From an uncultured bacterium (GTDB taxonomy: Bacteria; Cyanobacteriota; Vampirovibrionia; Gastranaerophilales; Gastranaerophilaceae), in assembly GCA_949293185.1 (NCBI GenBank), contig CASFCQ010000012.1, positions 1 to 55,756 on the forward strand: a stretch of 55,756 bases of DNA, read 5' to 3'. Shown in pieces: positions 1 through 55,756 of this stretch; position 1 is the stretch's first letter, and each line of letters opens with the position of its first letter. The notes beneath the pieces are model-generated. The model was not told where the DNA came from, searched no databases, and saw only the letters and a program-made list of their open reading frames with translations. The translations under genes and the position numbers were made by a program.

Positions 1-45
1 ACGGCCGATTCTACCAAAGCCGTTAATTGCAACTTTTTTAGCCAT
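1..45 (-). CDS. gap: Glyceraldehyde-3-phosphate dehydrogenase, N-terminal fragment
   Basis: The first 15 codons of a gene running off the left edge read MAKKVAINGFGRIGR on the minus strand. This is the start of the Rossmann fold of phosphorylating GAPDH, with the NAD-binding GFGRIGR loop. GAPDH interconverts glyceraldehyde 3-phosphate and 1,3-bisphosphoglycerate in glycolysis. An AGAGGAG ribosome binding site precedes the ATG at 45. Only the N-terminus is visible, so the catalytic Cys and the cofactor preference cannot be judged. Confidence 0.9.
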   Translation of the reverse strand, partial: MAKKVAINGFGRIGR

Positions 46-154
46 TTTTATAGCTCCTCTCTATTTGTACATCGTACTAAATACACCCATGTTATAAATG
101 AAACATGAAAGAGAATCAAGAGCTTTGTACTGTTACTGCTTTGGTGTATTTGTT

Positions 155-403
155 TTACTTTTGTGTATTTGTTTTACTTTTGTGCTTGTAATACTCAACT
201 ATTCCTATGTGAACAGCACTAAGCAACCCTGCTGCCCACGCAAGATATTTGTGCAGATTTATTTTCTTTCTGTTTGCAGCGATTACGCTTGTTGCTCCCA
301 GAACTACAGCCGCATAGCCTGTGTCTCTGACAGGATTTTTCCATATTTTCTTTTTGGCAGGTGATGTTTGATTGTTTGTTATGCCTATTTTTGTTGTCTG
401 CAT
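155..403 (-). CDS. Small hypothetical membrane protein
   Basis: An 82-residue protein of unknown function. A polar, Lys-rich N-terminal third is followed by two hydrophobic stretches (about residues 28-42 and 53-70) separated by a basic turn, then a Lys-rich tail. That pattern suits a small two-pass membrane protein. An AGGGAG ribosome binding site lies five bases before the ATG at 403, which is the main reason to call it real over the overlapping plus-strand frame. It lies between gap and a terminator at 459-489 and may be transcribed alone. Confidence 0.55.
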   Translation of the reverse strand: MQTTKIGITNNQTSPAKKKIWKNPVRDTGYAAVVLGATSVIAANRKKINLHKYLAWAAGLLSAVHIGIVEYYKHKSKTNTQK

Positions 404-458
404 ATAGCTCCCTTTTTTATAACCTTCATTTTATTATAAATATCTTAACCGTGCCATT

Positions 459-489
459 AAAAAAGCCGCATTGTAAAATGCGGCTTTTT
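459..489 (-). terminator. Rho-independent terminator (both strands)
   Basis: A GC-rich hairpin with AAAAAGCCGCAT and ATGCGGCTTTTT arms and a short loop. It lies directly after the stop of the minus-strand Lys/His-rich gene. The A-tract on the other side makes it usable from the opposite strand too. Confidence 0.85.
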
Positions 490-494
490 AGTAT

Positions 495-848
495 TTATCT
501 TCTGTGGTTGAATCTCTTGTGGTTATTGTGTCTTTGTACTTTCTTTTTTTGATGTTTTTGGACTTTTTTTACATTTTTTTGATGTCGTTTTTGTGCTTTA
601 AATTTTGATTGGTTATGTTTTTTGATTGCATGTTTGTTGGGAGCTTTTTTTATATCTTTATGATGTTTTGCGGGTGCTCTCTTGACTTGTTTTTTGGGGG
701 CTTTGGGCGGATTTTTGCGGGGTTGGCGTTTTAACACGCGATGCTGACCGTCTCTATGATGGTTAGGTGCAGCAAAGCATTCTGCATTCAAACCTAAACC
801 GGCAAACAAACATCCTACAATAAACAATGATAATAACTTTTTCTTCAT
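495..848 (-). CDS. Secreted Lys/His/Asn-rich low-complexity protein
   Basis: A 117-residue protein with a clear signal peptide: MKKK, a hydrophobic core to about residue 22, and an AECFAA-like cleavage region. The mature part is almost entirely Lys, His, Gln, Asn, Pro and Arg, with repeated KxxKK and KHH patterns and no acidic patches, so it is very basic. No domain is recognised. Such a composition could bind nucleic acid, polyanionic surface polymers or metal through the His residues, but this is inference. A terminator follows the stop codon. Confidence 0.6.
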   Translation of the reverse strand: MKKKLLSLFIVGCLFAGLGLNAECFAAPNHHRDGQHRVLKRQPRKNPPKAPKKQVKRAPAKHHKDIKKAPNKHAIKKHNQSKFKAQKRHQKNVKKVQKHQKKKVQRHNNHKRFNHRR

Positions 849-956
849 ACTAACTCCTTTTCTCTAAATATTTTTGAGTGCCTCATCTAATATAACGAAA
901 ATGAAAAACGAATGTTCATTTTTTATTTATGTCCGCTGACCTGCATATACAAATTA

Positions 957-997
957 CAAAAAATCCCTGTATCCTTCTGGCATATAGGGATTTTTTT
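957..997 (-). terminator. Terminator of the transketolase gene
   Basis: On the minus strand an AAATCCCTATAT / ATACAGGGATTT hairpin is followed by a T-run, 20-60 bases after the transketolase stop at 1018. Confidence 0.8.
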
Positions 998-1017
998 GTG
1001 TGTATAAAATAGCAAAT

Positions 1018-3003
1018 CTACAATATTGATTTCATTGTATTAATGACATTTTCTACGCTAAAGCCGAATTTTTCAAACAGAACTTTAGCCGGAGCTGAAG
1101 CTCCGAAGGTGTTCATCGTAACTGTTTTTCCGTCAAGCCCGATGTATTTTCCCCAGCCTGATTCCGTGCCTGCCTCAACAGCTACACGTTTTCTTATTTC
1201 ATCCGGCAGTACGAATTGTTTGTATTCCTCGCTTTGCGCGTCAAACAGCTCCATAGATGGCATACTCACCACACGCACATCAATACCCTCTTTTAGCAGT
1301 TCATCATGTGCTTTAACTGCAAGGTCTACCTCTGAGCCTGTGGCAATGATTATCCCGTCAGGTTTTGCTTTTGCTTCTTTTATTAGAACATAAGCACCTT
1401 TCAGCGCCTCTTTTGAAGAGTATTTGCACTGCTCTATATTTTGTCTGGTCAACACAAGGGCAACCGGAGTTTTTTTGCTTGTCAAAGCTGTATACCAGCC
1501 TGCAATTGTTTCTCTGGCGTCAGCAGGTCTGAATACAATGAGGTTGGGAATAGCCCTGAGCATGGAAAGATGTTCAACCGGCTGGTGGGTCGGACCGTCT
1601 TCGCCGACACCTATGCTGTCGTGTGTAAACACATACGTAACAGGCAGCTCCATTAGTGAAGACAGACGCATCATCGGTTTCATATAGTCGCTGAAAACAA
1701 AGAATGTAGCGACATAATTTTTAACCCCGCCGTAAAGCGCCATTCCGTTGGCTATGGCTGACATTGCCTGTTCTCTTACACCGTAGTGTATATTTCTGCC
1801 GACGTAATCTTGTGCGCTGAACTCTCCGCCGTCTTTAATGTAAGTTTTGTTAGATGGGCCAAGGTCTGCGCTGCCGCCGATTAAGTTCGGGATAAGGTCT
1901 TTTACCCTGTTTATAACGTCACCCGAGGTGCTTCTTGTTGCGGCGGGTTTGTCGCTGCAAGCCCAAAAATCTGCACTGTTCATAAGTTCGTCAGCGTTAA
2001 CTTCACTGTGGTATTTATCCCATAGCTGTTTCATTTCGGGATATTTTTGACAATATTTTTCAAACATTGCGTTCCACTGAGATTCTTTTTCAGCTTTTTC
2101 TATTGAGATTTGTTCGCAATGGTCATAAACCTCTTGAGGCACAACAAAAGGTTCGTCGCACTCCCAGCCGAGGGTTTTTCTTAATTCTGCTACATTTTCA
2201 ACACCCAGCGGTTCGCCGTGAGAAGAAGCTTTGCCCTGTTTTGCGGGGCAGCCGTAGCCTATCTGCGTTTTAACCGTAATAAAAGACGGTTTTGTCTTTT
2301 CTGCTTTAGCCTGTTCGATTGCTTTGCTGATAGCTTCCATGTCGTTTCCGTCTTCGACTGTTATTGTCTGGAATCCGAAAGCCTGCATACGTTTTTCAAC
2401 GTCTTCGCTGAAGGTTATGTCTGTATCGCCTTCGATTGTTATTTTGTTGCTGTCATAGATTACTATTAATTTGTCGAGTTTAAGGTTTCCAGCAAGAGAG
2501 AAGGCTTCTGAGGAAACCCCCTCCATTAAACAGCCGTCGCCGCAAAATGCGTAAACATAATGGTCAACTATTTTGAAATCAGGCTTGTTGAAAATCGAAG
2601 CCAGATGCGCCTGCGCCATTGCCATACCTACAGCCATGCCAAGCCCTGCACCTAACGGTCCTGTTGTCGCTTCCACAAAAGCTGTGTGCCCGTACTCGGG
2701 ATGCCCCGGAGTTTTTGAGCCGAACTGTCTGAAATCTTTTATATCGTCAATAGTTAAGCCGCACTTGAATAAATGCAGCAGCGAATATAAAAGAGCCGAG
2801 CCGTGTCCGGCAGAGAGTATAAATCGATCGCGGTTATACCAATAAGGGTTGTTAAAGCTAAAGTTGAGATATCCTTTAAAAAGCGTGTAAGCAGCAGGTG
2901 CTGCGCCTAACGGTAAACCCGGATGTCCTGAATTCGCTTTTTGGATTGCGTCTGCCGATAGAATGCGAACAGCATTGACGCATTTTTCATCAATTTTAGT
3001 CAT
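1018..3003 (-). CDS. tkt: Transketolase
   Basis: A full-length 661-residue transketolase. This thiamine-diphosphate enzyme moves two-carbon ketol units between sugar phosphates in the non-oxidative pentose phosphate pathway. The N-terminal pyrophosphate domain shows SGHPGLPLG, the GHGSALLYSLLHL segment, GPLGAGLGMAVGMA, and the GDG...EG ThDP/metal motif (GDGCLMEGVSSEA). The pyrimidine domain begins near residue 350 and contains the HYGVREQAM segment with the conserved catalytic Glu and the HDSIGVGEDGPTHQPVEHL substrate loop. The C-terminal domain has IIATGSEVDLA. A ribosome-binding-like AAGGGA precedes the ATG at 3003. It is transcribed alone and ends in a terminator. Confidence 0.97.
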   Translation of the reverse strand: MTKIDEKCVNAVRILSADAIQKANSGHPGLPLGAAPAAYTLFKGYLNFSFNNPYWYNRDRFILSAGHGSALLYSLLHLFKCGLTIDDIKDFRQFGSKTPGHPEYGHTAFVEATTGPLGAGLGMAVGMAMAQAHLASIFNKPDFKIVDHYVYAFCGDGCLMEGVSSEAFSLAGNLKLDKLIVIYDSNKITIEGDTDITFSEDVEKRMQAFGFQTITVEDGNDMEAISKAIEQAKAEKTKPSFITVKTQIGYGCPAKQGKASSHGEPLGVENVAELRKTLGWECDEPFVVPQEVYDHCEQISIEKAEKESQWNAMFEKYCQKYPEMKQLWDKYHSEVNADELMNSADFWACSDKPAATRSTSGDVINRVKDLIPNLIGGSADLGPSNKTYIKDGGEFSAQDYVGRNIHYGVREQAMSAIANGMALYGGVKNYVATFFVFSDYMKPMMRLSSLMELPVTYVFTHDSIGVGEDGPTHQPVEHLSMLRAIPNLIVFRPADARETIAGWYTALTSKKTPVALVLTRQNIEQCKYSSKEALKGAYVLIKEAKAKPDGIIIATGSEVDLAVKAHDELLKEGIDVRVVSMPSMELFDAQSEEYKQFVLPDEIRKRVAVEAGTESGWGKYIGLDGKTVTMNTFGASAPAKVLFEKFGFSVENVINTMKSIL

Positions 3004-3217
3004 TTTGTTTTTTGTCCCTTCTTTTTTGTTTTTAACTTTGCTTTAACTTATACCGCGATTAACGGTAATTATAATAATACCATTTTTTCTGGAAAATCAC
3101 TACTTAGAATATGTTTGTTACTGTTTTTTTATGATTTGTATAATTTATGTCATATAATAAAGTTTTGAATAAACCTAAAAAAGCTTATTTTAAATAAGTT
3201 AGGTGAATTTTGCTTTT

Positions 3218-3568
3218 ATGATATTGGATGACAAAAAATTTATCGGAAAAATTATCCGACAATATCGACAGAAAAATAAATTAACTCTGGCTCAGCTTGC
3301 GGAAAAAACGGACATGTCCGAAAAACACCTCGGGCAAATTGAACGCGGCGTATTTTCTCCTACTATTTCCACTTTCTTTAAAATAGTAAAAGTTTTAAAA
3401 ATTAACATTGCGGATTTTGGTCTTAAATACAATGAGGATACAAATAAGACAAGAGAAACTTCGCTTAAGCATATATACGGCGCTGACGAGGCAGAACTAA
3501 AGCTTTTCTTTGACGTTATAGAAGCAGCGGCTAAGTATTCAAATAATTTGAAAAATAAAAATTTTTAA
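3218..3568 (+). CDS. XRE-family transcriptional regulator
   Basis: A 116-residue Cro/CI-type regulator. Its first 65 residues form an HTH_3 domain (IIRQYRQKNKLTLAQLAEKT, then MSEKHLGQIERGVFSPTISTFFKIVKVL). The C-terminal half is helical and acidic, without a recognised ligand domain. I chose ATG 3218 over the upstream GTG at 3203 because the AGGTGA at 3201-3206 can serve the ATG but overlaps the GTG. The target is unknown. It lies alone between transketolase (divergent) and ssb. Confidence 0.85.
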   Translation: MILDDKKFIGKIIRQYRQKNKLTLAQLAEKTDMSEKHLGQIERGVFSPTISTFFKIVKVLKINIADFGLKYNEDTNKTRETSLKHIYGADEAELKLFFDVIEAAAKYSNNLKNKNF

Positions 3569-3659
3569 AAAAGTAACAATTAATGTTGTTTTGTTGGCAC
3601 AAATTCATTTTCCTAATATAATGACATGGAATTATATATAATTTTAAAAGGGAAATGTA

Positions 3660-3998
3660 ATGATAAATTCTGTTGTATTAGTTGGCAGAGCCGGTCAGGA
3701 CCCGGAGATGAAATACTTTGAATCCGGTAAAGTTAAAACAACATTTTCAGTAGCTGTAAACCGTTGGGATTCCAAAACAAAAGCAGAAGTTACAGACTGG
3801 TTTAATGTTGAATTGTGGGATAAAATAGCAGAGGTTGCCGGTGAATATGTAAAAAAAGGCAAACTCGTTGCTATAGACGGCAAACTTGCTTCGAGCAAAT
3901 GGAATGATGCTTCCGGTGCTCAAAGAGAAAGATTTTTTATCAGAGCAAGCAACCTAAGACTTCTTTCCGGCGGAAAAGCTGATCAGAGTGCTGTATAG
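3660..3998 (+). CDS. ssb: Single-stranded DNA-binding protein
   Basis: A 112-residue OB-fold protein of the SSB/PriB family. It begins MINSVVLVGRAGQDPEMKYFESGK and continues with VAVNRWDSK, WFNVELWDKIAEVAGEYVKKGKLVAIDGKL. It coats single-stranded DNA in replication and repair. It is short: the usual acidic C-terminal tail (DDDIPF type) that recruits partner proteins is absent, and it ends GGKADQSAV. It may therefore be an accessory paralogue, or a cyanobacterial-type short SSB. A GGGAAA site precedes the ATG. The next gene starts 27 bases downstream, so co-transcription is possible. Confidence 0.9.
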   Translation: MINSVVLVGRAGQDPEMKYFESGKVKTTFSVAVNRWDSKTKAEVTDWFNVELWDKIAEVAGEYVKKGKLVAIDGKLASSKWNDASGAQRERFFIRASNLRLLSGGKADQSAV

Positions 3999-4025
3999 TA
4001 AAAAATGGCAGAGCAGGTATAAGAA

Positions 4026-5330
4026 ATGTTTATATCTAACAATATAGGTATTATTGCCGATGATTTAACAGGTGCTGATGATACAGCATTGCAGTTTCAT
4101 TTAAGAGGAGCAAATACCCAGATTCTTCTGGATGATACTATTATTCCGGAAAACAAAGTAAGCACACAGGTATGGGCTGTACCAACAGAAACAAGAAATC
4201 TTGATGCGCATAGTGCTTATGAAAGAGTTAAACAGGCAGCAAGAACGCTGGCTGATACCTATAATGTTGAATATTTTTATAAAAAAATGGATTCTACCCT
4301 GCGCGGTCATATCGCGGTAGAAGCGTTAGGAGTGCTGGAGGCACTCGAGTGGGATGCGGCTGTTATCATACCTGCATTCCCGCAAGAAGGACGCACTACT
4401 ATCGGTGGTTATCACCTGCTAAAAGGTATACCTATTGAAAGAACAGAGTTTGCGCGTGACCCGAGATTTCCTATATACGAATCACACATCCCGACAGTGC
4501 TGCGTAATGAACTGCAAAACCAGCAGGATGATATTGTTGATTTAATCGAGCTGCGCACAGTGATTAAAGGTGCGGGTCCGATTCTAAAAAAAATGAATGA
4601 ACTTATTGACAACGGTGTAAAACTAATTGTCGTTGATGCAATATCAGTAACAGATATTGAACAGGTTGTTTTAGCAATAGAAAAAAGTTCATACAAAATT
4701 TTACCCTGCGGCTCTGCCGGATGTGCTCAGGTGTTAGGAAATATCTGGCTGCCGGAATCAGAAAATCACCAGCAGGAAAGAACTATCCCTGCTTTGCCCA
4801 AACTGCTTGTCTCCGGTAGTGCAACACAGACTACAGCTTTGCAGATACAAAAGCTGCAGGATGATGACGATATAGAAAATACTTACTTTATTGACCTCAA
4901 GATGGAAGATATCTTAGAGGGTGTTAACGAGGATATAATCACACGTGTATCCGAAAATCTTATTAAAGATAATGTGGTTGTTGTTCACACCTCCAATTTA
5001 ATGGTTGATTCCAAAATCATATCCCAGATTCTTTTTGAAAATGAGATTTCTAAAAGTCAATTTTTGTCAAAAATCAGTGAATATCTTGCAGTGCTTACAA
5101 AACGTGTTCTGTTTAATAAAGATGCAATACTTATCACCGTAGGCGGAGAAACATCTTTTAAATGCTGCAAAGCCATAAACAGTAATGCATTACAGATTAT
5201 TGATTCTATTTTACCGGCAATCCCGCTTTGTCTTGATACAAAGGCGCAATGGGTTGTTACAAAATCCGGTAATCTCGGTAATTCAAACACTTTAATAGAT
5301 ATTTTAAAATATTTTGAACAGCATGAGTAA
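4026..5330 (+). CDS. Four-carbon acid sugar kinase family protein (OtnK/DtnK type, DUF1537)
   Basis: A 434-residue kinase of the four-carbon acid sugar kinase family. The N-terminal domain starts with GIIADDLTGADDTALQF (the IADDLTGA signature) and has KKMDSTLRGH, where the family binds sugar acid. The C-terminal nucleotide-binding domain shows VSGSAT near residue 260, ILITVGGETSFKCCKA, and a late glycine-rich stretch. Characterised members phosphorylate D-threonate, D-/L-erythronate or 3-oxo-tetronate at O4. Its stop overlaps the start of the PdxA-family gene, the same pairing as the D-threonate/D-erythronate degradation genes, so the two probably act in sequence. The exact substrate is not readable from the sequence. 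Confidence 0.85.
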   Translation: MFISNNIGIIADDLTGADDTALQFHLRGANTQILLDDTIIPENKVSTQVWAVPTETRNLDAHSAYERVKQAARTLADTYNVEYFYKKMDSTLRGHIAVEALGVLEALEWDAAVIIPAFPQEGRTTIGGYHLLKGIPIERTEFARDPRFPIYESHIPTVLRNELQNQQDDIVDLIELRTVIKGAGPILKKMNELIDNGVKLIVVDAISVTDIEQVVLAIEKSSYKILPCGSAGCAQVLGNIWLPESENHQQERTIPALPKLLVSGSATQTTALQIQKLQDDDDIENTYFIDLKMEDILEGVNEDIITRVSENLIKDNVVVVHTSNLMVDSKIISQILFENEISKSQFLSKISEYLAVLTKRVLFNKDAILITVGGETSFKCCKAINSNALQIIDSILPAIPLCLDTKAQWVVTKSGNLGNSNTLIDILKYFEQHE

Positions 5331-6255
5331 AAAAATAGCGATAACAGCCGGTGATTTTAACGGAATCGGACCGGAGGTTATTATAAAAGCATTGAACAAA
5401 CTCGACCTGCCGCATGACAGAGTTGTTCTTATAGGTTCAAAACAGCTTTTTAACGGACTTAACAAAGATTACGAAATTCAGGAAGTCCCGTTTGATGAAC
5501 AGTGGATATCTTTCGGCAAAGAAACAAAAGAAGCCGGTGAATTTTCTTACCACTGCCTTATAAAAGCCTGTGAACTGGCTAAAAACGGAGAAATAAATGC
5601 AATCGTAACAGCTCCGGTTTCCAAAAATGCAATACACCTTGCCGGACACAATTTTTCAGGACAGACAGAAGTAATTGAACAATGTCTGGCTAATCCATTA
5701 AAAGATGAGAAGGCAGAAATGGTCTTTGTTTCAAAAGATTTCAGGATACTGCTTTTGACACGACATTTAGCGTTAAAGGATGTCAAAATAACTAAAGAAC
5801 TTCTTATTGAAAAATTGCAAAGAATCAACAGAGTGCTAAAAAACAATTTCAATATTTCTTCCCCTAAAATTGCACTGTGTTCCCTGAACCCGCATGCCGG
5901 AGAACAGGGGATTTTGGGCAGGGAAGAAATTGAGGAGTTTGCACCGGCAATTGAGATATTAAAAAACTCAGGAATTGATGTCTCTTCTCCTATGCCTTCT
6001 GACACTCTGTTTGCTAAAGCGGCAAAGGCATATATTAACGGACAAAAACAACCCTATGATATGTATTGCGCCTGTTATCACGACCAGGGATTGATTCCGA
6101 TAAAAGTACTGGCAATGGATAACACAGTCAATATGACAGCAGGTTTAAGCATAATAAGGACTTCGCCGGCACATGGCACTGCATATGATATCGCCGGCAA
6201 GGGTATTGCCGGCGAAAACAGTATGATTTGTGCTATAAAACAAGCCCTACTTTAA
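5323..6255 (+). CDS. pdxA: PdxA-family 4-phosphate dehydrogenase (PdxA / PdxA2)
   Basis: A 310-residue member of the PdxA family, NAD-dependent dehydrogenases that oxidise and decarboxylate 4-phospho-hydroxy-threonine or 4-phospho-threonate/erythronate. Visible motifs are ITAGDFNGIGPE, TAPVSK, and three metal-ligand histidine segments (TRHLALKDV, NPHAGEQG, YHDQGLIPIK), then TSPAHGTAYDIAGKG. The usual GHTE is GQTE here. ATG 5323 overlaps the kinase stop by eight bases and is preferred over the upstream TTG at 5314, implying translational coupling. That coupling argues for the PdxA2 catabolic role (D-threonate or D-erythronate) rather than pyridoxal phosphate synthesis, though the latter cannot be excluded. 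The 3' end overlaps the convergent gene by nine bases. Confidence 0.9.
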   Translation: MSKKIAITAGDFNGIGPEVIIKALNKLDLPHDRVVLIGSKQLFNGLNKDYEIQEVPFDEQWISFGKETKEAGEFSYHCLIKACELAKNGEINAIVTAPVSKNAIHLAGHNFSGQTEVIEQCLANPLKDEKAEMVFVSKDFRILLLTRHLALKDVKITKELLIEKLQRINRVLKNNFNISSPKIALCSLNPHAGEQGILGREEIEEFAPAIEILKNSGIDVSSPMPSDTLFAKAAKAYINGQKQPYDMYCACYHDQGLIPIKVLAMDNTVNMTAGLSIIRTSPAHGTAYDIAGKGIAGENSMICAIKQALL

Positions 6256-6801
6256 TTTTTCCATTCTCATATTAAGATAATTGATAGCTTCGGGCTGACC
6301 GTATACATACGGATTTTTCTTCAAAATATTTTTAGCTGATTTTAATGTTTTGTAAGCAGCTGCGCTGTCATCGTTAGCTTTTAGTTCAAGGTTTGCTACT
6401 GCAACAGAATCGACAACTATATCTTGAATAACGCTGTCTGTTGTTTTTAAAAGAAGATAATCAATTCTGCCTTTTTCTTTACCAATACAGGACATTAAAG
6501 ATTCATCCGCTTCTTTTTTGGTCATTTGCAAAAGACATTTATCTGTTATTCTTCTTTTGTACAGATTAACAATCTGTTTGCTCTGGCGGATTCTTTCTTT
6601 TCTGATTGTGATTGCTTCGTCGTATTTTTTCTGTGCAGTAATGTCTTTTAAGTACATCTGGCAGGAAGGCGCAAAAACATTTTTGCACATATCGTTAAAA
6701 TCTTTTGACGGGTCATACAGAACAACAGCCCTAAAAATTAAAGATGCACAGAAAAGTACAACAAATATAATTGAGTACACCATTGCTTTTTTCTTTGTCA
6801 T
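6247..6801 (-). CDS. Membrane-anchored hypothetical protein
   Basis: A 184-residue protein of unknown function. A basic start (MTKKK) is followed by one hydrophobic helix (about residues 8-28), then a helical extracytoplasmic region rich in Lys, Asp and Glu. Four Cys residues lie in that region (CKNVFAPSC, KCLLQ, SCIGKEK), possibly two disulfides. The C-terminal segment (LELKANDDSAAAYKTLKSAKNILKKNP) resembles one TPR-like helical pair. An AAGGAGAATTCAA ribosome binding site precedes the ATG. It converges on pdxA and overlaps its last nine bases. Confidence 0.65.
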   Translation of the reverse strand: MTKKKAMVYSIIFVVLFCASLIFRAVVLYDPSKDFNDMCKNVFAPSCQMYLKDITAQKKYDEAITIRKERIRQSKQIVNLYKRRITDKCLLQMTKKEADESLMSCIGKEKGRIDYLLLKTTDSVIQDIVVDSVAVANLELKANDDSAAAYKTLKSAKNILKKNPYVYGQPEAINYLNMRMEKLK

Positions 6802-6919
6802 TTGAATTCTCCTTATCTTTGTAATTTATCCAAACTATATCACACTACTGTACAGGCTGGGAATAATCTTTTGTGATGATATTTTTTATACTGAATCTGT
6901 TAACGGATAAGGGGGTATT

Positions 6920-7312
6920 ATGACAAAAATATTAGAAATGTATAAGTGTAACGTATGCGGCAATATTGTAGAAGTGGTTATACCCGGTGCAGGAGAGCTT
7001 GTTTGCTGCGGACAACCAATGGAAAGAATGCAAGAGCACAACAAAAGCGAAGAAATGATAGGAGAAAAACATGTTCCTGTTACTGAAAAAACAGATGAGG
7101 GCATAAAGATAAAAGTCGGAAGCATACCGCATCCAATGGAAAATGAACATTATATTATGTTTATCGAAGTCAATTCTGAAGACAAAAGATTTGTAAAAAG
7201 AAAATATCTATATCCGCATGAAGAACCGGTATTGAATTTAAAATGTTCTTGCGATAGAGTGATTGCGAGAGAATTATGTAATATCCACGGGTTGTGGACA
7301 TCAGAGGATTAA
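6920..7312 (+). CDS. dfx: Desulfoferrodoxin / superoxide reductase
   Basis: A 130-residue two-domain superoxide reductase, which reduces superoxide to hydrogen peroxide without releasing oxygen, a typical anaerobe defence. The N-terminal desulforedoxin-type iron site is C10, C13, C29, C30 (CNVCG...VCCG). The catalytic Fe(His)4Cys centre is given by H51 (EKHVP), H71 (PHPME), H77 (NEHYI), C120 and H123 (CNIHG). K50 precedes the first His, as in the conserved EKHVP loop. A strong AAGGGGG site precedes the ATG. It is followed 28 bases later by ferritin, a sensible partner because it sequesters iron and limits Fenton chemistry. Confidence 0.95.
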   Translation: MTKILEMYKCNVCGNIVEVVIPGAGELVCCGQPMERMQEHNKSEEMIGEKHVPVTEKTDEGIKIKVGSIPHPMENEHYIMFIEVNSEDKRFVKRKYLYPHEEPVLNLKCSCDRVIARELCNIHGLWTSED

Positions 7313-7340
7313 AAATCCAAAATATAGATTGGAGTAAACA

Positions 7341-7850
7341 ATGATTTCAGAAAAAATGAACGCTGCTTTTAACAAGCAAATTAAAGATGAAATGTACTCA
7401 TCTAACCTTTATCTTTCAATGGTTGCTTATTTTGAAGAAATAGGATTGAAAGGTTTTGCAAACTGGATGAGAGTTCAGGTTCAGGAAGAAAATGCCCATG
7501 CAATGGGACTTTTTGATTACCTTATTTCAAGAGACGGCAGAGTTATAATAGATGCAATAGACAAACCTGCCTTTGAATGGGCTTGTGCTCTTGACTGCTT
7601 TGAAGCTGTTTATAAACATGAACAGCACGTAACATCTTTGATTAACGGACTTATTGACGTTGCAGAAGCAGAAAAAGACAGAGCGGCTGTATCCTTCTTG
7701 CAATGGTACTTAAAAGAACAGGTTGAAGAAGAAGCAAACTGCTCGGAAATCTGCGCTAAATTGAAATTAATCGGTGATGACAAACATGCACTCCTGCTCA
7801 TAGATCAGGAACTTGCAACAAGAACATATGTTGCTCCGACAATTGCATAA
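7341..7850 (+). CDS. ftnA: Ferritin
   Basis: A 169-residue non-haem ferritin of bacterial FtnA type. It forms a 24-mer shell that oxidises Fe(II) and stores ferric iron. The four-helix bundle starts near residue 4. Ferroxidase residues are visible as E at KDEMYSSNLY, E and H in VQEENAHAMGLFDY, and E in YLKEQVEEEANCSEI. The long second helix keeps the usual WMRVQVQEE motif. A GGAGT site precedes the ATG. A terminator follows at 7867-7907, so dfx and ftnA probably form a two-gene oxidative-stress and iron operon. Confidence 0.95.
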   Translation: MISEKMNAAFNKQIKDEMYSSNLYLSMVAYFEEIGLKGFANWMRVQVQEENAHAMGLFDYLISRDGRVIIDAIDKPAFEWACALDCFEAVYKHEQHVTSLINGLIDVAEAEKDRAAVSFLQWYLKEQVEEEANCSEICAKLKLIGDDKHALLLIDQELATRTYVAPTIA

Positions 7851-7866
7851 CAACTATAAAAAACTA

Positions 7867-7907
7867 TAAAAAACAGGAGTCGGCTGAAAACGATTCCTGT
7901 TTTTTTC
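7867..7907 (+). terminator. Terminator after ferritin
   Basis: An AAAAACAGGAGTCG / CGATTCCTGTTTTTT hairpin with an A/T-flanked base, about 20 bases after the ferritin stop. One G-T pair sits in the stem. Confidence 0.85.
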
Positions 7908-8007
7908 ATGAGTAAAATTCTATACAAAATTTGTAACAAACTATTGTACAAAGTCTAATCTGGCTTCATAATAAATATGTTGGTCTTTATTTGTGGAAGT
8001 TGAGTGT

Positions 8008-9984
8008 ATGAATAATATTGCGATTTCGCCGTTTTTGCATGTTGTGAGGCAAAACATATCTTTTGCTTCAAACCCTGATGACTCTTATCAAAAACAAATC
8101 CCAAAGCCGCTTATAAAAACCCCTAAAAAAGATCACCCGGTTGCCTTGGATGATGTATCCTTTTTTGTCGCAAAAAAGATTGCGGAAAACGCAAATAAAC
8201 TCGGTTTGTCACGTACGGAATACCTTATACAAAACATAAAATCTCTTGCTTACATTCCCCAGGTCATTCCCGAAAACTCTAAAACCGCAATTGTAGGGAA
8301 AACAAATGTTACCACACTTATTGACGGGGGACAAATTTTCGACAAGGCTGTTGAGTATATTAAAAGCGCCAAGGACTCTATTCAGATAGAAATGTTCGAG
8401 TTTCAGCACCCTTCAATAGACGGTCATAAATGGCCATCTAACGGCGCTGAGGTGGTTTCCGGTTTTGAAGAACATAACAGCCTTTTACCGATGATTATTA
8501 AAAAGAAAAAAGAGAACCCGAACTTAAAAGTTCAGATTATACTTGATGCACACAAATGGTATATGGATGGAACAGGCGTACCTAACAGGCATTACAATAA
8601 TCAGGATATGATAAAGTATTTAAAACTTAACGGCATTGATGTTGTGCCGTATCCTCGCCCCGCACAAAGCGGAGCAGCGCTTCAGCACGTAAAACTTGTT
8701 GCCGTGGACGGAAAAAAACTTATCATAGGCGGTATGAACTGGGGAACTCATTCTTGCGCAAACCACGATGCCTGTGTAGCTTTAGAGACCCGTGACGGAT
8801 ACAAAAATTCCGAAGTTGATAATATACTGACGGAAATTTTTAACAAAGACTGGGCATTTTCCTGGCAAAGACTCGGACGGACAAAAATTGTAGCCGGTCC
8901 GCTAAGCGAAGAAGAACAGCAATTTTACAAAGGTCTTAACAAGGAAATAAAAGATGAAAATGTAGAGTATATGAATATAGTCGGCAAACTCTACGATAAT
9001 GAAAAAGACAGAAACAGATACGATGAAAAAAATCTTGATAAACTTGATATCATTAAACGCAATCCTGTAGAAAATCCGGCAATAAAAGTACTTTCTACAA
9101 AACCCAGAGAACTTGCATATATAGGAAAGCAGGGCTCGGAATCCATAAGACAATACGTTATGGATAAAGTAAAAACAGCAAAAAAAATAAGAGCCGAGCT
9201 TTTTGTTCTTTCCGACAAAGAAATTATACAAACGATTATAGACAGGGTGCACAAAGGAGAATTAGACGCAAAAATTATTGTCGACCCGTCAATTATAGAA
9301 GAATTCCCGTACTGTAACACTGCATATCAAAAACTTGTGGAAAACAATATTGATGTAAGGCAATATAAAACTGATGCAAAAATTACCCAGCGTATGCACG
9401 GAAAATGGGCTGTTTTTGACGACAAAGAGGTTTTAATAGGCTCTGCTAACTGGTCAGCTATGGCTATGAACCAGAATTTGAAAAAAGGACAAAGAGAAGA
9501 TTACGAAAAATATACGGAAGAAATCAACAAAGAAATTGTAGGTTATTTAAAAACCGTAGAAAAATATGAAGAATCTGTCGGACTTCCTCCGTTGATAAGA
9601 AAAAAACTCGACTATAAAGAGGTTCTTCTAAGACGCAGAAAAATCAAAAAAGCAGTCAATGAAATTAACGAATACGGCTCTGCAAAAGTCAGACTGCAGG
9701 ATAAAATATATGAATTCGGTGTCAAAGACCGCTCGGACTTAAACACCATCAAAGGCTATTACAAAATAATCATTGACAGGAATAACGCAAAAGAAAAATA
9801 TAAACGGGGCAACAATGAGGCGGCAATCGCTTTTGAAAAACCTATTCTGGCAAGGGTGTTTTTAAAACAATTCGAAAAGGATTGGAAACACTCAGAATCA
9901 GAATACGAAAAAGTTAAAAACAGATTCTACGAAGCTCCTCCAATGATTGCCGGCGGTACTTCAAAACTCGATTTGGTAGGTTAA
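8008..9984 (+). CDS. Phospholipase D-like protein with two HKD motifs
   Basis: A 658-residue protein of the phospholipase D superfamily, which cleaves phosphodiester bonds in lipids or nucleic acid through a His-Lys-Asp site. Both halves carry an intact motif: HVKLVAVD starting at residue 227 and HGKWAVFD at about 464. Each is followed by the usual GG/GSxNW segment (GGMNWGTHS, GSANWSAMA). The last 150 residues are helical, Lys/Glu-rich and unrecognised. The N-terminus (MNNIAISPF...NISFAS) lacks a classical signal peptide but loosely resembles the tag on neighbouring proteins. ATG 8008 is chosen over GTG 7993 because GGAAG at 7995-7999 serves it. The exonuclease gene follows after two bases. 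The substrate is unknown. Confidence 0.85.
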   Translation: MNNIAISPFLHVVRQNISFASNPDDSYQKQIPKPLIKTPKKDHPVALDDVSFFVAKKIAENANKLGLSRTEYLIQNIKSLAYIPQVIPENSKTAIVGKTNVTTLIDGGQIFDKAVEYIKSAKDSIQIEMFEFQHPSIDGHKWPSNGAEVVSGFEEHNSLLPMIIKKKKENPNLKVQIILDAHKWYMDGTGVPNRHYNNQDMIKYLKLNGIDVVPYPRPAQSGAALQHVKLVAVDGKKLIIGGMNWGTHSCANHDACVALETRDGYKNSEVDNILTEIFNKDWAFSWQRLGRTKIVAGPLSEEEQQFYKGLNKEIKDENVEYMNIVGKLYDNEKDRNRYDEKNLDKLDIIKRNPVENPAIKVLSTKPRELAYIGKQGSESIRQYVMDKVKTAKKIRAELFVLSDKEIIQTIIDRVHKGELDAKIIVDPSIIEEFPYCNTAYQKLVENNIDVRQYKTDAKITQRMHGKWAVFDDKEVLIGSANWSAMAMNQNLKKGQREDYEKYTEEINKEIVGYLKTVEKYEESVGLPPLIRKKLDYKEVLLRRRKIKKAVNEINEYGSAKVRLQDKIYEFGVKDRSDLNTIKGYYKIIIDRNNAKEKYKRGNNEAAIAFEKPILARVFLKQFEKDWKHSESEYEKVKNRFYEAPPMIAGGTSKLDLVG

Positions 9985-9986
9985 GT

Positions 9987-11729
9987 ATGAAAATATCTTC
10001 TGTTTCTTTTTACACAAATAAAAAAGTAAATTTATCAATACGCAAAAATCCCGGCGAAACTCCTGTTGAAAACGACGATAAAACAGTCGAAGTTGATATA
10101 CCTTATATTACACCTGTGTTAAACAGGTTTGTGCCGACTTTTAAAGGAGACTTTTTTGAAAACAATTTTACACGAAAAGTTAACGGTAAAAAATATCAGG
10201 GACTGGGGCTTATGGAGAAAAACGAACTCGGCAATGCCGAATGGTATGATTTTTCCAGAGTCGGAACAGAATATTTAAACACAGAGCCTCTTGATTGGAA
10301 AACAGCGACTCCGAGAGATTTTTATGTTTATCTGCAGGCTAATGCGCTGGCGGAAGGCTATGAGTCAGCCTGGGTAAGACGTTTTAACTATACAAACAGA
10401 AAAAAGATGCTTGCAACTTCGCATTCCATTGACTCCCGTACAGTTAAAGAACCGCCTTCTAAAGATTTAAAGTACGATATTTATAAAGACAAATCTTTTG
10501 CCTCCAACATAGAAAAACTTTTAGACACAAGAAACCACAAATCGCTGGATAAACCGATTACCGATGAAAACGGAAAATTGTGCATTGATGCTGTTGTTTT
10601 TGATACAGAAACAACAGGCACAAACACATCCGACGAGAGCAGACCTCTGGACAAAATTATTCAAATAGGTGCTATACAGGTAAAAAAAGGAGAAATTGTA
10701 CCTGAAAGCGCAATGAATCAGCTTATTAATCCGGAAATGCATATTCCGGACTCTGCATCTAAGGTTCACGGTATTTTTGACGATGATGTAGAGAATGCAC
10801 CTGTTATGGAGCAGGTTTTAAAACCGTTTGTTAATAACTATCTGAATAAAAAAAACGGAATAATAGTGGCATACAACTCACTATTTGATATTACAATGCT
10901 CAATAACGCAATAAGAGAGCATAACAGCTATTCTGCAGATGAACTTAAACCTAAAAGATACTTTAAAGTGCTCGACCCGTTTTTACTTATACAAAGAATC
11001 CACCCTTACGTAGGCGTTTCAAAACGTTTGTCAAATCAGTACAGATACTTCTTTGCGAAGAATATGGAAAATGCGCATGATGCTTTTGCCGATGTAAAAG
11101 GAACTGTTGATATGCTCAAATATACGCTTTACTATCTGGATAAACACCGTGTAGATAAAACAAAGCCTCTGACAATAAGAGAGGTTCTGCTCTTCCAAAA
11201 CGGATTTGAAGTACCCAATATTGATATTCCTCTGGATGCGCAGGGCTGCAATGCTAATGTCAATTTTAGAACATCTTACAGACCTGTTTCATTAAGTGTT
11301 GATAATTACCATAACGGTTATATGCTTACAAAAGAAGATATAAAAGAACTTGAACCTTTAATCGGTGAAAAAAATGCTAAGAAACTGAGAAGTGAAGTTC
11401 AAAATGAAAAAATTGATATGAAACTGCCTTCCGGACTACCGATTAATGCTGCAGAAACAAGACCGACTCCTGAAGGAAAAGGTATGGAAAATGCATTTTA
11501 TGTAATGAAAAATAATTTTAAAAAAGTTTTGGAATTTGCAAAAATTGATGGATATCAGGACAAATCAAAGGACGAAATCATTGATATCATAACAGCAAAA
11601 GCAAAAAATTATATACATAAAGATTCCATTGACTTTTGGATGAAAAACCCAAATCCTTTTGATATAAAAGAGGGAAACGACCTGCCGGATTTTGAAATAT
11701 CCAAAAGAGTTATAACAGAGAGCTCTTAA
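9987..11729 (+). CDS. DnaQ-like 3'-5' exonuclease with N-terminal MKISSV...PTFKG tag
   Basis: A 580-residue protein with a DEDDh exonuclease domain at about residues 200-380. Motif I is VVFDTETTG (D206, E208), motif II is IVAYNSLFD (D301), and motif III is NAHDAFADV (H364, D369). The QIGAIQV, INPEMHIPDSASKVHGI and RYFFAKNMENAHDA segments follow DNA polymerase III epsilon/RNase T proteins. The first 55 residues begin MKISSVSFY and close in VPTFKG, the same short tag as two genes near 53 kb. The C-terminal 200 residues match no family I know. The protein is far longer than a proofreading subunit and follows the phospholipase D-like gene by two bases, so a joint role on nucleic acid is plausible but inferred. 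Confidence 0.85.
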   Translation: MKISSVSFYTNKKVNLSIRKNPGETPVENDDKTVEVDIPYITPVLNRFVPTFKGDFFENNFTRKVNGKKYQGLGLMEKNELGNAEWYDFSRVGTEYLNTEPLDWKTATPRDFYVYLQANALAEGYESAWVRRFNYTNRKKMLATSHSIDSRTVKEPPSKDLKYDIYKDKSFASNIEKLLDTRNHKSLDKPITDENGKLCIDAVVFDTETTGTNTSDESRPLDKIIQIGAIQVKKGEIVPESAMNQLINPEMHIPDSASKVHGIFDDDVENAPVMEQVLKPFVNNYLNKKNGIIVAYNSLFDITMLNNAIREHNSYSADELKPKRYFKVLDPFLLIQRIHPYVGVSKRLSNQYRYFFAKNMENAHDAFADVKGTVDMLKYTLYYLDKHRVDKTKPLTIREVLLFQNGFEVPNIDIPLDAQGCNANVNFRTSYRPVSLSVDNYHNGYMLTKEDIKELEPLIGEKNAKKLRSEVQNEKIDMKLPSGLPINAAETRPTPEGKGMENAFYVMKNNFKKVLEFAKIDGYQDKSKDEIIDIITAKAKNYIHKDSIDFWMKNPNPFDIKEGNDLPDFEISKRVITESS

Positions 11730-11807
11730 TATTTTCTTGTATTTCCGGCATCTAAAGTTATCACAGTGAATTATGTTAAACAAATATTACCTTTATACAA
11801 TATTAAT

Positions 11808-11837
11808 TTGATTTTTTGTTTTTCGCGTTGATATAAT
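11808..11837 (+). promoter_or_regulatory. Sigma-70-type promoter upstream of the oxidoreductase
   Basis: TTGATT at 11808-11813 and TATAAT at 11832-11837 are separated by 18 bases, about 35 bases before the ATG at 11872. GACAGGGGATTATAA supplies the ribosome binding site between them and the start. Confidence 0.6.
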
Positions 11838-11871
11838 TGGTTAATTGGAATAGTTTGACAGGGGATTATAA

Positions 11872-12882
11872 ATGAGTTCAGCAAAACCAACCACAAAAGT
11901 AGCGGTCTTAGGTGCGGGAATCTGGGGAAAAAACCTGGTAAGAAATTTTTACAACCTCAATTATCTGCACACTGTCTGTGATATGGATGAAGAAAACAGA
12001 AAAAAAGTCAATGCGGATTATCCCGAAATCTATACAACACCTGACTTTAATGAAGTTTTAAACAATAAAGAAATCAATGCTGTTGTTATCGCAACTCCGA
12101 GCCATACTCATTTTAAACTTGTAAAACAGGCACTGGAAGCAGGCAAACATGTATACGTAGAAAAACCTATTGCGACAGCAAGCAAAGAAGCATTGATTTT
12201 AAAAGAACTTGCGGAATCCAAAAATCTTGTTCTGATGGTCGGACATTTGCTTTTGTATCACCCTGCAGTGAACAGATTAAAAATGATTGTAGCGTCCGGT
12301 GAACTGGGTGAGATAAAATACGTTCAATCCGACAGATTAAACATAAACTATTTTAAAAATGACAGAAGTGTTATGTGGGATTTAGCACCGCACGATGTGT
12401 CCATGGTCAGCTATATTCTGGGAGAAGAACCCGCACAGGTTATCTCTGCAATGGGTGTAAGCTCAGAAGGCAACGAAATTATGGATATTACCCATATCGA
12501 AATCGAGTACGAGTCAGGCTGTATCGCGCATATCTCAGACAGCTGGATTCACCCGCAAAAAAGGGTAAATCTTATGCTTCGCGGTACAAAAGGGTCGGCT
12601 ATGTTCGATGATACGTTAAAAGAAAACAAACTTCAGGTTTTCAAAAATGACAAACCTAATTCCGGCAGCAATATTGCTCTCGATTACATAGAGATAGAAC
12701 CACTCAAACTTGAGTGCGAACACTTTGTTAAGTGTATTGAAAACGGTAAAAAAGCAAGAAGCGACGGAGAAAACGGATATTTTGTAGTAAAAATTCTTGA
12801 AGATGCAGAAAAGATGATGCTCGGAGACAAACTTAAATTGTTGAACCAGCACAATTTTGCTTCATCAAGAAGTAAACAGTAA
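11872..12882 (+). CDS. Gfo/Idh/MocA family oxidoreductase
   Basis: A 336-residue NAD(P)-dependent sugar oxidoreductase. The N-terminal Rossmann fold has VAVLGAGIWGKNLVRNF (a GxGxxG variant), AVVIATPSHTHFKLVKQALEAGKHVYVEKPIA with the family's EKP motif, and LMVGHLLLYHPAVNRLK. The C-terminal alpha/beta domain has DLAPHDVSMVSYILGEEP with the conserved catalytic His region, and SDSWIHPQKRVNLMLRG. Homologues act on nucleotide sugars in surface polysaccharide synthesis (WbpB-like 3-dehydrogenases) or on inositols. The 5' promoter is recognisable. The phosphatidyltransferase gene follows after 31 bases. Confidence 0.88.
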   Translation: MSSAKPTTKVAVLGAGIWGKNLVRNFYNLNYLHTVCDMDEENRKKVNADYPEIYTTPDFNEVLNNKEINAVVIATPSHTHFKLVKQALEAGKHVYVEKPIATASKEALILKELAESKNLVLMVGHLLLYHPAVNRLKMIVASGELGEIKYVQSDRLNINYFKNDRSVMWDLAPHDVSMVSYILGEEPAQVISAMGVSSEGNEIMDITHIEIEYESGCIAHISDSWIHPQKRVNLMLRGTKGSAMFDDTLKENKLQVFKNDKPNSGSNIALDYIEIEPLKLECEHFVKCIENGKKARSDGENGYFVVKILEDAEKMMLGDKLKLLNQHNFASSRSKQ

Positions 12883-12913
12883 TCTGCTATAAGGGAAATG
12901 AGGAGTATTTAAG

Positions 12914-13639
12914 ATGGCAAATTTAATAACTATTTTAAGAATGATTATAGCCTTCATTGCTATAGGTCTGCTTTTTTATCAGACTCCGGCAAGCTATATA
13001 ACAGCATTCATTTTGACTGTGATTGCAATATGGTTTGACGGTTTGGACGGATTTGTTGCAAGGCTTTTAAAAGAAAGCTCAACCTTCGGCGCTGTGCTGG
13101 ATATTCTCGGCGACAGGGTTGTTGAAAACATTTACTGGATTGTTTTTGCAGTGCTCGGATGGATTCCTGTTTGGATTCCGCTAATTGTTGTAACAAGAGG
13201 TATCTTAACTGACGGTGTAAGAAGCATTGCTCTTGAGCACGGTTACACAGCATTTGGAAAAACAACAATGATGCAGACAAAGCTGGGACATTTTCTGGTT
13301 GCGTCAAACTTTTCAAGAGGGTCTTATGCTGTAACAAAGGCACTGGCTTTTGCTTTGATGATTTTATGCAATTTTCCGTTTGCAACAATGACACTCTTCT
13401 TGCAGGGAGAAGACCCTGTCTTGTCAGAGCAGGCAATCTCTGCCTGGAGTCATTTTCATAATATCTGCATAGGTATTTGTCCGTTCGCTCATTTTTGTGT
13501 GTATGCAGCTGTTGTGTTCTGTGTGTTGAGAGGTTTGCCTGTGTTAATCGAAAGCAAGAGATTTTTTGTTGAAGACAAAAAAGAAAGCAAAGAGGAAAAC
13601 AAAGACGAAAATAAAGAGGAACAGCAGGAAAGTAATTAA
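12914..13639 (+). CDS. CDP-alcohol phosphatidyltransferase family membrane protein
   Basis: A 241-residue integral membrane enzyme that transfers a phosphatidyl group from CDP-diacylglycerol to an alcohol. The family motif D-G-x2-A-R-x8-G-x3-D-x3-D is intact (DGFVARLLKESSTFGAVLDILGD, residues about 42-65), following a WFDGLD segment. Five to six hydrophobic helices follow the usual topology. The best-known relative is phosphatidylglycerophosphate synthase (PgsA), but the acceptor cannot be fixed by eye. The last 25 residues form an unusual Lys/Glu/Asn low-complexity tail (DKKESKEENKDENKEEQQ). An AGGAG site precedes the ATG, and a strong terminator follows the stop. Confidence 0.85.
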   Translation: MANLITILRMIIAFIAIGLLFYQTPASYITAFILTVIAIWFDGLDGFVARLLKESSTFGAVLDILGDRVVENIYWIVFAVLGWIPVWIPLIVVTRGILTDGVRSIALEHGYTAFGKTTMMQTKLGHFLVASNFSRGSYAVTKALAFALMILCNFPFATMTLFLQGEDPVLSEQAISAWSHFHNICIGICPFAHFCVYAAVVFCVLRGLPVLIESKRFFVEDKKESKEENKDENKEEQQESN

Positions 13640-13657
13640 AAATTTAAAATAAATTTC

Positions 13658-13698
13658 AAAAAACGACCGGCTTTATTATATAGAGCCGGTCGTTTTTT
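13658..13698 (+). terminator. Strong Rho-independent terminator
   Basis: Fifteen-base arms (AAAAAACGACCGGCT / AGCCGGTCGTTTTTT) around an 11-base loop, beginning 19 bases after the phosphatidyltransferase stop. Confidence 0.92.
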
Positions 13699-13849
13699 AA
13701 TAAATGGTATCATATACAATTCCAAGCGCAAAGAAGAATCTATTTGTTAAAATTAGTCTTTGTCCCAGGGAAGATTAATAAATCCTCCCTACGTTATTAC
13801 TATTATAGACTTACAGTGCAAGTGACCAAAGAATTTATATACTTTTTAG

Positions 13850-13980
13850 ATTCTTCGCTGCGCTCAGAATGACGACATGTTATTTAGCTGTCATCTGAGG
13901 CTTTAGCCGAAGGATCTGTTATTGCGGATTACCAATCTGCCTTGCTTTTTTAATCCTTCACATTCGTTAATGATGACACC
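13850..13980. repeat. Intergenic REP/MITE-like repeat cluster
   Basis: This gene-free stretch (13640-14127) holds the terminator above and then a compact block of inverted motifs. GATTCTTCGCTGCGCTCAGA is followed by ATGACG at about 13851-13876. TGTCATC and GAAGGAT (13889-13916) reappear inverted as ATCCTTC and GATGACA (13953-13978), so the block can fold on itself. A near copy of the first motif lies at 17141-17160. I see no coding potential in it. Confidence 0.55.
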
Positions 13981-14127
13981 AGCCTCTATTTATAAGCGTG
14001 CCTGGGGAACTGCATAAAGCAAAATAATTTGTAACCTTATTTTAACAATTCACTTTTTTCTGGCAATAAATAAAGGCTAATAGCGTTAAAAAAAATATAG
14101 GTAAAAGTGTGAAAAGAAGGTTATTTC

Positions 14128-14967
14128 ATGGAAGTGTCTAATTCTAATTTTAATGCCGTTAACAAACCTAAAAAATCAAAAAAACATCATATCGGGGCAT
14201 CATTTCTAGCTGCGGGCGCGGCAACAACAATTCCGGCAATTTCAGCGCCGGCATCGCTCGCAATAGTTAAAATAGAACAAAAAGTTGGAGATCTGCCGGC
14301 GGATAAAATTGGACTTTTACATAAAAAAGCTGATGAAGCAATAAAAGTTGCCGGGCTGGATAAATATGGCGTTAAAATAGAGTATATACCCAAAACAAAA
14401 ATAAAAAAACCGGTTATGCAATTAATGTTCAATCCTATTGCAATGATAGAGGAGGGTATGAATGCTGGATTTTTTGAAAAAACGGCAGGATTTTTTAAAG
14501 AAAATACAATATTAATGCCGGAAAAACATATATCCTTTGGTGCTTTTCACGAAATAGGACACGCAATAAATCACAATTTGAGCAAAGCAGGTAAAGTTCT
14601 TCAAAACATGAAAATACCCGGCATGATTGCAGCAGGTGCAATCGGCTTATTCGGAGCATTTACAAAAACCAGCAAACCTCAAGAAGGCAAAGAACTTACA
14701 AAATGGCAAAAGTTTAAAAACTTTGTAAGAGAAAATGCAGGCAAATTATCTTTTGCTGCAATGCTTCCGATGCTTGCAGAAGAAGCATTGGCTACTATTA
14801 AAGGTCAAAAACTGGCTCAAAAATTGTTGTCGCCTGATATGGCAAAAACAGTTCTCAAAGGAAACTCAATAGCTTATCTTTCATATCTGGCTTCGGCAGC
14901 TGCTCTTGGACTTGGCTCTATGGCTGCAGTTAAAATCAAAGACTATTTTGTTGATAAAAAAAGTTAA
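14128..14967 (+). CDS. Membrane-associated HExxH zinc metallopeptidase-like protein
   Basis: A 279-residue protein of unrecognised family. After a Lys-rich N-terminus comes a hydrophobic Ala-rich segment (about residues 23-48), then a soluble region with FHEIGHAINHN near residue 140, the HExxH signature of zincin peptidases. Three further hydrophobic segments follow (residues about 168-182, 210-220, 250-270). Between the last two lies MLPMLAEEALATIKG, whose Glu residues could be the third zinc ligand of a gluzincin. The likely role is proteolysis at or in the membrane; the substrate is unknown. It lacks a classical signal peptide. GAAAAGAAGG lies upstream of the ATG. Confidence 0.7.
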   Translation: MEVSNSNFNAVNKPKKSKKHHIGASFLAAGAATTIPAISAPASLAIVKIEQKVGDLPADKIGLLHKKADEAIKVAGLDKYGVKIEYIPKTKIKKPVMQLMFNPIAMIEEGMNAGFFEKTAGFFKENTILMPEKHISFGAFHEIGHAINHNLSKAGKVLQNMKIPGMIAAGAIGLFGAFTKTSKPQEGKELTKWQKFKNFVRENAGKLSFAAMLPMLAEEALATIKGQKLAQKLLSPDMAKTVLKGNSIAYLSYLASAAALGLGSMAAVKIKDYFVDKKS

Positions 14968-15003
14968 CCAATAATCCTTTCTATACATACTTACAAGGTA
15001 GGT

Positions 15004-15053
15004 AAAAAGTCTGCCCTATTTATCAGGTACATGATAAAATAGGGTAGACTTTT
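15004..15053. terminator. Long hairpin, probable terminator of the metallopeptidase gene
   Basis: Arms of about 22 bases (AAAAGTCTGCCCTATTTATCA and TGATAAAATAGGGTAGACTTTT, with three mismatches) around GGTACA. It begins 37 bases after the stop and ends 18 bases before trmL. The T-tract is short, so it could also act as a processing or attenuation structure in the trmL leader. Confidence 0.55.
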
Positions 15054-15071
15054 AGTTTACAGGTTTAAAAA

Positions 15072-15536
15072 ATGGATATAAAAACAAAACTCAATATAGT
15101 GCTTTATGAACCGGAAATTCCGCAAAATACAGGCAATATAGTAAGGCTGGCAGCCTGCACCAACAGCGATGTGTATCTTGTTGGAAAGCTCGGTTTTTCA
15201 ATCGACAGCAGACACTTGAAACGTGCAGGGCTGGATTACTGGGATTCCGTAAATATTAAAAGAATAGAGCATCTTGAAGATTTGTGGCAGGAATTCCCTG
15301 ACCGTACTTTTTATTACCTTACGACCAAAACAAAAAATCTTTATACGGATGTAAAATTTAAAGACGGAGATTTTCTTGTTTTCGGGCCGGAAACAAGAGG
15401 ACTGCCGGAATCATTATTGGAAGAAAAATCTCAATACTCTCTGACTATACCAATGCAGACAGGGCAAAGAAGCCTGAATCTTTCGAACTCTGTTGCTATA
15501 GTGGTTTATGAAGCTTTGCGCCAGATAGGAGTATAA
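15072..15536 (+). CDS. trmL: tRNA (cytidine/uridine-34 2'-O)-methyltransferase TrmL
   Basis: A 154-residue minimal SPOUT methyltransferase that methylates the 2'-OH of the wobble base in tRNA-Leu species. Diagnostic segments are LNIVLYEPEIPQNTGNIVRLAACT, the KRAGLDYW region, and the C-terminal trefoil-knot AdoMet site: LVFGPETRGLPESLL followed by SLNLSNSVAIVVYEALRQ. The length matches the family. It is followed after three bases by nnrD, whose ribosome binding site (AGGAG) lies inside the end of this gene, so the two are co-transcribed. Confidence 0.95.
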   Translation: MDIKTKLNIVLYEPEIPQNTGNIVRLAACTNSDVYLVGKLGFSIDSRHLKRAGLDYWDSVNIKRIEHLEDLWQEFPDRTFYYLTTKTKNLYTDVKFKDGDFLVFGPETRGLPESLLEEKSQYSLTIPMQTGQRSLNLSNSVAIVVYEALRQIGV

Positions 15537-15539
15537 CAA

Positions 15540-16418
15540 ATGGAGACAACTGAAATTACAAAAGATTTTGCAGCATCACTGCTTCCAAAAAGAATAGAAA
15601 ATTCTAATAAAGGCACATACGGGAAAGTTTTAAATATTGCAGGCTCGATAAAATATCAGGGTGCTGCATATCTGTCTTCCGTTGCTTCGCTAAAAATTGG
15701 CGCCGGGCTTGTTACTCTGGCAACAACGGGACAACTGGTTAACAATCTGGCTTCTGCTGCTCCGTGGATAACCTTTTTACCGCTAAAAACGTATAACAAT
15801 GAGTGTATTGCTAAAGATGCTTTTGAACAGGTTAAAGAATACATTGACGCATACACTGTTGTATCAATCGGACCGGGACTGTCAACGAGCTATGAGGTAA
15901 GCGAATTTGTAAAAACGGTTGTACAATATTTAACCGAAGCAGATAAAAAATCAGTTATAGACGCAGACGCTTTAAACATCATTGCCGCCGGTTCAATAGA
16001 CAAACTGCCTGAAAATTCAGTCATTACCCCTCACCCTATGGAATTGTCGCGTCTGATAAATGTGCCTGTTGAAGAGATTCAGCACGAGCGCATAAACTAT
16101 GCAGTTCAAACTGCTAAAAAGTTCGGGTGCAATGTGGTTTTGAAGGGCAGTAAAACAGTTGTTTGCACCACAGACGGGCAGGTATTTATAAACACGAGCG
16201 GCAACAGTGCGCTTGCAAAAGCAGGAAGCGGAGATGTTTTGACAGGTATAATATCAGGGTTTATTGCACAGGGGGCAGATGTTAAAAGTGCTGCGATTCT
16301 GGGTGTTTATTTGCACGGTTTGTGCGGAGAAATTGCCTCAAAATCACTTACGCAATACTGTGTGCTGGCAACAGACCAGATTGATTGCATTCCGGAAGCG
16401 ATAAAACAGATAATATAG
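15540..16418 (+). CDS. nnrD: ADP/ATP-dependent NAD(P)H-hydrate dehydratase
   Basis: A 292-residue ribokinase-fold enzyme that repairs hydrated NAD(P)H. Motifs are GKVLNIAGSIKYQGAAYLS, IGAGLVTLAT, SIGPGLS, VIDADALNII, ITPHPMELSRL, VVLKGSKTVV and NTSGNSALAKAGSGDVLTGIISGFIAQG, where the last Asp is the usual catalytic base. The epimerase half (NnrE, YjeF N-terminal domain) that is often fused to it is absent here, so it would have to be encoded elsewhere. It lies in a trmL-nnrD-lipoyl transferase run with gaps of three and seven bases. Confidence 0.94.
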   Translation: METTEITKDFAASLLPKRIENSNKGTYGKVLNIAGSIKYQGAAYLSSVASLKIGAGLVTLATTGQLVNNLASAAPWITFLPLKTYNNECIAKDAFEQVKEYIDAYTVVSIGPGLSTSYEVSEFVKTVVQYLTEADKKSVIDADALNIIAAGSIDKLPENSVITPHPMELSRLINVPVEEIQHERINYAVQTAKKFGCNVVLKGSKTVVCTTDGQVFINTSGNSALAKAGSGDVLTGIISGFIAQGADVKSAAILGVYLHGLCGEIASKSLTQYCVLATDQIDCIPEAIKQII

Positions 16419-16425
16419 GCAGATT

Positions 16426-17142
16426 ATGGTAAAACAAGGCTATTTTATTCCATACGGTGTTAACAGCGGAAAATACAATATGGATACTGATGAAAAATTG
16501 CTGGAGTATTCAATAAAAGAGTCCCAGCCCGTACCTGTGCTGCGATTTTACGGCTGGCAGCCGGCATGTGTTTCTCTCGGGCGTAATCAAAGCGATGAAC
16601 ACATAAACAAAAAATTTTGTGCAGAAAATAATATTGACATTGTAAGACGACTCACCGGAGGACGGGCGCTTTTGCACGACAGAGAGCTTACGTATTCCTT
16701 TATTTGTCCTGTCGCATTTTTAAAAAACGGCGAGAGTATTATTCAATCTTACAAAGAAATATCCGGTGCTCTTGCGATGGGGTTTGAACAACTGTCTGTA
16801 CAGGTTGAATTTCCGCAAAATATCAGAGCAAAAACAAAGTTTGAATACTGCATGTCTTTATCTACGGGAGCTGATTTGAGCTATCATGGCAAAAAAATCG
16901 TCGGCTCTGCTCAGTTTAGAAAGCAGGGCTATATTCTTCAGCACGGTTCTATTATGTTTGATTACAACCCTGCGTTTATTGAAAACATATTCGGGGAAAA
17001 ACCTGCAGAGGAGAAAATAGCTGTGCTAAAAGATATTATTCCCGATATTACAGTTGAAAAACTTTGCGGAGCTTTAAAGTACGGGTTTGAAAAATATTTT
17101 CAAATCAACTTGCAAGATGCCTTCTGCATTGCCGGGCTATAG
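16426..17142 (+). CDS. Lipoate/octanoate protein transferase (LipM/LplA-like)
   Basis: A 238-residue BPL/LplA/LipB family enzyme that attaches octanoyl or lipoyl groups to lipoyl-dependent proteins. Visible are MDTDEKLLE, FYGWQPACVSLGRNQS, the signature RRLTGGRALLHDRELTYSF, and GKKIVGSAQFRKQGYILQHGSIMFD with the catalytic-type Lys. A Cys sits in EYCMSLSTG, just before the GKKIVGSAQ loop, where LipM octanoyltransferases carry their acyl-accepting Cys. That favours LipM over a ligase, and the short C-terminal region agrees. It starts seven bases after nnrD. Confidence 0.85.
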   Translation: MVKQGYFIPYGVNSGKYNMDTDEKLLEYSIKESQPVPVLRFYGWQPACVSLGRNQSDEHINKKFCAENNIDIVRRLTGGRALLHDRELTYSFICPVAFLKNGESIIQSYKEISGALAMGFEQLSVQVEFPQNIRAKTKFEYCMSLSTGADLSYHGKKIVGSAQFRKQGYILQHGSIMFDYNPAFIENIFGEKPAEEKIAVLKDIIPDITVEKLCGALKYGFEKYFQINLQDAFCIAGL

Positions 17143-17166
17143 ATTCTTCGCTGCGCACAGAATTGT
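17141..17166. repeat. Copy of the dispersed intergenic repeat
   Basis: AGATTCTTCGCTGCGCACAG followed by AATTG directly after the lipoyl transferase stop. It matches the 13851 copy at all but one or two positions over about 20 bases. Confidence 0.5.
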
Positions 17167-17238
17167 ATATGTTATTCTATAGACGGAGCGTACAGTTTTG
17201 TAATAAAATGAACATGTGATATTTTTTGGAGCAACCTT

Positions 17239-18294
17239 ATGGAATCAAAACAAACTTCTATTATGCAAAAAGAAATTTTTGAAGAACCCTCAGTTATAAA
17301 AAAACTGATAGAATCCTACATAACAGAAGACGGAAAGGTCAATATAGAACTGCCTGAAAAAATCAGCAATATCGTCATAGTTGCTAGCGGTTCATCCTAC
17401 AACTGTGCAGCGATAGCAAGCCCGCTGGTTATTGAATATGCTAATATCCCCTGCGATTGCGAATACTCCAGCGAGTTTGTGCTGCAAAAAAAACATTTTG
17501 TTACACCTGATTCATTATACATTTTTGTTTCCCAATCAGGCGAAACCTCAGATACCTTAAATGCAATAAGAGCAATAAAACAAGAAGGTGTTAAAACACT
17601 TTGTATCACAAATGCAAAAGATTCAACTATGTGGAATCTTTGCGATTACAAAATACTTTCTGACGCAGGCGAAGAAAAAAGTATTGCTTCTACAAAAGCA
17701 CTCTGTGCCCAGATTTTCTGCTCAATTCTTGTAATTATGAAAATTATTTCTCAAGCAGGAGAAGACATATCAGGTATTGTAAATACTATGCGCCGCCTGC
17801 CGTCTTATCTTGAAAGAATTATTATGGACACAGATAAAATCAAAACAGCCGCCCGCACTGTTGCACAGTATGAGAATATTTCTATTCTCGGCAATAAAAA
17901 TTATTATCCTGTGGCAAAAGAAGGTGCATTAAAAATGAAAGAAACCTGCTACCTGAATGTTATGGCATATCCTTTTGGAGAGTTTATGCACGGGCATGTT
18001 GCTGTATTGAACCAGACGTCCATAGTCATTGCCATTATTGATGAAGAAAATGCCGCTTTTGCACAGCGCAATCTTGAAAAAATCAGAAAAAATTACAACC
18101 CTAAAATCGTCTGCATAACCTCTGTTCAGGAGTTTAAATCAGGTGATATCAATATCTATATAAAAACAAAACGCAAAACCAAAGCAATATTTGGGGCATT
18201 GCTTACCCTGCAGCTTATTGCCTGCACAATGGCTAGCATTCTTGACAGAAATCCGGATTCACCAAAAGGGCTTACAAAAGTTGTAAAAGACTGA
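17239..18294 (+). CDS. GlmS-type SIS-domain isomerase without glutaminase domain
   Basis: A 351-residue protein made of two SIS domains, matching the isomerase half of glucosamine-6-phosphate synthase. The first has IVIVASGSSYNCA, FVSQSGETSDTLNAI and SIASTKALCAQ. The second has ISILGNKNYYPVAKEGALKMKETCYLNVMAYPFGEFMHGH. The N-terminal Cys-dependent glutaminase domain is absent, as in AgaS/FrlB-like deglycases and sugar-phosphate isomerases/deaminases. It probably interconverts an amino-sugar phosphate and fructose-6-phosphate or cleaves a fructosamine phosphate, but the substrate is not readable. GGAG lies eight bases before the ATG. Confidence 0.85.
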   Translation: MESKQTSIMQKEIFEEPSVIKKLIESYITEDGKVNIELPEKISNIVIVASGSSYNCAAIASPLVIEYANIPCDCEYSSEFVLQKKHFVTPDSLYIFVSQSGETSDTLNAIRAIKQEGVKTLCITNAKDSTMWNLCDYKILSDAGEEKSIASTKALCAQIFCSILVIMKIISQAGEDISGIVNTMRRLPSYLERIIMDTDKIKTAARTVAQYENISILGNKNYYPVAKEGALKMKETCYLNVMAYPFGEFMHGHVAVLNQTSIVIAIIDEENAAFAQRNLEKIRKNYNPKIVCITSVQEFKSGDINIYIKTKRKTKAIFGALLTLQLIACTMASILDRNPDSPKGLTKVVKD

Positions 18295-18301
18295 TTTTAT
18301 T

Positions 18302-19489
18302 CTATAAATACAAATCTTTTAAAATACTGTTGATTTTAGGATTATTCCTTTTTAAGAGCATTTTTACACATTCCGAGTCTTGGGTAATCGGGCGTTCTAT
18401 ATGTTCAAGTCGTTTAGCCAAAGCCAAATCTATTTTTTGGTTATTTCTTGCATAAAGAGAATCAAAAATTTCTTTTCTTAAGCTGAAAGCAGAGTAATAT
18501 ATCTTATCTGCCATAAATAGAGCGACCTCATCATCTGCTGCCGGAAGAAGCTTGTCCAGACATTTTTGTGTGTTTTCGTTTGAAAGCATTTGAAAGGAAT
18601 AAAAAACACCTTTAAGCCTGTCATTATAGAAGGGTGACGGCTTCCATTTTAAAGTTTCTTCAAGAATTTTTAATGGCGCAAGCTGGTTTGAATAAGCTTT
18701 TGAATAGACATAGCGCATTGTTTTGTTTTTAGCGTGCTCCATTATTTCGACACAGCCTGCGTCTATAATTCTGCCCTCAATATTATTTCTGTCATTATAG
18801 TGCTCTTTGGAGTGTGTAAGTATACCGATTTTTTCCGTCGCAAAAGGCTTTCCGTCAAAAGGGTAATCTCCGTTTTCAAAACGTGAGAACATTACACCGT
18901 TTTTTAAATCGCCGAAATAAAATTTAAACCAGTTGTTTTTGCGTTTTGGTATCTTCTTTTTTAAGTACTGTGCAACAGGTTGTTCAAAAAAATTTCCGTT
19001 TATATCATCAAAATGTATTCCTTTTAATAAAATTTTTTTAAACACTTTTACCGCATAACTTTCACCTTGTACATCCAGCTTGTATACATCGGCAAAGCTT
19101 CCGCTGTCATGGTAGGTTATTTTGACCTTCTGAAATCGCTTTAGCACACCTGCTTTTTTTAGTGATTTAGTTATTGTCTTACCTGCAATTTTTCTCGATA
19201 ACGCACTGTCTTTCATTGTACGCAGCCCTGAAAAAGCCTCGCCTACGGAAGCGAATATATTTTTTATCATTTCAGGACGTTTTTCAAAAGGTATTTGATA
19301 TATCCATTGTGCGGGCAATCTGCCGATTATACCGTGTGATTTCGGCTTATATTTTTTGTATAGTTTGACTACCTCGTCTTTTTCGTATACTGCTTTTGAA
19401 AGTTTTGATGTTAAGCCGCAAAAAGACGGAGTATGCTGCTTTTTATAAAATTGTGCCTGATATGTGTTTGAAAAATTTTTCACTTCCAT
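18302..19489 (-). CDS. Tagged protein with kinase-like fold motifs
   Basis: A 395-residue protein with no confident family. After the ATG at 19489 it starts MEVKNFSNTYQAQFY and reaches TPSFCG at residues 20-25, resembling the tag on the genes at 9987 and 53310. Residues 130-152 read SGSFADVYKL...YAVKVFKK, like the glycine loop and beta-3 Lys of protein kinases. About 90 residues later comes HYNDRNNIEGRIIDAG, in the position of a degenerate catalytic loop plus DFG. It could be an atypical kinase or pseudokinase. The remaining C-terminal half is helical with no known domain. A TTG start at 19507 is possible, and neither start has a strong ribosome binding site. Confidence 0.65.
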   Translation of the reverse strand: MEVKNFSNTYQAQFYKKQHTPSFCGLTSKLSKAVYEKDEVVKLYKKYKPKSHGIIGRLPAQWIYQIPFEKRPEMIKNIFASVGEAFSGLRTMKDSALSRKIAGKTITKSLKKAGVLKRFQKVKITYHDSGSFADVYKLDVQGESYAVKVFKKILLKGIHFDDINGNFFEQPVAQYLKKKIPKRKNNWFKFYFGDLKNGVMFSRFENGDYPFDGKPFATEKIGILTHSKEHYNDRNNIEGRIIDAGCVEIMEHAKNKTMRYVYSKAYSNQLAPLKILEETLKWKPSPFYNDRLKGVFYSFQMLSNENTQKCLDKLLPAADDEVALFMADKIYYSAFSLRKEIFDSLYARNNQKIDLALAKRLEHIERPITQDSECVKMLLKRNNPKINSILKDLYL

Positions 19490-19522
19490 ACCAGACACAA
19501 AAATCAAACAAAAAATATTTTG

Positions 19523-21163
19523 CTATACGTTAACAGTCTGCAATTCGTATGTTTTGTCTTTGATAAGCTCTTTATACAATTCAATACCTGCTGCCAGGCT
19601 GTATACATTGTTAAAGCCTCTTTGTAAAAGAATTCTGGAAGCAACATAGCTTTGAAAACCTGTGTTGCAAAAGAGGATAACCTTTTTGTCTTTTGGCAAT
19701 TCAGTGTATCTTGTTCTTAATTCCGGTGTAAAGATATGGATTGCACCTTCTATTGTTTCGTTTTCAAATTCAGCCTGAGAACGAACGTCAACGAGCAGAG
19801 AATCTTTTAAGTCCTCAAAATATGCAGGTTTTACAAAACCTTTTAAGATATTGTCTGCGTGCATACCAAGAATATTTACAGGGTCTTTAGCTGAAGAATA
19901 CGGCGGAGCATAGCAGAGCTCGGAATCAATCAAATCCCATACTTTGAGTCCGTTTCTTATTGAAGTTGCAATAACATCCACCCTTTTTTCGACCCCTTCT
20001 TTTCCGGCTGCTTGAATACCAAGGATGTCGCCTTCAGCGTTAAATAAAAGCTTGTACATTGTCCTTGTTGCGTTCGGGTAGTATTTTGCGTGAGAAAAAC
20101 CGAACGTAAATGTTTTGAGGAAAGGAATTTGTTTTTTAATAAGCATTTCTTCACTGTTACCGGCACACGCAACTGTAAAATCAAAAACTTTAACAACGGC
20201 AGAACCTATAGTTTTTTTGTAAACAGAATTGTAACCGGCAATGTTGTCGGCAATAATTCGTCCCTGTCTGTTTGCAGGTCCTGCCAGTGGAATAAGCACA
20301 TCATCGCCTGTTATAAAATCTTCGACTTCCACGCTGTCACCTCCGGCGTATATGTCGGGGTCTGAGGTTTGCAGATATTTGTTAACTTTAACTCCTCCCG
20401 TTTTTCCGATTTCAAGACCGCAATCTTTTGCAAGCGAGGTTTCCGGTTTTACGCCTATAGCAAGTATCGCTATATCATACGGAATTTTTTTACCTGAATT
20501 TAAAATAATTTCTTCGGCACCAAAAGCTTTTACCCCGTCAGAAAGTATCAGATGCACGCCGTGTTTTCGCATTTCATTTTGGGCGAATGCTGCTGTTTCT
20601 TTGTCAACAGGCGGCAAAATATGAGAGGCTGCTTCAACCAGAGTGGTTGAAATTCCTTTAATTTCCGCAAAGTTTTCCGCCATCTCAACACCGATAAAGC
20701 CTCCGCCTATTACTACCGCGTTTTGGGCATTAATATTTTTTATATGAGCTTTTATCATTTCTGCGTCTTGAAGCATTCTTACCGTAAATATTTTATGGTT
20801 ATTCAATACACCTTCTATAGGCGGGATAAATGGTTTTGCGCCAGGTGCAAGAACGAGTTTGTCGTATTGCATTATAACGGAATCGTTGATTGTGACAGTT
20901 TTGGCTGTTCTGTCTATTTTTGTGACATTAGCTCCCATTTTTATGTCAACATTCAAAAGATTTTTGAATTTTTGAACACTCGATACATGCATTTGCTCTT
21001 CGCTGTCGATAACGTTTGAACAGTAGTAAGGAAGTCCGCAATTTGCAATAGAGATTTCTTGAGTTTTTTCAAGAATAGTGATTTGTGCATTATCGTCCAG
21101 TCTTCTTAACCTTGCAGCAGCACTGGCTCCGCACGCGCCTCCGCCTATTATTAAAACCTTCAT
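19523..21163 (-). CDS. CoA-disulfide reductase-like FAD/NAD(P) oxidoreductase with C-terminal rhodanese domain
   Basis: A 546-residue fusion. Residues 1-450 form a pyridine nucleotide-disulfide oxidoreductase of the CoADR/Nox group: GGGACGASAAARLRRL FAD site, ANCGLPYY with the single redox-active Cys near residue 43, VVIGGGFIGVEMAENF NAD(P) site and DIYAGGDSVEV. Residues about 460-546 are a rhodanese domain (LVDVRSQAEF, GAIHIFTPELR, VILFCNTGFQS with the active Cys). This CoADR-Rhd architecture reduces CoA disulfide, CoA persulfide or polysulfide. It would protect thiol balance or handle sulfane sulfur. The ATG at 21163 has a GGAGAA site. It is transcribed divergently from the next gene. Confidence 0.92.
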   Translation of the reverse strand: MKVLIIGGGACGASAAARLRRLDDNAQITILEKTQEISIANCGLPYYCSNVIDSEEQMHVSSVQKFKNLLNVDIKMGANVTKIDRTAKTVTINDSVIMQYDKLVLAPGAKPFIPPIEGVLNNHKIFTVRMLQDAEMIKAHIKNINAQNAVVIGGGFIGVEMAENFAEIKGISTTLVEAASHILPPVDKETAAFAQNEMRKHGVHLILSDGVKAFGAEEIILNSGKKIPYDIAILAIGVKPETSLAKDCGLEIGKTGGVKVNKYLQTSDPDIYAGGDSVEVEDFITGDDVLIPLAGPANRQGRIIADNIAGYNSVYKKTIGSAVVKVFDFTVACAGNSEEMLIKKQIPFLKTFTFGFSHAKYYPNATRTMYKLLFNAEGDILGIQAAGKEGVEKRVDVIATSIRNGLKVWDLIDSELCYAPPYSSAKDPVNILGMHADNILKGFVKPAYFEDLKDSLLVDVRSQAEFENETIEGAIHIFTPELRTRYTELPKDKKVILFCNTGFQSYVASRILLQRGFNNVYSLAAGIELYKELIKDKTYELQTVNV

Positions 21164-21228
21164 AAAAAATTCTCCTGTTTATTTTGCTTATGATAAAATT
21201 ATTAAAGAAAAAAGATGGGGATTCAATA

Positions 21229-22161
21229 ATGAAACGAATATTAGTTACAGGCGGAGCAGGTTTTATAGGTAATCATTTGTGCAGACGGCTTTTAAATGAA
21301 GGCAATCACGTAATCTGTCTGGATAATTTTTTTACTGGTTTAATAAAACACATAGAAGATATGCTCGACAATCCTAATTTTGAATTAGTAGAGCATGATA
21401 TTGTTGACCCTGTCGATATCAAAGTTGACCAGATTTATAACCTTGCTTGTCCGGCAAGCCCGCCGCATTACCAGTATGACCCGGTTAAAACAATGAAAAC
21501 CTCTGTTCTTGGAATTATAAATATGCTTGAGCTTGCTAAAAAATATAATGCAACTTTACTTCACGCTTCTACATCAGAGGTTTACGGGAATCCTCTCGTG
21601 CATCCGCAGCAAGAATCCTACTGGGGCAACGTTAATCCTATCGGCATAAGAAGCTGCTACGATGAAGGCAAACGCGCCGCAGAAACCTTGATGATGGACT
21701 ATCACAGACAATACGGAGTTGATATAAGAATAATCCGTATTTTTAACACCTACGGACCTAATATGGACCCTAAAGACGGACGTGTTGTTTCAAACTGCAT
21801 TGTACAGGCAATAAACAATCATGACATAACAGTTTACGGTGACGGCTCTCAAACCAGAAGTTTTTGTTATGTATCAGATTTGGTTGACGGGGCTATAAAA
21901 ATGATGAATAACGATAAAAAATTCATCGGACCGGTAAACCTTGGCAATCCGTCAGAGCGTACTGTATTGAATCTTGCAGAAATAATTCTTGAAATGACAG
22001 GTTCAAAATCTAAAATTACATACAAAGATTTACCAAGCGACGATCCGGTTAAAAGGAAACCTGATATTACAAAAGCCCAAGAAATCTTGGGCTGGAAACC
22101 TAAAGTCGATATAAAAGACGGGCTGGCAAAAACAATTGAATATTTTAAAAGTATTCAATAG
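21229..22161 (+). CDS. NAD-dependent UDP-glucuronate decarboxylase-like epimerase
   Basis: A 310-residue extended short-chain dehydrogenase. It has [53 protein letters not shown] and [11 protein letters not shown], then the YxxxK catalytic pair in [22 protein letters not shown], and [10 protein letters not shown]. The CPASP...YQ.DPVKT segment and SEVYG..L.HPQ.E.YWG pattern are typical of UDP-xylose synthase (UDP-glucuronate decarboxylase). This supplies UDP-xylose or a related 4-keto sugar for surface glycans. I chose ATG 21229 over TTG/ATG codons at 21184 because GGGG at 21217-21220 sits eight bases before it and the Rossmann fold starts there. Confidence 0.9.
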
Positions 22162-22171
22162 GCTGAATAGT

Positions 22172-22696
22172 CTACCATTTCATCAATTCGTCCATAATCA
22201 TCGGCAGCATGTTGCCTGCGTCGTTGCCTGTTCTGGCAATATATAGCATTTCTTCTTTTTTAGGATTTACAAAACATATTGAATGACATGCCTGGAAAAA
22301 TTGGTTGTTAGGATTTTCAGGAAATGTCATAAACTCGTAAACTGAAGCATACTTGGGATTGCTCATAACTTTATCAAACTCCGCTGAAAAAACTTTGGAA
22401 AACGGAGAGTTTTGATCCGGATAAGGATAGATAACAAGTATTTTCCCACCTTTAAAAGCACTGCCGTATTCTTTTGAATTGATAAGATACTGAACATTGT
22501 TAGATGTGAGTTTTACAACTCTGTGCTGCACTTTATTTCCTAAAGCAACAGAAACGGCATAAACTCCGCCCTTTTCTATTCTTTTTTTCTTCTCGATATT
22601 TTTGAAAAGAAAAAATCCTGAAATCAAAACTATGCATACAAGTGCTATTATAAAATTTTGTTTTTCATTTTGTTTATCTGCGCCTGTTTTAATCAT
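22172..22696 (-). CDS. Membrane-anchored hypothetical protein
   Basis: A 174-residue protein of unknown function. A polar start is followed by one hydrophobic helix (about residues 15-31) and a mixed alpha/beta domain. The domain contains a YPYPDQNSPF segment and single Cys residues (ACHSICFVNP) that might suggest a thioredoxin-like fold, but no CxxC motif is present. TTGAGGAT provides the ribosome binding site for the ATG at 22696. It converges with the decarboxylase gene ten bases away. Confidence 0.6.
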   Translation of the reverse strand: MIKTGADKQNEKQNFIIALVCIVLISGFFLFKNIEKKKRIEKGGVYAVSVALGNKVQHRVVKLTSNNVQYLINSKEYGSAFKGGKILVIYPYPDQNSPFSKVFSAEFDKVMSNPKYASVYEFMTFPENPNNQFFQACHSICFVNPKKEEMLYIARTGNDAGNMLPMIMDELMKW

Positions 22697-22949
22697 TTTT
22701 TTATCCTCAATTTGTATAATATATATAGATATAGCATTTTATGTGTCAAAAGTCTATTTGTAGCGATACATTAAATGCTTGATTTTTCGCAAATTAAGTC
22801 AAAAATTTATAGTGCGAAATTGTTTCCAATTCACAATGAACCCTGATTACACAGTGAGTAGCATATATGGTGAGTGCGATATGATTGCAAGAACATTTTA
22901 TTTTATATTTTTAGATTTTCATATATAATAATGTAAGGGATTTGTATTC

Positions 22950-24260
22950 ATGAGCAAAAAGGCATTGCTTAAAACAGATATAAATAATTTAGAAAAAACT
23001 AATACGGAAACAATTCGAATAATTGATTTATTTGCTGGTATTGGTGGTATTAGGCTTGGTTTTGAACAGGCAATAAGGGAAAGAGGTCTAAAATCAAAAT
23101 GTGTTTTTACTTCAGAAATAAAACCTTATGCTATTGACGTATATAAACTCAATTTTAATAATGACGATGTTCATGGTGATATTACCAAAATTGAAAGTAA
23201 AAAAATCCCAGATTTTGATTTTTTACTCGCAGGTTTTCCTTGCCAACCATTTTCTTCTGCTGGCAAAGGCTTAGGATTTGCAGATACAAGGGGTACTTTA
23301 TTTTTTGAAATAGAAAGAATTTTAAAAGACAAACAGCCTTATGGTTTTTTGTTAGAGAATGTGGAGGGTTTAGTTAACCACAACAAAGGTCAGACATTAT
23401 CAACTATAATTAATCATTTAGAACAATTAAATTATAAAGTAAATTGGAAAGTATTAGATTCTAAACAATTTGGAATGGCCCAATCTCGCAAAAGAATATA
23501 TATTGTTGGAACTAAGAATAATAAAATATCTCTAGATAATTTTGAAGAAAAATATGCCGTATTAAAAGATATTTTGGAAACAGGTCAAAAAACAATAAAT
23601 AGCCATTTTACAAATTGTTTGTTAACTCACTATACCCCTAACCAACTAATGGGTAAAGCCATAAAAGATAAACGCGGTGGCGCAGATAATATACATTCTT
23701 GGGATATTGAACTTAAAGGCAAAACAACAATAAAACAACGTCAATTATTAAATATTTTATTAAAAGAACGCAGAAAGAAAAAATGGGCAGAAGAGATTGG
23801 TATAGACTGGATGGATGGTATGCCATTAACAACCAAACAAATTTCTACATTTTTTACAGACAATAATTTACAAGCTATGTTGGATGATCTTGTATCGAAA
23901 GGATATCTGGCTTTTGAATATCCAAAAAAGAAAGTTGGAAATACAAGACAATATGATACCCAAAAGCCAAAAGGATATAATATTGTTGCCGGTAAGCTGT
24001 CTTTTGAATTCAGTAAAATCCTGAACCCCAATGATATCGCGCCTACACTAGTAGCCATGGATGTTTCACATATTGGAGTAATTGATAATGATGGAATTAG
24101 AAGACTAACAAAAGAAGAAGGTTTGAAATTATGTGGATACGATACGACCTACACAATACCTGAATCATTATCTTTTGATAAAGTCTTTGACTTATTAGGC
24201 AATACAGTTTGTGTACCGGTTATTAAAGCAATTGCTCATAGATTATTAGAAGAATATTAA
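22950..24260 (+). CDS. Type II DNA cytosine-C5 methyltransferase
   Basis: A 436-residue C5 methyltransferase that protects host DNA from its cognate endonuclease. Conserved motifs appear in order: I (RIIDLFAGIGGIRLGFEQA), IV with the catalytic Cys (GFPCQPFSSAGKG), VI (FLLENVEGL), VIII (QSRKRIYIVGT), IX/X late (RRLTKEEGLKLCGYD, LLGNTVCVPVIKAIAHRLL). The variable target-recognition region (about residues 215-360) contains a winged-helix-like piece (GMPLTTKQISTFF...MLDDLVSKGYLAFEYPKK). It converges with the endonuclease gene and overlaps it by four bases. Specificity is not certain; if the partner is NgoBV-like it would be GGNNCC. Confidence 0.95.
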   Translation: MSKKALLKTDINNLEKTNTETIRIIDLFAGIGGIRLGFEQAIRERGLKSKCVFTSEIKPYAIDVYKLNFNNDDVHGDITKIESKKIPDFDFLLAGFPCQPFSSAGKGLGFADTRGTLFFEIERILKDKQPYGFLLENVEGLVNHNKGQTLSTIINHLEQLNYKVNWKVLDSKQFGMAQSRKRIYIVGTKNNKISLDNFEEKYAVLKDILETGQKTINSHFTNCLLTHYTPNQLMGKAIKDKRGGADNIHSWDIELKGKTTIKQRQLLNILLKERRKKKWAEEIGIDWMDGMPLTTKQISTFFTDNNLQAMLDDLVSKGYLAFEYPKKKVGNTRQYDTQKPKGYNIVAGKLSFEFSKILNPNDIAPTLVAMDVSHIGVIDNDGIRRLTKEEGLKLCGYDTTYTIPESLSFDKVFDLLGNTVCVPVIKAIAHRLLEEY

Positions 24261-24949
24261 ATTATGTTTCTATAATTTATATTACTATCTGTTAATTTAT
24301 TATACTTTTCTAGAACTGTTTTCAACCAATCTTTTGTTTCTGTAGGCTTATTTGTATGGTTGACAACAGTTTTATACAATGCACTTAAAAATAATTCTTT
24401 GTCATTAAATGGTTGGAATTTAGCTCTTTCAGAAGCAAATGTACAAGGTCTAATATTATATATTTGTCCATTTTTACGTTGACATTTCAATGCACACCCC
24501 TCTGCTTCACTGGTAATCTCCCAAACTTTTTTTGCATACACATTTTTTACAGAAATATTCCCATCTTCATCTGAATCATAAGCAAAAATCAAATAATCAG
24601 AATCCAAACGAATTGGATTAATCACTAATGATTTCCAATAAGAATCAAAATTTGCAATATCAAATCCAGGCCCTCTTTTGGCTATATAGGCCTTCATTTC
24701 ACATAAATTAGAATAATTATCCTCACTTAAATAAAAATCAGGAAAAGTTTGTCCAACGGCAGGACGATAATATATTTCATTCTTCTTAAGCCACTCACAA
24801 AGCCATTCTTGCAAAACATTTCCAACAACATCATTTTGTTTGACTTTTACTTTTACACCATTTAACTCCATAACAATTTTACCGACTGCTTCACACAATC
24901 CATCTTGTTTTAATAGATCTACTAATTCGATTGCATTTACATACTTCAT
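24257..24949 (-). CDS. Type II restriction endonuclease (NgoBV-like)
   Basis: A 230-residue protein paired with the methyltransferase. A PD-(D/E)xK site is visible: P70-D71 (QTFPDFYLSED), then E84 and K86 (NLCEMKAY), following a helical VVGNVLQEWLCEWL segment. Overall it resembles the NgoBV/NlaIV endonucleases that recognise GGNNCC, but this is from memory of the family, not a search. ATG 24949 has GGAG seven bases upstream; a TTG at 24961 is in frame but overlaps that site. The tail-to-tail arrangement with a four-base overlap keeps the pair compact. Confidence 0.8.
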   Translation of the reverse strand: MKYVNAIELVDLLKQDGLCEAVGKIVMELNGVKVKVKQNDVVGNVLQEWLCEWLKKNEIYYRPAVGQTFPDFYLSEDNYSNLCEMKAYIAKRGPGFDIANFDSYWKSLVINPIRLDSDYLIFAYDSDEDGNISVKNVYAKKVWEITSEAEGCALKCQRKNGQIYNIRPCTFASERAKFQPFNDKELFLSALYKTVVNHTNKPTETKDWLKTVLEKYNKLTDSNINYRNII

Positions 24950-24961
24950 TTCAATCTCCAA

Positions 24962-25343
24962 TAATTTATGAAAACCAACATATGTTAAATTTTAGTCAAA
25001 CAATAACTTGAACCAAACAGCTACAGTTTTACTAGATTTTCAATTCTCTCTTTAATAAAAAATATTGATGTTGTATAGTCTTATAATCTTTAATATAGAA
25101 AAATATTACCATAAAAAGACATCTTCTTTAATTTTATATTACAATATTAGCGAAAAATGCACACCGGCTTTTAATCATCGCCGACGTTTTTTTAATTAAC
25201 TGAATTTATCGGCGACATACCATTATTACAAACATACCTATAATTATTGTAGGTATGGCACATTTTTAAATAAAAAATCACCGAGTACTTGATTTTTGTT
25301 TTTCAGCATTTAATAATGTAAAAGTCGGGGGGCGTCCCCGGTG
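24962..25343. other. Gene-free stretch with three hairpins
   Basis: There is no credible gene here. Three inverted repeats stand out: ATCGCCGA / TCGGCGA (25177-25215), CATACCTA / TAGGTATG (25233-25257), and CGGGG-GGCGT-CCCCG (25326-25340) just before the tandem repeat. None has a good T-run. They lie between the restriction gene and the initiator tRNA. Confidence 0.4.
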
Positions 25344-25642
<299 letters not shown>

Positions 25643-25648
25643 GTTAGA

Positions 25649-25682
25649 AGAGGGTTTCATGGGAATTGAAACCCTCTTTTTT
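25649..25682 (+). terminator. Terminator after tRNA-fMet, supplied by the element
   Basis: AGAGGGTTTC / GAAACCCTCT arms with a T-run. It lies inside the left attachment junction and replaces the original terminator, which is now at 41068-41100. Confidence 0.9.
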
Positions 25683-25699
25683 AGTAGAAATATAAGCAA

Positions 25700-25718
25700 T
25701 TGTTCCCAAATTGTTCCC
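25700..25718 (+). repeat. Paired TTGTTCCC sites, left end (integrase arm-type candidates)
   Basis: TTGTTCCC occurs at 25700 and 25711, 11 bases apart. The same pair with the same 11-base period and orientation occurs at 40852 and 40863 near the right end. Confidence 0.6.
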
Positions 25719-25734
25719 TATAGAGGATTTTATT

Positions 25735-26445
25735 ATGCAAAATATGAATTTTACAGATTTAATAACTCATCTTGAAAACTCCAAGGGGGCTACAGCTGAA
25801 AACAGGCTTAAAGAATTGCTTTTAATGCATTATATTTTTTCCTCAAATTTTAATTCGCTAATGCAATATATTGAACATACAAAAGATGAGAAAAATGCCA
25901 TAGAAATAATTAGAACGGGTAATCAGCAATATTTTGAAGCTTTTACAAATGAATTAACACGCCATTTTTTTAACTTTATAGTTTCAACTAAAGCATATAT
26001 TGACCAAACAAGGCGTTGGATAAAGAATTACTATTTAGAAACAGAAATCGAAACAAGGTATAATGAACTTAAAAAGCAGTATTTTGAAAACAATAGGTTA
26101 TGCAAATTTATTCAAGATTTACGGAATTATCAAGAGCATTATATGATACCATTTACAGCGTATAATGCTACATTTTCAACTAGACAACCTTTTGAATTCA
26201 AGATAACAATTCCAAAAGAAAAGTTGCTGCAATACAAAGAATGGAAAAATCAATCATTGCAGTATATCAATAGTTTTGAAAAAGACCTTTTAGTTGAAAC
26301 TTTTTGCAATGATTATTTTCAATTAATCGAAGAATTTTATTCTCAATTGCTTGAAACAGTAAAACAATTCCACACAGAAGATTTTAAAGAATTAGAATTA
26401 ATTAAAGATGAATTAAAAAAAAGATATCCAATGAAGCTATATTAG
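25735..26445 (+). CDS. HEPN-like hypothetical protein
   Basis: A 236-residue, almost wholly helical protein. I do not recognise a named family. The segment DLRNYQEHY (R130-N131 to H135) fits the R-N-x3-H form of the Rx4-6H motif of HEPN ribonucleases, followed by MIPFTAYNATF. HEPN proteins commonly serve as RNA-cleaving toxins in defence and toxin-antitoxin systems, but no MNT-type nucleotidyltransferase partner is adjacent. ATG 25735 has GAGGA seven bases upstream and is preferred over TTG 25711. The gene converges on the integrase with a nine-base overlap and occupies the cargo position next to attL. Confidence 0.6.
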   Translation: MQNMNFTDLITHLENSKGATAENRLKELLLMHYIFSSNFNSLMQYIEHTKDEKNAIEIIRTGNQQYFEAFTNELTRHFFNFIVSTKAYIDQTRRWIKNYYLETEIETRYNELKKQYFENNRLCKFIQDLRNYQEHYMIPFTAYNATFSTRQPFEFKITIPKEKLLQYKEWKNQSLQYINSFEKDLLVETFCNDYFQLIEEFYSQLLETVKQFHTEDFKELELIKDELKKRYPMKLY

Positions 26446-27528
26446 CTCATCAATAGCCTGCTTACTTTTTTCATAAACTTCGGGCATAAGGTGCGCATAG
26501 GTATTCATCGTAACTTCAAAAGATGAATGTCCCATCTGTTTTTGTATGTATTTAATATTTAAATCTTTTGATATTAAAAGACTTGCGTATGTATGCCGCA
26601 AGTCATGAAATCTTATCTTTTTTACTCCTGCTAATTTTAAAATTTTTCGGTATCTTCTGCTCATTAGATTGTCAGCGTCTATTGGTTTGCCGTTTTTCTG
26701 TGTAAATACAAGGTTCAAATTATTTTCTATTGCTGATTTTTTGTATTGTTTCAGCACCTGCATTAGTTTTGAGGGTACTTGTATATCTCTTATTGAACAA
26801 TCTGTCTTTGGTGTAGATAAAACGCCTTTATATAACGCTTTTCTGACTTTAATTATTGATTTACTGAAATCAATACAATCCCACGTTAGCCCAAGAACTT
26901 CACCTCGTCTCATACCTGAATAAATTGTTGTAATCAAAATCGGATAAAAATCAGGATATTCCTTTTCTGCAACACCCAGTACTCTTTTTATTTCATCTTC
27001 GGTAAGAAATTCCATTTCTTTTTGTTGAACTTTAAGCTTTTTTACTCTGCTAACAGGGTTATACATCATATAGTTGTTATTTATTGCCCAGTTGAAAGCT
27101 GTTCCCAGTGTTGTGAGTAAATGATTTACAGTTTTGGTAGAAAGTCCCTCTTTTAGTTTTCTTTCCATAAATCTATTGATAATAACAGGTGTTATATCAA
27201 CAAGTTTGATTTCTCCGAAAAAGTTTTTTAAATGCAGATTGAAATGGTCTTTATAACCTCTTACGGTTGAAGGTTTTAGATAAATTTCGGCATGAAGCTG
27301 TATGAACTGTTCCATAAGGTCTTTGAACTTCATATTATTATCATTACTGGTTGCAAACCCCTTATTATAATCAGCTTTTGCAATAGCTTCCTTTTGTTCA
27401 GCTTCAGCTTTTGTTTTAAAACCTGACTTTTTATGACGTTTACCGAAAACATCATAAAAATCATACATCCAGCTACTAAAAACTTTTTCGCCTTTATCAT
27501 TATTGTAAAAACGTCTTTTAACCGGCAT
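26437..27528 (-). CDS. int: Tyrosine recombinase, element integrase
   Basis: A 363-residue integrase that would insert and excise the element at tRNA-fMet. The N-terminus is a small arm-binding domain (FSSWMYDFYDVFGKRHKKSGFKTKAEAEQ), followed by an SAM-like core-binding domain (FKDLMEQFIQLHAEIYLKPSTVRGY). The catalytic domain shows R in SGMRRGEVLGL, K in TPKTDCSIRDI, H-x-x-R in HDLRHTYASL, H in MGHSS and the nucleophile in MNTYAHLMPE, so it is complete. ATG 27528 has AGGAGG eight bases upstream. It overlaps the excisionase gene by 11 bases, so the two are co-transcribed towards the left end. Confidence 0.95.
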   Translation of the reverse strand: MPVKRRFYNNDKGEKVFSSWMYDFYDVFGKRHKKSGFKTKAEAEQKEAIAKADYNKGFATSNDNNMKFKDLMEQFIQLHAEIYLKPSTVRGYKDHFNLHLKNFFGEIKLVDITPVIINRFMERKLKEGLSTKTVNHLLTTLGTAFNWAINNNYMMYNPVSRVKKLKVQQKEMEFLTEDEIKRVLGVAEKEYPDFYPILITTIYSGMRRGEVLGLTWDCIDFSKSIIKVRKALYKGVLSTPKTDCSIRDIQVPSKLMQVLKQYKKSAIENNLNLVFTQKNGKPIDADNLMSRRYRKILKLAGVKKIRFHDLRHTYASLLISKDLNIKYIQKQMGHSSFEVTMNTYAHLMPEVYEKSKQAIDELI

Positions 27529-27745
27529 ACAAGTTGCCTCCTTTTGCAAGTATTTGTTTTATATGCTCCTCTGTTAGTTTTATTCTTTTTCCGACTCTAA
27601 TGCAGGGTAAAAGCTTTCTGTAGCTCATGTTGTAAAGTGTTCCGATAGGAATATCCAGCATTATAGAAACTTCTTTTAAATTATATAATCTTGGAATATT
27701 TGTTCCTGCGGTTAATTTCGTTGCTTCATATCTATAATTTAACAT
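27518..27745 (-). CDS. Excisionase-type helix-turn-helix protein
   Basis: A 75-residue DNA-binding protein of the MerR/excisionase (HTH_17) fold: LYNLKEVSIMLDIPIGTLYNMSYRKLLPCIRVGKRIKLTEEHI, with the typical winged-helix spacing. Its position directly before int, with overlapping reading frames, suits a directionality factor that biases Int towards excision, or an element regulator. AAAGGAGATAAATA precedes the ATG. Confidence 0.88.
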   Translation of the reverse strand: MLNYRYEATKLTAGTNIPRLYNLKEVSIMLDIPIGTLYNMSYRKLLPCIRVGKRIKLTEEHIKQILAKGGNLYAG

Positions 27746-27802
27746 TATTTATCTCCTTTTTATTACTTTATTACTATTTCTCTGAAAGTATTATGAGGGT
27801 TT

Positions 27803-27838
27803 ATATAACAGGTAATATAGATTTATTACCTGTTATAT
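27803..27838. repeat. Fifteen-base inverted repeat between the excisionase and replication genes
   Basis: ATATAACAGGTAATA (27803-27817) and TATTACCTGTTATAT (27824-27838) around a six-base loop, between the stop at 27845 and the excisionase start at 27745. It could be the terminator of the primase operon or an operator for xis-int. No good T-run is present. Confidence 0.6.
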
Positions 27839-27844
27839 TACGTT

Positions 27845-29677
27845 TTATTTTATAGTGTATCTTCCACTTAAAATTGCTTCTGCATAAGGGTGCTTTGTAA
27901 TATCTAAAACAACCCCATGACCTCTATAATCATTAATATTGATAGATTGATTAAATTTTATTATTTCATAGAGTTCAGATTTTACCGGCTTAACTGTGCT
28001 TGTGCGGATTTCTTCGCTCTTATCCTCTGCGAAATATCGATTATATGCCTTAAATACCGCAACTTTATGGAATTTGAGGATTATTTTGCCTTCAATTCTT
28101 TCAGCTGAGTACTGGTTACAATTAGTAATATGCCCATTCCAAATAAGTACTGGAAATGCTTCTAGCAGTTTTTCGAGTGGATTTTTATAATTTTTGAAAC
28201 GAGAAATGCAATCCATAACATATTTATTAAGTTTGTCGTGCGGAAATGTCAGGGCAGTTCCTGCAATTTCAGATAAAACTTCATATCCTGTTAACGCTAT
28301 TGCTATTTGACTGAGCATTCTGTCAGAGCCATTTACATATTGCATTTTTAGTTTATTTTTATTTCTTTCATGTTTATTTTTTATCTCATCAGGAGAGTAT
28401 TTTAAAATATGAGGCAAGATACAGGATAATTCTTCTCTAGCTTTGCCAAAATATTTAAATTTTTCAGGTGAAAAATTTAAATTGTCTGCATTTAAAAATA
28501 ACATTCGGTTAAATATTTCAGGTTTTTCTGCAGGCATTACGTTTGAGGTAAAAACTAATGGAGAACAAGGGGGTAATGCTCCTGATTCTTGTCCATTTTT
28601 ACCTTTATCTTTTTGCCCACCAATTGATATTTGCTTTAACATATCAATAAAGTTATCTCCTGATAGCCTGTATCGACTTATATCGTCAATCACACAGGGG
28701 ATACAATTATATGCATTAAGAACTTGTTCTATGCCAACAACCGTAGAACGTGCTGCACTAAAGAATGATTTATCGCAGCCATAGATTCCGCAAGCTAAAT
28801 TACATATTTCTGTTTTACCGCCTTCTGTTTCTCCAATAAATCCAACTGTCCCAAAGCCTTCATTAGTCCAAAATCTATTACAAAAAGGTGAAAGTGATAT
28901 AAAAGATATTGCTAAAGATGGCTCAATACCTCCATTCCAAGCAGAATAGACATTATCAAATAAATCCGTAAGGACTTTTGAGATAGGTTTATCGTTATGA
29001 TAATATGTTGGCAGATTTCGTCTTACTCTTTTTTGAGCACGTATATATTGATTCTCATTTATCTTTATATTTCTGTATTCATCCATGCCAGTGGCTAATT
29101 TACCATTAATGAATGCTGTATTCCCCCAGAGCCAATCATTTTTATCAAAATTAATTTTACCGGTATTAGTGAATTCAGTTACAAACTTATTAACTTTTTC
29201 ATTTTCTTGTTTGATAAATTCTAGTATTTCTGTAATATTAAAACGACATAGACATCCGGTTTCTTTTCGGAATTCTTTAATATCGTAAATTTTTTCAGAA
29301 TCGAAGGTAGCTAATTTAATCTTATTAGAATTGGCTCGTTTTATGGGTATTTCTAATTTTGTGACAGCAGGTTCACCAGTTCTGTTATTCGGTATAGTTT
29401 CAACTTCACTGCAATCAAGAGGTATTCCACTAAGTCCACATTCAATGCTTATTTTTCTATCTTTGGGCTTAATAGAAACAATACCCGTATAGTCTTTGAC
29501 CTGCATTAATCTAGTATGCTCTCCTTTTAGATTAACCGAGTCATCAACACTATATACTTTATTATTTAACAAACTGGTATCTTTATAAGGCAAACAGTTC
29601 TCTTGAATATATTCATCTAAACTCATTAACCCTAAATCTGTAGGATCTGTTATATTTTTATATTTGTCATCTGTCAT
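27845..29677 (-). CDS. DUF927-like replication ATPase/helicase
   Basis: A 610-residue protein whose central region is a P-loop ATPase as seen in DUF927 and related mobile-element helicases: GFIGETEGGKTEICNLACG (Walker A), a basic SFFSAARSTVVGIEQ segment, CVIDDISRY (Walker B), and PLVFTSN (sensor-like). The N-terminal 230 residues and C-terminal 200 are less clear; the C-terminus may be a winged helix. It starts inside the last 11 bases of the Prim-Pol gene, so together they look like a split primase-helicase, with the helicase C-terminal to the primase as in many satellite and plasmid replication proteins. Confidence 0.75.
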   Translation of the reverse strand: MTDDKYKNITDPTDLGLMSLDEYIQENCLPYKDTSLLNNKVYSVDDSVNLKGEHTRLMQVKDYTGIVSIKPKDRKISIECGLSGIPLDCSEVETIPNNRTGEPAVTKLEIPIKRANSNKIKLATFDSEKIYDIKEFRKETGCLCRFNITEILEFIKQENEKVNKFVTEFTNTGKINFDKNDWLWGNTAFINGKLATGMDEYRNIKINENQYIRAQKRVRRNLPTYYHNDKPISKVLTDLFDNVYSAWNGGIEPSLAISFISLSPFCNRFWTNEGFGTVGFIGETEGGKTEICNLACGIYGCDKSFFSAARSTVVGIEQVLNAYNCIPCVIDDISRYRLSGDNFIDMLKQISIGGQKDKGKNGQESGALPPCSPLVFTSNVMPAEKPEIFNRMLFLNADNLNFSPEKFKYFGKAREELSCILPHILKYSPDEIKNKHERNKNKLKMQYVNGSDRMLSQIAIALTGYEVLSEIAGTALTFPHDKLNKYVMDCISRFKNYKNPLEKLLEAFPVLIWNGHITNCNQYSAERIEGKIILKFHKVAVFKAYNRYFAEDKSEEIRTSTVKPVKSELYEIIKFNQSININDYRGHGVVLDITKHPYAEAILSGRYTIK

Positions 29678-30587
29678 TTTTTAATCTCCTTATTATTGCT
29701 TCAGCTTTTGGGCAACCTTTGCAAATTTCATAGTGATTTTGTGCAATGTAATTACACCCACGATAAATCCCTACTTTACGAGATTGCTCTATTTTCTTTT
29801 GAGTTTCTTCAAATGTATATTTAGGATAATCCTGTGATAACCAGTGAATAAACTCATCAGTTGTAGTGTTTCTGGCAAGCATATTGACACCTGAATACCA
29901 TACAGGCTCCTTTATTTCTTCGGAGTACTGTTTCAGATACGCTAGAAATCTACAGCTTGCAAGCATTTTATTGTAATTTAATTTGGTGCTCTGAGGAAGA
30001 GTTTTATGCTTCTTTTCTGTTGATATACTTTGTTTATAAGTATATGACTTACCTTTACTATTAATAAAGTCAAGCCATTGAGGTGATAACTTGGCAAATT
30101 TATAAGAACCATCGGCATTAACTCCGTTAATAATTTTGTACTGATTGCCCTTAAAATAGCTTGGTGCACATACCACATAGCTATTCTTTTTAAACTCTAC
30201 TCCATCTGCTAAATCACAATTTTTTACATTGTCTAAAATCCCATCAGCTCTAACAAAAATATGTAATCCGCCATTTGTTGGAGTGAGTTCCGTATAAGTA
30301 TCAATTTCACCGAATTTTGTAACAAGTTCATTGTAGGCAATCAATCCGTCCTTATCGTGCCTGTCAACATCTATACAAACAAAATCTGATAGAGGTAGAG
30401 AAATGGCTAAATTATAGCCATTTCTTAACCATTGTGAAATCGGTGCATTGACAATACCACTTTTATAGCCGTGTTCTACTGCACCAATCTTTGTGTTCCC
30501 GTAAACAGGCAGTGTTGAAACATCTTTAAGAGAAAATTCAATCTGCTCTGGAGTTAATATTATAGTTGATTTCTCTGGTATTATCAC
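29667..30587 (-). CDS. Prim-Pol family primase-polymerase
   Basis: A 306-residue protein with an archaeo-eukaryotic-type Prim-Pol domain at residues about 15-170: GAVEHGYKSGIVNAP, FVCIDVDRHDKDG (catalytic DxD), TPTNGGLHIFVRA with the conserved His, and DGVEFKKNSYVVCAPS. The C-terminus contains YRGCNYIAQNHYEICKGCPKAE, a Cys/His set that can bind zinc as in primase C-terminal modules. It would prime element replication. GTG 30587 overlaps the upstream stop by one base (TAGTG), so translation is probably coupled. The ATPase gene starts within its end. Confidence 0.85.
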   Translation of the reverse strand: MIIPEKSTIILTPEQIEFSLKDVSTLPVYGNTKIGAVEHGYKSGIVNAPISQWLRNGYNLAISLPLSDFVCIDVDRHDKDGLIAYNELVTKFGEIDTYTELTPTNGGLHIFVRADGILDNVKNCDLADGVEFKKNSYVVCAPSYFKGNQYKIINGVNADGSYKFAKLSPQWLDFINSKGKSYTYKQSISTEKKHKTLPQSTKLNYNKMLASCRFLAYLKQYSEEIKEPVWYSGVNMLARNTTTDEFIHWLSQDYPKYTFEETQKKIEQSRKVGIYRGCNYIAQNHYEICKGCPKAEAIIRRLKNDR

Positions 30588-31168
30588 TATTCATCACCTT
30601 CAATTAACTCAGACAGATCAGATTTGTTAAAGGGATTATTTGCTAACTCAAAACAAGACTGGCAAACTTCACCTTTAGGAACTTTTTGAGCCGCATCCCA
30701 TATTGAATCAATCTCCGATGGGCTAATATACTCTGTTTCTGCAATCAAATACTTTATATAATCTGTAAATAATTCCTTTGTTAGATCTAAAGTAATAAAG
30801 ACATTAGCTGCCATTTGAATTGCTAGAGCATTGTCCAATAATTTATTTAGAAATTTACATTTTGAACAGAGATATGCATTAATTTTATCAATAGCTAGTA
30901 GATTTTCGGACTCTCTGTATAAGCTCCAGTCTACATTCTCAAAGGCTTTCTTTATAGTATCTGAGTCAACTTTTCCGAAGAAGGTAGCTGCTATTTTTAC
31001 GGGACATTCAAGCTCATGTATTATGCTTTCCTCACCAGAACCAATCAATTCTTGTGCACCTTCATCTAACAATTGACGAATTTTGTTAGAAAGTTTATTA
31101 TCATACTGGATCTGACATTTTGCATAATCTTTACAGTAATCATTTATTGCTTTAATTAGACTTCGCAT
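30587..31168 (-). CDS. Hypothetical protein of the primase operon
   Basis: A 193-residue helical protein of unknown function. It has CSKC near residue 105 and CQSC near residue 173, which may form one zinc site. An acidic C-terminus (KSDLSELIEGDE) ends at the Prim-Pol start. As first gene of the operon it may be a replication initiator or accessory factor; nothing in the sequence settles this. GGAGAAAAATT precedes the ATG at 31168. Confidence 0.65.
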   Translation of the reverse strand: MRSLIKAINDYCKDYAKCQIQYDNKLSNKIRQLLDEGAQELIGSGEESIIHELECPVKIAATFFGKVDSDTIKKAFENVDWSLYRESENLLAIDKINAYLCSKCKFLNKLLDNALAIQMAANVFITLDLTKELFTDYIKYLIAETEYISPSEIDSIWDAAQKVPKGEVCQSCFELANNPFNKSDLSELIEGDE

Positions 31169-31672
31169 AATTTTTCTCCTTTGTTATTTTTGTTTGACAA
31201 GTACACCTCTACGAGGTGTAACAAAATATTTTAAGAAATTGCAAACAATGAGTTCAAAGGACTTGAAAAAACGTATAATTTTTAATATTATATATATAGG
31301 AAAATTTTATTTGTCGCTTTGAACTTCTTGTTTGGGGCGATTTTTATTTTGGCTTCATTATTTTTCTCCTCTCTTTACGTCATCAATTTGAGGTGAGTTG
31401 AAAAATATTACCTGCTGTCTTTTTCGTAGGTAACTTTTTGTTTATATTTTTATAATAAACCCAAAAATTATAAAATGGAACAAAATGTAACAATGTCAGG
31501 CGTTTTGACATATTTTAATTAAACAAATTAGCGACAAAAATAGACAAACAGTATCTTTTTTCAAATATATAACCTCAAACTGTTTACACTTTGTTTTATC
31601 CTTTAATTTCCGCAAATGCGTATAAACAAGCTTATTCCGCCTAATAAATATCTTTAAAGATAGCGACAAAAA
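31169..31672. other. Gene-free control region of the replication operon
   Basis: There is no gene of useful size in these 504 bases. ACACCTC-TAC-GAGGTGT (31202-31218) is a perfect palindrome just before the operon. GCGACAAA occurs at 31531 and 31663 and inverted at about 31310, possible iteron-like sites. On the minus strand GAGAGGAG precedes a four-codon frame (ATG AAG CCA AAA TAA, about 31345-31360). The very AT-rich base content and repeats would suit an origin, but this is only inference. Confidence 0.4.
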
Positions 31673-32278
31673 TTATATTTTAGATTTGTTTTTACAAACT
31701 CTTCTAAAAATAGAAGGAAGTTCTGTTGATTGGCGGTATGAGCTACAAGCAATTTTTATAGAGGTGTTTTTCTTAAGATGAATAAATTGTTTGAATGCAA
31801 TATCAAAAATTTTTTTATCGAAAGATTTATTTTCATTGTTATTAAATTCAGTCAGTTGAGTTGTACATATTTCTTGAAATCTGTCTCTAAAAACTGTTTT
31901 TAGGTCTGCTATACTTTTCTCCAAATTCCTTTCACATTTTTTTCCAGATGATTTACATTTATTCGGTCTAAAATCCACCGTGTTAAAATCTTCTTCATAA
32001 ATATCATTAAACAAAAGAATTTCACAGACCATGAAATACAATTTTATTGATAATTGAAATAACTGCCCATAATATATAAGTTGTCTGTTCTGCTTGGATA
32101 TGCTTTTACACCTTTTATAAAAAGCTTTATAATCATCTAATTCATCATAGTTATTTAAACCACGAGGAAGTTTTAAAATAATTTTGAAATCACTATAAAT
32201 TTTTGCTTTTTCATCTGCAGTTAGACTTTTAAGTTCTAAATTTCGTTTTAACCCTAAAAATTCCAAATGTTTTTTCAT
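31673..32278 (-). CDS. Hypothetical protein
   Basis: A 201-residue, Lys-rich, mostly helical protein with no recognised domain. It has several Cys residues, including GKKCERN in the middle and ACSSYRQSTELPSIFRRVCKNKSKI at the end, but no clear metal motif. AAGATAAAAATATT upstream of the ATG contains no strong ribosome binding site. It lies 43 bases downstream of the WYL regulator, same strand, so it may belong to that regulated unit. Confidence 0.55.
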   Translation of the reverse strand: MKKHLEFLGLKRNLELKSLTADEKAKIYSDFKIILKLPRGLNNYDELDDYKAFYKRCKSISKQNRQLIYYGQLFQLSIKLYFMVCEILLFNDIYEEDFNTVDFRPNKCKSSGKKCERNLEKSIADLKTVFRDRFQEICTTQLTEFNNNENKSFDKKIFDIAFKQFIHLKKNTSIKIACSSYRQSTELPSIFRRVCKNKSKI

Positions 32279-32321
32279 AATATTTTTATCTTATCAAATA
32301 TAAATAAGAATATGAATGTTT

Positions 32322-33293
32322 TTATAAGTGAATCAGCACATCCGACAGATACGTTTTGTAATACTCTATTAATTCCACCGGCTTTTTAATTCGAACGTTA
32401 CAGCCCCATTTAAAAAGTTCCTGACATATTGCATAAGTTCCACCTGATGTAAATTTTACCTGTATATTTCCGTTTTCAAGCCGTTTCATCTTTTGTGTAG
32501 GGTGAAAATGGTAGTTTAAAACATCTTCTGCTACTGATTTATCAAACTCAAGCGTTATATTCAATGGCTTTTCCTGATAAACTCCGAATGAGTTGTTGCA
32601 ATAATCTGCCAGTGAAAATTTTTCATCTTTTTCAAAATATTCATCTAAAATAGTAAGATTGTTGATTTTGTCAACTTTGTACTGCCTCAAAGCGTTCACA
32701 TATTCGTTAAACCCGACTAAATAATATTTATCTGCAATAACAAGTCCGTATGGATTAAGCGTAATTGTCTTTGTTTCCCCGTTTATCGAATAATCAAAGC
32801 GTATCTTTTTAAATGCAAGCATAGCAGAACGCAGTTGTTCTAAAACTTTCGGGTCTGCTTTTGCTCTCGAATACTGTCTTACTGCAAAGCCTTCTGATTC
32901 CAATATGGCTGAAACATCTGTATCAAGTGTTCTTAAATTCTTTTGAGGTGTTAATGTCTTGATTTTTGCAACAAGTTCATCAAGTTGTTTTTGTTTGTTT
33001 TCATCTGTTGACAAGCCTTTTAAGTATTCAAGGTTTGCAAAATCATCTGCAGTAAAAGATATTAAAGCGTTCATTGTGCCTTTGACAAACCGCCAACGCT
33101 TTTTCTTATCAAGTGTCGGAACTTCCTCAACTTTTTCAGGAAACAAGTCAAACAAAAGTGCTTTCATTCTTTCTGCTGAACGTCTTGAACACTCAAAATG
33201 CTCTTGAATATCGTCAATGCATAGTCCGCAATAGCTGTTCTGAAACATCATTGCAAGTTCTATTATTTGTTCTGTTTTGTTTAGTCTTGACAT
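32322..33293 (-). CDS. WYL-domain transcriptional regulator
   Basis: A 323-residue regulator. The N-terminal winged helix-turn-helix (residues about 5-70) has IDDIQEHFECSRRSAERMKALL. The WYL domain spans about 150-240, with KKIRFDYSINGETKTITLNPYGLVIADKYYLVGFNE and ALRQYKVDKINNLTILDEYF. A C-terminal WCX-like extension (NITLEFDKSVAEDVLNYHF...WGCNVRIKKPVELIEYY) completes the YafY-type layout. WYL proteins often sense nucleic-acid ligands and control defence genes. It lies just downstream of the PD-(D/E)xK gene on the same strand. Confidence 0.9.
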   Translation of the reverse strand: MSRLNKTEQIIELAMMFQNSYCGLCIDDIQEHFECSRRSAERMKALLFDLFPEKVEEVPTLDKKKRWRFVKGTMNALISFTADDFANLEYLKGLSTDENKQKQLDELVAKIKTLTPQKNLRTLDTDVSAILESEGFAVRQYSRAKADPKVLEQLRSAMLAFKKIRFDYSINGETKTITLNPYGLVIADKYYLVGFNEYVNALRQYKVDKINNLTILDEYFEKDEKFSLADYCNNSFGVYQEKPLNITLEFDKSVAEDVLNYHFHPTQKMKRLENGNIQVKFTSGGTYAICQELFKWGCNVRIKKPVELIEYYKTYLSDVLIHL

Positions 33294-33332
33294 TCAGCCC
33301 TCGCATTTTTAACTTTTAATAATATTATAATA

Positions 33333-33369
33333 AAGCACAACTACGACAATAAGGGTCATAGTTGTGCTT
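33333..33369 (-). terminator. Hairpin after the PD-(D/E)xK nuclease gene
   Basis: AAGCACAACTA / TAGTTGTGCTT arms of 11 bases, nine bases after the nuclease stop and ahead of the WYL gene. An interrupted T-rich stretch follows on the minus strand. It may be a weak terminator or an operator for the WYL gene. Confidence 0.55.
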
Positions 33370-33377
33370 ATAATCTT

Positions 33378-34661
33378 TTAGATTGAAACTTGTTGTTTAA
33401 TCCGAGCATCAAATTCTTTTGCAAGCTCTACTACTTCGTTAATTAAACAAGATTCGGATATCGCATTTTGAAGATGAACACGCAAGTCATTATAATCTTT
33501 AACTGTAATTTCGTTATAATCTTCTGGACTTATTAAAAAGACAGATTTTACATGCTGATAACAATCTTTTTTATTAACCTTATTATAGTTAAATTTCTCT
33601 TTCGCAATATCTAATAAAAGGCATTCCTTATCTTTGTTATTTTCATCAGCTCGTCTTATAACTATATCCATAGAGACAGAATCTTTTGCATTTTTGATTT
33701 CTAGAACAAGCATATTATCTGAATCAACCCAGTCTCTTTGAGCAAAACGCAGACTTTGTAATATTGCTTCATTTGGAAGAAGTCTAATCCAACTGCTATT
33801 ACTTGGTTCTAAAGAAAATTTGGTATCATTTTCAATGATATCTTTTAAGATTTCATATATTTCACCGCGTAAATCGCTATTTTTATTTATTAAATCAATA
33901 GCAGTCCTATGTTTTCTGTAAATTTGTCTACAAATTTTACTAATTTTATCTTCTGAATTCATAATGTCCCTTTCTAATATTTCTAGATAATGATTAATTG
34001 CAACTAAAATTTCATTACTCATTTTATCTTTTTTATCGCCAAGCATTTCAATTATTGTGTTTCTTACTACTTCGTAATTTAAATAAATATATGGTTTTTC
34101 AATATCTTCTTTTTTGGGCTTGAGATAAACAAATATTTTTTTATAATTTTCGTTTGGATATTGTTCATCAACGTAGTCACGATATCTTGCAAGTTGATTA
34201 CTATGCTGAGATGAATCAATTTTATTTTCAATAACAAGGACAAACTTATTTTTTTCATCAACAAGAAGTAAATCAATATTTTTCAATTCTCTGAAAACTT
34301 CCGTTTCTGTCATATCCCAATAGTCAATATCAAATATTGATGGTACGGAGTAAGTTCTCTTTATAATTGCATTTGAACTTTCGCTGCTTTTTAGTTCAAC
34401 CTCTTTTCCACTAATGTCTGTAATTTCCTTTTTATTACTCTTTAAAATATTTTTTAAAAATGCTTTTAAGAAATAATCCATTAATCCATGTGTTTCATTA
34501 GGGTCAAGTAGCCAAGCTAAAAAATTAGAATGACGAATTTCTGTTCTTGTCAATTTTAAACAGTCAAAAATATTGAATTTCCCAAACATCTGTTCAAGCT
34601 CTTTCAAGTCATTGTCGCAAATGAACGCTTCTAATAAATCCTGAGCTTCTTTTGTCTTCAT
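33378..34661 (-). CDS. PD-(D/E)xK nuclease family protein (PDDEXK_4 type)
   Basis: A 427-residue protein. The nuclease core is visible as RELKNIDLLLVDEKNKFVLVIENKIDSSQHSNQLARYRDYV: D130, then E145-x-K147 and Q156, the arrangement of the PDDEXK_4 family. The upstream RHSNFLAWLLDPNETHG segment is also typical. The C-terminal 200 residues are alpha/beta and unassigned. Proteins of this type occur in mobile elements and defence islands as candidate effector nucleases. ATG 34661 follows AAGGAAGGGA; an in-frame extension to 34718 would overlap the previous gene and is rejected. It sits between a small beta-rich protein and the WYL regulator, all on one strand. Confidence 0.85.
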   Translation of the reverse strand: MKTKEAQDLLEAFICDNDLKELEQMFGKFNIFDCLKLTRTEIRHSNFLAWLLDPNETHGLMDYFLKAFLKNILKSNKKEITDISGKEVELKSSESSNAIIKRTYSVPSIFDIDYWDMTETEVFRELKNIDLLLVDEKNKFVLVIENKIDSSQHSNQLARYRDYVDEQYPNENYKKIFVYLKPKKEDIEKPYIYLNYEVVRNTIIEMLGDKKDKMSNEILVAINHYLEILERDIMNSEDKISKICRQIYRKHRTAIDLINKNSDLRGEIYEILKDIIENDTKFSLEPSNSSWIRLLPNEAILQSLRFAQRDWVDSDNMLVLEIKNAKDSVSMDIVIRRADENNKDKECLLLDIAKEKFNYNKVNKKDCYQHVKSVFLISPEDYNEITVKDYNDLRVHLQNAISESCLINEVVELAKEFDARIKQQVSI

Positions 34662-34677
34662 CTTTTTATCCCTTCCT

Positions 34678-34977
34678 TTATGCTGACCTTGTTCCTGTGT
34701 GTTTACCTCTCTCATCATATAGATGAATTGTTGAGCCTTTTTTGATACCGACTTGATTGCCGTACATTCTGATATCTTCGTTACCGCTTAGTGAAATTTG
34801 AACACCGCTTGATACAACATTTCCGTTGCGTTCAATAAAGACTTGCAGATTTCTGCCATTTTGAATAAATACAGCATTTGAAGTGTAACCGATTAATTTA
34901 CCTGAGAACGTTGTTGTAGAATTGCCACATTTTACAATTACATTACTTCCGCTTTGCTTAGCCTCTTTGATTGCCAT
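34678..34977 (-). CDS. Small beta-rich hypothetical protein
   Basis: A 99-residue protein of unknown function made mostly of short alternating strands (NVIVKCGNSTTTFSGKLIGYTSNAVFIQNGRNLQVFIE). That suggests a small beta-barrel or Sm/OB-like fold. AAGGCGG precedes ATG 34977; longer in-frame starts up to 35025 lack support. It lies 16 bases upstream of the nuclease gene and is divergent from the XRE repressor, with the 35052-35075 operator between them. It could be a nucleic-acid-binding partner or inhibitor of the nuclease, but this is inference. Confidence 0.65.
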   Translation of the reverse strand: MAIKEAKQSGSNVIVKCGNSTTTFSGKLIGYTSNAVFIQNGRNLQVFIERNGNVVSSGVQISLSGNEDIRMYGNQVGIKKGSTIHLYDERGKHTGTRSA

Positions 34978-35051
34978 AATACCGCCTTTCTTTTTCATCA
35001 ACAGTTTAACATGCGACTCCGTCAAAATTTGTCGTAATAAAATTTATTAAT

Positions 35052-35075
35052 AGACCATCAGTCTATACTAGACTG
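35052..35075. promoter_or_regulatory. Three-half-site operator
   Basis: TAGAC (35052), GTCTA (35062) and TAGACT (35070) form two overlapping palindromes (TAGAC-catca-GTCTA; AGTCTA-tac-TAGACT). They lie between divergent genes and just upstream of a TATTAT -10-like box at 35081, a likely binding site for the XRE repressor encoded next to it. Confidence 0.6.
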
Positions 35076-35100
35076 TGAGTATTATAGCACAATATTTCTT

Positions 35101-35316
35101 ATGAGCGAGGATAATTGCATAAAGTTTGCACAAAATATAAAACGATATAGAGAACTAAAAAAATACAGCAAAGGACGAATGTCAGAACTGGTTGGCTGTG
35201 ATGTTTCATATATCGGAAAAATTGAACGCTCTGAAAAATATCCGAATTTAAAAATGATTTTTAAAATTGCTGAAGCACTTGAAATTCCGGCTAAATGTTT
35301 GTTTGATTTTGACTAG
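35101..35316 (+). CDS. Small XRE/CI-type repressor
   Basis: A 71-residue protein that is essentially one HTH_3 domain: KFAQNIKRYRELKKYSKGRMSELVGCDVSYIGKIERSEKYPNLKMIFKIAEALEIP. No ribosome binding site precedes the ATG and a -10-like TATTAT lies 14-20 bases upstream, so the mRNA may be leaderless or nearly so, as for some phage repressors. The three-half-site operator between it and the divergent beta-rich/nuclease/WYL unit makes it the probable switch of that unit and of itself. Confidence 0.85.
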   Translation: MSEDNCIKFAQNIKRYRELKKYSKGRMSELVGCDVSYIGKIERSEKYPNLKMIFKIAEALEIPAKCLFDFD

Positions 35317-35455
35317 AATGATTCTAGAATTAATCTGACTAAACTTTCTGGTGTGTTTATTATATTTTATATTTAATATCTGCAAGAATTTTACTATGGT
35401 TATTCTGTAAAATCATTTGTTTTGTAAGAAAAATTACTTAAACTAATGCTAGTTT

Positions 35456-35606
35456 GAATAATACATAATTATATTTTGTATCATTCGTTATTTTACCTCT
35501 GTTTATTACGCTGTTTTAATTGCAAAACCTTTGTAAAAGCCTGTAAATATTAGTATGTACGCTGAATAATACACAATTTATAATATAAATATATTATGTA
35601 TTATTG
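35456..35606. repeat. Two inverted pairs of a GAATAATACA half-site
   Basis: GAATAATACA at 35456 faces TGTATCATTC at 35477 (11-base spacer). GAATAATACA at 35564 faces TGTATTATTG at 35597 (23-base spacer). They fill the otherwise gene-free stretch 35317-35645 directly before the small tyrosine recombinase, so they are candidate crossover or operator sites for it. Confidence 0.5.
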
Positions 35607-35645
35607 ATTATGACTGTATTTCAGCTACTTTATGAGGTAAAAATT

Positions 35646-36209
35646 ATGGAATTTGTTCAGCCAATACGGGATTTAAAAAAGATAGATACAATCAAAAAGC
35701 TGCTTAAGCAGCAGAATCTGCGTGACTACTGCTTGTTTGTTCTTGGCATAAATTCAGGGCTAAGGATAAGTGATTTGCTGAAACTCAGAATATCAGACGT
35801 TAGTGAAAAAGGGAAAATCAAAGACAGAATACGCCTAAGAGAGAAAAAGACAAATAAGTTCAAAGATTTTCCACTATCTAATAGCACAAAATCCGCACTG
35901 AAAGAATATTTAAAGACAAGAGAATATAACGAAAATGAGCCTTTATTCATATCACGTAAGAATAAAGGCTTTTTAATGCGGCAACAAGCATACAAAATCA
36001 TCAATGATGTTGCAAAATCAGTCGGAATAAAAGAAAAAATCGGTACGCATACACTAAGAAAGACTTTTGGCTATCATGCCTACAACAACGGCTATGACAT
36101 AACGCTAATTCAAAAGCTATTCAATCATTCATCACCTAGCGTTACTCTCCGCTACATAGGAATTACACAAGATGAAATGGATGATGTTTATTTGAGTTTG
36201 GATTTGTAG
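35646..36209 (+). CDS. Small tyrosine recombinase
   Basis: A 187-residue single-domain site-specific recombinase, much shorter than the element integrase and lacking its arm-binding domain. Catalytic segments are R in GINSGLRISDLLKLRI, basic REKKTNKFKDFPLS (beta-hairpin Lys), H-x-x-R in THTLRKTFGYHAY, H in LFNHSSPSVT and Tyr in LRYIGITQDEM. It resembles stand-alone integrase-like proteins of Firmicutes plasmids and phages, which resolve multimers or invert segments. GAGGT precedes ATG 35646. The paired half-sites upstream may be its targets. Confidence 0.88.
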   Translation: MEFVQPIRDLKKIDTIKKLLKQQNLRDYCLFVLGINSGLRISDLLKLRISDVSEKGKIKDRIRLREKKTNKFKDFPLSNSTKSALKEYLKTREYNENEPLFISRKNKGFLMRQQAYKIINDVAKSVGIKEKIGTHTLRKTFGYHAYNNGYDITLIQKLFNHSSPSVTLRYIGITQDEMDDVYLSLDL

Positions 36210-36266
36210 AACTATGACCAAAATTGACATAGGTTAATGCAATAATTATAAAAAAGGAGAAATACA

Positions 36267-37115
36267 ATGATAGACAAAGAAATTTTAGAAAATACATTTA
36301 AACAAATTACAGAAAGTAAAACAGAAAGGCTAATCACTGGTTTTAATGACTTAGACTCAGTATTATACGGTGTAGAAAAAGGGAGTTTAATTACCATAAG
36401 CGGGCGACCTTCTATTGGTAAAACAGCATTTATGACTTCTATTTTATACAATTTTCTAAAGCAGGATAAAAAATGTCTGCTATTTTCTTTAGAAATGAGT
36501 ATAAGTCGGTATTTAAAAAGATTAATAGCTCAGGTAGGTGAAATAGAGTTATGCAGTTTAAACAATAATGAATTTTTAGATGATAGAAAAAAAGAAAAAA
36601 TAAAAACAGCACTGGATATTATATCAAGTTTTGACCTTTCAATATTTGATGATACATATAAACTCGATGAAATACGTAACAAAATAGAAGCCGAAAAGCC
36701 TGAATATGTGTTTATTGATTACCTGCAGCTACTGGAAACACCTAGAAAAAAACAACGAAGTGAAGCTATTACAAATATAATGCTTGATTTAAAGCAGGCA
36801 GCAAAAGAAAATAACTGCATAATTTTCATTAATTCACAACTTTCAAGAGCATTAGAAACCAGATATGATAAACGTCCAACGCTTTCTGATTTAAAAGAAA
36901 GCGGAGATATTGAAAATATCTCCGATGTAGTTCTGTTGATTTATAGAGATGAATATTATAAAGCCTATGTTGATGATGAAGATTATGCCTTAAATAAAGG
37001 TAAGGCTGAAATAATTATTGCAAAAAATAAGATGGGAGCAATATGTACAATAGAATTGCTATTTAGAAGTCCAATCGCAAAATTTTTGGAGCCGATTCAT
37101 TATGATGTATTCTAA
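36267..37115 (+). CDS. DnaB-like replicative helicase, C-terminal ATPase only
   Basis: A 282-residue RecA-fold helicase. It has ITGFNDLDSVLYGVEKGSLITISGRPSIGKTAFM (Walker A), FSLEMS, YVFIDYLQLLETP (Walker B), INSQLSRALETR and the DnaB signature TLSDLKESGDIENISDVVLLIYRDEYY. The N-terminal DnaB domain that contacts primase is missing, so the protein is about 60% of normal length. With the DnaC-like loader at 37637 it could form a self-contained loading module for the element. AAAAGGAGAAATACA precedes the ATG. Confidence 0.9.
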   Translation: MIDKEILENTFKQITESKTERLITGFNDLDSVLYGVEKGSLITISGRPSIGKTAFMTSILYNFLKQDKKCLLFSLEMSISRYLKRLIAQVGEIELCSLNNNEFLDDRKKEKIKTALDIISSFDLSIFDDTYKLDEIRNKIEAEKPEYVFIDYLQLLETPRKKQRSEAITNIMLDLKQAAKENNCIIFINSQLSRALETRYDKRPTLSDLKESGDIENISDVVLLIYRDEYYKAYVDDEDYALNKGKAEIIIAKNKMGAICTIELLFRSPIAKFLEPIHYDVF

Positions 37116-37335
37116 TAAAATATTTATAAGTCCGGGATTTTATTATACAGTTTTCAGAAGAAAAAATCGTATAATTTTAGCCCCTTGTGAAGAATTAAAA
37201 AAGGCTCAAAGATATTTTCTAAATGCTGTTAAATGGGAGTATAGATTAAAAATAGATACTTATAAGGCAGCCCATAATTCGCAATCTAACTCTTTTATCC
37301 AAGTAAAACTTTCATATTTTAGAACATTTTTGTAA
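37102..37335 (+). CDS. Short uncertain ORF overlapping the DnaB-like gene
   Basis: A 77-residue frame beginning 14 bases before the helicase stop, with GGAG nine bases ahead of its ATG. The segment RRKNRIILAPCEELKKAQRYFLNAV echoes the start of reverse transcriptases (R-x-I-x-A-P...L-K-x-x-Q), but no later RT motif follows. The 3' part overlaps the opposite-strand gene at 37260. It may be a remnant or a small protein. Confidence 0.3.
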   Translation: MMYSNKIFISPGFYYTVFRRKNRIILAPCEELKKAQRYFLNAVKWEYRLKIDTYKAAHNSQSNSFIQVKLSYFRTFL

Positions 37336-37631
37336 ACTCCAAATTCAGCCTTTGTCTGAAAACAAACCAATATTTCATCACTTCTTTTAGATTTTGTAAT
37401 AACAATGTCGTTAGTATTTTCTATTTCATTTTCAGGCAGATTAACATTTCGATTGTTATAATAGTATAAATACAAACTATCACTCCAAGCGTTGATATCT
37501 GTTTGAATTTTAAAGTATTCATTTCTATTAAAACTTAAATCAATATCTGCGTGTTCGTAGTTCATCAGTGTGACCTTTTTGTTTTTTTTATTTGCATTAT
37601 TCAAAATATCATCTATAATGCACCTTATCAC
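37260..37631 (-). CDS. Hypothetical protein downstream of the DnaC-like loader
   Basis: A 123-residue protein of unknown function, mixed alpha/beta and rich in Asn, Tyr and acidic residues. The GTG at 37631 is five bases after the loader stop, so coupled translation is plausible. An ATG at 37565 would give a 101-residue form. It converges with the 37102 frame. No domain is recognised. Confidence 0.5.
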   Translation of the reverse strand: MIRCIIDDILNNANKKNKKVTLMNYEHADIDLSFNRNEYFKIQTDINAWSDSLYLYYYNNRNVNLPENEIENTNDIVITKSKRSDEILVCFQTKAEFGVYKNVLKYESFTWIKELDCELWAAL

Positions 37632-37636
37632 TAAAT

Positions 37637-38380
37637 TTATTTTCCAAAATCATTCTGTCTGTAATCCTTGCCATCAAGTGTTATCAAGATAAAGTTTTCT
37701 TCAAGTCTGCTTTGTATAGCTTTACCTTTTTCTTTATAATGAGCTGTCATCGTTTGCATAGAACCTTCTGTAGTTATTATTGTTGGCATTTCTCTTTCAT
37801 ACCTTATATTTATAATTTGGTATATTGTTTGACTTACAAATTCGGAGTTTTTCTCTTTGCCTAAATCATCAATAATTAACAAGTCAACTTCTGCATAGTT
37901 TTTTATATATTTATAAATATTTGTTCTTTCTTTTAAATCAGAAATCATAGATACAACATTAATAAATTTAGTTGGTATTACTTTCTCTATTGCATAATGA
38001 GCAATAGCACAAGCTAAATGTGTTTTACCTGTGCCTACTTTCCCTTTTCCTTCAATTATCAGATTTGTTCCGAATGCTAAATGAGCCAAAATGTTTTCAG
38101 CATAATCTATTGCCTTTTCTTTTGCTATTCGTGTTGTTTTATCAAATGTTTCATAATTACTAAATTTCTTTTTGGCAAATCGCTTATTTATATTTGATTT
38201 GTTTAATAAAACAGCCGATTCTTGTTTTAGCTTTATTCTTTCGCAAAATTTATCTACCTTATCAAAATCTTTAGTTTTTTCCCAGAGTTCATCGGCTTCT
38301 GTTTTAGCTATGTAGTTGTCAAAAATAGCTCTATAATTGCCAGATAAAACAAATAAATCTTCACAAGGTAGTTTTTTCAT
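37637..38380 (-). CDS. DnaC-like helicase loader ATPase
   Basis: A 247-residue AAA+ protein of the DnaC/IstB group. Visible are NLIIEGKGKVGTGKTHLACAIAHYA (Walker A), AEVDLLIIDDLGKEKNSEFVSQTIYQIINIRYE (Walker B and following helix), MPTIITTEGS (sensor I) and the late basic SRLEENFILI. The first 80 residues are the helical N-terminal region expected to bind the helicase. It probably loads the DnaB-like helicase from 36267, though the two are on opposite strands. AAGGAAAATATA precedes the ATG. Confidence 0.9.
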   Translation of the reverse strand: MKKLPCEDLFVLSGNYRAIFDNYIAKTEADELWEKTKDFDKVDKFCERIKLKQESAVLLNKSNINKRFAKKKFSNYETFDKTTRIAKEKAIDYAENILAHLAFGTNLIIEGKGKVGTGKTHLACAIAHYAIEKVIPTKFINVVSMISDLKERTNIYKYIKNYAEVDLLIIDDLGKEKNSEFVSQTIYQIINIRYEREMPTIITTEGSMQTMTAHYKEKGKAIQSRLEENFILITLDGKDYRQNDFGK

Positions 38381-38582
38381 TATATTTTCCTTTCAAGTAT
38401 TAATTTATACCAGTGATGTTTTTCCATATCCTGTTCCTTGTATTTTTATTATGCAAGACTACTATGTCAAAATGAGTCATAGCTAATTTTTATTATTTTA
38501 AATACTTTAAAAAATGGACGTACATATTTGAAAATAGAGGGTTTTAAAGTATTTTAATAATTTTAGCGATAAGGGTTGAAAC

Positions 38583-38632
38583 TTGTACCAAATTTGGTAC
38601 AATGTAATTAATGAATGAATTATTCATTCATT
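38583..38632. promoter_or_regulatory. Two perfect palindromes upstream of the antitoxin-like gene
   Basis: TTGTACCAAATTTGGTACAA (38583-38602) is a 20-base perfect palindrome. AATGAATGAA-TTA-TTCATTCATT (38610-38632) is a second. They end 17 bases before the ATG, with AAAAAGGAACAG as ribosome binding site between. This is the usual place for autoregulation by a HigA-like protein. Confidence 0.65.
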
Positions 38633-38649
38633 CAAAAAAGGAACAGATA

Positions 38650-38972
38650 ATGCTCAATAAAAAACATATAGGCTCTAATTTCGATAGTTTTCTTGAAGAA
38701 GAAGAAATTCTTCAAGAGTCAGAAGCTGCTGCGATAAAAAGAGTTATTGCATATGAATTGCAGCAGAAGATGTAAAAAGAGTTATTGCATATGAATTGCA
38801 GCAGAAGATGATTGCTGACAACATTTCCGTTAATCGTCTTGCAAAGGAACTTGAAACATCAAGAACCGCTATTTGCCGTATTCTTGACCCTGATAACACT
38901 TCAATCACATTGAATACAATAGAAAAAGTTGCAAAATACTTGGGTAAGCGTATAATCTTATCTTTTGCTTAG
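38650..38972 (+). pseudogene. HigA-like XRE antitoxin, broken by a 38-bp tandem duplication
   Basis: The frame opened at ATG 38650 reads 41 residues, ending in ELQQKM then TAA at 38773. The 38 bases 38735-38772 are repeated exactly at 38773-38810, which introduces the stop and shifts the frame. Removing one copy restores a continuous protein of about 95 residues ending in an HTH domain (NISVNRLAKELETSRTAICR...NTIEKVAKYLGKRIILSFA). Downstream, ATG 38808 could still start a 54-residue HTH fragment. The 3' end overlaps the opposite-strand toxin gene by 15 bases. Because 38 bases is a simple tandem repeat, reversion by slippage or recombination is possible. Confidence 0.85.
38735..38810 (+). repeat. 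38-bp exact tandem duplication in the antitoxin gene
   Basis: Two adjacent copies of a 38-base unit starting TAAAAAGAGTTATTGCATAT, at 38735 and 38773. 38 is not a multiple of three. Confidence 0.95.
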
Positions 38973-39314
38973 TTCTTTAAACCGTTTGATTGCAACATCC
39001 AGCTCTTTTTGCGGTGTTTTTTGTGTTTTCTTAATAAAAGCGTGTAATAACACCATTGTATCATCTTCAACATAAAAGATAATTCTTGCTATGCCGTTTG
39101 AAAGTTTACAACGGATTTCTTCTAAGCCATCTGTACCGTGTAATACTCTGGTCAATGGCATTCCGATAGGATAGCCGTATTGAACAGTTTTTATATCAAA
39201 GCCGATAGTTTTCTTATCTTCTTTGGGTAAATCTTTTAACCATTCTCGAACAGGCTCATTGCCTGAACCTGTTGCGTAAAAATATACTTCTAGTGCTTGT
39301 GAACGCTTTGCCAT
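38958..39314 (-). CDS. HigB/RelE-like toxin (phage Gp49-like family)
   Basis: A 118-residue protein of the Gp49/HigB group of RelE-fold ribosome-dependent mRNA interferases: GNEPVREWLKDLPKEDKKTIGFDIKTVQYGYPIGMPLTRVLHGTDGLEEIRCKLSNGIARIIFYVEDDTMVLLHAFIKKTQKTPQKELDVAIKRFKEL. The central L-x-E-I-R and late F-x-K-K-x-x-x-T-P segments are the family signature. The reading frame is complete. It points towards the antitoxin gene and overlaps it by 15 bases, an unusual convergent layout, since Gp49-type toxins normally precede their XRE antitoxin on the same strand. Confidence 0.88.
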   Translation of the reverse strand: MAKRSQALEVYFYATGSGNEPVREWLKDLPKEDKKTIGFDIKTVQYGYPIGMPLTRVLHGTDGLEEIRCKLSNGIARIIFYVEDDTMVLLHAFIKKTQKTPQKELDVAIKRFKELSKR

Positions 39315-39344
39315 GTGTTAATTATAACACATGACAGCAACTAC

Positions 39345-39581
39345 TTATTCAATTGTCGCTAAATCTGCTTGGTTCTTTGCATTAGCTTTCTTGATTAAAT
39401 CACTGATTTGAGTCAGATTATTGTCTTGTGTGTCTTCTTGTACCGGCTGTTTTACAAAGTTCTTAAAATATGGCAGTGTCTTAATTATACCGGCTGCTTG
39501 ACTTACGCTGTTTGCATTTACTTTTACTTCAATATTTCCACCGCTAATTGTCGGTACGATAATTGCTTTGTAGTTTTGCAT
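39345..39581 (-). CDS. Small hypothetical protein
   Basis: A 78-residue protein of unknown function: a short beta-rich start (YKAIIVPTISGGNIEVKVNANSVSQAAGII) followed by a polar helical tail. AAAGGAG eight bases before the ATG is a good ribosome binding site. It lies 30 bases upstream of the toxin gene on the same strand and may share its transcript; whether it affects the toxin is unknown. Confidence 0.6.
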   Translation of the reverse strand: MQNYKAIIVPTISGGNIEVKVNANSVSQAAGIIKTLPYFKNFVKQPVQEDTQDNNLTQISDLIKKANAKNQADLATIE

Positions 39582-39670
39582 TGATTACTCCTTTCAATAA
39601 AAAATACTGAGCAGTATTTTAAAATACTTAGCTTTCACCGACCAAATACAAGATATGCAAATGGCAAATT

Positions 39671-40417
39671 TTATAAGAATTTAAAAAGTTTTAGCTGATT
39701 TCCTGTAACAATTTGTGTTGTTGAAGTATTTTCTGAGAGCATATCTTTCATTTTGTTTGTCTTTTCTCTGTCTTCAAGTTTTTGTTGAAAATCACCAAGA
39801 AAGAAAAACGGTGTATAAAGCACCTCATTGTATCTCATTGATAAACTGTCACCCCATATCACTTTAGCTAGAATTTCAAGTAATGAAAGCTGTATATACG
39901 CCATTTTGTAACACATTTCATCAATATCTGTTGCTTCAACATACAAACAATGCTGATAATTAATATCTTGTTCCAATAAACACTCTGCAAATGCAATAAT
40001 CATTGCACCGCTTCCGCAACAAGGTTCACATAGTGTCATAATTTCACTATTTGCGTATTTCTTCACATGAATGCCCGTTAGTTTACTCATCATTTTGCTT
40101 ACTCTATATGGTGTAAAGTACTGACCATTAACGGCATTGCCAAGATTCATCTGCATAAACACTTCACCTAAAAAATCTTGATGTCGTTTTTCAAGTGCAG
40201 ATACTAAAAAAGCAAGCAGTTTTGGAAATTCTTCTGCTTGCTCTTTTGTGTATTTGCTTGATATGTATTTGTACTTTAACTCTATTTCTTCACTTCGATA
40301 AAATGGTTGCGCAAGTGAATATGCACTAAGAGTTAAAAAGTCTTTGAAGACTTCATACGGACTTCGTGACCTGTCTAAACTTTGAATTTTTGCTGTAAAT
40401 TCTTTTAAATAATCCAT
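39671..40417 (-). CDS. N6-adenine methylase-like protein lacking an obvious NPPY/F motif
   Basis: A 248-residue AdoMet-binding protein like the single-domain HsdM-related proteins of mobile elements. It has NAVNGQYFTPYRVSKMMSKLTG, IMTLCEPCCGSGAMIIAFAECLL (AdoMet motif I) and YVEATDIDEMCYKMAYIQLSLL. The catalytic NPPY/F expected after the next strand is not visible: the region reads VLYTPFFFLGDF. It could be a non-catalytic AdoMet-binding protein, a truncated methylase or a divergent enzyme protecting the element from restriction. It is transcribed away from the right end of the element. Confidence 0.75.
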   Translation of the reverse strand: MDYLKEFTAKIQSLDRSRSPYEVFKDFLTLSAYSLAQPFYRSEEIELKYKYISSKYTKEQAEEFPKLLAFLVSALEKRHQDFLGEVFMQMNLGNAVNGQYFTPYRVSKMMSKLTGIHVKKYANSEIMTLCEPCCGSGAMIIAFAECLLEQDINYQHCLYVEATDIDEMCYKMAYIQLSLLEILAKVIWGDSLSMRYNEVLYTPFFFLGDFQQKLEDREKTNKMKDMLSENTSTTQIVTGNQLKLFKFL

Positions 40418-41013
40418 TTTTGCCTCTGTTTTATATTATCTGATTACTGTGTATCCATAGTTAAATCGAAATTAATTTTATATATATTTATATATAACTA
40501 CTGATTTCTGTTCATTCTCGTTTATTCTGTAATCAGCAATTTTATTTGTGAATTCAAAAACACAGAAAACAGCCATTTTTATTATTATAATTTATATAAA
40601 ATAACTGGTACATACCTATAGTTACTTAGTTTTTGACATTTAGACATATTCTTTATCCAAATTAATGCAGTATTTTTAATCAGGATTGTTTTGGCTCAAA
40701 ATTTATTACTTATTACTAATATCATACATTTTGATTACTAAACAAAATGTTTATGTGTATTAACTTCGAGTATTTTTGAAAGCAGAAGTAATAAAGTAAT
40801 AAAAATTTTATATAGTGTATTAATGATTTGCAGGATTTTTTTATCTTCGCATTGTTCCCATTTTGTTCCCATAATTGTGAAAATCAAAATTGATTAACGT
40901 GAAATAATAAGCAAATTGACATTTCTAAAATTGTTGAATTTTTTTGACTTTTTGAATAGTTTTTGAAACAATGTGAAATGAGTTTTTTTAAAAGTTTTTA
41001 GATGGGAAAGACC
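40418..41013. other. Gene-free right end of the element
   Basis: Very AT-rich, without a credible gene. It holds the paired TTGTTCCC sites at 40852 and 40863 and ends at the attR core. Several TTACTAAT/ATTACTTATTAC stretches repeat loosely around 40705-40805. This is where the right arm of the attachment site would be. Confidence 0.5.
40852..40870 (+). repeat. Paired TTGTTCCC sites, right end (integrase arm-type candidates)
   Basis: TTGTTCCC at 40852-40859 and 40863-40870, the same sequence, orientation and 11-base period as near the left end. In the excised circle the two pairs would flank the 48-bp core. Confidence 0.6.
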
Positions 41014-41061
41014 CTCATAACCCGAAGGTCGTTGGTTCAAATCCAGCTCCCGCAACCATTT
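41014..41061 (+). repeat. Right attachment site (attR core, 48 bp)
   Basis: Identical to 25595-25642. It is the original 3' half of the tRNA-fMet gene, cut off from its 5' half by the insertion; the anticodon loop begins it and CCA is retained. Confidence 0.93.
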
Positions 41062-41067
41062 ACAGAT

Positions 41068-41100
41068 AAAGCTTTTAGAAAAATTTCTAAAAGCTTTTTT
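41068..41100 (+). terminator. Original tRNA-fMet terminator
   Basis: AAAGCTTTTAGAAA / TTTCTAAAAGCTTT with a T-run, seven bases past the attR core. It shows that this side is the old chromosomal sequence downstream of the tRNA. Confidence 0.88.
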
Positions 41101-41122
41101 AGTAATAACCCTTGGAGTTTTG

Positions 41123-41689
41123 ATGATAGAGCAGCATATTAACAGCTACATTGACAGATTAAAAAAAACCTTAGATAACTTAGACATAAAAGAGATTGAA
41201 CACTTTGAAAATATTTTGAGTATTGCACGTGACAGAGGCTCTAACATTTTTATTATGGGAAACGGCGGCTCTGCTGCTACTGCAAGCCATTATTGCTGCG
41301 ATTTTAATAAGGTAGCCAGCTACGGATATGACGACAAAAAGCGTTTTAGATTTATATGCTTGAGTGATAATATTGCTACCGTAATGTCTTATTCAAACGA
41401 TGTCTGCTACGAGGATATTTTTGTCGAACAGTTGAAAAATTTTGTACAGCCGCAGGATATTGTCATAGGTATCTCAAGCAGCGGTAACTCTGAAAACGTT
41501 TTAAGAGCAATAACATACGCAAATGAAAACAATATTACGACAATCGGTCTGACAGGCTGCAACGGCGGAAAGTTAAAAAAGCTTGCAAAATACAGTGTCA
41601 ATGCAAATATAGATGACAAACAAATTGCAGAGGACATACATCTTATTCTTTGCCATATGCTGATGCAAATTTCTTGCGCTCAGAAATAA
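41123..41689 (+). CDS. gmhA: Phosphoheptose isomerase GmhA-like SIS protein
   Basis: A 188-residue single SIS-domain protein like sedoheptulose-7-phosphate isomerase, the first step of ADP/GDP-heptose synthesis. It has IFIMGNGGSAATASHYCCDF, LSDNIATVMSYSNDVCYEDIFVEQLKNFVQPQDIVIGISSSGNSENVLRAI and IAEDIHLILCHMLMQ with the conserved E-x-H-x4-H metal/substrate pattern. The length suits GmhA. ATG 41123 has GGAG five bases upstream and is preferred over the TTG just before it. It is the first chromosomal gene after the element. Confidence 0.87.
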   Translation: MIEQHINSYIDRLKKTLDNLDIKEIEHFENILSIARDRGSNIFIMGNGGSAATASHYCCDFNKVASYGYDDKKRFRFICLSDNIATVMSYSNDVCYEDIFVEQLKNFVQPQDIVIGISSSGNSENVLRAITYANENNITTIGLTGCNGGKLKKLAKYSVNANIDDKQIAEDIHLILCHMLMQISCAQK

Positions 41690-41730
41690 AAAACGCAGAA
41701 TTGTGTTATAATTGACAGGAAAGGTTAACT

Positions 41731-42339
41731 ATGGTTTTAGAAAATAAACTCGGTATTACTGATTCCTCTGAACTTGCACGCCAGGAAGAAAAAATAAGCA
41801 AGAAAAAAGCACTTGAACTGTTTGAAAAAGGGGTTCTTGATTCTCTTGAAGCGGGGACTTTTGATGCATTATCAAAAATCCATAAACATTTATTTGATGA
41901 AATTTATTACTTTGCGGGAGAAATCAGAAACGTTAATATAGCCAAAGGCAATTTCAGGTTTGCACCCGTTATGTATTTAAAACAGGCTTTAGAACATATT
42001 GAGCAAATGCCGCAATCAACTTTCGAAGAAATTATTGCAAAATATGTTGAAATGAATGCAGCACACCCTTTCAGAGAAGGTAACGGACGAGCTACCCGTA
42101 TATGGCTGGACTTAATGCTCAAAAAAGAACTATCTATGGTAGTCGACTGGAGCAAGGTCGACAAGGACGATTATCTGCTTGCAATGGAGCGCAGTCCGAT
42201 TAAAGATATCGAGATTAGAGAACTTTTAAAACAGGCTCTGACAAAAGATATAAATGACCGTGAAGTCTATATGAAAGGTATAGATGCAAGCTATAATTAT
42301 GAAGGGTATTTTACTTATAAAACAAAAGAACTGTATTAA
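41731..42339 (+). CDS. Fic protein adenylyltransferase with C-terminal inhibitory-type motif
   Basis: A 202-residue Fic-domain protein that would transfer AMP (or another nucleotide part) onto target hydroxyls. The active site is complete: HPFREGNGR with H112. The upstream [19 protein letters not shown] flap is typical. Near the C-terminus S187-YNY-E191-G192 matches the (S/T)xxxE(G/N) inhibitory motif, in the same place as in class III Fic proteins such as the Neisseria one, so activity is probably self-restrained and oligomer dependent. A TATAAT at 41707 and AAAGG before the ATG suggest its own promoter. Confidence 0.92.
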
Positions 42340-42378
42340 ATCCTCAATATAGTACACAATAAATACAAGGAGTTTTAT

Positions 42379-43005
42379 ATGAATAATGAAGTTTTGACAA
42401 AACTGTCATACGGTGTTTATGTAGTAACAACAAACTGCGAAGAAAAACCTGTCGGCTGCGTTGTAAACTGTGTTATGCAAATAACGTACGACACATTGTG
42501 CATAAGCGTTAACCACAACAATTTTACAAATAAATGTATAGAAGACAGCAAAAAGTTTGCGATATCAATACTCGGTGAACATGTAAATGATAATATTATC
42601 CCTGCGTTTGGTTTCAGTTCCTGCAGAGAAGTCAATAAGTTCGAAAACGTTAAAACACAAAAAATAGACGGACTTGAGGTATTGGAAGATTCTGTCGGAT
42701 ATATTATCTGCGAGCTTGTTAACAAATTTGAAACAGAAACTCATTCAGTGTTTATAGGCAAAATTCTTGACGGAGATGTGTTACAAAAAGATGAGCCGAT
42801 GACTTATGAGTATTACCACCGTGTAAAAAAAGGCAAAAGTCCAAAGGCTGCACCTACTTATATCGAAGAAAAAAAGCAGACAGACAAAATTGCTTATAAA
42901 TGCCGAATTTGCGGCTATGTTTACGAAGGCGACATTACAAAAGAGCCCGACACTTACGTCTGTCCGGTTTGTAAAAAAGACAAATCTTTCTTTGACAAAA
43001 TTTAG
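42379..43005 (+). CDS. Flavin reductase-like / rubredoxin fusion (Hrb type)
   Basis: A 208-residue fusion. Residues 1-150 form an FMN-binding split-barrel of the flavin reductase family (LSYGVYVVTTNCEEKPVGCVVNCVMQITYDTLCISVN, FAISILGE). Residues about 170-208 are a rubredoxin: YKCRICGYVYEGD then DTYVCPVCKKDKSFFDKI, with all four Cys ligands. The same build is found in high-molecular-weight rubredoxin, which passes electrons from NAD(P)H to flavodiiron or peroxidase partners in anaerobic oxygen defence. CAAGGAG precedes the ATG. Its end overlaps the convergent TPP-enzyme gene by four bases. Confidence 0.92.
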   Translation: MNNEVLTKLSYGVYVVTTNCEEKPVGCVVNCVMQITYDTLCISVNHNNFTNKCIEDSKKFAISILGEHVNDNIIPAFGFSSCREVNKFENVKTQKIDGLEVLEDSVGYIICELVNKFETETHSVFIGKILDGDVLQKDEPMTYEYYHRVKKGKSPKAAPTYIEEKKQTDKIAYKCRICGYVYEGDITKEPDTYVCPVCKKDKSFFDKI

Positions 43006-44783
43006 TCTTTAATCATATTTTGTTCAAATTCTTCCCGCGGCAAAAACGGATACATATCTTCCAGCGAAGGCGAAATCATAGTGCCGTCATCGAGTTTTTT
43101 TGCCGAGAGTTTCGGCGCAAAAATGTATCCGTGAGAAAGCATAACTTCACACAGCACTGGACCTTGCATGTTTAAGACTGTGTTAACCTTTTCCCGTATT
43201 TCTAACGGGTTGTCTATGGTTAGGGTTGGCAGATTGAAGGCTTTTGCAACCTTTATAAAATTCGGTATCGAAACACCGCTGTCAGTTGTGCAGGCAGTCA
43301 TTCTACCGTTAAAAAAGTTGTTTTGCGTCTGCTGAATGGATATATAGCCGTTGTTGTTTAAAACAATTATTTTTACGGGCAAATTGTAGTGAACAATTGT
43401 TTGCAACTCCTGAAGGTTCATCATAATAGACCCGTCGCCGGCAATACAGACCACACGCTGTTTGTTGTTTGCTATACACGCTCCTATTGCGGCAGGAAGG
43501 TCATATCCCATTGACGCATCTCCGGAATTCCATATATAGCGCTGATTCTTTTTAACTTTTCCTACCTGAAAAGGTAGCAAAAACGCTGAGCCGTTCGCAC
43601 AAACAACAACTTCATCTTCTTTAAAGCATTGTATTAACTCATCAATAAAATGATACGGTTCTATAGGGTTTGGCGCAACTCTGGATGCCTCCTCAACGGG
43701 CGGATATTTCTTCTTTATCTTTTTGCACCATTCATTCCACTGTGTGCATTCTCTTTTGGCTGCGGCATTATAAAATTTGTTTATAAAATCCTTTGCATCG
43801 GCTTGGATTTTAAGAAAAGGCTTTACAGTAGGCTTATCCAATTCTGCCTTATCTATGTCAACACAAACAAGCTTTGCATTTTTAGCGAAATTTTCCCAAT
43901 TATAACTAACCTGACGGATGTTGTTTCTCGACCCTATTGATATGACCAGATCCGCATTCTGGAGTATAAAATTGCCGGCTCGGTTAGCTACAGTGCCGAT
44001 TCTTGCACAAAAACAAGGGTTTTCCTCAGGAATCACATCAAACCCGTTCATTGTTGTAACAACAGGCAGGTTAAGCTTTTGCACAAGTTTTATAAAATCG
44101 TCGATTGCGCCTGAAAGCCTTATTCCGTGGCCTGCAATTATCAAAGGTCTTTTTGCGGAATTGAGCAGAGCAGATAACTTTGAAATTTCATCATCTATTG
44201 ACGGCAAAACAAGCACATCCTCTGCAGTGTCGTATTTTTTGAGCTTTGTTTCATCAATCATTGCCGCCTGAACATTCATCGGAATATCTATCCACACAGG
44301 TCCTTTGCGCCCGTGAGTAGCCAGATAAACAGCCTTGTCCAGAACATACTCTATATCATACGGGTCTGTCACCATAACAGCATATTTTGTAACAGGTTTA
44401 ACGCATTCTATTATGTTTACCTCCTGATCCCCAAGCTGCCTGAGCGCTATATCAGGACACGAAGCCAGAGTTGTGGAGAATTTTACCTGACCTGAGATGT
44501 ACAAAACAGGAACAGAATCCGTCCACTGACCGAAAACACCGTTAAGGCAGTTCAATCCGCCGGGGCCTGTGGTAACATTAACAACCGCAAGCTCCTGATT
44601 CACCCTTGCGTATCCTTCTGCAGCTATTGCACATGCCTGCTCATGGTGGTTGCAGGTATAGGGGATATATTTGCCGAAGCTGTCATTGAGGTGCATTGCG
44701 CCCCCGCCCGACACCATAAAAACGTTTTTTACGTTATAAACTTCTTTTAATCTTTTCGCTATATAATCAGACAGTTTAATCAT
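43002..44783 (-). CDS. Thiamine-diphosphate-dependent enzyme, acetolactate synthase-like
   Basis: A 593-residue ThDP enzyme of the acetolactate synthase/pyruvate decarboxylase superfamily. It has VFMVSGGGAMHLNDSF, NHHEQACAIAAEGYAR with the catalytic Glu, VTTGPGGLNCLNGVFGQWTDSVP, the central LIIAGHGIRLSGA domain, and the ThDP site GDGSIMMNLQELQTIVHYNLPVKIIVLNNNGYIS. The GGGAMHLNDS start and the partners (HpcH/HpaI aldolase and HAD phosphatase) point to sugar or surface-polysaccharide chemistry rather than branched-chain amino acid synthesis. Its start overlaps the HAD stop by one base (TAATG). Confidence 0.87.
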   Translation of the reverse strand: MIKLSDYIAKRLKEVYNVKNVFMVSGGGAMHLNDSFGKYIPYTCNHHEQACAIAAEGYARVNQELAVVNVTTGPGGLNCLNGVFGQWTDSVPVLYISGQVKFSTTLASCPDIALRQLGDQEVNIIECVKPVTKYAVMVTDPYDIEYVLDKAVYLATHGRKGPVWIDIPMNVQAAMIDETKLKKYDTAEDVLVLPSIDDEISKLSALLNSAKRPLIIAGHGIRLSGAIDDFIKLVQKLNLPVVTTMNGFDVIPEENPCFCARIGTVANRAGNFILQNADLVISIGSRNNIRQVSYNWENFAKNAKLVCVDIDKAELDKPTVKPFLKIQADAKDFINKFYNAAAKRECTQWNEWCKKIKKKYPPVEEASRVAPNPIEPYHFIDELIQCFKEDEVVVCANGSAFLLPFQVGKVKKNQRYIWNSGDASMGYDLPAAIGACIANNKQRVVCIAGDGSIMMNLQELQTIVHYNLPVKIIVLNNNGYISIQQTQNNFFNGRMTACTTDSGVSIPNFIKVAKAFNLPTLTIDNPLEIREKVNTVLNMQGPVLCEVMLSHGYIFAPKLSAKKLDDGTMISPSLEDMYPFLPREEFEQNMIKD

Positions 44784-45526
44784 TATAATAACTCCGCTAA
44801 ATCAGCCAGTTTTTCCACGCAGCGGCAGCCATCTACAGGCGTAGTGGCAATCAAAAACGAATCTGCCCCGTAATCACGTGCCATTTTAACATCACTTTCA
44901 AAGCTGTCGCCTATCACGCAGATTTCTTCAGGTTTTATATCCAGACCTTTTGTCATCGTTTCCAGCATCAGCGGGTTTGGCTTGCCTATAACAAAATCCG
45001 TATTTTTGTTCAGGGCGTTTTCAACCGCGCTGACAACAGGTCCTGCACCGGGCATAATGAGCCCGTCGTTCCCCGGGTAAGAGCGTTCCCTGTTTGCGAT
45101 GATGAGTTTATAGTCCTGCTTTTTTTCAATATTCAAAAGTTCTGTTAAATCCCCGAGCTTAAAATCAGGCGTATAACCCACCACAACGGCCTCAGGATTT
45201 TTAGAAACTGGGTCAATCGAAAAAGAGCTTATTTCCTGCTTCATTGACGGTGCGGATATGCAGTAAACATTTTTGTAATTATTGTCAGACAGATATTTTG
45301 CAACCGCATAGCCCGAGTTAATTATTTCATCAAGTTTAACATCAATATCCATTGACGTCAGTTTTTCTAAAAGCTGCTGTCTTGTTTTGGCGGAATTATT
45401 CGTGACAAAAAACACGTATTGAGCGCGTTGTCGGGCTTTTGCGATAATTTCTTGCGCCATAAAAGCCGGTTTTGAGCCGAAATATATTGTCCCGTCCAGA
45501 TCAAAAACTATACACTTATAAGCCAA
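44783..45526 (-). CDS. HAD-IIA family phosphatase (NagD-like)
   Basis: A 247-residue HAD hydrolase. Motif I is CIVFDLDGTIYFG (nucleophile Asp and Asp+2). Motif II is FVTNNSAKTRQQLLEKL. The cap domain follows (NPEAVVVGYTPDFKLGDLTELLN), and motifs III/IV are VIGKPNPLMLETM and CVIGDSFESDVKMARDYGADSFLI. It hydrolyses phosphate monoesters, here presumably an intermediate of the three-gene pathway. It overlaps the aldolase gene by 11 bases upstream and the ThDP gene by one base downstream, a tightly coupled operon. Confidence 0.92.
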   Translation of the reverse strand: MAYKCIVFDLDGTIYFGSKPAFMAQEIIAKARQRAQYVFFVTNNSAKTRQQLLEKLTSMDIDVKLDEIINSGYAVAKYLSDNNYKNVYCISAPSMKQEISSFSIDPVSKNPEAVVVGYTPDFKLGDLTELLNIEKKQDYKLIIANRERSYPGNDGLIMPGAGPVVSAVENALNKNTDFVIGKPNPLMLETMTKGLDIKPEEICVIGDSFESDVKMARDYGADSFLIATTPVDGCRCVEKLADLAELL

Positions 45527-46337
45527 CAGAGCCTCCGGCTTCTCTAATGGAATCTTTGTAACGTGATTCCAGAACTTCTATTCTTTTAATATCTTCTCTT
45601 GATATAGCGCTGTAAAAATTCTGTTTGTTTTTAATCCACATAAGCTCGAATCCGACAGCTTTTAATATACCCTTGTCGGTGTTTTCGTCTTGTATAGCTT
45701 TTTGTGCGTCAAAGATAACCTTTCTTGTTTCAAACCTTGTCAGAGCACCTTGCGGAAGTTTTTTGAAAAACGGAAGCGACATAGCCGAAACCCCGCCGCC
45801 TATGACCATATCTTTATTATTAGCCTGCATTTTTTGAGCGATTTGAGTGGCATATTTTAGAATAATATCGTGGTTTATATCGTCTTTGCTCATTCCGAGT
45901 GAGCCGGTCATATCAGTTCTTCCGAAAACAATCCCTGAAATACTTTTAAAGCTCTGGTTTGCAATAATTTTATCAAGGTTGTTAAATCCTGTAATAGTTT
46001 CTATGTTGCAGAGAAATTTCACGGTTTTGTGCTCATCATCAGGAAACACAAAATGTGTTGCCTGAACATATTTTTGCATGGCGTAGTCGGTTTCTATCAT
46101 AGGTGCAACAATTGTGTTAACGCCGATTGTTTTGGCATCGAACATGTCTTTAATTGCCTCGCAGCCGCCTATTTTTATTGTCATTTCAAGTCCGGCTTTT
46201 GTGACAACTTCTTTAAGGCGCAGCGCCTCTTCCATTCTTGTACCTTCTGCTTCGAATTCTGCCTTTACCCCTATAACATGGTGATTTTCTTTCAAATCAA
46301 GAAGGGTATTGAGCATCTTTTTTTCCAACGCGTTCAT
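45516..46337 (-). CDS. HpcH/HpaI aldolase-citrate lyase family protein
   Basis: A 273-residue TIM-barrel aldolase-like protein of the HpcH/HpaI family, metal-dependent class II aldolases that cleave or form hydroxy-keto acids. Visible are GVKAEFEAEGTRMEEALRLKEVV, TIKIGGCEAIKD, VNTIVAPMIETDYAMQKYV (conserved ...PMIE), CNIETITGFNNLDKIIA with the metal-binding E, and GIVFGRTDMTGSLGM with the conserved RxD. ATG 46337 begins the likely protein; a TTG at 46355 lacks a ribosome binding site. It is the first gene of the aldolase-HAD-ThDP operon. Confidence 0.85.
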   Translation of the reverse strand: MNALEKKMLNTLLDLKENHHVIGVKAEFEAEGTRMEEALRLKEVVTKAGLEMTIKIGGCEAIKDMFDAKTIGVNTIVAPMIETDYAMQKYVQATHFVFPDDEHKTVKFLCNIETITGFNNLDKIIANQSFKSISGIVFGRTDMTGSLGMSKDDINHDIILKYATQIAQKMQANNKDMVIGGGVSAMSLPFFKKLPQGALTRFETRKVIFDAQKAIQDENTDKGILKAVGFELMWIKNKQNFYSAISREDIKRIEVLESRYKDSIREAGGSVGL

Positions 46338-46464
46338 AGATTTTAAAACTCTCAATTCATCACTTATAAATAATATACATCAAAATAATAAGAAATTTAC
46401 AGGTTATTTTAAATCAAAGCAGTGCCATAAGATTTTTTATATAAATATTGCAAAATAATACAAG

Positions 46465-46493
46465 TTTGTTTTTCTATATAAGCACATTATAAT
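46465..46493 (+). promoter_or_regulatory. Promoter placing the ruvC start at the transcription start
   Basis: TATAAT at 46488-46493 with TTTGTT at 46465-46470 (17-base spacer). The expected start point is about 46500-46501, the A of the ruvC ATG, and no ribosome binding site is present. Confidence 0.5.
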
Positions 46494-46500
46494 TATACTT

Positions 46501-46998
46501 ATGAGAATATTGGGGCTTGATCCGGGAATAGCAATAGTCGGCTACAGCATAATTGATGCTGTAGACGGAGTGTACAAACTTGTTGCATCCGGCTCTATTC
46601 AAACCGATAAAAACAAAACCGACTCAGGCAGGCTTTTTGAAATATCTCAGGATTTGGAACAAATAATAAACGAGTACAATCCGGATTGCGCAGGAGTTGA
46701 AAAGCTTTATTTCTTTAAAAACCAAAAAACAATTATTCCTGTTGCACAAGCACGGGGTGTGATTTTAATGCTGCTTGAAAAATACTCAATAGACGCATAC
46801 GAATACACACCTATTGTGGTAAAACAGACAATAACGGGATACGGGCGTGCAACAAAAACGGAAGTTGCTCAAGGGGTGCAGCGCATGGTTGAAACAAACG
46901 GCAATGTATGGCCCAAACTTGATGATACTGTAGATTCCATTGCTATTGCTGTGTGCCATGCAAGAAATGCGGAAATTGAATTGCGATGTATTTCGTAA
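46501..46998 (+). CDS. ruvC: Holliday junction endonuclease RuvC
   Basis: A 165-residue RuvC resolvase that cuts four-way junctions after RuvAB branch migration. The acidic catalytic residues appear in ILGLDPGIAIVGY (first Asp), GVEKLYFFKNQKT (Glu) and KLDDTVDSIAIAVCHA (last Asp pair). The VKQTITGYGRATKTEVAQGVQRMV segment is the DNA-binding helix-loop region. The length is normal. The ATG sits directly at the predicted transcription start, suggesting a leaderless message. It is the first of a run with the membrane protein and mtnA. Confidence 0.95.
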   Translation: MRILGLDPGIAIVGYSIIDAVDGVYKLVASGSIQTDKNKTDSGRLFEISQDLEQIINEYNPDCAGVEKLYFFKNQKTIIPVAQARGVILMLLEKYSIDAYEYTPIVVKQTITGYGRATKTEVAQGVQRMVETNGNVWPKLDDTVDSIAIAVCHARNAEIELRCIS

Positions 46999-47045
46999 TG
47001 ATTTTATTATAAAATTACAAAGGATAACCAAACAAAGGAACAAAA

Positions 47046-47522
47046 ATGTTAATAAAAGAACTTTTATTTAAACAAATGTCTATACTATCAGGTTTGCTGG
47101 GGCTTATACTGGGTGTATTAACAGTACTGCCTGTGATTTGCAATCTTTCGTTTTTTGCATTGTTCATACTGGCAGCACCAATAATAATGATTTATATGAA
47201 AAAAATGCAGATGATGGGAATCCTTGATATAAAACAAGGAGCTATGTACGGTGCTATTATCGGTTTTATATCATTTTTAGGCTTTTCAATTTCTTTTGTT
47301 CCTCTTGCCGGAATAATCGGGCTTATATACAAAGGGTCTTTTTACCTCAGTATTAGTCTGTTATTGCGTTCAGGATTTTTTGTACTTATTATGCTGATAT
47401 TCTTTGTTGCATTGCTTTCTGCAATAATGAATGCATTCTCCGGACTCGTAACAATGTATGTATACAACCAGATAGAACCCCAACCTGAAGAAACACAAAC
47501 GGATATAGAGATTCAGGAATAG
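47046..47522 (+). CDS. Hypothetical four-helix membrane protein
   Basis: A 158-residue protein with about four transmembrane segments (residues about 10-30, 33-49, 65-90, 100-130) and an acidic, Glu/Gln/Pro-rich cytoplasmic tail. It is related in look to small conserved cyanobacterial membrane proteins, but I recognise no family. AAAGGAAC precedes the ATG. It lies between ruvC (47 bases) and mtnA (18 bases). Confidence 0.7.
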   Translation: MLIKELLFKQMSILSGLLGLILGVLTVLPVICNLSFFALFILAAPIIMIYMKKMQMMGILDIKQGAMYGAIIGFISFLGFSISFVPLAGIIGLIYKGSFYLSISLLLRSGFFVLIMLIFFVALLSAIMNAFSGLVTMYVYNQIEPQPEETQTDIEIQE

Positions 47523-47540
47523 AAATATAAAGGAAAAGGA

Positions 47541-48614
47541 ATGGATTTTAAATCAAAAATAAAAACAATAGAATGGATAAAAGATAAAAATGTTTCAAGA
47601 ATGGTAGACCAGCTGGTTATACCATATGATTATAAACTTGTTGATATAACAACATCTGATGACATGTTTGATGCCATTAAAACAATGATAGTCAGAGGCG
47701 CACCCGCAATCGGTATAGCCGGTGCTCACGGTATGGCGCTTGCGGCACTGGAAATAGCCAAAGATACACAAAATCCGCAAGAGTTTTTGCAAAAACTGAA
47801 AGCTAAAGCAGAGTATCTCAAAAGTTCCAGACCTACTGCAGTAAACCTTATGTGGGCTGTTGACAAACAGTACGACTACATAAAAGACAGCGGCAAAAAC
47901 GTTAATGAAATGGTGCAGATGCTTATTGACCATGGCATACAACTGGAAAATGAAGATATTGAAATAAATAAAAAAATAGGCGACAACGGTGCAGCACTCG
48001 TTCCTAAAAAAGGAGCAACGATTCTTACTCACTGCAACGCAGGTGCGCTGGCAACCGTAGGTTACGGTACGGCTCTGGGCGTTGTGCGTTCGGCTTTTGC
48101 AAATGATAATACTATTCAGGTATTTGCAGATGAAACGCGTCCGAGACAGCAGGGTGCAAGAATTACCACTTTTGAACTTGCTATGGATGGTATTCCTGTA
48201 ACCCTTATCACAGACGGTATGAGCGGTTACTTTATGAACAAAGGAATGATTGATATGGTTGTTGTCGGAGCTGACAGGATTGCAGCAAACGGTGATACGG
48301 CAAACAAAATCGGAACATATAATCTTGCTATTGTTGCTAATTATCACAATATACCGTTTTACATTGCAGCTCCATTATCAACTATAGACATATCAATCGA
48401 AACAGGAAAAGAAATACCTATAGAAGAACGCAGCCATGAAGAAGTTACACATATTAACGGAAAAACTGTTTGCGCTGAAGGTATAAATGTTATAAACCCC
48501 GGATTTGATGTAACGCCGGCTTCTTTAATTAAGGGTATTATTACAGAAAAAGGTGTTCTTTATCCTCCGTATAAAGAATCTATAAAAAAAGCGTTCGGGC
48601 TGGTTGAAGCATAA
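47541..48614 (+). CDS. mtnA: S-methyl-5-thioribose-1-phosphate isomerase
   Basis: A 357-residue enzyme that converts methylthioribose 1-phosphate to methylthioribulose 1-phosphate in methionine salvage. Signature pieces are VRGAPAIGIAGAHGMALAA, SSRPTAVNLMWAV, THCNAGALATVGYGTALG with the catalytic Cys, FADETRPRQQGARITTFEL, and VVGADRIAANGDTANKIGTY with the catalytic Asp. It ends in NPGFDVTPASLIKGIITEKGVLYPPY. The length and motif order are standard. A strong terminator follows. No other methionine salvage gene is nearby. Confidence 0.97.
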   Translation: MDFKSKIKTIEWIKDKNVSRMVDQLVIPYDYKLVDITTSDDMFDAIKTMIVRGAPAIGIAGAHGMALAALEIAKDTQNPQEFLQKLKAKAEYLKSSRPTAVNLMWAVDKQYDYIKDSGKNVNEMVQMLIDHGIQLENEDIEINKKIGDNGAALVPKKGATILTHCNAGALATVGYGTALGVVRSAFANDNTIQVFADETRPRQQGARITTFELAMDGIPVTLITDGMSGYFMNKGMIDMVVVGADRIAANGDTANKIGTYNLAIVANYHNIPFYIAAPLSTIDISIETGKEIPIEERSHEEVTHINGKTVCAEGINVINPGFDVTPASLIKGIITEKGVLYPPYKESIKKAFGLVEA

Positions 48615-48628
48615 TTTTTAAAAGAAAT

Positions 48629-48666
48629 ACAAGCGCCGCGGTGCACATAACCGCGGCGTTGTTTTA
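48629..48666 (+). terminator. Terminator after mtnA
   Basis: A GC-rich hairpin (CAAGCGCCGCGGT / AACCGCGGCGTTG) followed by TTTT, 15 bases after the mtnA stop. Confidence 0.9.
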
Positions 48667-48687
48667 TAAATAATCAGGTTTTAACAT

Positions 48688-48760
48688 AAAAAAAAGCCGT
48701 CCATTTAGGCCGGCTACTAGACTTGGGGAGGAGGTTTGTTTGACCTTTCGGTCTAACAAT
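48688..48760 (-). ncRNA. Candidate small RNA with exposed CCUCCUCCCC between two hairpins
   Basis: On the minus strand: a GACC-GAAA-GGTC hairpin (48742-48753), an unpaired ACAAACCTCCTCCCCAAG segment (CCTCCTCCCC over 48725-48734), and an AGCCGGCC-TAAAT-GGACGGCT hairpin with eight T (48688-48715), a good terminator. No gene on that strand precedes the terminator for over 1.5 kb, so it appears to end its own short transcript. The C-rich segment could pair with Shine-Dalgarno sequences. The layout resembles cyanobacterial Yfr1, but the motif is not the same. The rest of the gene-free stretch 48615-49076 holds the mtnA terminator and AT-rich sequence. Confidence 0.45.
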
Positions 48761-49076
48761 TTATTAATCGGCATTAGTATTTGAAAACTTTAATAATATC
48801 ATCTATATGGTTTACATAACTTAATATTTGCGAATAAAAAACAAAAAGAATTGTGTGCAAAAATAAGGTCACTATTGCATTTCCTGAAAATTAAAAATCT
48901 AACATATATAAGTATCAATTTAATTTAAAACAGACTTTGTTAACAAATGTAACGAAAAAAACAAAAATTGAAATTCAATACTTTTTATATACTTTATATA
49001 TATGTAAGTGAAATAAATAAAACAAAGTAAGTAATCAAGAACAAAGTAAGTAAACGAAAAACGAGGTTAACATTAT

Positions 49077-49241
49077 ATGGCTTTGTGTCCTAACAATGCA
49101 ATAGATAAAAAGCTTGCAAAAATGTATGCGGAAAAGATGACAGTAAATCTGGAAAATCGTTCCACACTCGATCCGGAAGATTTCTGGAAGACAATGCAGA
49201 TGATAGCTGTAACAAATAAAGCGATGATGCATTTAAAATAA
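49077..49241 (+). CDS. Small hypothetical protein (54 residues)
   Basis: A 54-residue frame: MALCPNNAIDKKLAKMYAEK to AVTNKAMMHLK. It has amphipathic helices and one Cys near the start, with no known domain. GAGG lies ten bases before the ATG, and codon use looks like that of the neighbours. Upstream, AACAAAGTAAGTAA occurs twice (49021 and 49040), possibly regulatory. A frame on the other strand at 49035-49232 has poorer composition and is rejected. Confidence 0.55.
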   Translation: MALCPNNAIDKKLAKMYAEKMTVNLENRSTLDPEDFWKTMQMIAVTNKAMMHLK

Positions 49242-49379
49242 AATTAATCTACAACGTACCTTATGTGTACAAATATTGGAGATTTATGGAGTTTTCCCTA
49301 TTAGTCTAGTTTTGCCTGAGATTTAACTCAGGTTTTTTTTTGCATATTTTTTGATTATAGATAAATCTGCACAAAACCT

Positions 49380-50390
49380 TTATCTTAAGGCAGCGGTTTT
49401 TAGCATGTCTATATATTTTACTTTTTCCTGATTTGTAAAAGCACCTTTTTTGGCAAAATGTATGTGATAGATACCTTTTGGTGTATAGACGATTCTCGCT
49501 ATTTCAGTTTCTTTTGCATTGTCAAATTTCCACTCATACAAAATTTCATTTTGTTTTTGATAAATTATTTTTTTATCAAATGTTTTGTTAGAATTTTTTG
49601 CAATAGCATCAATCGCGCCTATGTGATTTCTGTAATATTCATCGAGTGTTGTTTTAAAGTTGTCGCTCAAAATAAAGTACTGTATGGTGACAAGCTGTGT
49701 CCATTTAAAATTCTTGACATCCTCGCCTTTAAGTCCGTATTCAATAACTTTGGACTTATCATCTTTATGCTCCAGCGCCCTCACCCATTGCTTTTTATCA
49801 AGGTTCAGAATCACTTCGCCTGTTTGATTTATTGTAGTATCTTTTGTTGCTTTTTCGCCTGTATAAGAATTTACTATTTCATTTTTAAATTTTTCTTTGG
49901 ATTGTTGTTTTGCCATAGGGTCATCCATCATATAAGCGGCTTGTTCTTCTTTAATCTGTTTAAGAAGGTTTCTGTAATACAATTTTTCTTTACCGCCCAT
50001 AGATTCCAGGGTCACGGCTGTTTCATAATATTCTATTGCAAGATCGTAATCGTGCTGGCTTCTTTTTAAATCAGCAAGAAAAATATATGCATTCCACAGG
50101 TTGGGGAAAAGTCTTATAGCGTCTTGAAAAGTCTTTTCCGCCATTTTTCTGTCATTTTTGTATGCATAGCTGGCGCCCAAAAGGCACAAAGCGCTGTAAG
50201 AATCGGGTTTGTAGTTAAGAGCATTATTTAAGCTTATTATGGCTTCCTCGTAGTTTTTTTCTTTATATGCACGCATACCTTTGTCGTATTCGTATCGAAA
50301 ATTAAGCGCAGCACAACCGCTCTGTGCAATAATTATGACCGCAAGAACAATGCAGGTTATTAATTTTTTCAAAGATTTTAATAGACTCAT
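49380..50390 (-). CDS. TPR-repeat lipoprotein
   Basis: A 336-residue protein with a lipoprotein signal: MSLLKSLKKL, a hydrophobic core, and IAQSGC where Cys would be lipidated, so it is probably anchored in a membrane facing the periplasm. Residues about 32-135 carry three tetratricopeptide repeats (YDKGMRAYKEKNYEEAIISLNNALNYKPD, ALCLLGASYAYKNDRKMAEKTFQDAI, AYIFLADLKRSQHDYDLAIEYYETAV). The remaining 200 residues are an unassigned alpha/beta domain. ATG 50390 follows AGGAG; a longer start would remove the clean signal peptide. It follows the ABC ATPase gene by 45 bases. Confidence 0.85.
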   Translation of the reverse strand: MSLLKSLKKLITCIVLAVIIIAQSGCAALNFRYEYDKGMRAYKEKNYEEAIISLNNALNYKPDSYSALCLLGASYAYKNDRKMAEKTFQDAIRLFPNLWNAYIFLADLKRSQHDYDLAIEYYETAVTLESMGGKEKLYYRNLLKQIKEEQAAYMMDDPMAKQQSKEKFKNEIVNSYTGEKATKDTTINQTGEVILNLDKKQWVRALEHKDDKSKVIEYGLKGEDVKNFKWTQLVTIQYFILSDNFKTTLDEYYRNHIGAIDAIAKNSNKTFDKKIIYQKQNEILYEWKFDNAKETEIARIVYTPKGIYHIHFAKKGAFTNQEKVKYIDMLKTAALR

Positions 50391-50435
50391 ATCTGCTCCT
50401 ACTAAGATTATAAGGATACAAACCCTAATAGGCAA

Positions 50436-51236
50436 TTATTTTACGCTTTTTATGTAATACCTGTCGTTATCCTGTTCTAAATCAATATCAACTTCAAAAA
50501 TTTCCGATAAATTTTCGCCGGTAAGTATGTCTTCTTTTCTACCCTGCTTGTATATTGTTTTGTTATGTATTAAAGCAGCATGGGTTATTTCAGGAAATAT
50601 TTCCGATACATCGTGGGTTACTAAAATAATTCCTGATGTTTTTGAGATTTTTCGCAATGTATTAATAAAACAATATTGTGCTTTGATATCCAGTCCGGTG
50701 GTAGGTTCATCAAGTATAAAGGCTTGCGGATTATGAATCAATGAGCGTCCGATAAGACAGCGTCTTTGTTCTCCCGAACTCATTTGAGAAAACTTTTTAT
50801 CTTTAAGTTTTGATATTTCTAAAAATTCCATAACCTCATCAGCCTTTTTAAGCTGTTCGGGGGTAAAGCTATGATGTTTGTAGACACCGAGAGAACTGTA
50901 ATACCCGCTCATTACAACATCATATGCGTTTGTTGATGAACTAAAACCCGAAAATTGGCTTTGCAAAGAGTTAGATATAATACCGAGATGTTTTTTTAAT
51001 TCAAAAATATCCCATCTGTCTTTGCCAAATATTTCTTTTGTAAAATCATATTGGGTATTAGGGTACAAATCATGAGAAAAAAGTTTTAAAAGTGTAGACT
51101 TACCGCTTCCGTTTGCCCCGAGTATAACCCAGTTTTCGTCCTTTTTTATTTGTAAATTAATTTTTTCAAGTACGGTTGTCATTCCGTAATTGACATAAAT
51201 ATTTTTAAAATTTATTATTGTATCGTTTGTGCTCAA
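50436..51236 (-). CDS. ABC transporter ATP-binding protein
   Basis: A 266-residue ABC ATPase with Walker A GANGSGKSTLLKLF, Q-loop region ISNSLQSQFSG, signature MSSGEQRRCLIGRSL, Walker B AFILDEPTTGLD and the switch His in ILVTHDVSEIFP. It resembles single-domain ATPases of the ModF/YlmA type that precede no permease. No membrane component is adjacent; instead the TPR lipoprotein follows on the same strand. The transported substrate, if any, is unknown. The start at 51236 (TTG or a nearby codon) lacks a strong ribosome binding site. Confidence 0.88.
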   Translation of the reverse strand: MSTNDTIINFKNIYVNYGMTTVLEKINLQIKKDENWVILGANGSGKSTLLKLFSHDLYPNTQYDFTKEIFGKDRWDIFELKKHLGIISNSLQSQFSGFSSSTNAYDVVMSGYYSSLGVYKHHSFTPEQLKKADEVMEFLEISKLKDKKFSQMSSGEQRRCLIGRSLIHNPQAFILDEPTTGLDIKAQYCFINTLRKISKTSGIILVTHDVSEIFPEITHAALIHNKTIYKQGRKEDILTGENLSEIFEVDIDLEQDNDRYYIKSVK

Positions 51237-51303
51237 CTAAAATGCCTTATAATATTAGTAACTAACTTATATTATCAAACAAAAAAGTATCTGTATAATA
51301 AAA

Positions 51304-51969
51304 ATGAAGAAAATTTTATTAATAAGTTTTATAATTTTATATAACATTTCATCTGCTTTGGCTGTTGAAGATTCTGCAACTGCAAAGCATTCGGATGCAA
51401 TTTATTTAGATAATGCCCCAACAGAAAACATAGAATTCTATAAAAATACTGATGAACTTAACAAATATACATACAAACTGAAAATTGAAAAAGATAACAG
51501 AATAACCCCGCAAAACATACACAGTTTTAATGATTTTAATCCGTATGAATCAAAATCAACTTCTATAACAAAAGAAAAAACAAAAGGAAACTTTTCTTTT
51601 GGTTCAAAACAGGATTACACATTTTCTCCGGATACATATACTCATGCCGGTACTTTGTACACAAAATACAATAAAGAAAATTTTTCACTTAACACATCAT
51701 ATAAAAACAACGGTCTAACCTCTTTTCAACAGCAAAAGCAAGGAACATTGATGTTTGCACCGGAATACAAACTCAACGAACACTTTTCATTACAAAACAG
51801 ATTTTCAAACAGTTTTCTTGATAAAAGCAAAAAAAATGAAATTGTATTCAGCATAAAACCTTTTAAAGATAATCGCATGAACTTTGATATAGGAGCAGGA
51901 AAAGTATATACAGAAAACTCAATGCCGACTCGTTCGCAGCTAAATTTTTCAACAAAATTTCATTTTTAA
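51304..51969 (+). CDS. Secreted, probably outer-membrane beta-rich protein
   Basis: A 221-residue protein with a signal peptide (MKKILLISFIILYNISSALA, cleavage after ALA). The second half alternates short polar/aromatic strands (NFSFGSKQDYTFSP, GTLYTKYNKENFSLNTSYKNN, FSLQNRFSNSFL, MNFDIGAGKVYTENS) and ends in LNFSTKFHF. A terminal Phe is typical of outer-membrane barrel proteins. It has too few strands for a full barrel alone, so it may oligomerise or be partial. No family is recognised. It is transcribed divergently from the ABC ATPase. Confidence 0.7.
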   Translation: MKKILLISFIILYNISSALAVEDSATAKHSDAIYLDNAPTENIEFYKNTDELNKYTYKLKIEKDNRITPQNIHSFNDFNPYESKSTSITKEKTKGNFSFGSKQDYTFSPDTYTHAGTLYTKYNKENFSLNTSYKNNGLTSFQQQKQGTLMFAPEYKLNEHFSLQNRFSNSFLDKSKKNEIVFSIKPFKDNRMNFDIGAGKVYTENSMPTRSQLNFSTKFHF

Positions 51970-51999
51970 ATTTTTAATACCCGGCATAATCAAATAATA

Positions 52000-52036
52000 C
52001 CAAAAGCCCTTGTAATAAATTTACAAGGGCTTTTGG
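52000..52036. terminator. Bidirectional terminator
   Basis: CCAAAAGCCCTTGTAA / TTACAAGGGCTTTTGG, 16-base perfect arms with a five-base loop, between convergent genes ending at 51969 and 52040. Confidence 0.92.
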
Positions 52037-52039
52037 TTA

Positions 52040-52738
52040 TTATACTACTTGTTTTATATCGCTAAAACCTATCTCCGGATAATCAAACTCAATACCTCTG
52101 TATAAGTTCCAGGGCTTGCGTTGTGTCGGATCATATACACCCGGCTGCAGCGTAAAACGATTAAGCTGCGGGTTATATTTTATATCCTTTCTCTCTGTAA
52201 TAAGTTTGGGCATAATACGTAAGTGTTCTTTTATCTTGGGTATAACCTCCGCAATATATTGCTCCGGAGTTTCGCCTTTATCAGGACGATAGATTTTTCC
52301 GACACCAACAGATTCCGTAAGTGTATCCATCAATGCATCATCTTTTCTTTTTAATCCTTTCAATACTTCAGGATCAAGAAATTTTGACAGTTCAGTGTCT
52401 GCCATAAATTTATTATAGAATTTTTTTGCATCAAAGTAGTTCAAATCAAACTTAAGTCCCTGATCAGGCTGGCTTTTAAATATGTCCATAAAACTCGGTT
52501 TTTTCTGTGCACCGCTTATTGTTACTATCAGGTTGTTATCTTCAAGTCTTTCCAAGTACGGAACAATCCTGTCCATTAAATTTTTTAAAGGTCCTTTTGT
52601 TATATCAATAATTTCATTTGATATAACATCTTTTAATACCCCATAGTACTGGACTCTTGCCGCAAAAGCAGGATTTTTCTTTTGTCCGTGAGATTTATTT
52701 GTCGTATAGAAATTGTTATTAACTGAACTTATTTTCAT
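52040..52738 (-). CDS. Tagged hypothetical protein (MKISSV...NPAFAA)
   Basis: A 232-residue protein of unknown function. The N-terminus MKISSVNNNFYTTNK, then NPAFAA at residues 22-27, matches the tag of the exonuclease at 9987. No signal peptide or membrane helix is present. The rest is mixed alpha/beta with charged helices (SKFLDPEVLKGLKRKDDALMDTL). It lies 20 bases downstream of a second tagged gene on the same strand, so they probably form an operon. Confidence 0.7.
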   Translation of the reverse strand: MKISSVNNNFYTTNKSHGQKKNPAFAARVQYYGVLKDVISNEIIDITKGPLKNLMDRIVPYLERLEDNNLIVTISGAQKKPSFMDIFKSQPDQGLKFDLNYFDAKKFYNKFMADTELSKFLDPEVLKGLKRKDDALMDTLTESVGVGKIYRPDKGETPEQYIAEVIPKIKEHLRIMPKLITERKDIKYNPQLNRFTLQPGVYDPTQRKPWNLYRGIEFDYPEIGFSDIKQVV

Positions 52739-52758
52739 TGCTATTTTACCTCAATGCA

Positions 52759-53310
52759 CTAGATATTGTTAGCGATTGTAGAACTCTCATTTTCATACAT
52801 ATATCTTATGACAGAGTCCTGATTGTTTGTGCGTATAAATTGCATAAAGCGGTTCGTCGCATTATTTTCTCCGAGTTTTCCATATTGCATCCTGAGCATC
52901 GGAGTATAGTTTTTTCCGTCCAAAAAGGCGGCAAAGTCATCGTTTCCGTATCTGAAAGAATCAATAATATATTCCGGTAATTGGAATGAAGAGGCATTTT
53001 TGTTAACAATATAGTTTTTCAGCTGCCTATCCATATCTTTGTTACGGATAAATGAGACCTTAATATCACGGAAATAATCTCTTCCTACCTGAATTACTGT
53101 ATGAAACATCGGAAATTTTTCTTTTAACACAGGAGTTACATTTTTAATCATTCTCCATATTCCCGGTCCGTCTTCATACAGGTTTAAGATATCTTGTTGT
53201 TTTAAACCTTTGACGTAAACTCCTTTAAATGTTGGAGTGTTTCCTTGCTGATTTTTTTCAGCATAATTGATGCGATTTTTTAAATTCGCAGAGACAGCAG
53301 TAACTTTCAT
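52759..53310 (-). CDS. Tagged hypothetical protein (MKVTAV...TPTFKG)
   Basis: A 183-residue protein of unknown function. It starts MKVTAVSANLKNRI and reaches TPTFKG at residues 25-30, the clearest example of the tag near the right end. The remainder (GVYVKGLKQQDILNLYEDGPGIWRMIKN... DFAAFLDGKNYTPML) looks like a compact alpha/beta domain. Its size and position suggest it may be a diverged paralogue of the next gene. AAGGGAAAAGATTT precedes the ATG. Confidence 0.7.
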   Translation of the reverse strand: MKVTAVSANLKNRINYAEKNQQGNTPTFKGVYVKGLKQQDILNLYEDGPGIWRMIKNVTPVLKEKFPMFHTVIQVGRDYFRDIKVSFIRNKDMDRQLKNYIVNKNASSFQLPEYIIDSFRYGNDDFAAFLDGKNYTPMLRMQYGKLGENNATNRFMQFIRTNNQDSVIRYMYENESSTIANNI

Positions 53311-53532
53311 AAATCTTTTCCCTTAGTTTTTATTAAAATATACCACTTTTGTAGTAAAAATTGATAGAAAAAATAAAAATTTGTTTAAATTTTGTTACAA
53401 ATAAACTTATGCAGCTTTTTATAGATTCAGCTGCCTGTATAACAATCACGCTATTAAAGGATTTTTCATAAAGCTTAACATTGATTGTTTTAACAACAAT
53501 TATTCATTATAATGAATCCAAATGAGGATATT

Positions 53533-55644
53533 ATGAGTTTTAAGGTTGAGTATGTGAACAAGTTAAAAATATTTTTAACTGCAGTTATAATAATATTACT
53601 GTTTATTTTTACACAATTTTTTAAGAGTGTTTTTGATGTTATTGAAAATGAACTGATTGATGTGCGCAGCCGTTTGACATTAGACGGCGGTTTGTTTGCG
53701 CAAAGGTACAAACAGGCAGACAGCAAAATTGTTATTGTTTCAATAAACGATTTGACTCAATACGAAGCAGCAAATTCTCCTGAATTAAATCTTCAAAAAT
53801 GGCCCTGGTCAAGAACTGTCTGGGCAAAAGTAATTAGATTCATCGAAAAACAAAATCCCAAAGTTCTTGTTGTGGACTTAAATTTTTCTAACTATGAAGA
53901 TTTGTCACGCAATTATGCATCGTCAGATATGAGACTAGCAGATACATTGGGGGCATATAAAAATATTGTTCTTGCTACTGCATTAAAGACTCAGGTAGGC
54001 GAGAGCGAAAAATATGATGCTTCAAAGATTCTTGATAATTTTGAAAACCCGTACTCTCCATCCAGTGATGCTTTGAGTATGCACATTTATGACAGTGCTC
54101 TGGATTCTTACATAACATATTTTGCACATACTCCGATACCTGATATTTTTACCAACAGCACAACCATGGCTGTTACCAACCTTGTTACGGACCAAAATAA
54201 CAATGATGCAAAGGTTCGTTATTCTCAGCCTGTGTACAGGCTTATTAAAGGGAACAAAGAGTTTTATCTTCCGTCGCTGGCTCTTGCTGCGATGATGAAA
54301 TACAATGGCATTGACCCTTTGACTGAGGAAATATCAATAAAAAATAATACTCTTCAAACGGCTAAACATTCAATACGTCTTGATGCAAAAGGCAGAGCGC
54401 TGATAAACTGGCATAAAGATGTTAATACATACACAGATATACCTATAAATGCTTTGCTTTTGAGTATGGTAAGAGGAACGGATTATTTTGAATATGACAA
54501 CAAAAAGATTCCTCTTGAGTTTTTTAAAGATAAAATTGTAATAATAGCGCAAACCCAAACTGCAACGGAAACCCACAATACCCCTGTGGCAAAAGATATG
54601 CCTGATGCACAGATAAAGGCTGCTATTATAGACAATTATATTAATGATTCCGACACTCAGGCAAAACTCAGGAAAAATTTTGTAAAACATATTAATCCGC
54701 TAAAGGGTGCAATAATCACTGCTGCTTTTTGTATGGCTGTGATTATTGTTATGCTTATAGCAACAAATCTTCCTCTTGCGTTTGTTAACGGACTGTTGAT
54801 AATTTTTACGTATATATTATTTGCTGTGTTTGTGTTTGCACATCCAAGATTAAGGCTGTTAATTGATATGGCAGAACCATTGTACTGGATTTGTTCAATA
54901 TTTATTCTTGCGTTTACGTTAAAAGCACATCATGAGCTTAAAAGAAAAAGAAAAATTGAGCGAATTTTCGGCAATCTTGTTTCCGAAAAGGTTTTAAAAC
55001 AGCTTGTGAACAAACCTCACAGGCTTAACCTTAAATCTACCGTACAAAAGGTTACTGTAATGTCGTGCAATATATACAACGACATACAGATTTCAAAAGA
55101 GCTGCCGCCTGAAAAATATGTAGAGCTTATAAACAAGATTTTTAACTCAATAGAACAAATTATTTTTAAATACAACGGTACAATAAACAGATTTGTAGGA
55201 AATTCCGTACAGGTGTACTGGGGTTATCCCATACATTCCCGCAAAGACAGTGAAAATGCACTGCGCGCGGCAATAGAAATTCAGGAAAAAATAGATGAAA
55301 TAAATTCCAGCGTAAGCAGCATAAAGTTCGAAGACTATGATGAACAAACTTTCAGCGGAAAATCGCCGAACAATTACTCTGTTGATGTAAAAATAGCAAT
55401 TAACACAGGGGATGCTCTGGTGGGTCAGATAGGTTCATCTAATATGTCTGATTTCACTGTTATGGGACAAACTGTTGATATTGTTGAGAGGATTAAGGAT
55501 ATTTGCCTTGAATTCGGAAAAAATATTATTGTTACGGAAAATACACTAAACAATATTGATGAAACAATACCCTCCGAGTATATCGGTGCTATAAGAGTAA
55601 AAAACTCGCCTGAAAAAGTGAAGATTTACGAGATAAAAATATAG
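53533..55644 (+). CDS. CHASE2-domain sensor with degenerate adenylate/guanylate cyclase domain
   Basis: A 703-residue membrane sensor. A first transmembrane helix (about residues 11-28) leads into a periplasmic CHASE2 domain (residues about 40-390; IVIVSINDLTQYE, WPWSRTVWAKVIRFIEKQNPKVLVVDLNFS). Three helices follow (about 395-465), then a cytoplasmic class III nucleotide cyclase domain (about 505-690). The two metal-binding Asp positions appear as Asn: N513 in VMSCNIYNDI and N557 in FVGNSVQVYWG. The usual VNxAxR reads VDIVER. It may therefore be a non-catalytic cyclase-like receiver. ATG 53533 has GAGG upstream and is chosen over ATG 53512. Confidence 0.87.
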   Translation: MSFKVEYVNKLKIFLTAVIIILLFIFTQFFKSVFDVIENELIDVRSRLTLDGGLFAQRYKQADSKIVIVSINDLTQYEAANSPELNLQKWPWSRTVWAKVIRFIEKQNPKVLVVDLNFSNYEDLSRNYASSDMRLADTLGAYKNIVLATALKTQVGESEKYDASKILDNFENPYSPSSDALSMHIYDSALDSYITYFAHTPIPDIFTNSTTMAVTNLVTDQNNNDAKVRYSQPVYRLIKGNKEFYLPSLALAAMMKYNGIDPLTEEISIKNNTLQTAKHSIRLDAKGRALINWHKDVNTYTDIPINALLLSMVRGTDYFEYDNKKIPLEFFKDKIVIIAQTQTATETHNTPVAKDMPDAQIKAAIIDNYINDSDTQAKLRKNFVKHINPLKGAIITAAFCMAVIIVMLIATNLPLAFVNGLLIIFTYILFAVFVFAHPRLRLLIDMAEPLYWICSIFILAFTLKAHHELKRKRKIERIFGNLVSEKVLKQLVNKPHRLNLKSTVQKVTVMSCNIYNDIQISKELPPEKYVELINKIFNSIEQIIFKYNGTINRFVGNSVQVYWGYPIHSRKDSENALRAAIEIQEKIDEINSSVSSIKFEDYDEQTFSGKSPNNYSVDVKIAINTGDALVGQIGSSNMSDFTVMGQTVDIVERIKDICLEFGKNIIVTENTLNNIDETIPSEYIGAIRVKNSPEKVKIYEIKI

Positions 55645-55664
55645 CATACTACTGCAGATATTGT

Positions 55665-55720
55665 CCGAGAAAAATTCGTGATAAGGAGCAAAGCGACGTG
55701 AACGAATTTTTGGAGTGTCA
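55665..55720. repeat. Inverted repeat at the right edge
   Basis: AAAAATTCGT and ACGAATTTTT flank a 19-base spacer shortly after the cyclase-like stop, followed by GTGTCACATTG and TTCACATAGTGAAG. It could be a weak terminator or another intergenic repeat; it continues past the window. Confidence 0.45.
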
Positions 55721-55756
55721 CATTGTTCACATAGTGAAGCCATTTTTCAGGCTTCA

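Follow-up and report, generated by a model that had tools for sequence, protein, structure and literature searches.

Locus and predicted fold

The window analysed here, 55,756 nucleotides of a contig (CASFCQ010000012.1) from an uncultured bacterium of the Gastranaerophilales, carries on its minus strand a predicted small RNA (sRNA) of about 73 nt (48688-48760), whose 5' start was placed from the promoter (+/- 3 nt) and whose 3' end from the T-run. It is flanked by, and lies outside of, a convergent mtnA-like gene of the IF-2B family (PF01008; 47541-48614, plus strand; 293 bits in Pfam) and a divergent conserved ORF of 54 aa (49077-49241, plus strand; no Pfam match). Read from 48760 to 48688, the RNA consists of one leading base, UUGUUAGACCGAAAGGUCAAACAA, ACCUCCUCCCCAAGUCUAGU and AGCCGGCCUAAAUGGACGGCUUUUUUUU. 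In the predicted fold, UUGUUAGACCGAAAGGUCAAACAA forms a 5' hairpin (48736-48759; UUGUU-A-GACC-GAAA-GGUC-A-AACAA), ACCUCCUCCCCAAGUCUAGU provides 20 unpaired nt (48735-48716) that separate this hairpin from the terminator stem, and the intrinsic terminator AGCCGGCCUAAAUGGACGGCU with its T-run (48688-48715) has a stem beginning at 48715 and eight T at 48695-48688. The unpaired stretch comprises an anti-Shine-Dalgarno run, ACCUCCUCCCC (48725-48735), which is nearly invariant in relatives and enriched in pairing with initiation regions, and a likewise nearly invariant linker, AAGUCUAGU (48716-48724), which is a possible second seed. The original prediction had placed a hairpin, an unpaired segment and a terminator with eight T on this strand; it was right to the base, and the predicted fold agrees with it.

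The fold energy has a z-score of about -2.4 against dinucleotide shuffles, with 1 of 200 shuffles equally good, and the outer stem of the terminator (AGCC/GGCT) is invariant in 31 aligned relatives; a simple terminator scan of the window did not list this terminator. The covariance model R1, described below, has a single match in the window, at the sRNA locus, with 109 bits. The assertion that no upstream gene uses the terminator was borne out: the nearest minus-strand gene upstream ends at 49380, the plus-strand 54-aa ORF lies in between, and no minus-strand gene runs into the terminator. The locus is almost certainly a real RNA gene; its occurrence in 232 of 241 Gastranaerophilales genomes far exceeds chance. 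That the sRNA encodes a peptide was rejected, as the predicted RNA has no AUG and hairpin lengths vary irrespective of frame.

The mtnA-like gene is found near the sRNA in only part of the genus. The 54-aa ORF is 85-100% conserved and adjoins the sRNA at 20 of the 22 loci from the same genus; in more distant genera it stands beside the sRNA at one locus only (L100). Synteny was dropped as a clue to function, since the neighbourhood is kept mostly inside the genus. Having its own promoter and its own terminator amid non-conserved neighbours argues for a trans-acting RNA. In the gap that separates the sRNA from the mtnA-like gene, the window also contains a strong GC-rich inverted repeat (48632-48660), which could terminate transcription from both sides.

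Sigma28-type promoter and predicted regulon

Directly upstream of the sRNA stands TAAAG-N15-GCCGATTA, that is, TAAAGTTT-N12-GCCGATTA (48792-48765, minus strand), which is the FliA/SigD consensus; this sigma28-type promoter is the feature that the original prediction missed. Its -35 element TAAAGTTT (48785-48792) is kept throughout the order with constant spacing, and its -10 element GCCGATTA (48765-48772) has the consensus GCCGATAA over 60 copies. A promoter score of at least 6 of 9 was reached by 86% of 66 distinct copies of the sRNA, compared to 2.5% of shuffled upstream regions, and the distance following TAAAG is constant at 14-15 nt. A sigma70 promoter was rejected, the scan having given fewer matches than shuffles.

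The source genome (G000) encodes a FliA_WhiG sigma factor (231 bits; cut-off 189.6), which also exceeds the curated cut-off in 53 of the 59 relatives searched. The two marks of a sigma28-dependent sRNA, a promoter at the start of the RNA and a sigma28 gene in the genome, are thus both present, and the conserved promoter sequence makes it very probable that the sRNA is under sigma28 control. G000 further has six flagellin matches, at least one of them behind a sigma28-type promoter. Within 1.22 Mb of this genome, such promoters were found before 14 other genes, one of them encoding flagellin, versus 1 in the control; their distance to the start codon is in most cases 32-46 nt, and 66 nt for flagellin. 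Judged by eye from their sequences, as were all functions in this set except flagellin, the genes behind them also include pseudopilin-like, EF-hand-like, MGMAxxQ-type and several probably secreted proteins (e.g. L139, L147, L149, L151, L187). These sequence assignments suggest a sigma28 regulon wider than motility in G000.

Distribution and conservation

DNA searches returned good matches in nearly all of the 59 relatives, with the C-run, linker and terminator as the best-kept stretch. The covariance model R1, built from 31 oriented and aligned copies (alignment A2), matches 232 of 241 Gastranaerophilales genomes, covering 49 of 50 genera and 7 families, usually with one copy per genome and with up to six in some families. 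In a sample of 386 genomes of the phylum, 170 have an R1 match, all of them in Gastranaerophilales, and none of the genomes listed from elsewhere in the class or phylum has one. A core-pattern scan of 84,980 species genomes gave, among the matches listed, records titled Gastranaerophilales, Melainabacteria, Candidatus Adamsella, cyanobacterium or unnamed bacterium, along with two titled Clostridia and Brachyspira, which are probably misnamed bins. Viral contigs contain no exact match to the sRNA core, so that viral carriage is unsupported. Across the genomes sampled, the sRNA is confined to Gastranaerophilales, where it is near-universal; the proposal of an independent small-RNA gene in this non-photosynthetic cyanobacterial relative is supported.

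Rfam scans at gathering cut-offs and by E-value, including E<=10 on the element, yielded no family for the sRNA. The lone match, to an Enterococcus sRNA family in L118 (E 0.0048), was rejected, being far below the gathering score of that family. The sRNA is a member of a new sRNA family.

A lack of conservation in the unpaired anti-Shine-Dalgarno segment, which would have spoken against the original prediction, was not seen: ACCUCCUCCCC(A/G)AGUCU(A/G)G hardly varies between families and is the best-kept part of the sRNA. The letters of the 5' hairpin have changed almost wholly, with 33 distinct stems in 66 distinct copies (variants include GACC-GAAA-GGUC, GGGC-GAAA-GCCC, GGAC-AUAA-GUCC and GAGC-GAAA-GCUC), and its folding is kept, with a mean z-score of -4.6 against mononucleotide shuffles and 92% of the 66 copies below -1. 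A few copies, namely the paralogues at L027 and L030 and the copy at L210, have no clear 5' hairpin. Of the covariation proposed as a check, the shape held through all 33 stems, but RNAalifold on the plain alignment detected little covariation, because hairpin lengths differ between copies; the argument for hairpin conservation is therefore recurrent folding and not a covariation statistic.

Tandem gene copies occur in some families (L112 in G050:C16, with three copies 362 nt apart; L113 in G047; L105 in G056; L027; L030). The second copies at L027 and L030 have a variant core, AAUCUCUUCCCCAAGUCUGG, and a sigma28-type promoter of their own.

Predicted targets and mode of action

Prediction of GGAGG-type targets, as originally suggested, gave a divided result. 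In three genomes the number of strong predicted duplexes that the C-run forms with initiation regions is about double that of its shuffled versions, although C-run pairing with Shine-Dalgarno sequences is partly trivial. For the linker, a signal appeared in G000: its complement AGACTTG is among the most enriched 7-mers at -48 to -8 (rank 3 or 6 of about 10,400, depending on gene-calling details), and 8-nt linker complements occur in 9 of 1,225 initiation regions; neighbouring bins have about 1.4, and in antisense orientation there are none. The order of the sites, AGACTTGG and then GGAGG, is the one needed for the sRNA to span both. This signal did not replicate where the linker differs, with no enrichment of the corresponding words in G047 (AGACTCG; f3 family) or G027 (CAGACTT), nor was there any in 80 public loci, and strong duplexes were no fewer once the linker had been shuffled. 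Repression through the C-run is hence likely, and the linker seed is no more than a lead.

Candidate targets, named by eye from their sequences, are an MTAP-like gene (AGACUUGGGGAGA, about -25 kcal/mol), a glycosyltransferase-like gene, a LysM protein, SMC and SecA. Several genomes of the genus share the SMC and LysM sites, and one shares the MTAP site; the flanks are conserved as well, and no set of targets conserved above their flanks was found. Initiation regions of the sigma28 regulon do not pair with the sRNA better than average (-8.3 versus -8.6 kcal/mol), from which it follows that the sRNA probably acts outside that regulon. The initiation region of the sigma28 mRNA ranks 61st of 1,224 predicted targets, which makes this mRNA a moderate candidate.

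On this basis we favour, as the probable reading, a repressor that acts in trans under sigma28 control, pairs with Shine-Dalgarno regions and is encoded by a stand-alone gene of a family found only in Gastranaerophilales. RNA polymerase with a FliA/WhiG-type sigma28 would start the sRNA from TAAAG-N15-GCCGATTA, a promoter recognised by its conservation, and the 5' hairpin and intrinsic terminator would, going by the predicted fold and its conserved shape, hold the 20-nt segment single-stranded. ACCUCCUCCCCAAGUCUAGU could then pair in trans with translation-initiation regions, with CCUCC lying over the Shine-Dalgarno sequence and with the CCAAGUCUAG linker perhaps adding specificity upstream, so that ribosome binding would fall on selected mRNAs, presumably of genes outside the sigma28 regulon, while the sigma28 programme, with its flagellin, pseudopilin-like and probably secreted proteins, is active. 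For the repression step itself, we regard trans-acting control of translation as likely.

A near-invariant single-stranded stretch of 20 nt would equally suit a protein site, and the authors who described Yfr1 raised the same possibility for that RNA. The sRNA could accordingly serve mainly as a sponge for a translational regulator without any base pairing; we consider this unlikely, given that the segment is complementary to Shine-Dalgarno cores and that the hairpins lack a conserved GGA loop of the CsrA type. The odds are similarly poor that the main partner is not an mRNA start and that the sRNA is instead sequestered through pairing with another RNA, as may happen to Yfr1 with Yfr2, or by 3'UTR sponges. 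Perfect complements of CCAAGUCUAGUAGCC, 15-17 nt long, do occur in the 3'UTRs of two unrelated small-protein genes in three same-genus genomes (L123, G009:C3:22615-22631; L121, G006:C5; L122, G016:C11), where they may act as sponges or be left over from inverted copies, but they are sporadic. In G000 the full-length complement of ACTTGGGGAGGAGG is found at the gene itself and, beyond it, only as one near-complement with two mismatches, for which reason it was rejected as a target. Pairing of the sRNA with mRNA starts remains the preferred reading. As a separate observation, L119 (G013:C17) and L120 (G008:C11) share a common, possibly phage-derived region with a ribosome-binding site, TAGCTTGGGGAGGAGGTATG, that is nearly complementary to the sRNA.

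Relation to known small RNAs

The original prediction described the locus as Yfr1-like, which is apt for its layout and wrong for its family. As in Yfr1 of photosynthetic cyanobacteria, two stem-loops, the 3' one a terminator, enclose 16-20 unpaired nt, in this case 20; the two RNAs are also alike in size, in the sequence of hairpin, CU-rich unpaired segment and terminator, and in having a near-invariant unpaired motif (PMC2190773, PMC6974561), with CUCCUC common to both motifs (PMC2190773). Yfr1 acts in trans by pairing (PMC2190773, PMC6974561), as is predicted for the new sRNA. Common membership of one phylum would further fit a diverged Yfr1 orthologue going back to the ancestor that photosynthetic cyanobacteria and Melainabacteria shared, but such descent is very unlikely. 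The ultraconserved 11-nt motif of Yfr1, ACUCCUCACAC (PMC2190773), is absent from the sRNA, which has ACCUCCUCCCC instead. The Yfr1 model RF01116 passes its cut-off in three cyanobacteria and finds nothing in G000, G046, G047 (at E<=1) or two relatives from the class; R1, in turn, reaches about 10 bits at best on true Yfr1 loci, away from the Yfr1 site, and the other orders of the class are without R1 matches. The guaB/trxA location was not seen either, the neighbours being the mtnA-like gene and the 54-aa ORF, and the sigma28-type promoter belongs to the new sRNA. With the motif absent, neither model finding the other family and the synteny differing, membership in RF01116 was rejected, which corrects a tempting but wrong filing. 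That the plus strand is instead functional, with GGGGAGGAGG as the Shine-Dalgarno site of a short peptide ORF, is scarcely credible: GGAGG does stand 7 nt before the TTG codon of a 15-codon frame and precedes an ATG in some relatives, but the minus strand is the one that preserves promoter, hairpin and terminator alike, and the hairpin varies in length and letters irrespective of frame.

Three other systems invite comparison. The alpha-r14 RNAs of rhizobia, including NfeR1, carry the anti-Shine-Dalgarno motif CCUCCUCCC in unpaired regions and silence at translation starts (PMC10746234). They differ in having 123 nt, three hairpins, three motif copies and control by LsrB/NtrC; in place of three hairpins, each with an unpaired CCUCCUCCC, the new sRNA has one motif, one hairpin and a terminator, and no Rfam match. 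CjNC1/CJnc10 and CjNC4/CJnc170 (FlmR) of Campylobacter are short sRNAs transcribed by sigma28 that target the 5'UTRs of genes belonging to a different sigma class (PMC4626219, PMC11187230). They share with the new sRNA the sigma28 promoter and the probable action outside the sigma28 regulon, whereas no sequence match was found through Rfam. UhpU, MotR, FliX and FlgO of E. coli likewise depend on sigma28, the flagellar sigma factor (PMC10578931); these are UTR-derived and no sequence link to them was found, with MotR and FliX pairing inside coding sequences, in contrast to the intergenic stand-alone gene described here. The resemblance to Yfr1, alpha-r14 and CjNC1/CjNC4 is one of layout or logic only, and the sRNA adds to the cases, known from Campylobacter and E. 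coli, of a flagellar sigma factor controlling sRNAs. In the open-licence literature we found neither this sRNA nor any other trans-acting regulatory RNA described for Melainabacteria or Gastranaerophilales; a near-universal sRNA with a readable promoter would offer a first handle on post-transcriptional control in these largely uncultured gut bacteria.

Genomes without flagellin

Loss of functional flagella in animal-gut Gastranaerophilales has been reported earlier (PMC4040986). A more far-reaching possibility, which we put forward tentatively and rate well below the repressor reading itself, is that a riboregulator serving the sigma28 programme throughout the clade has outlived the flagellum, in which case the sigma factor and the anti-Shine-Dalgarno sRNA would now run a translational switch for surface and secretion functions, possibly with feedback on the sigma28 mRNA. 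Ten relatives with at least 93% completeness are without flagellin (G023, G024, G025, G027, G028, G030, G031, G033, G034, G035). The -10 element of the sRNA drifts to CGTA or CGTT in several of them, and this departure from the consensus in some flagellin-less genera is a point against the sigma28-based explanation. The sigma factor is kept in all ten and the sRNA in nine, a retention after flagellin loss that is directly testable.
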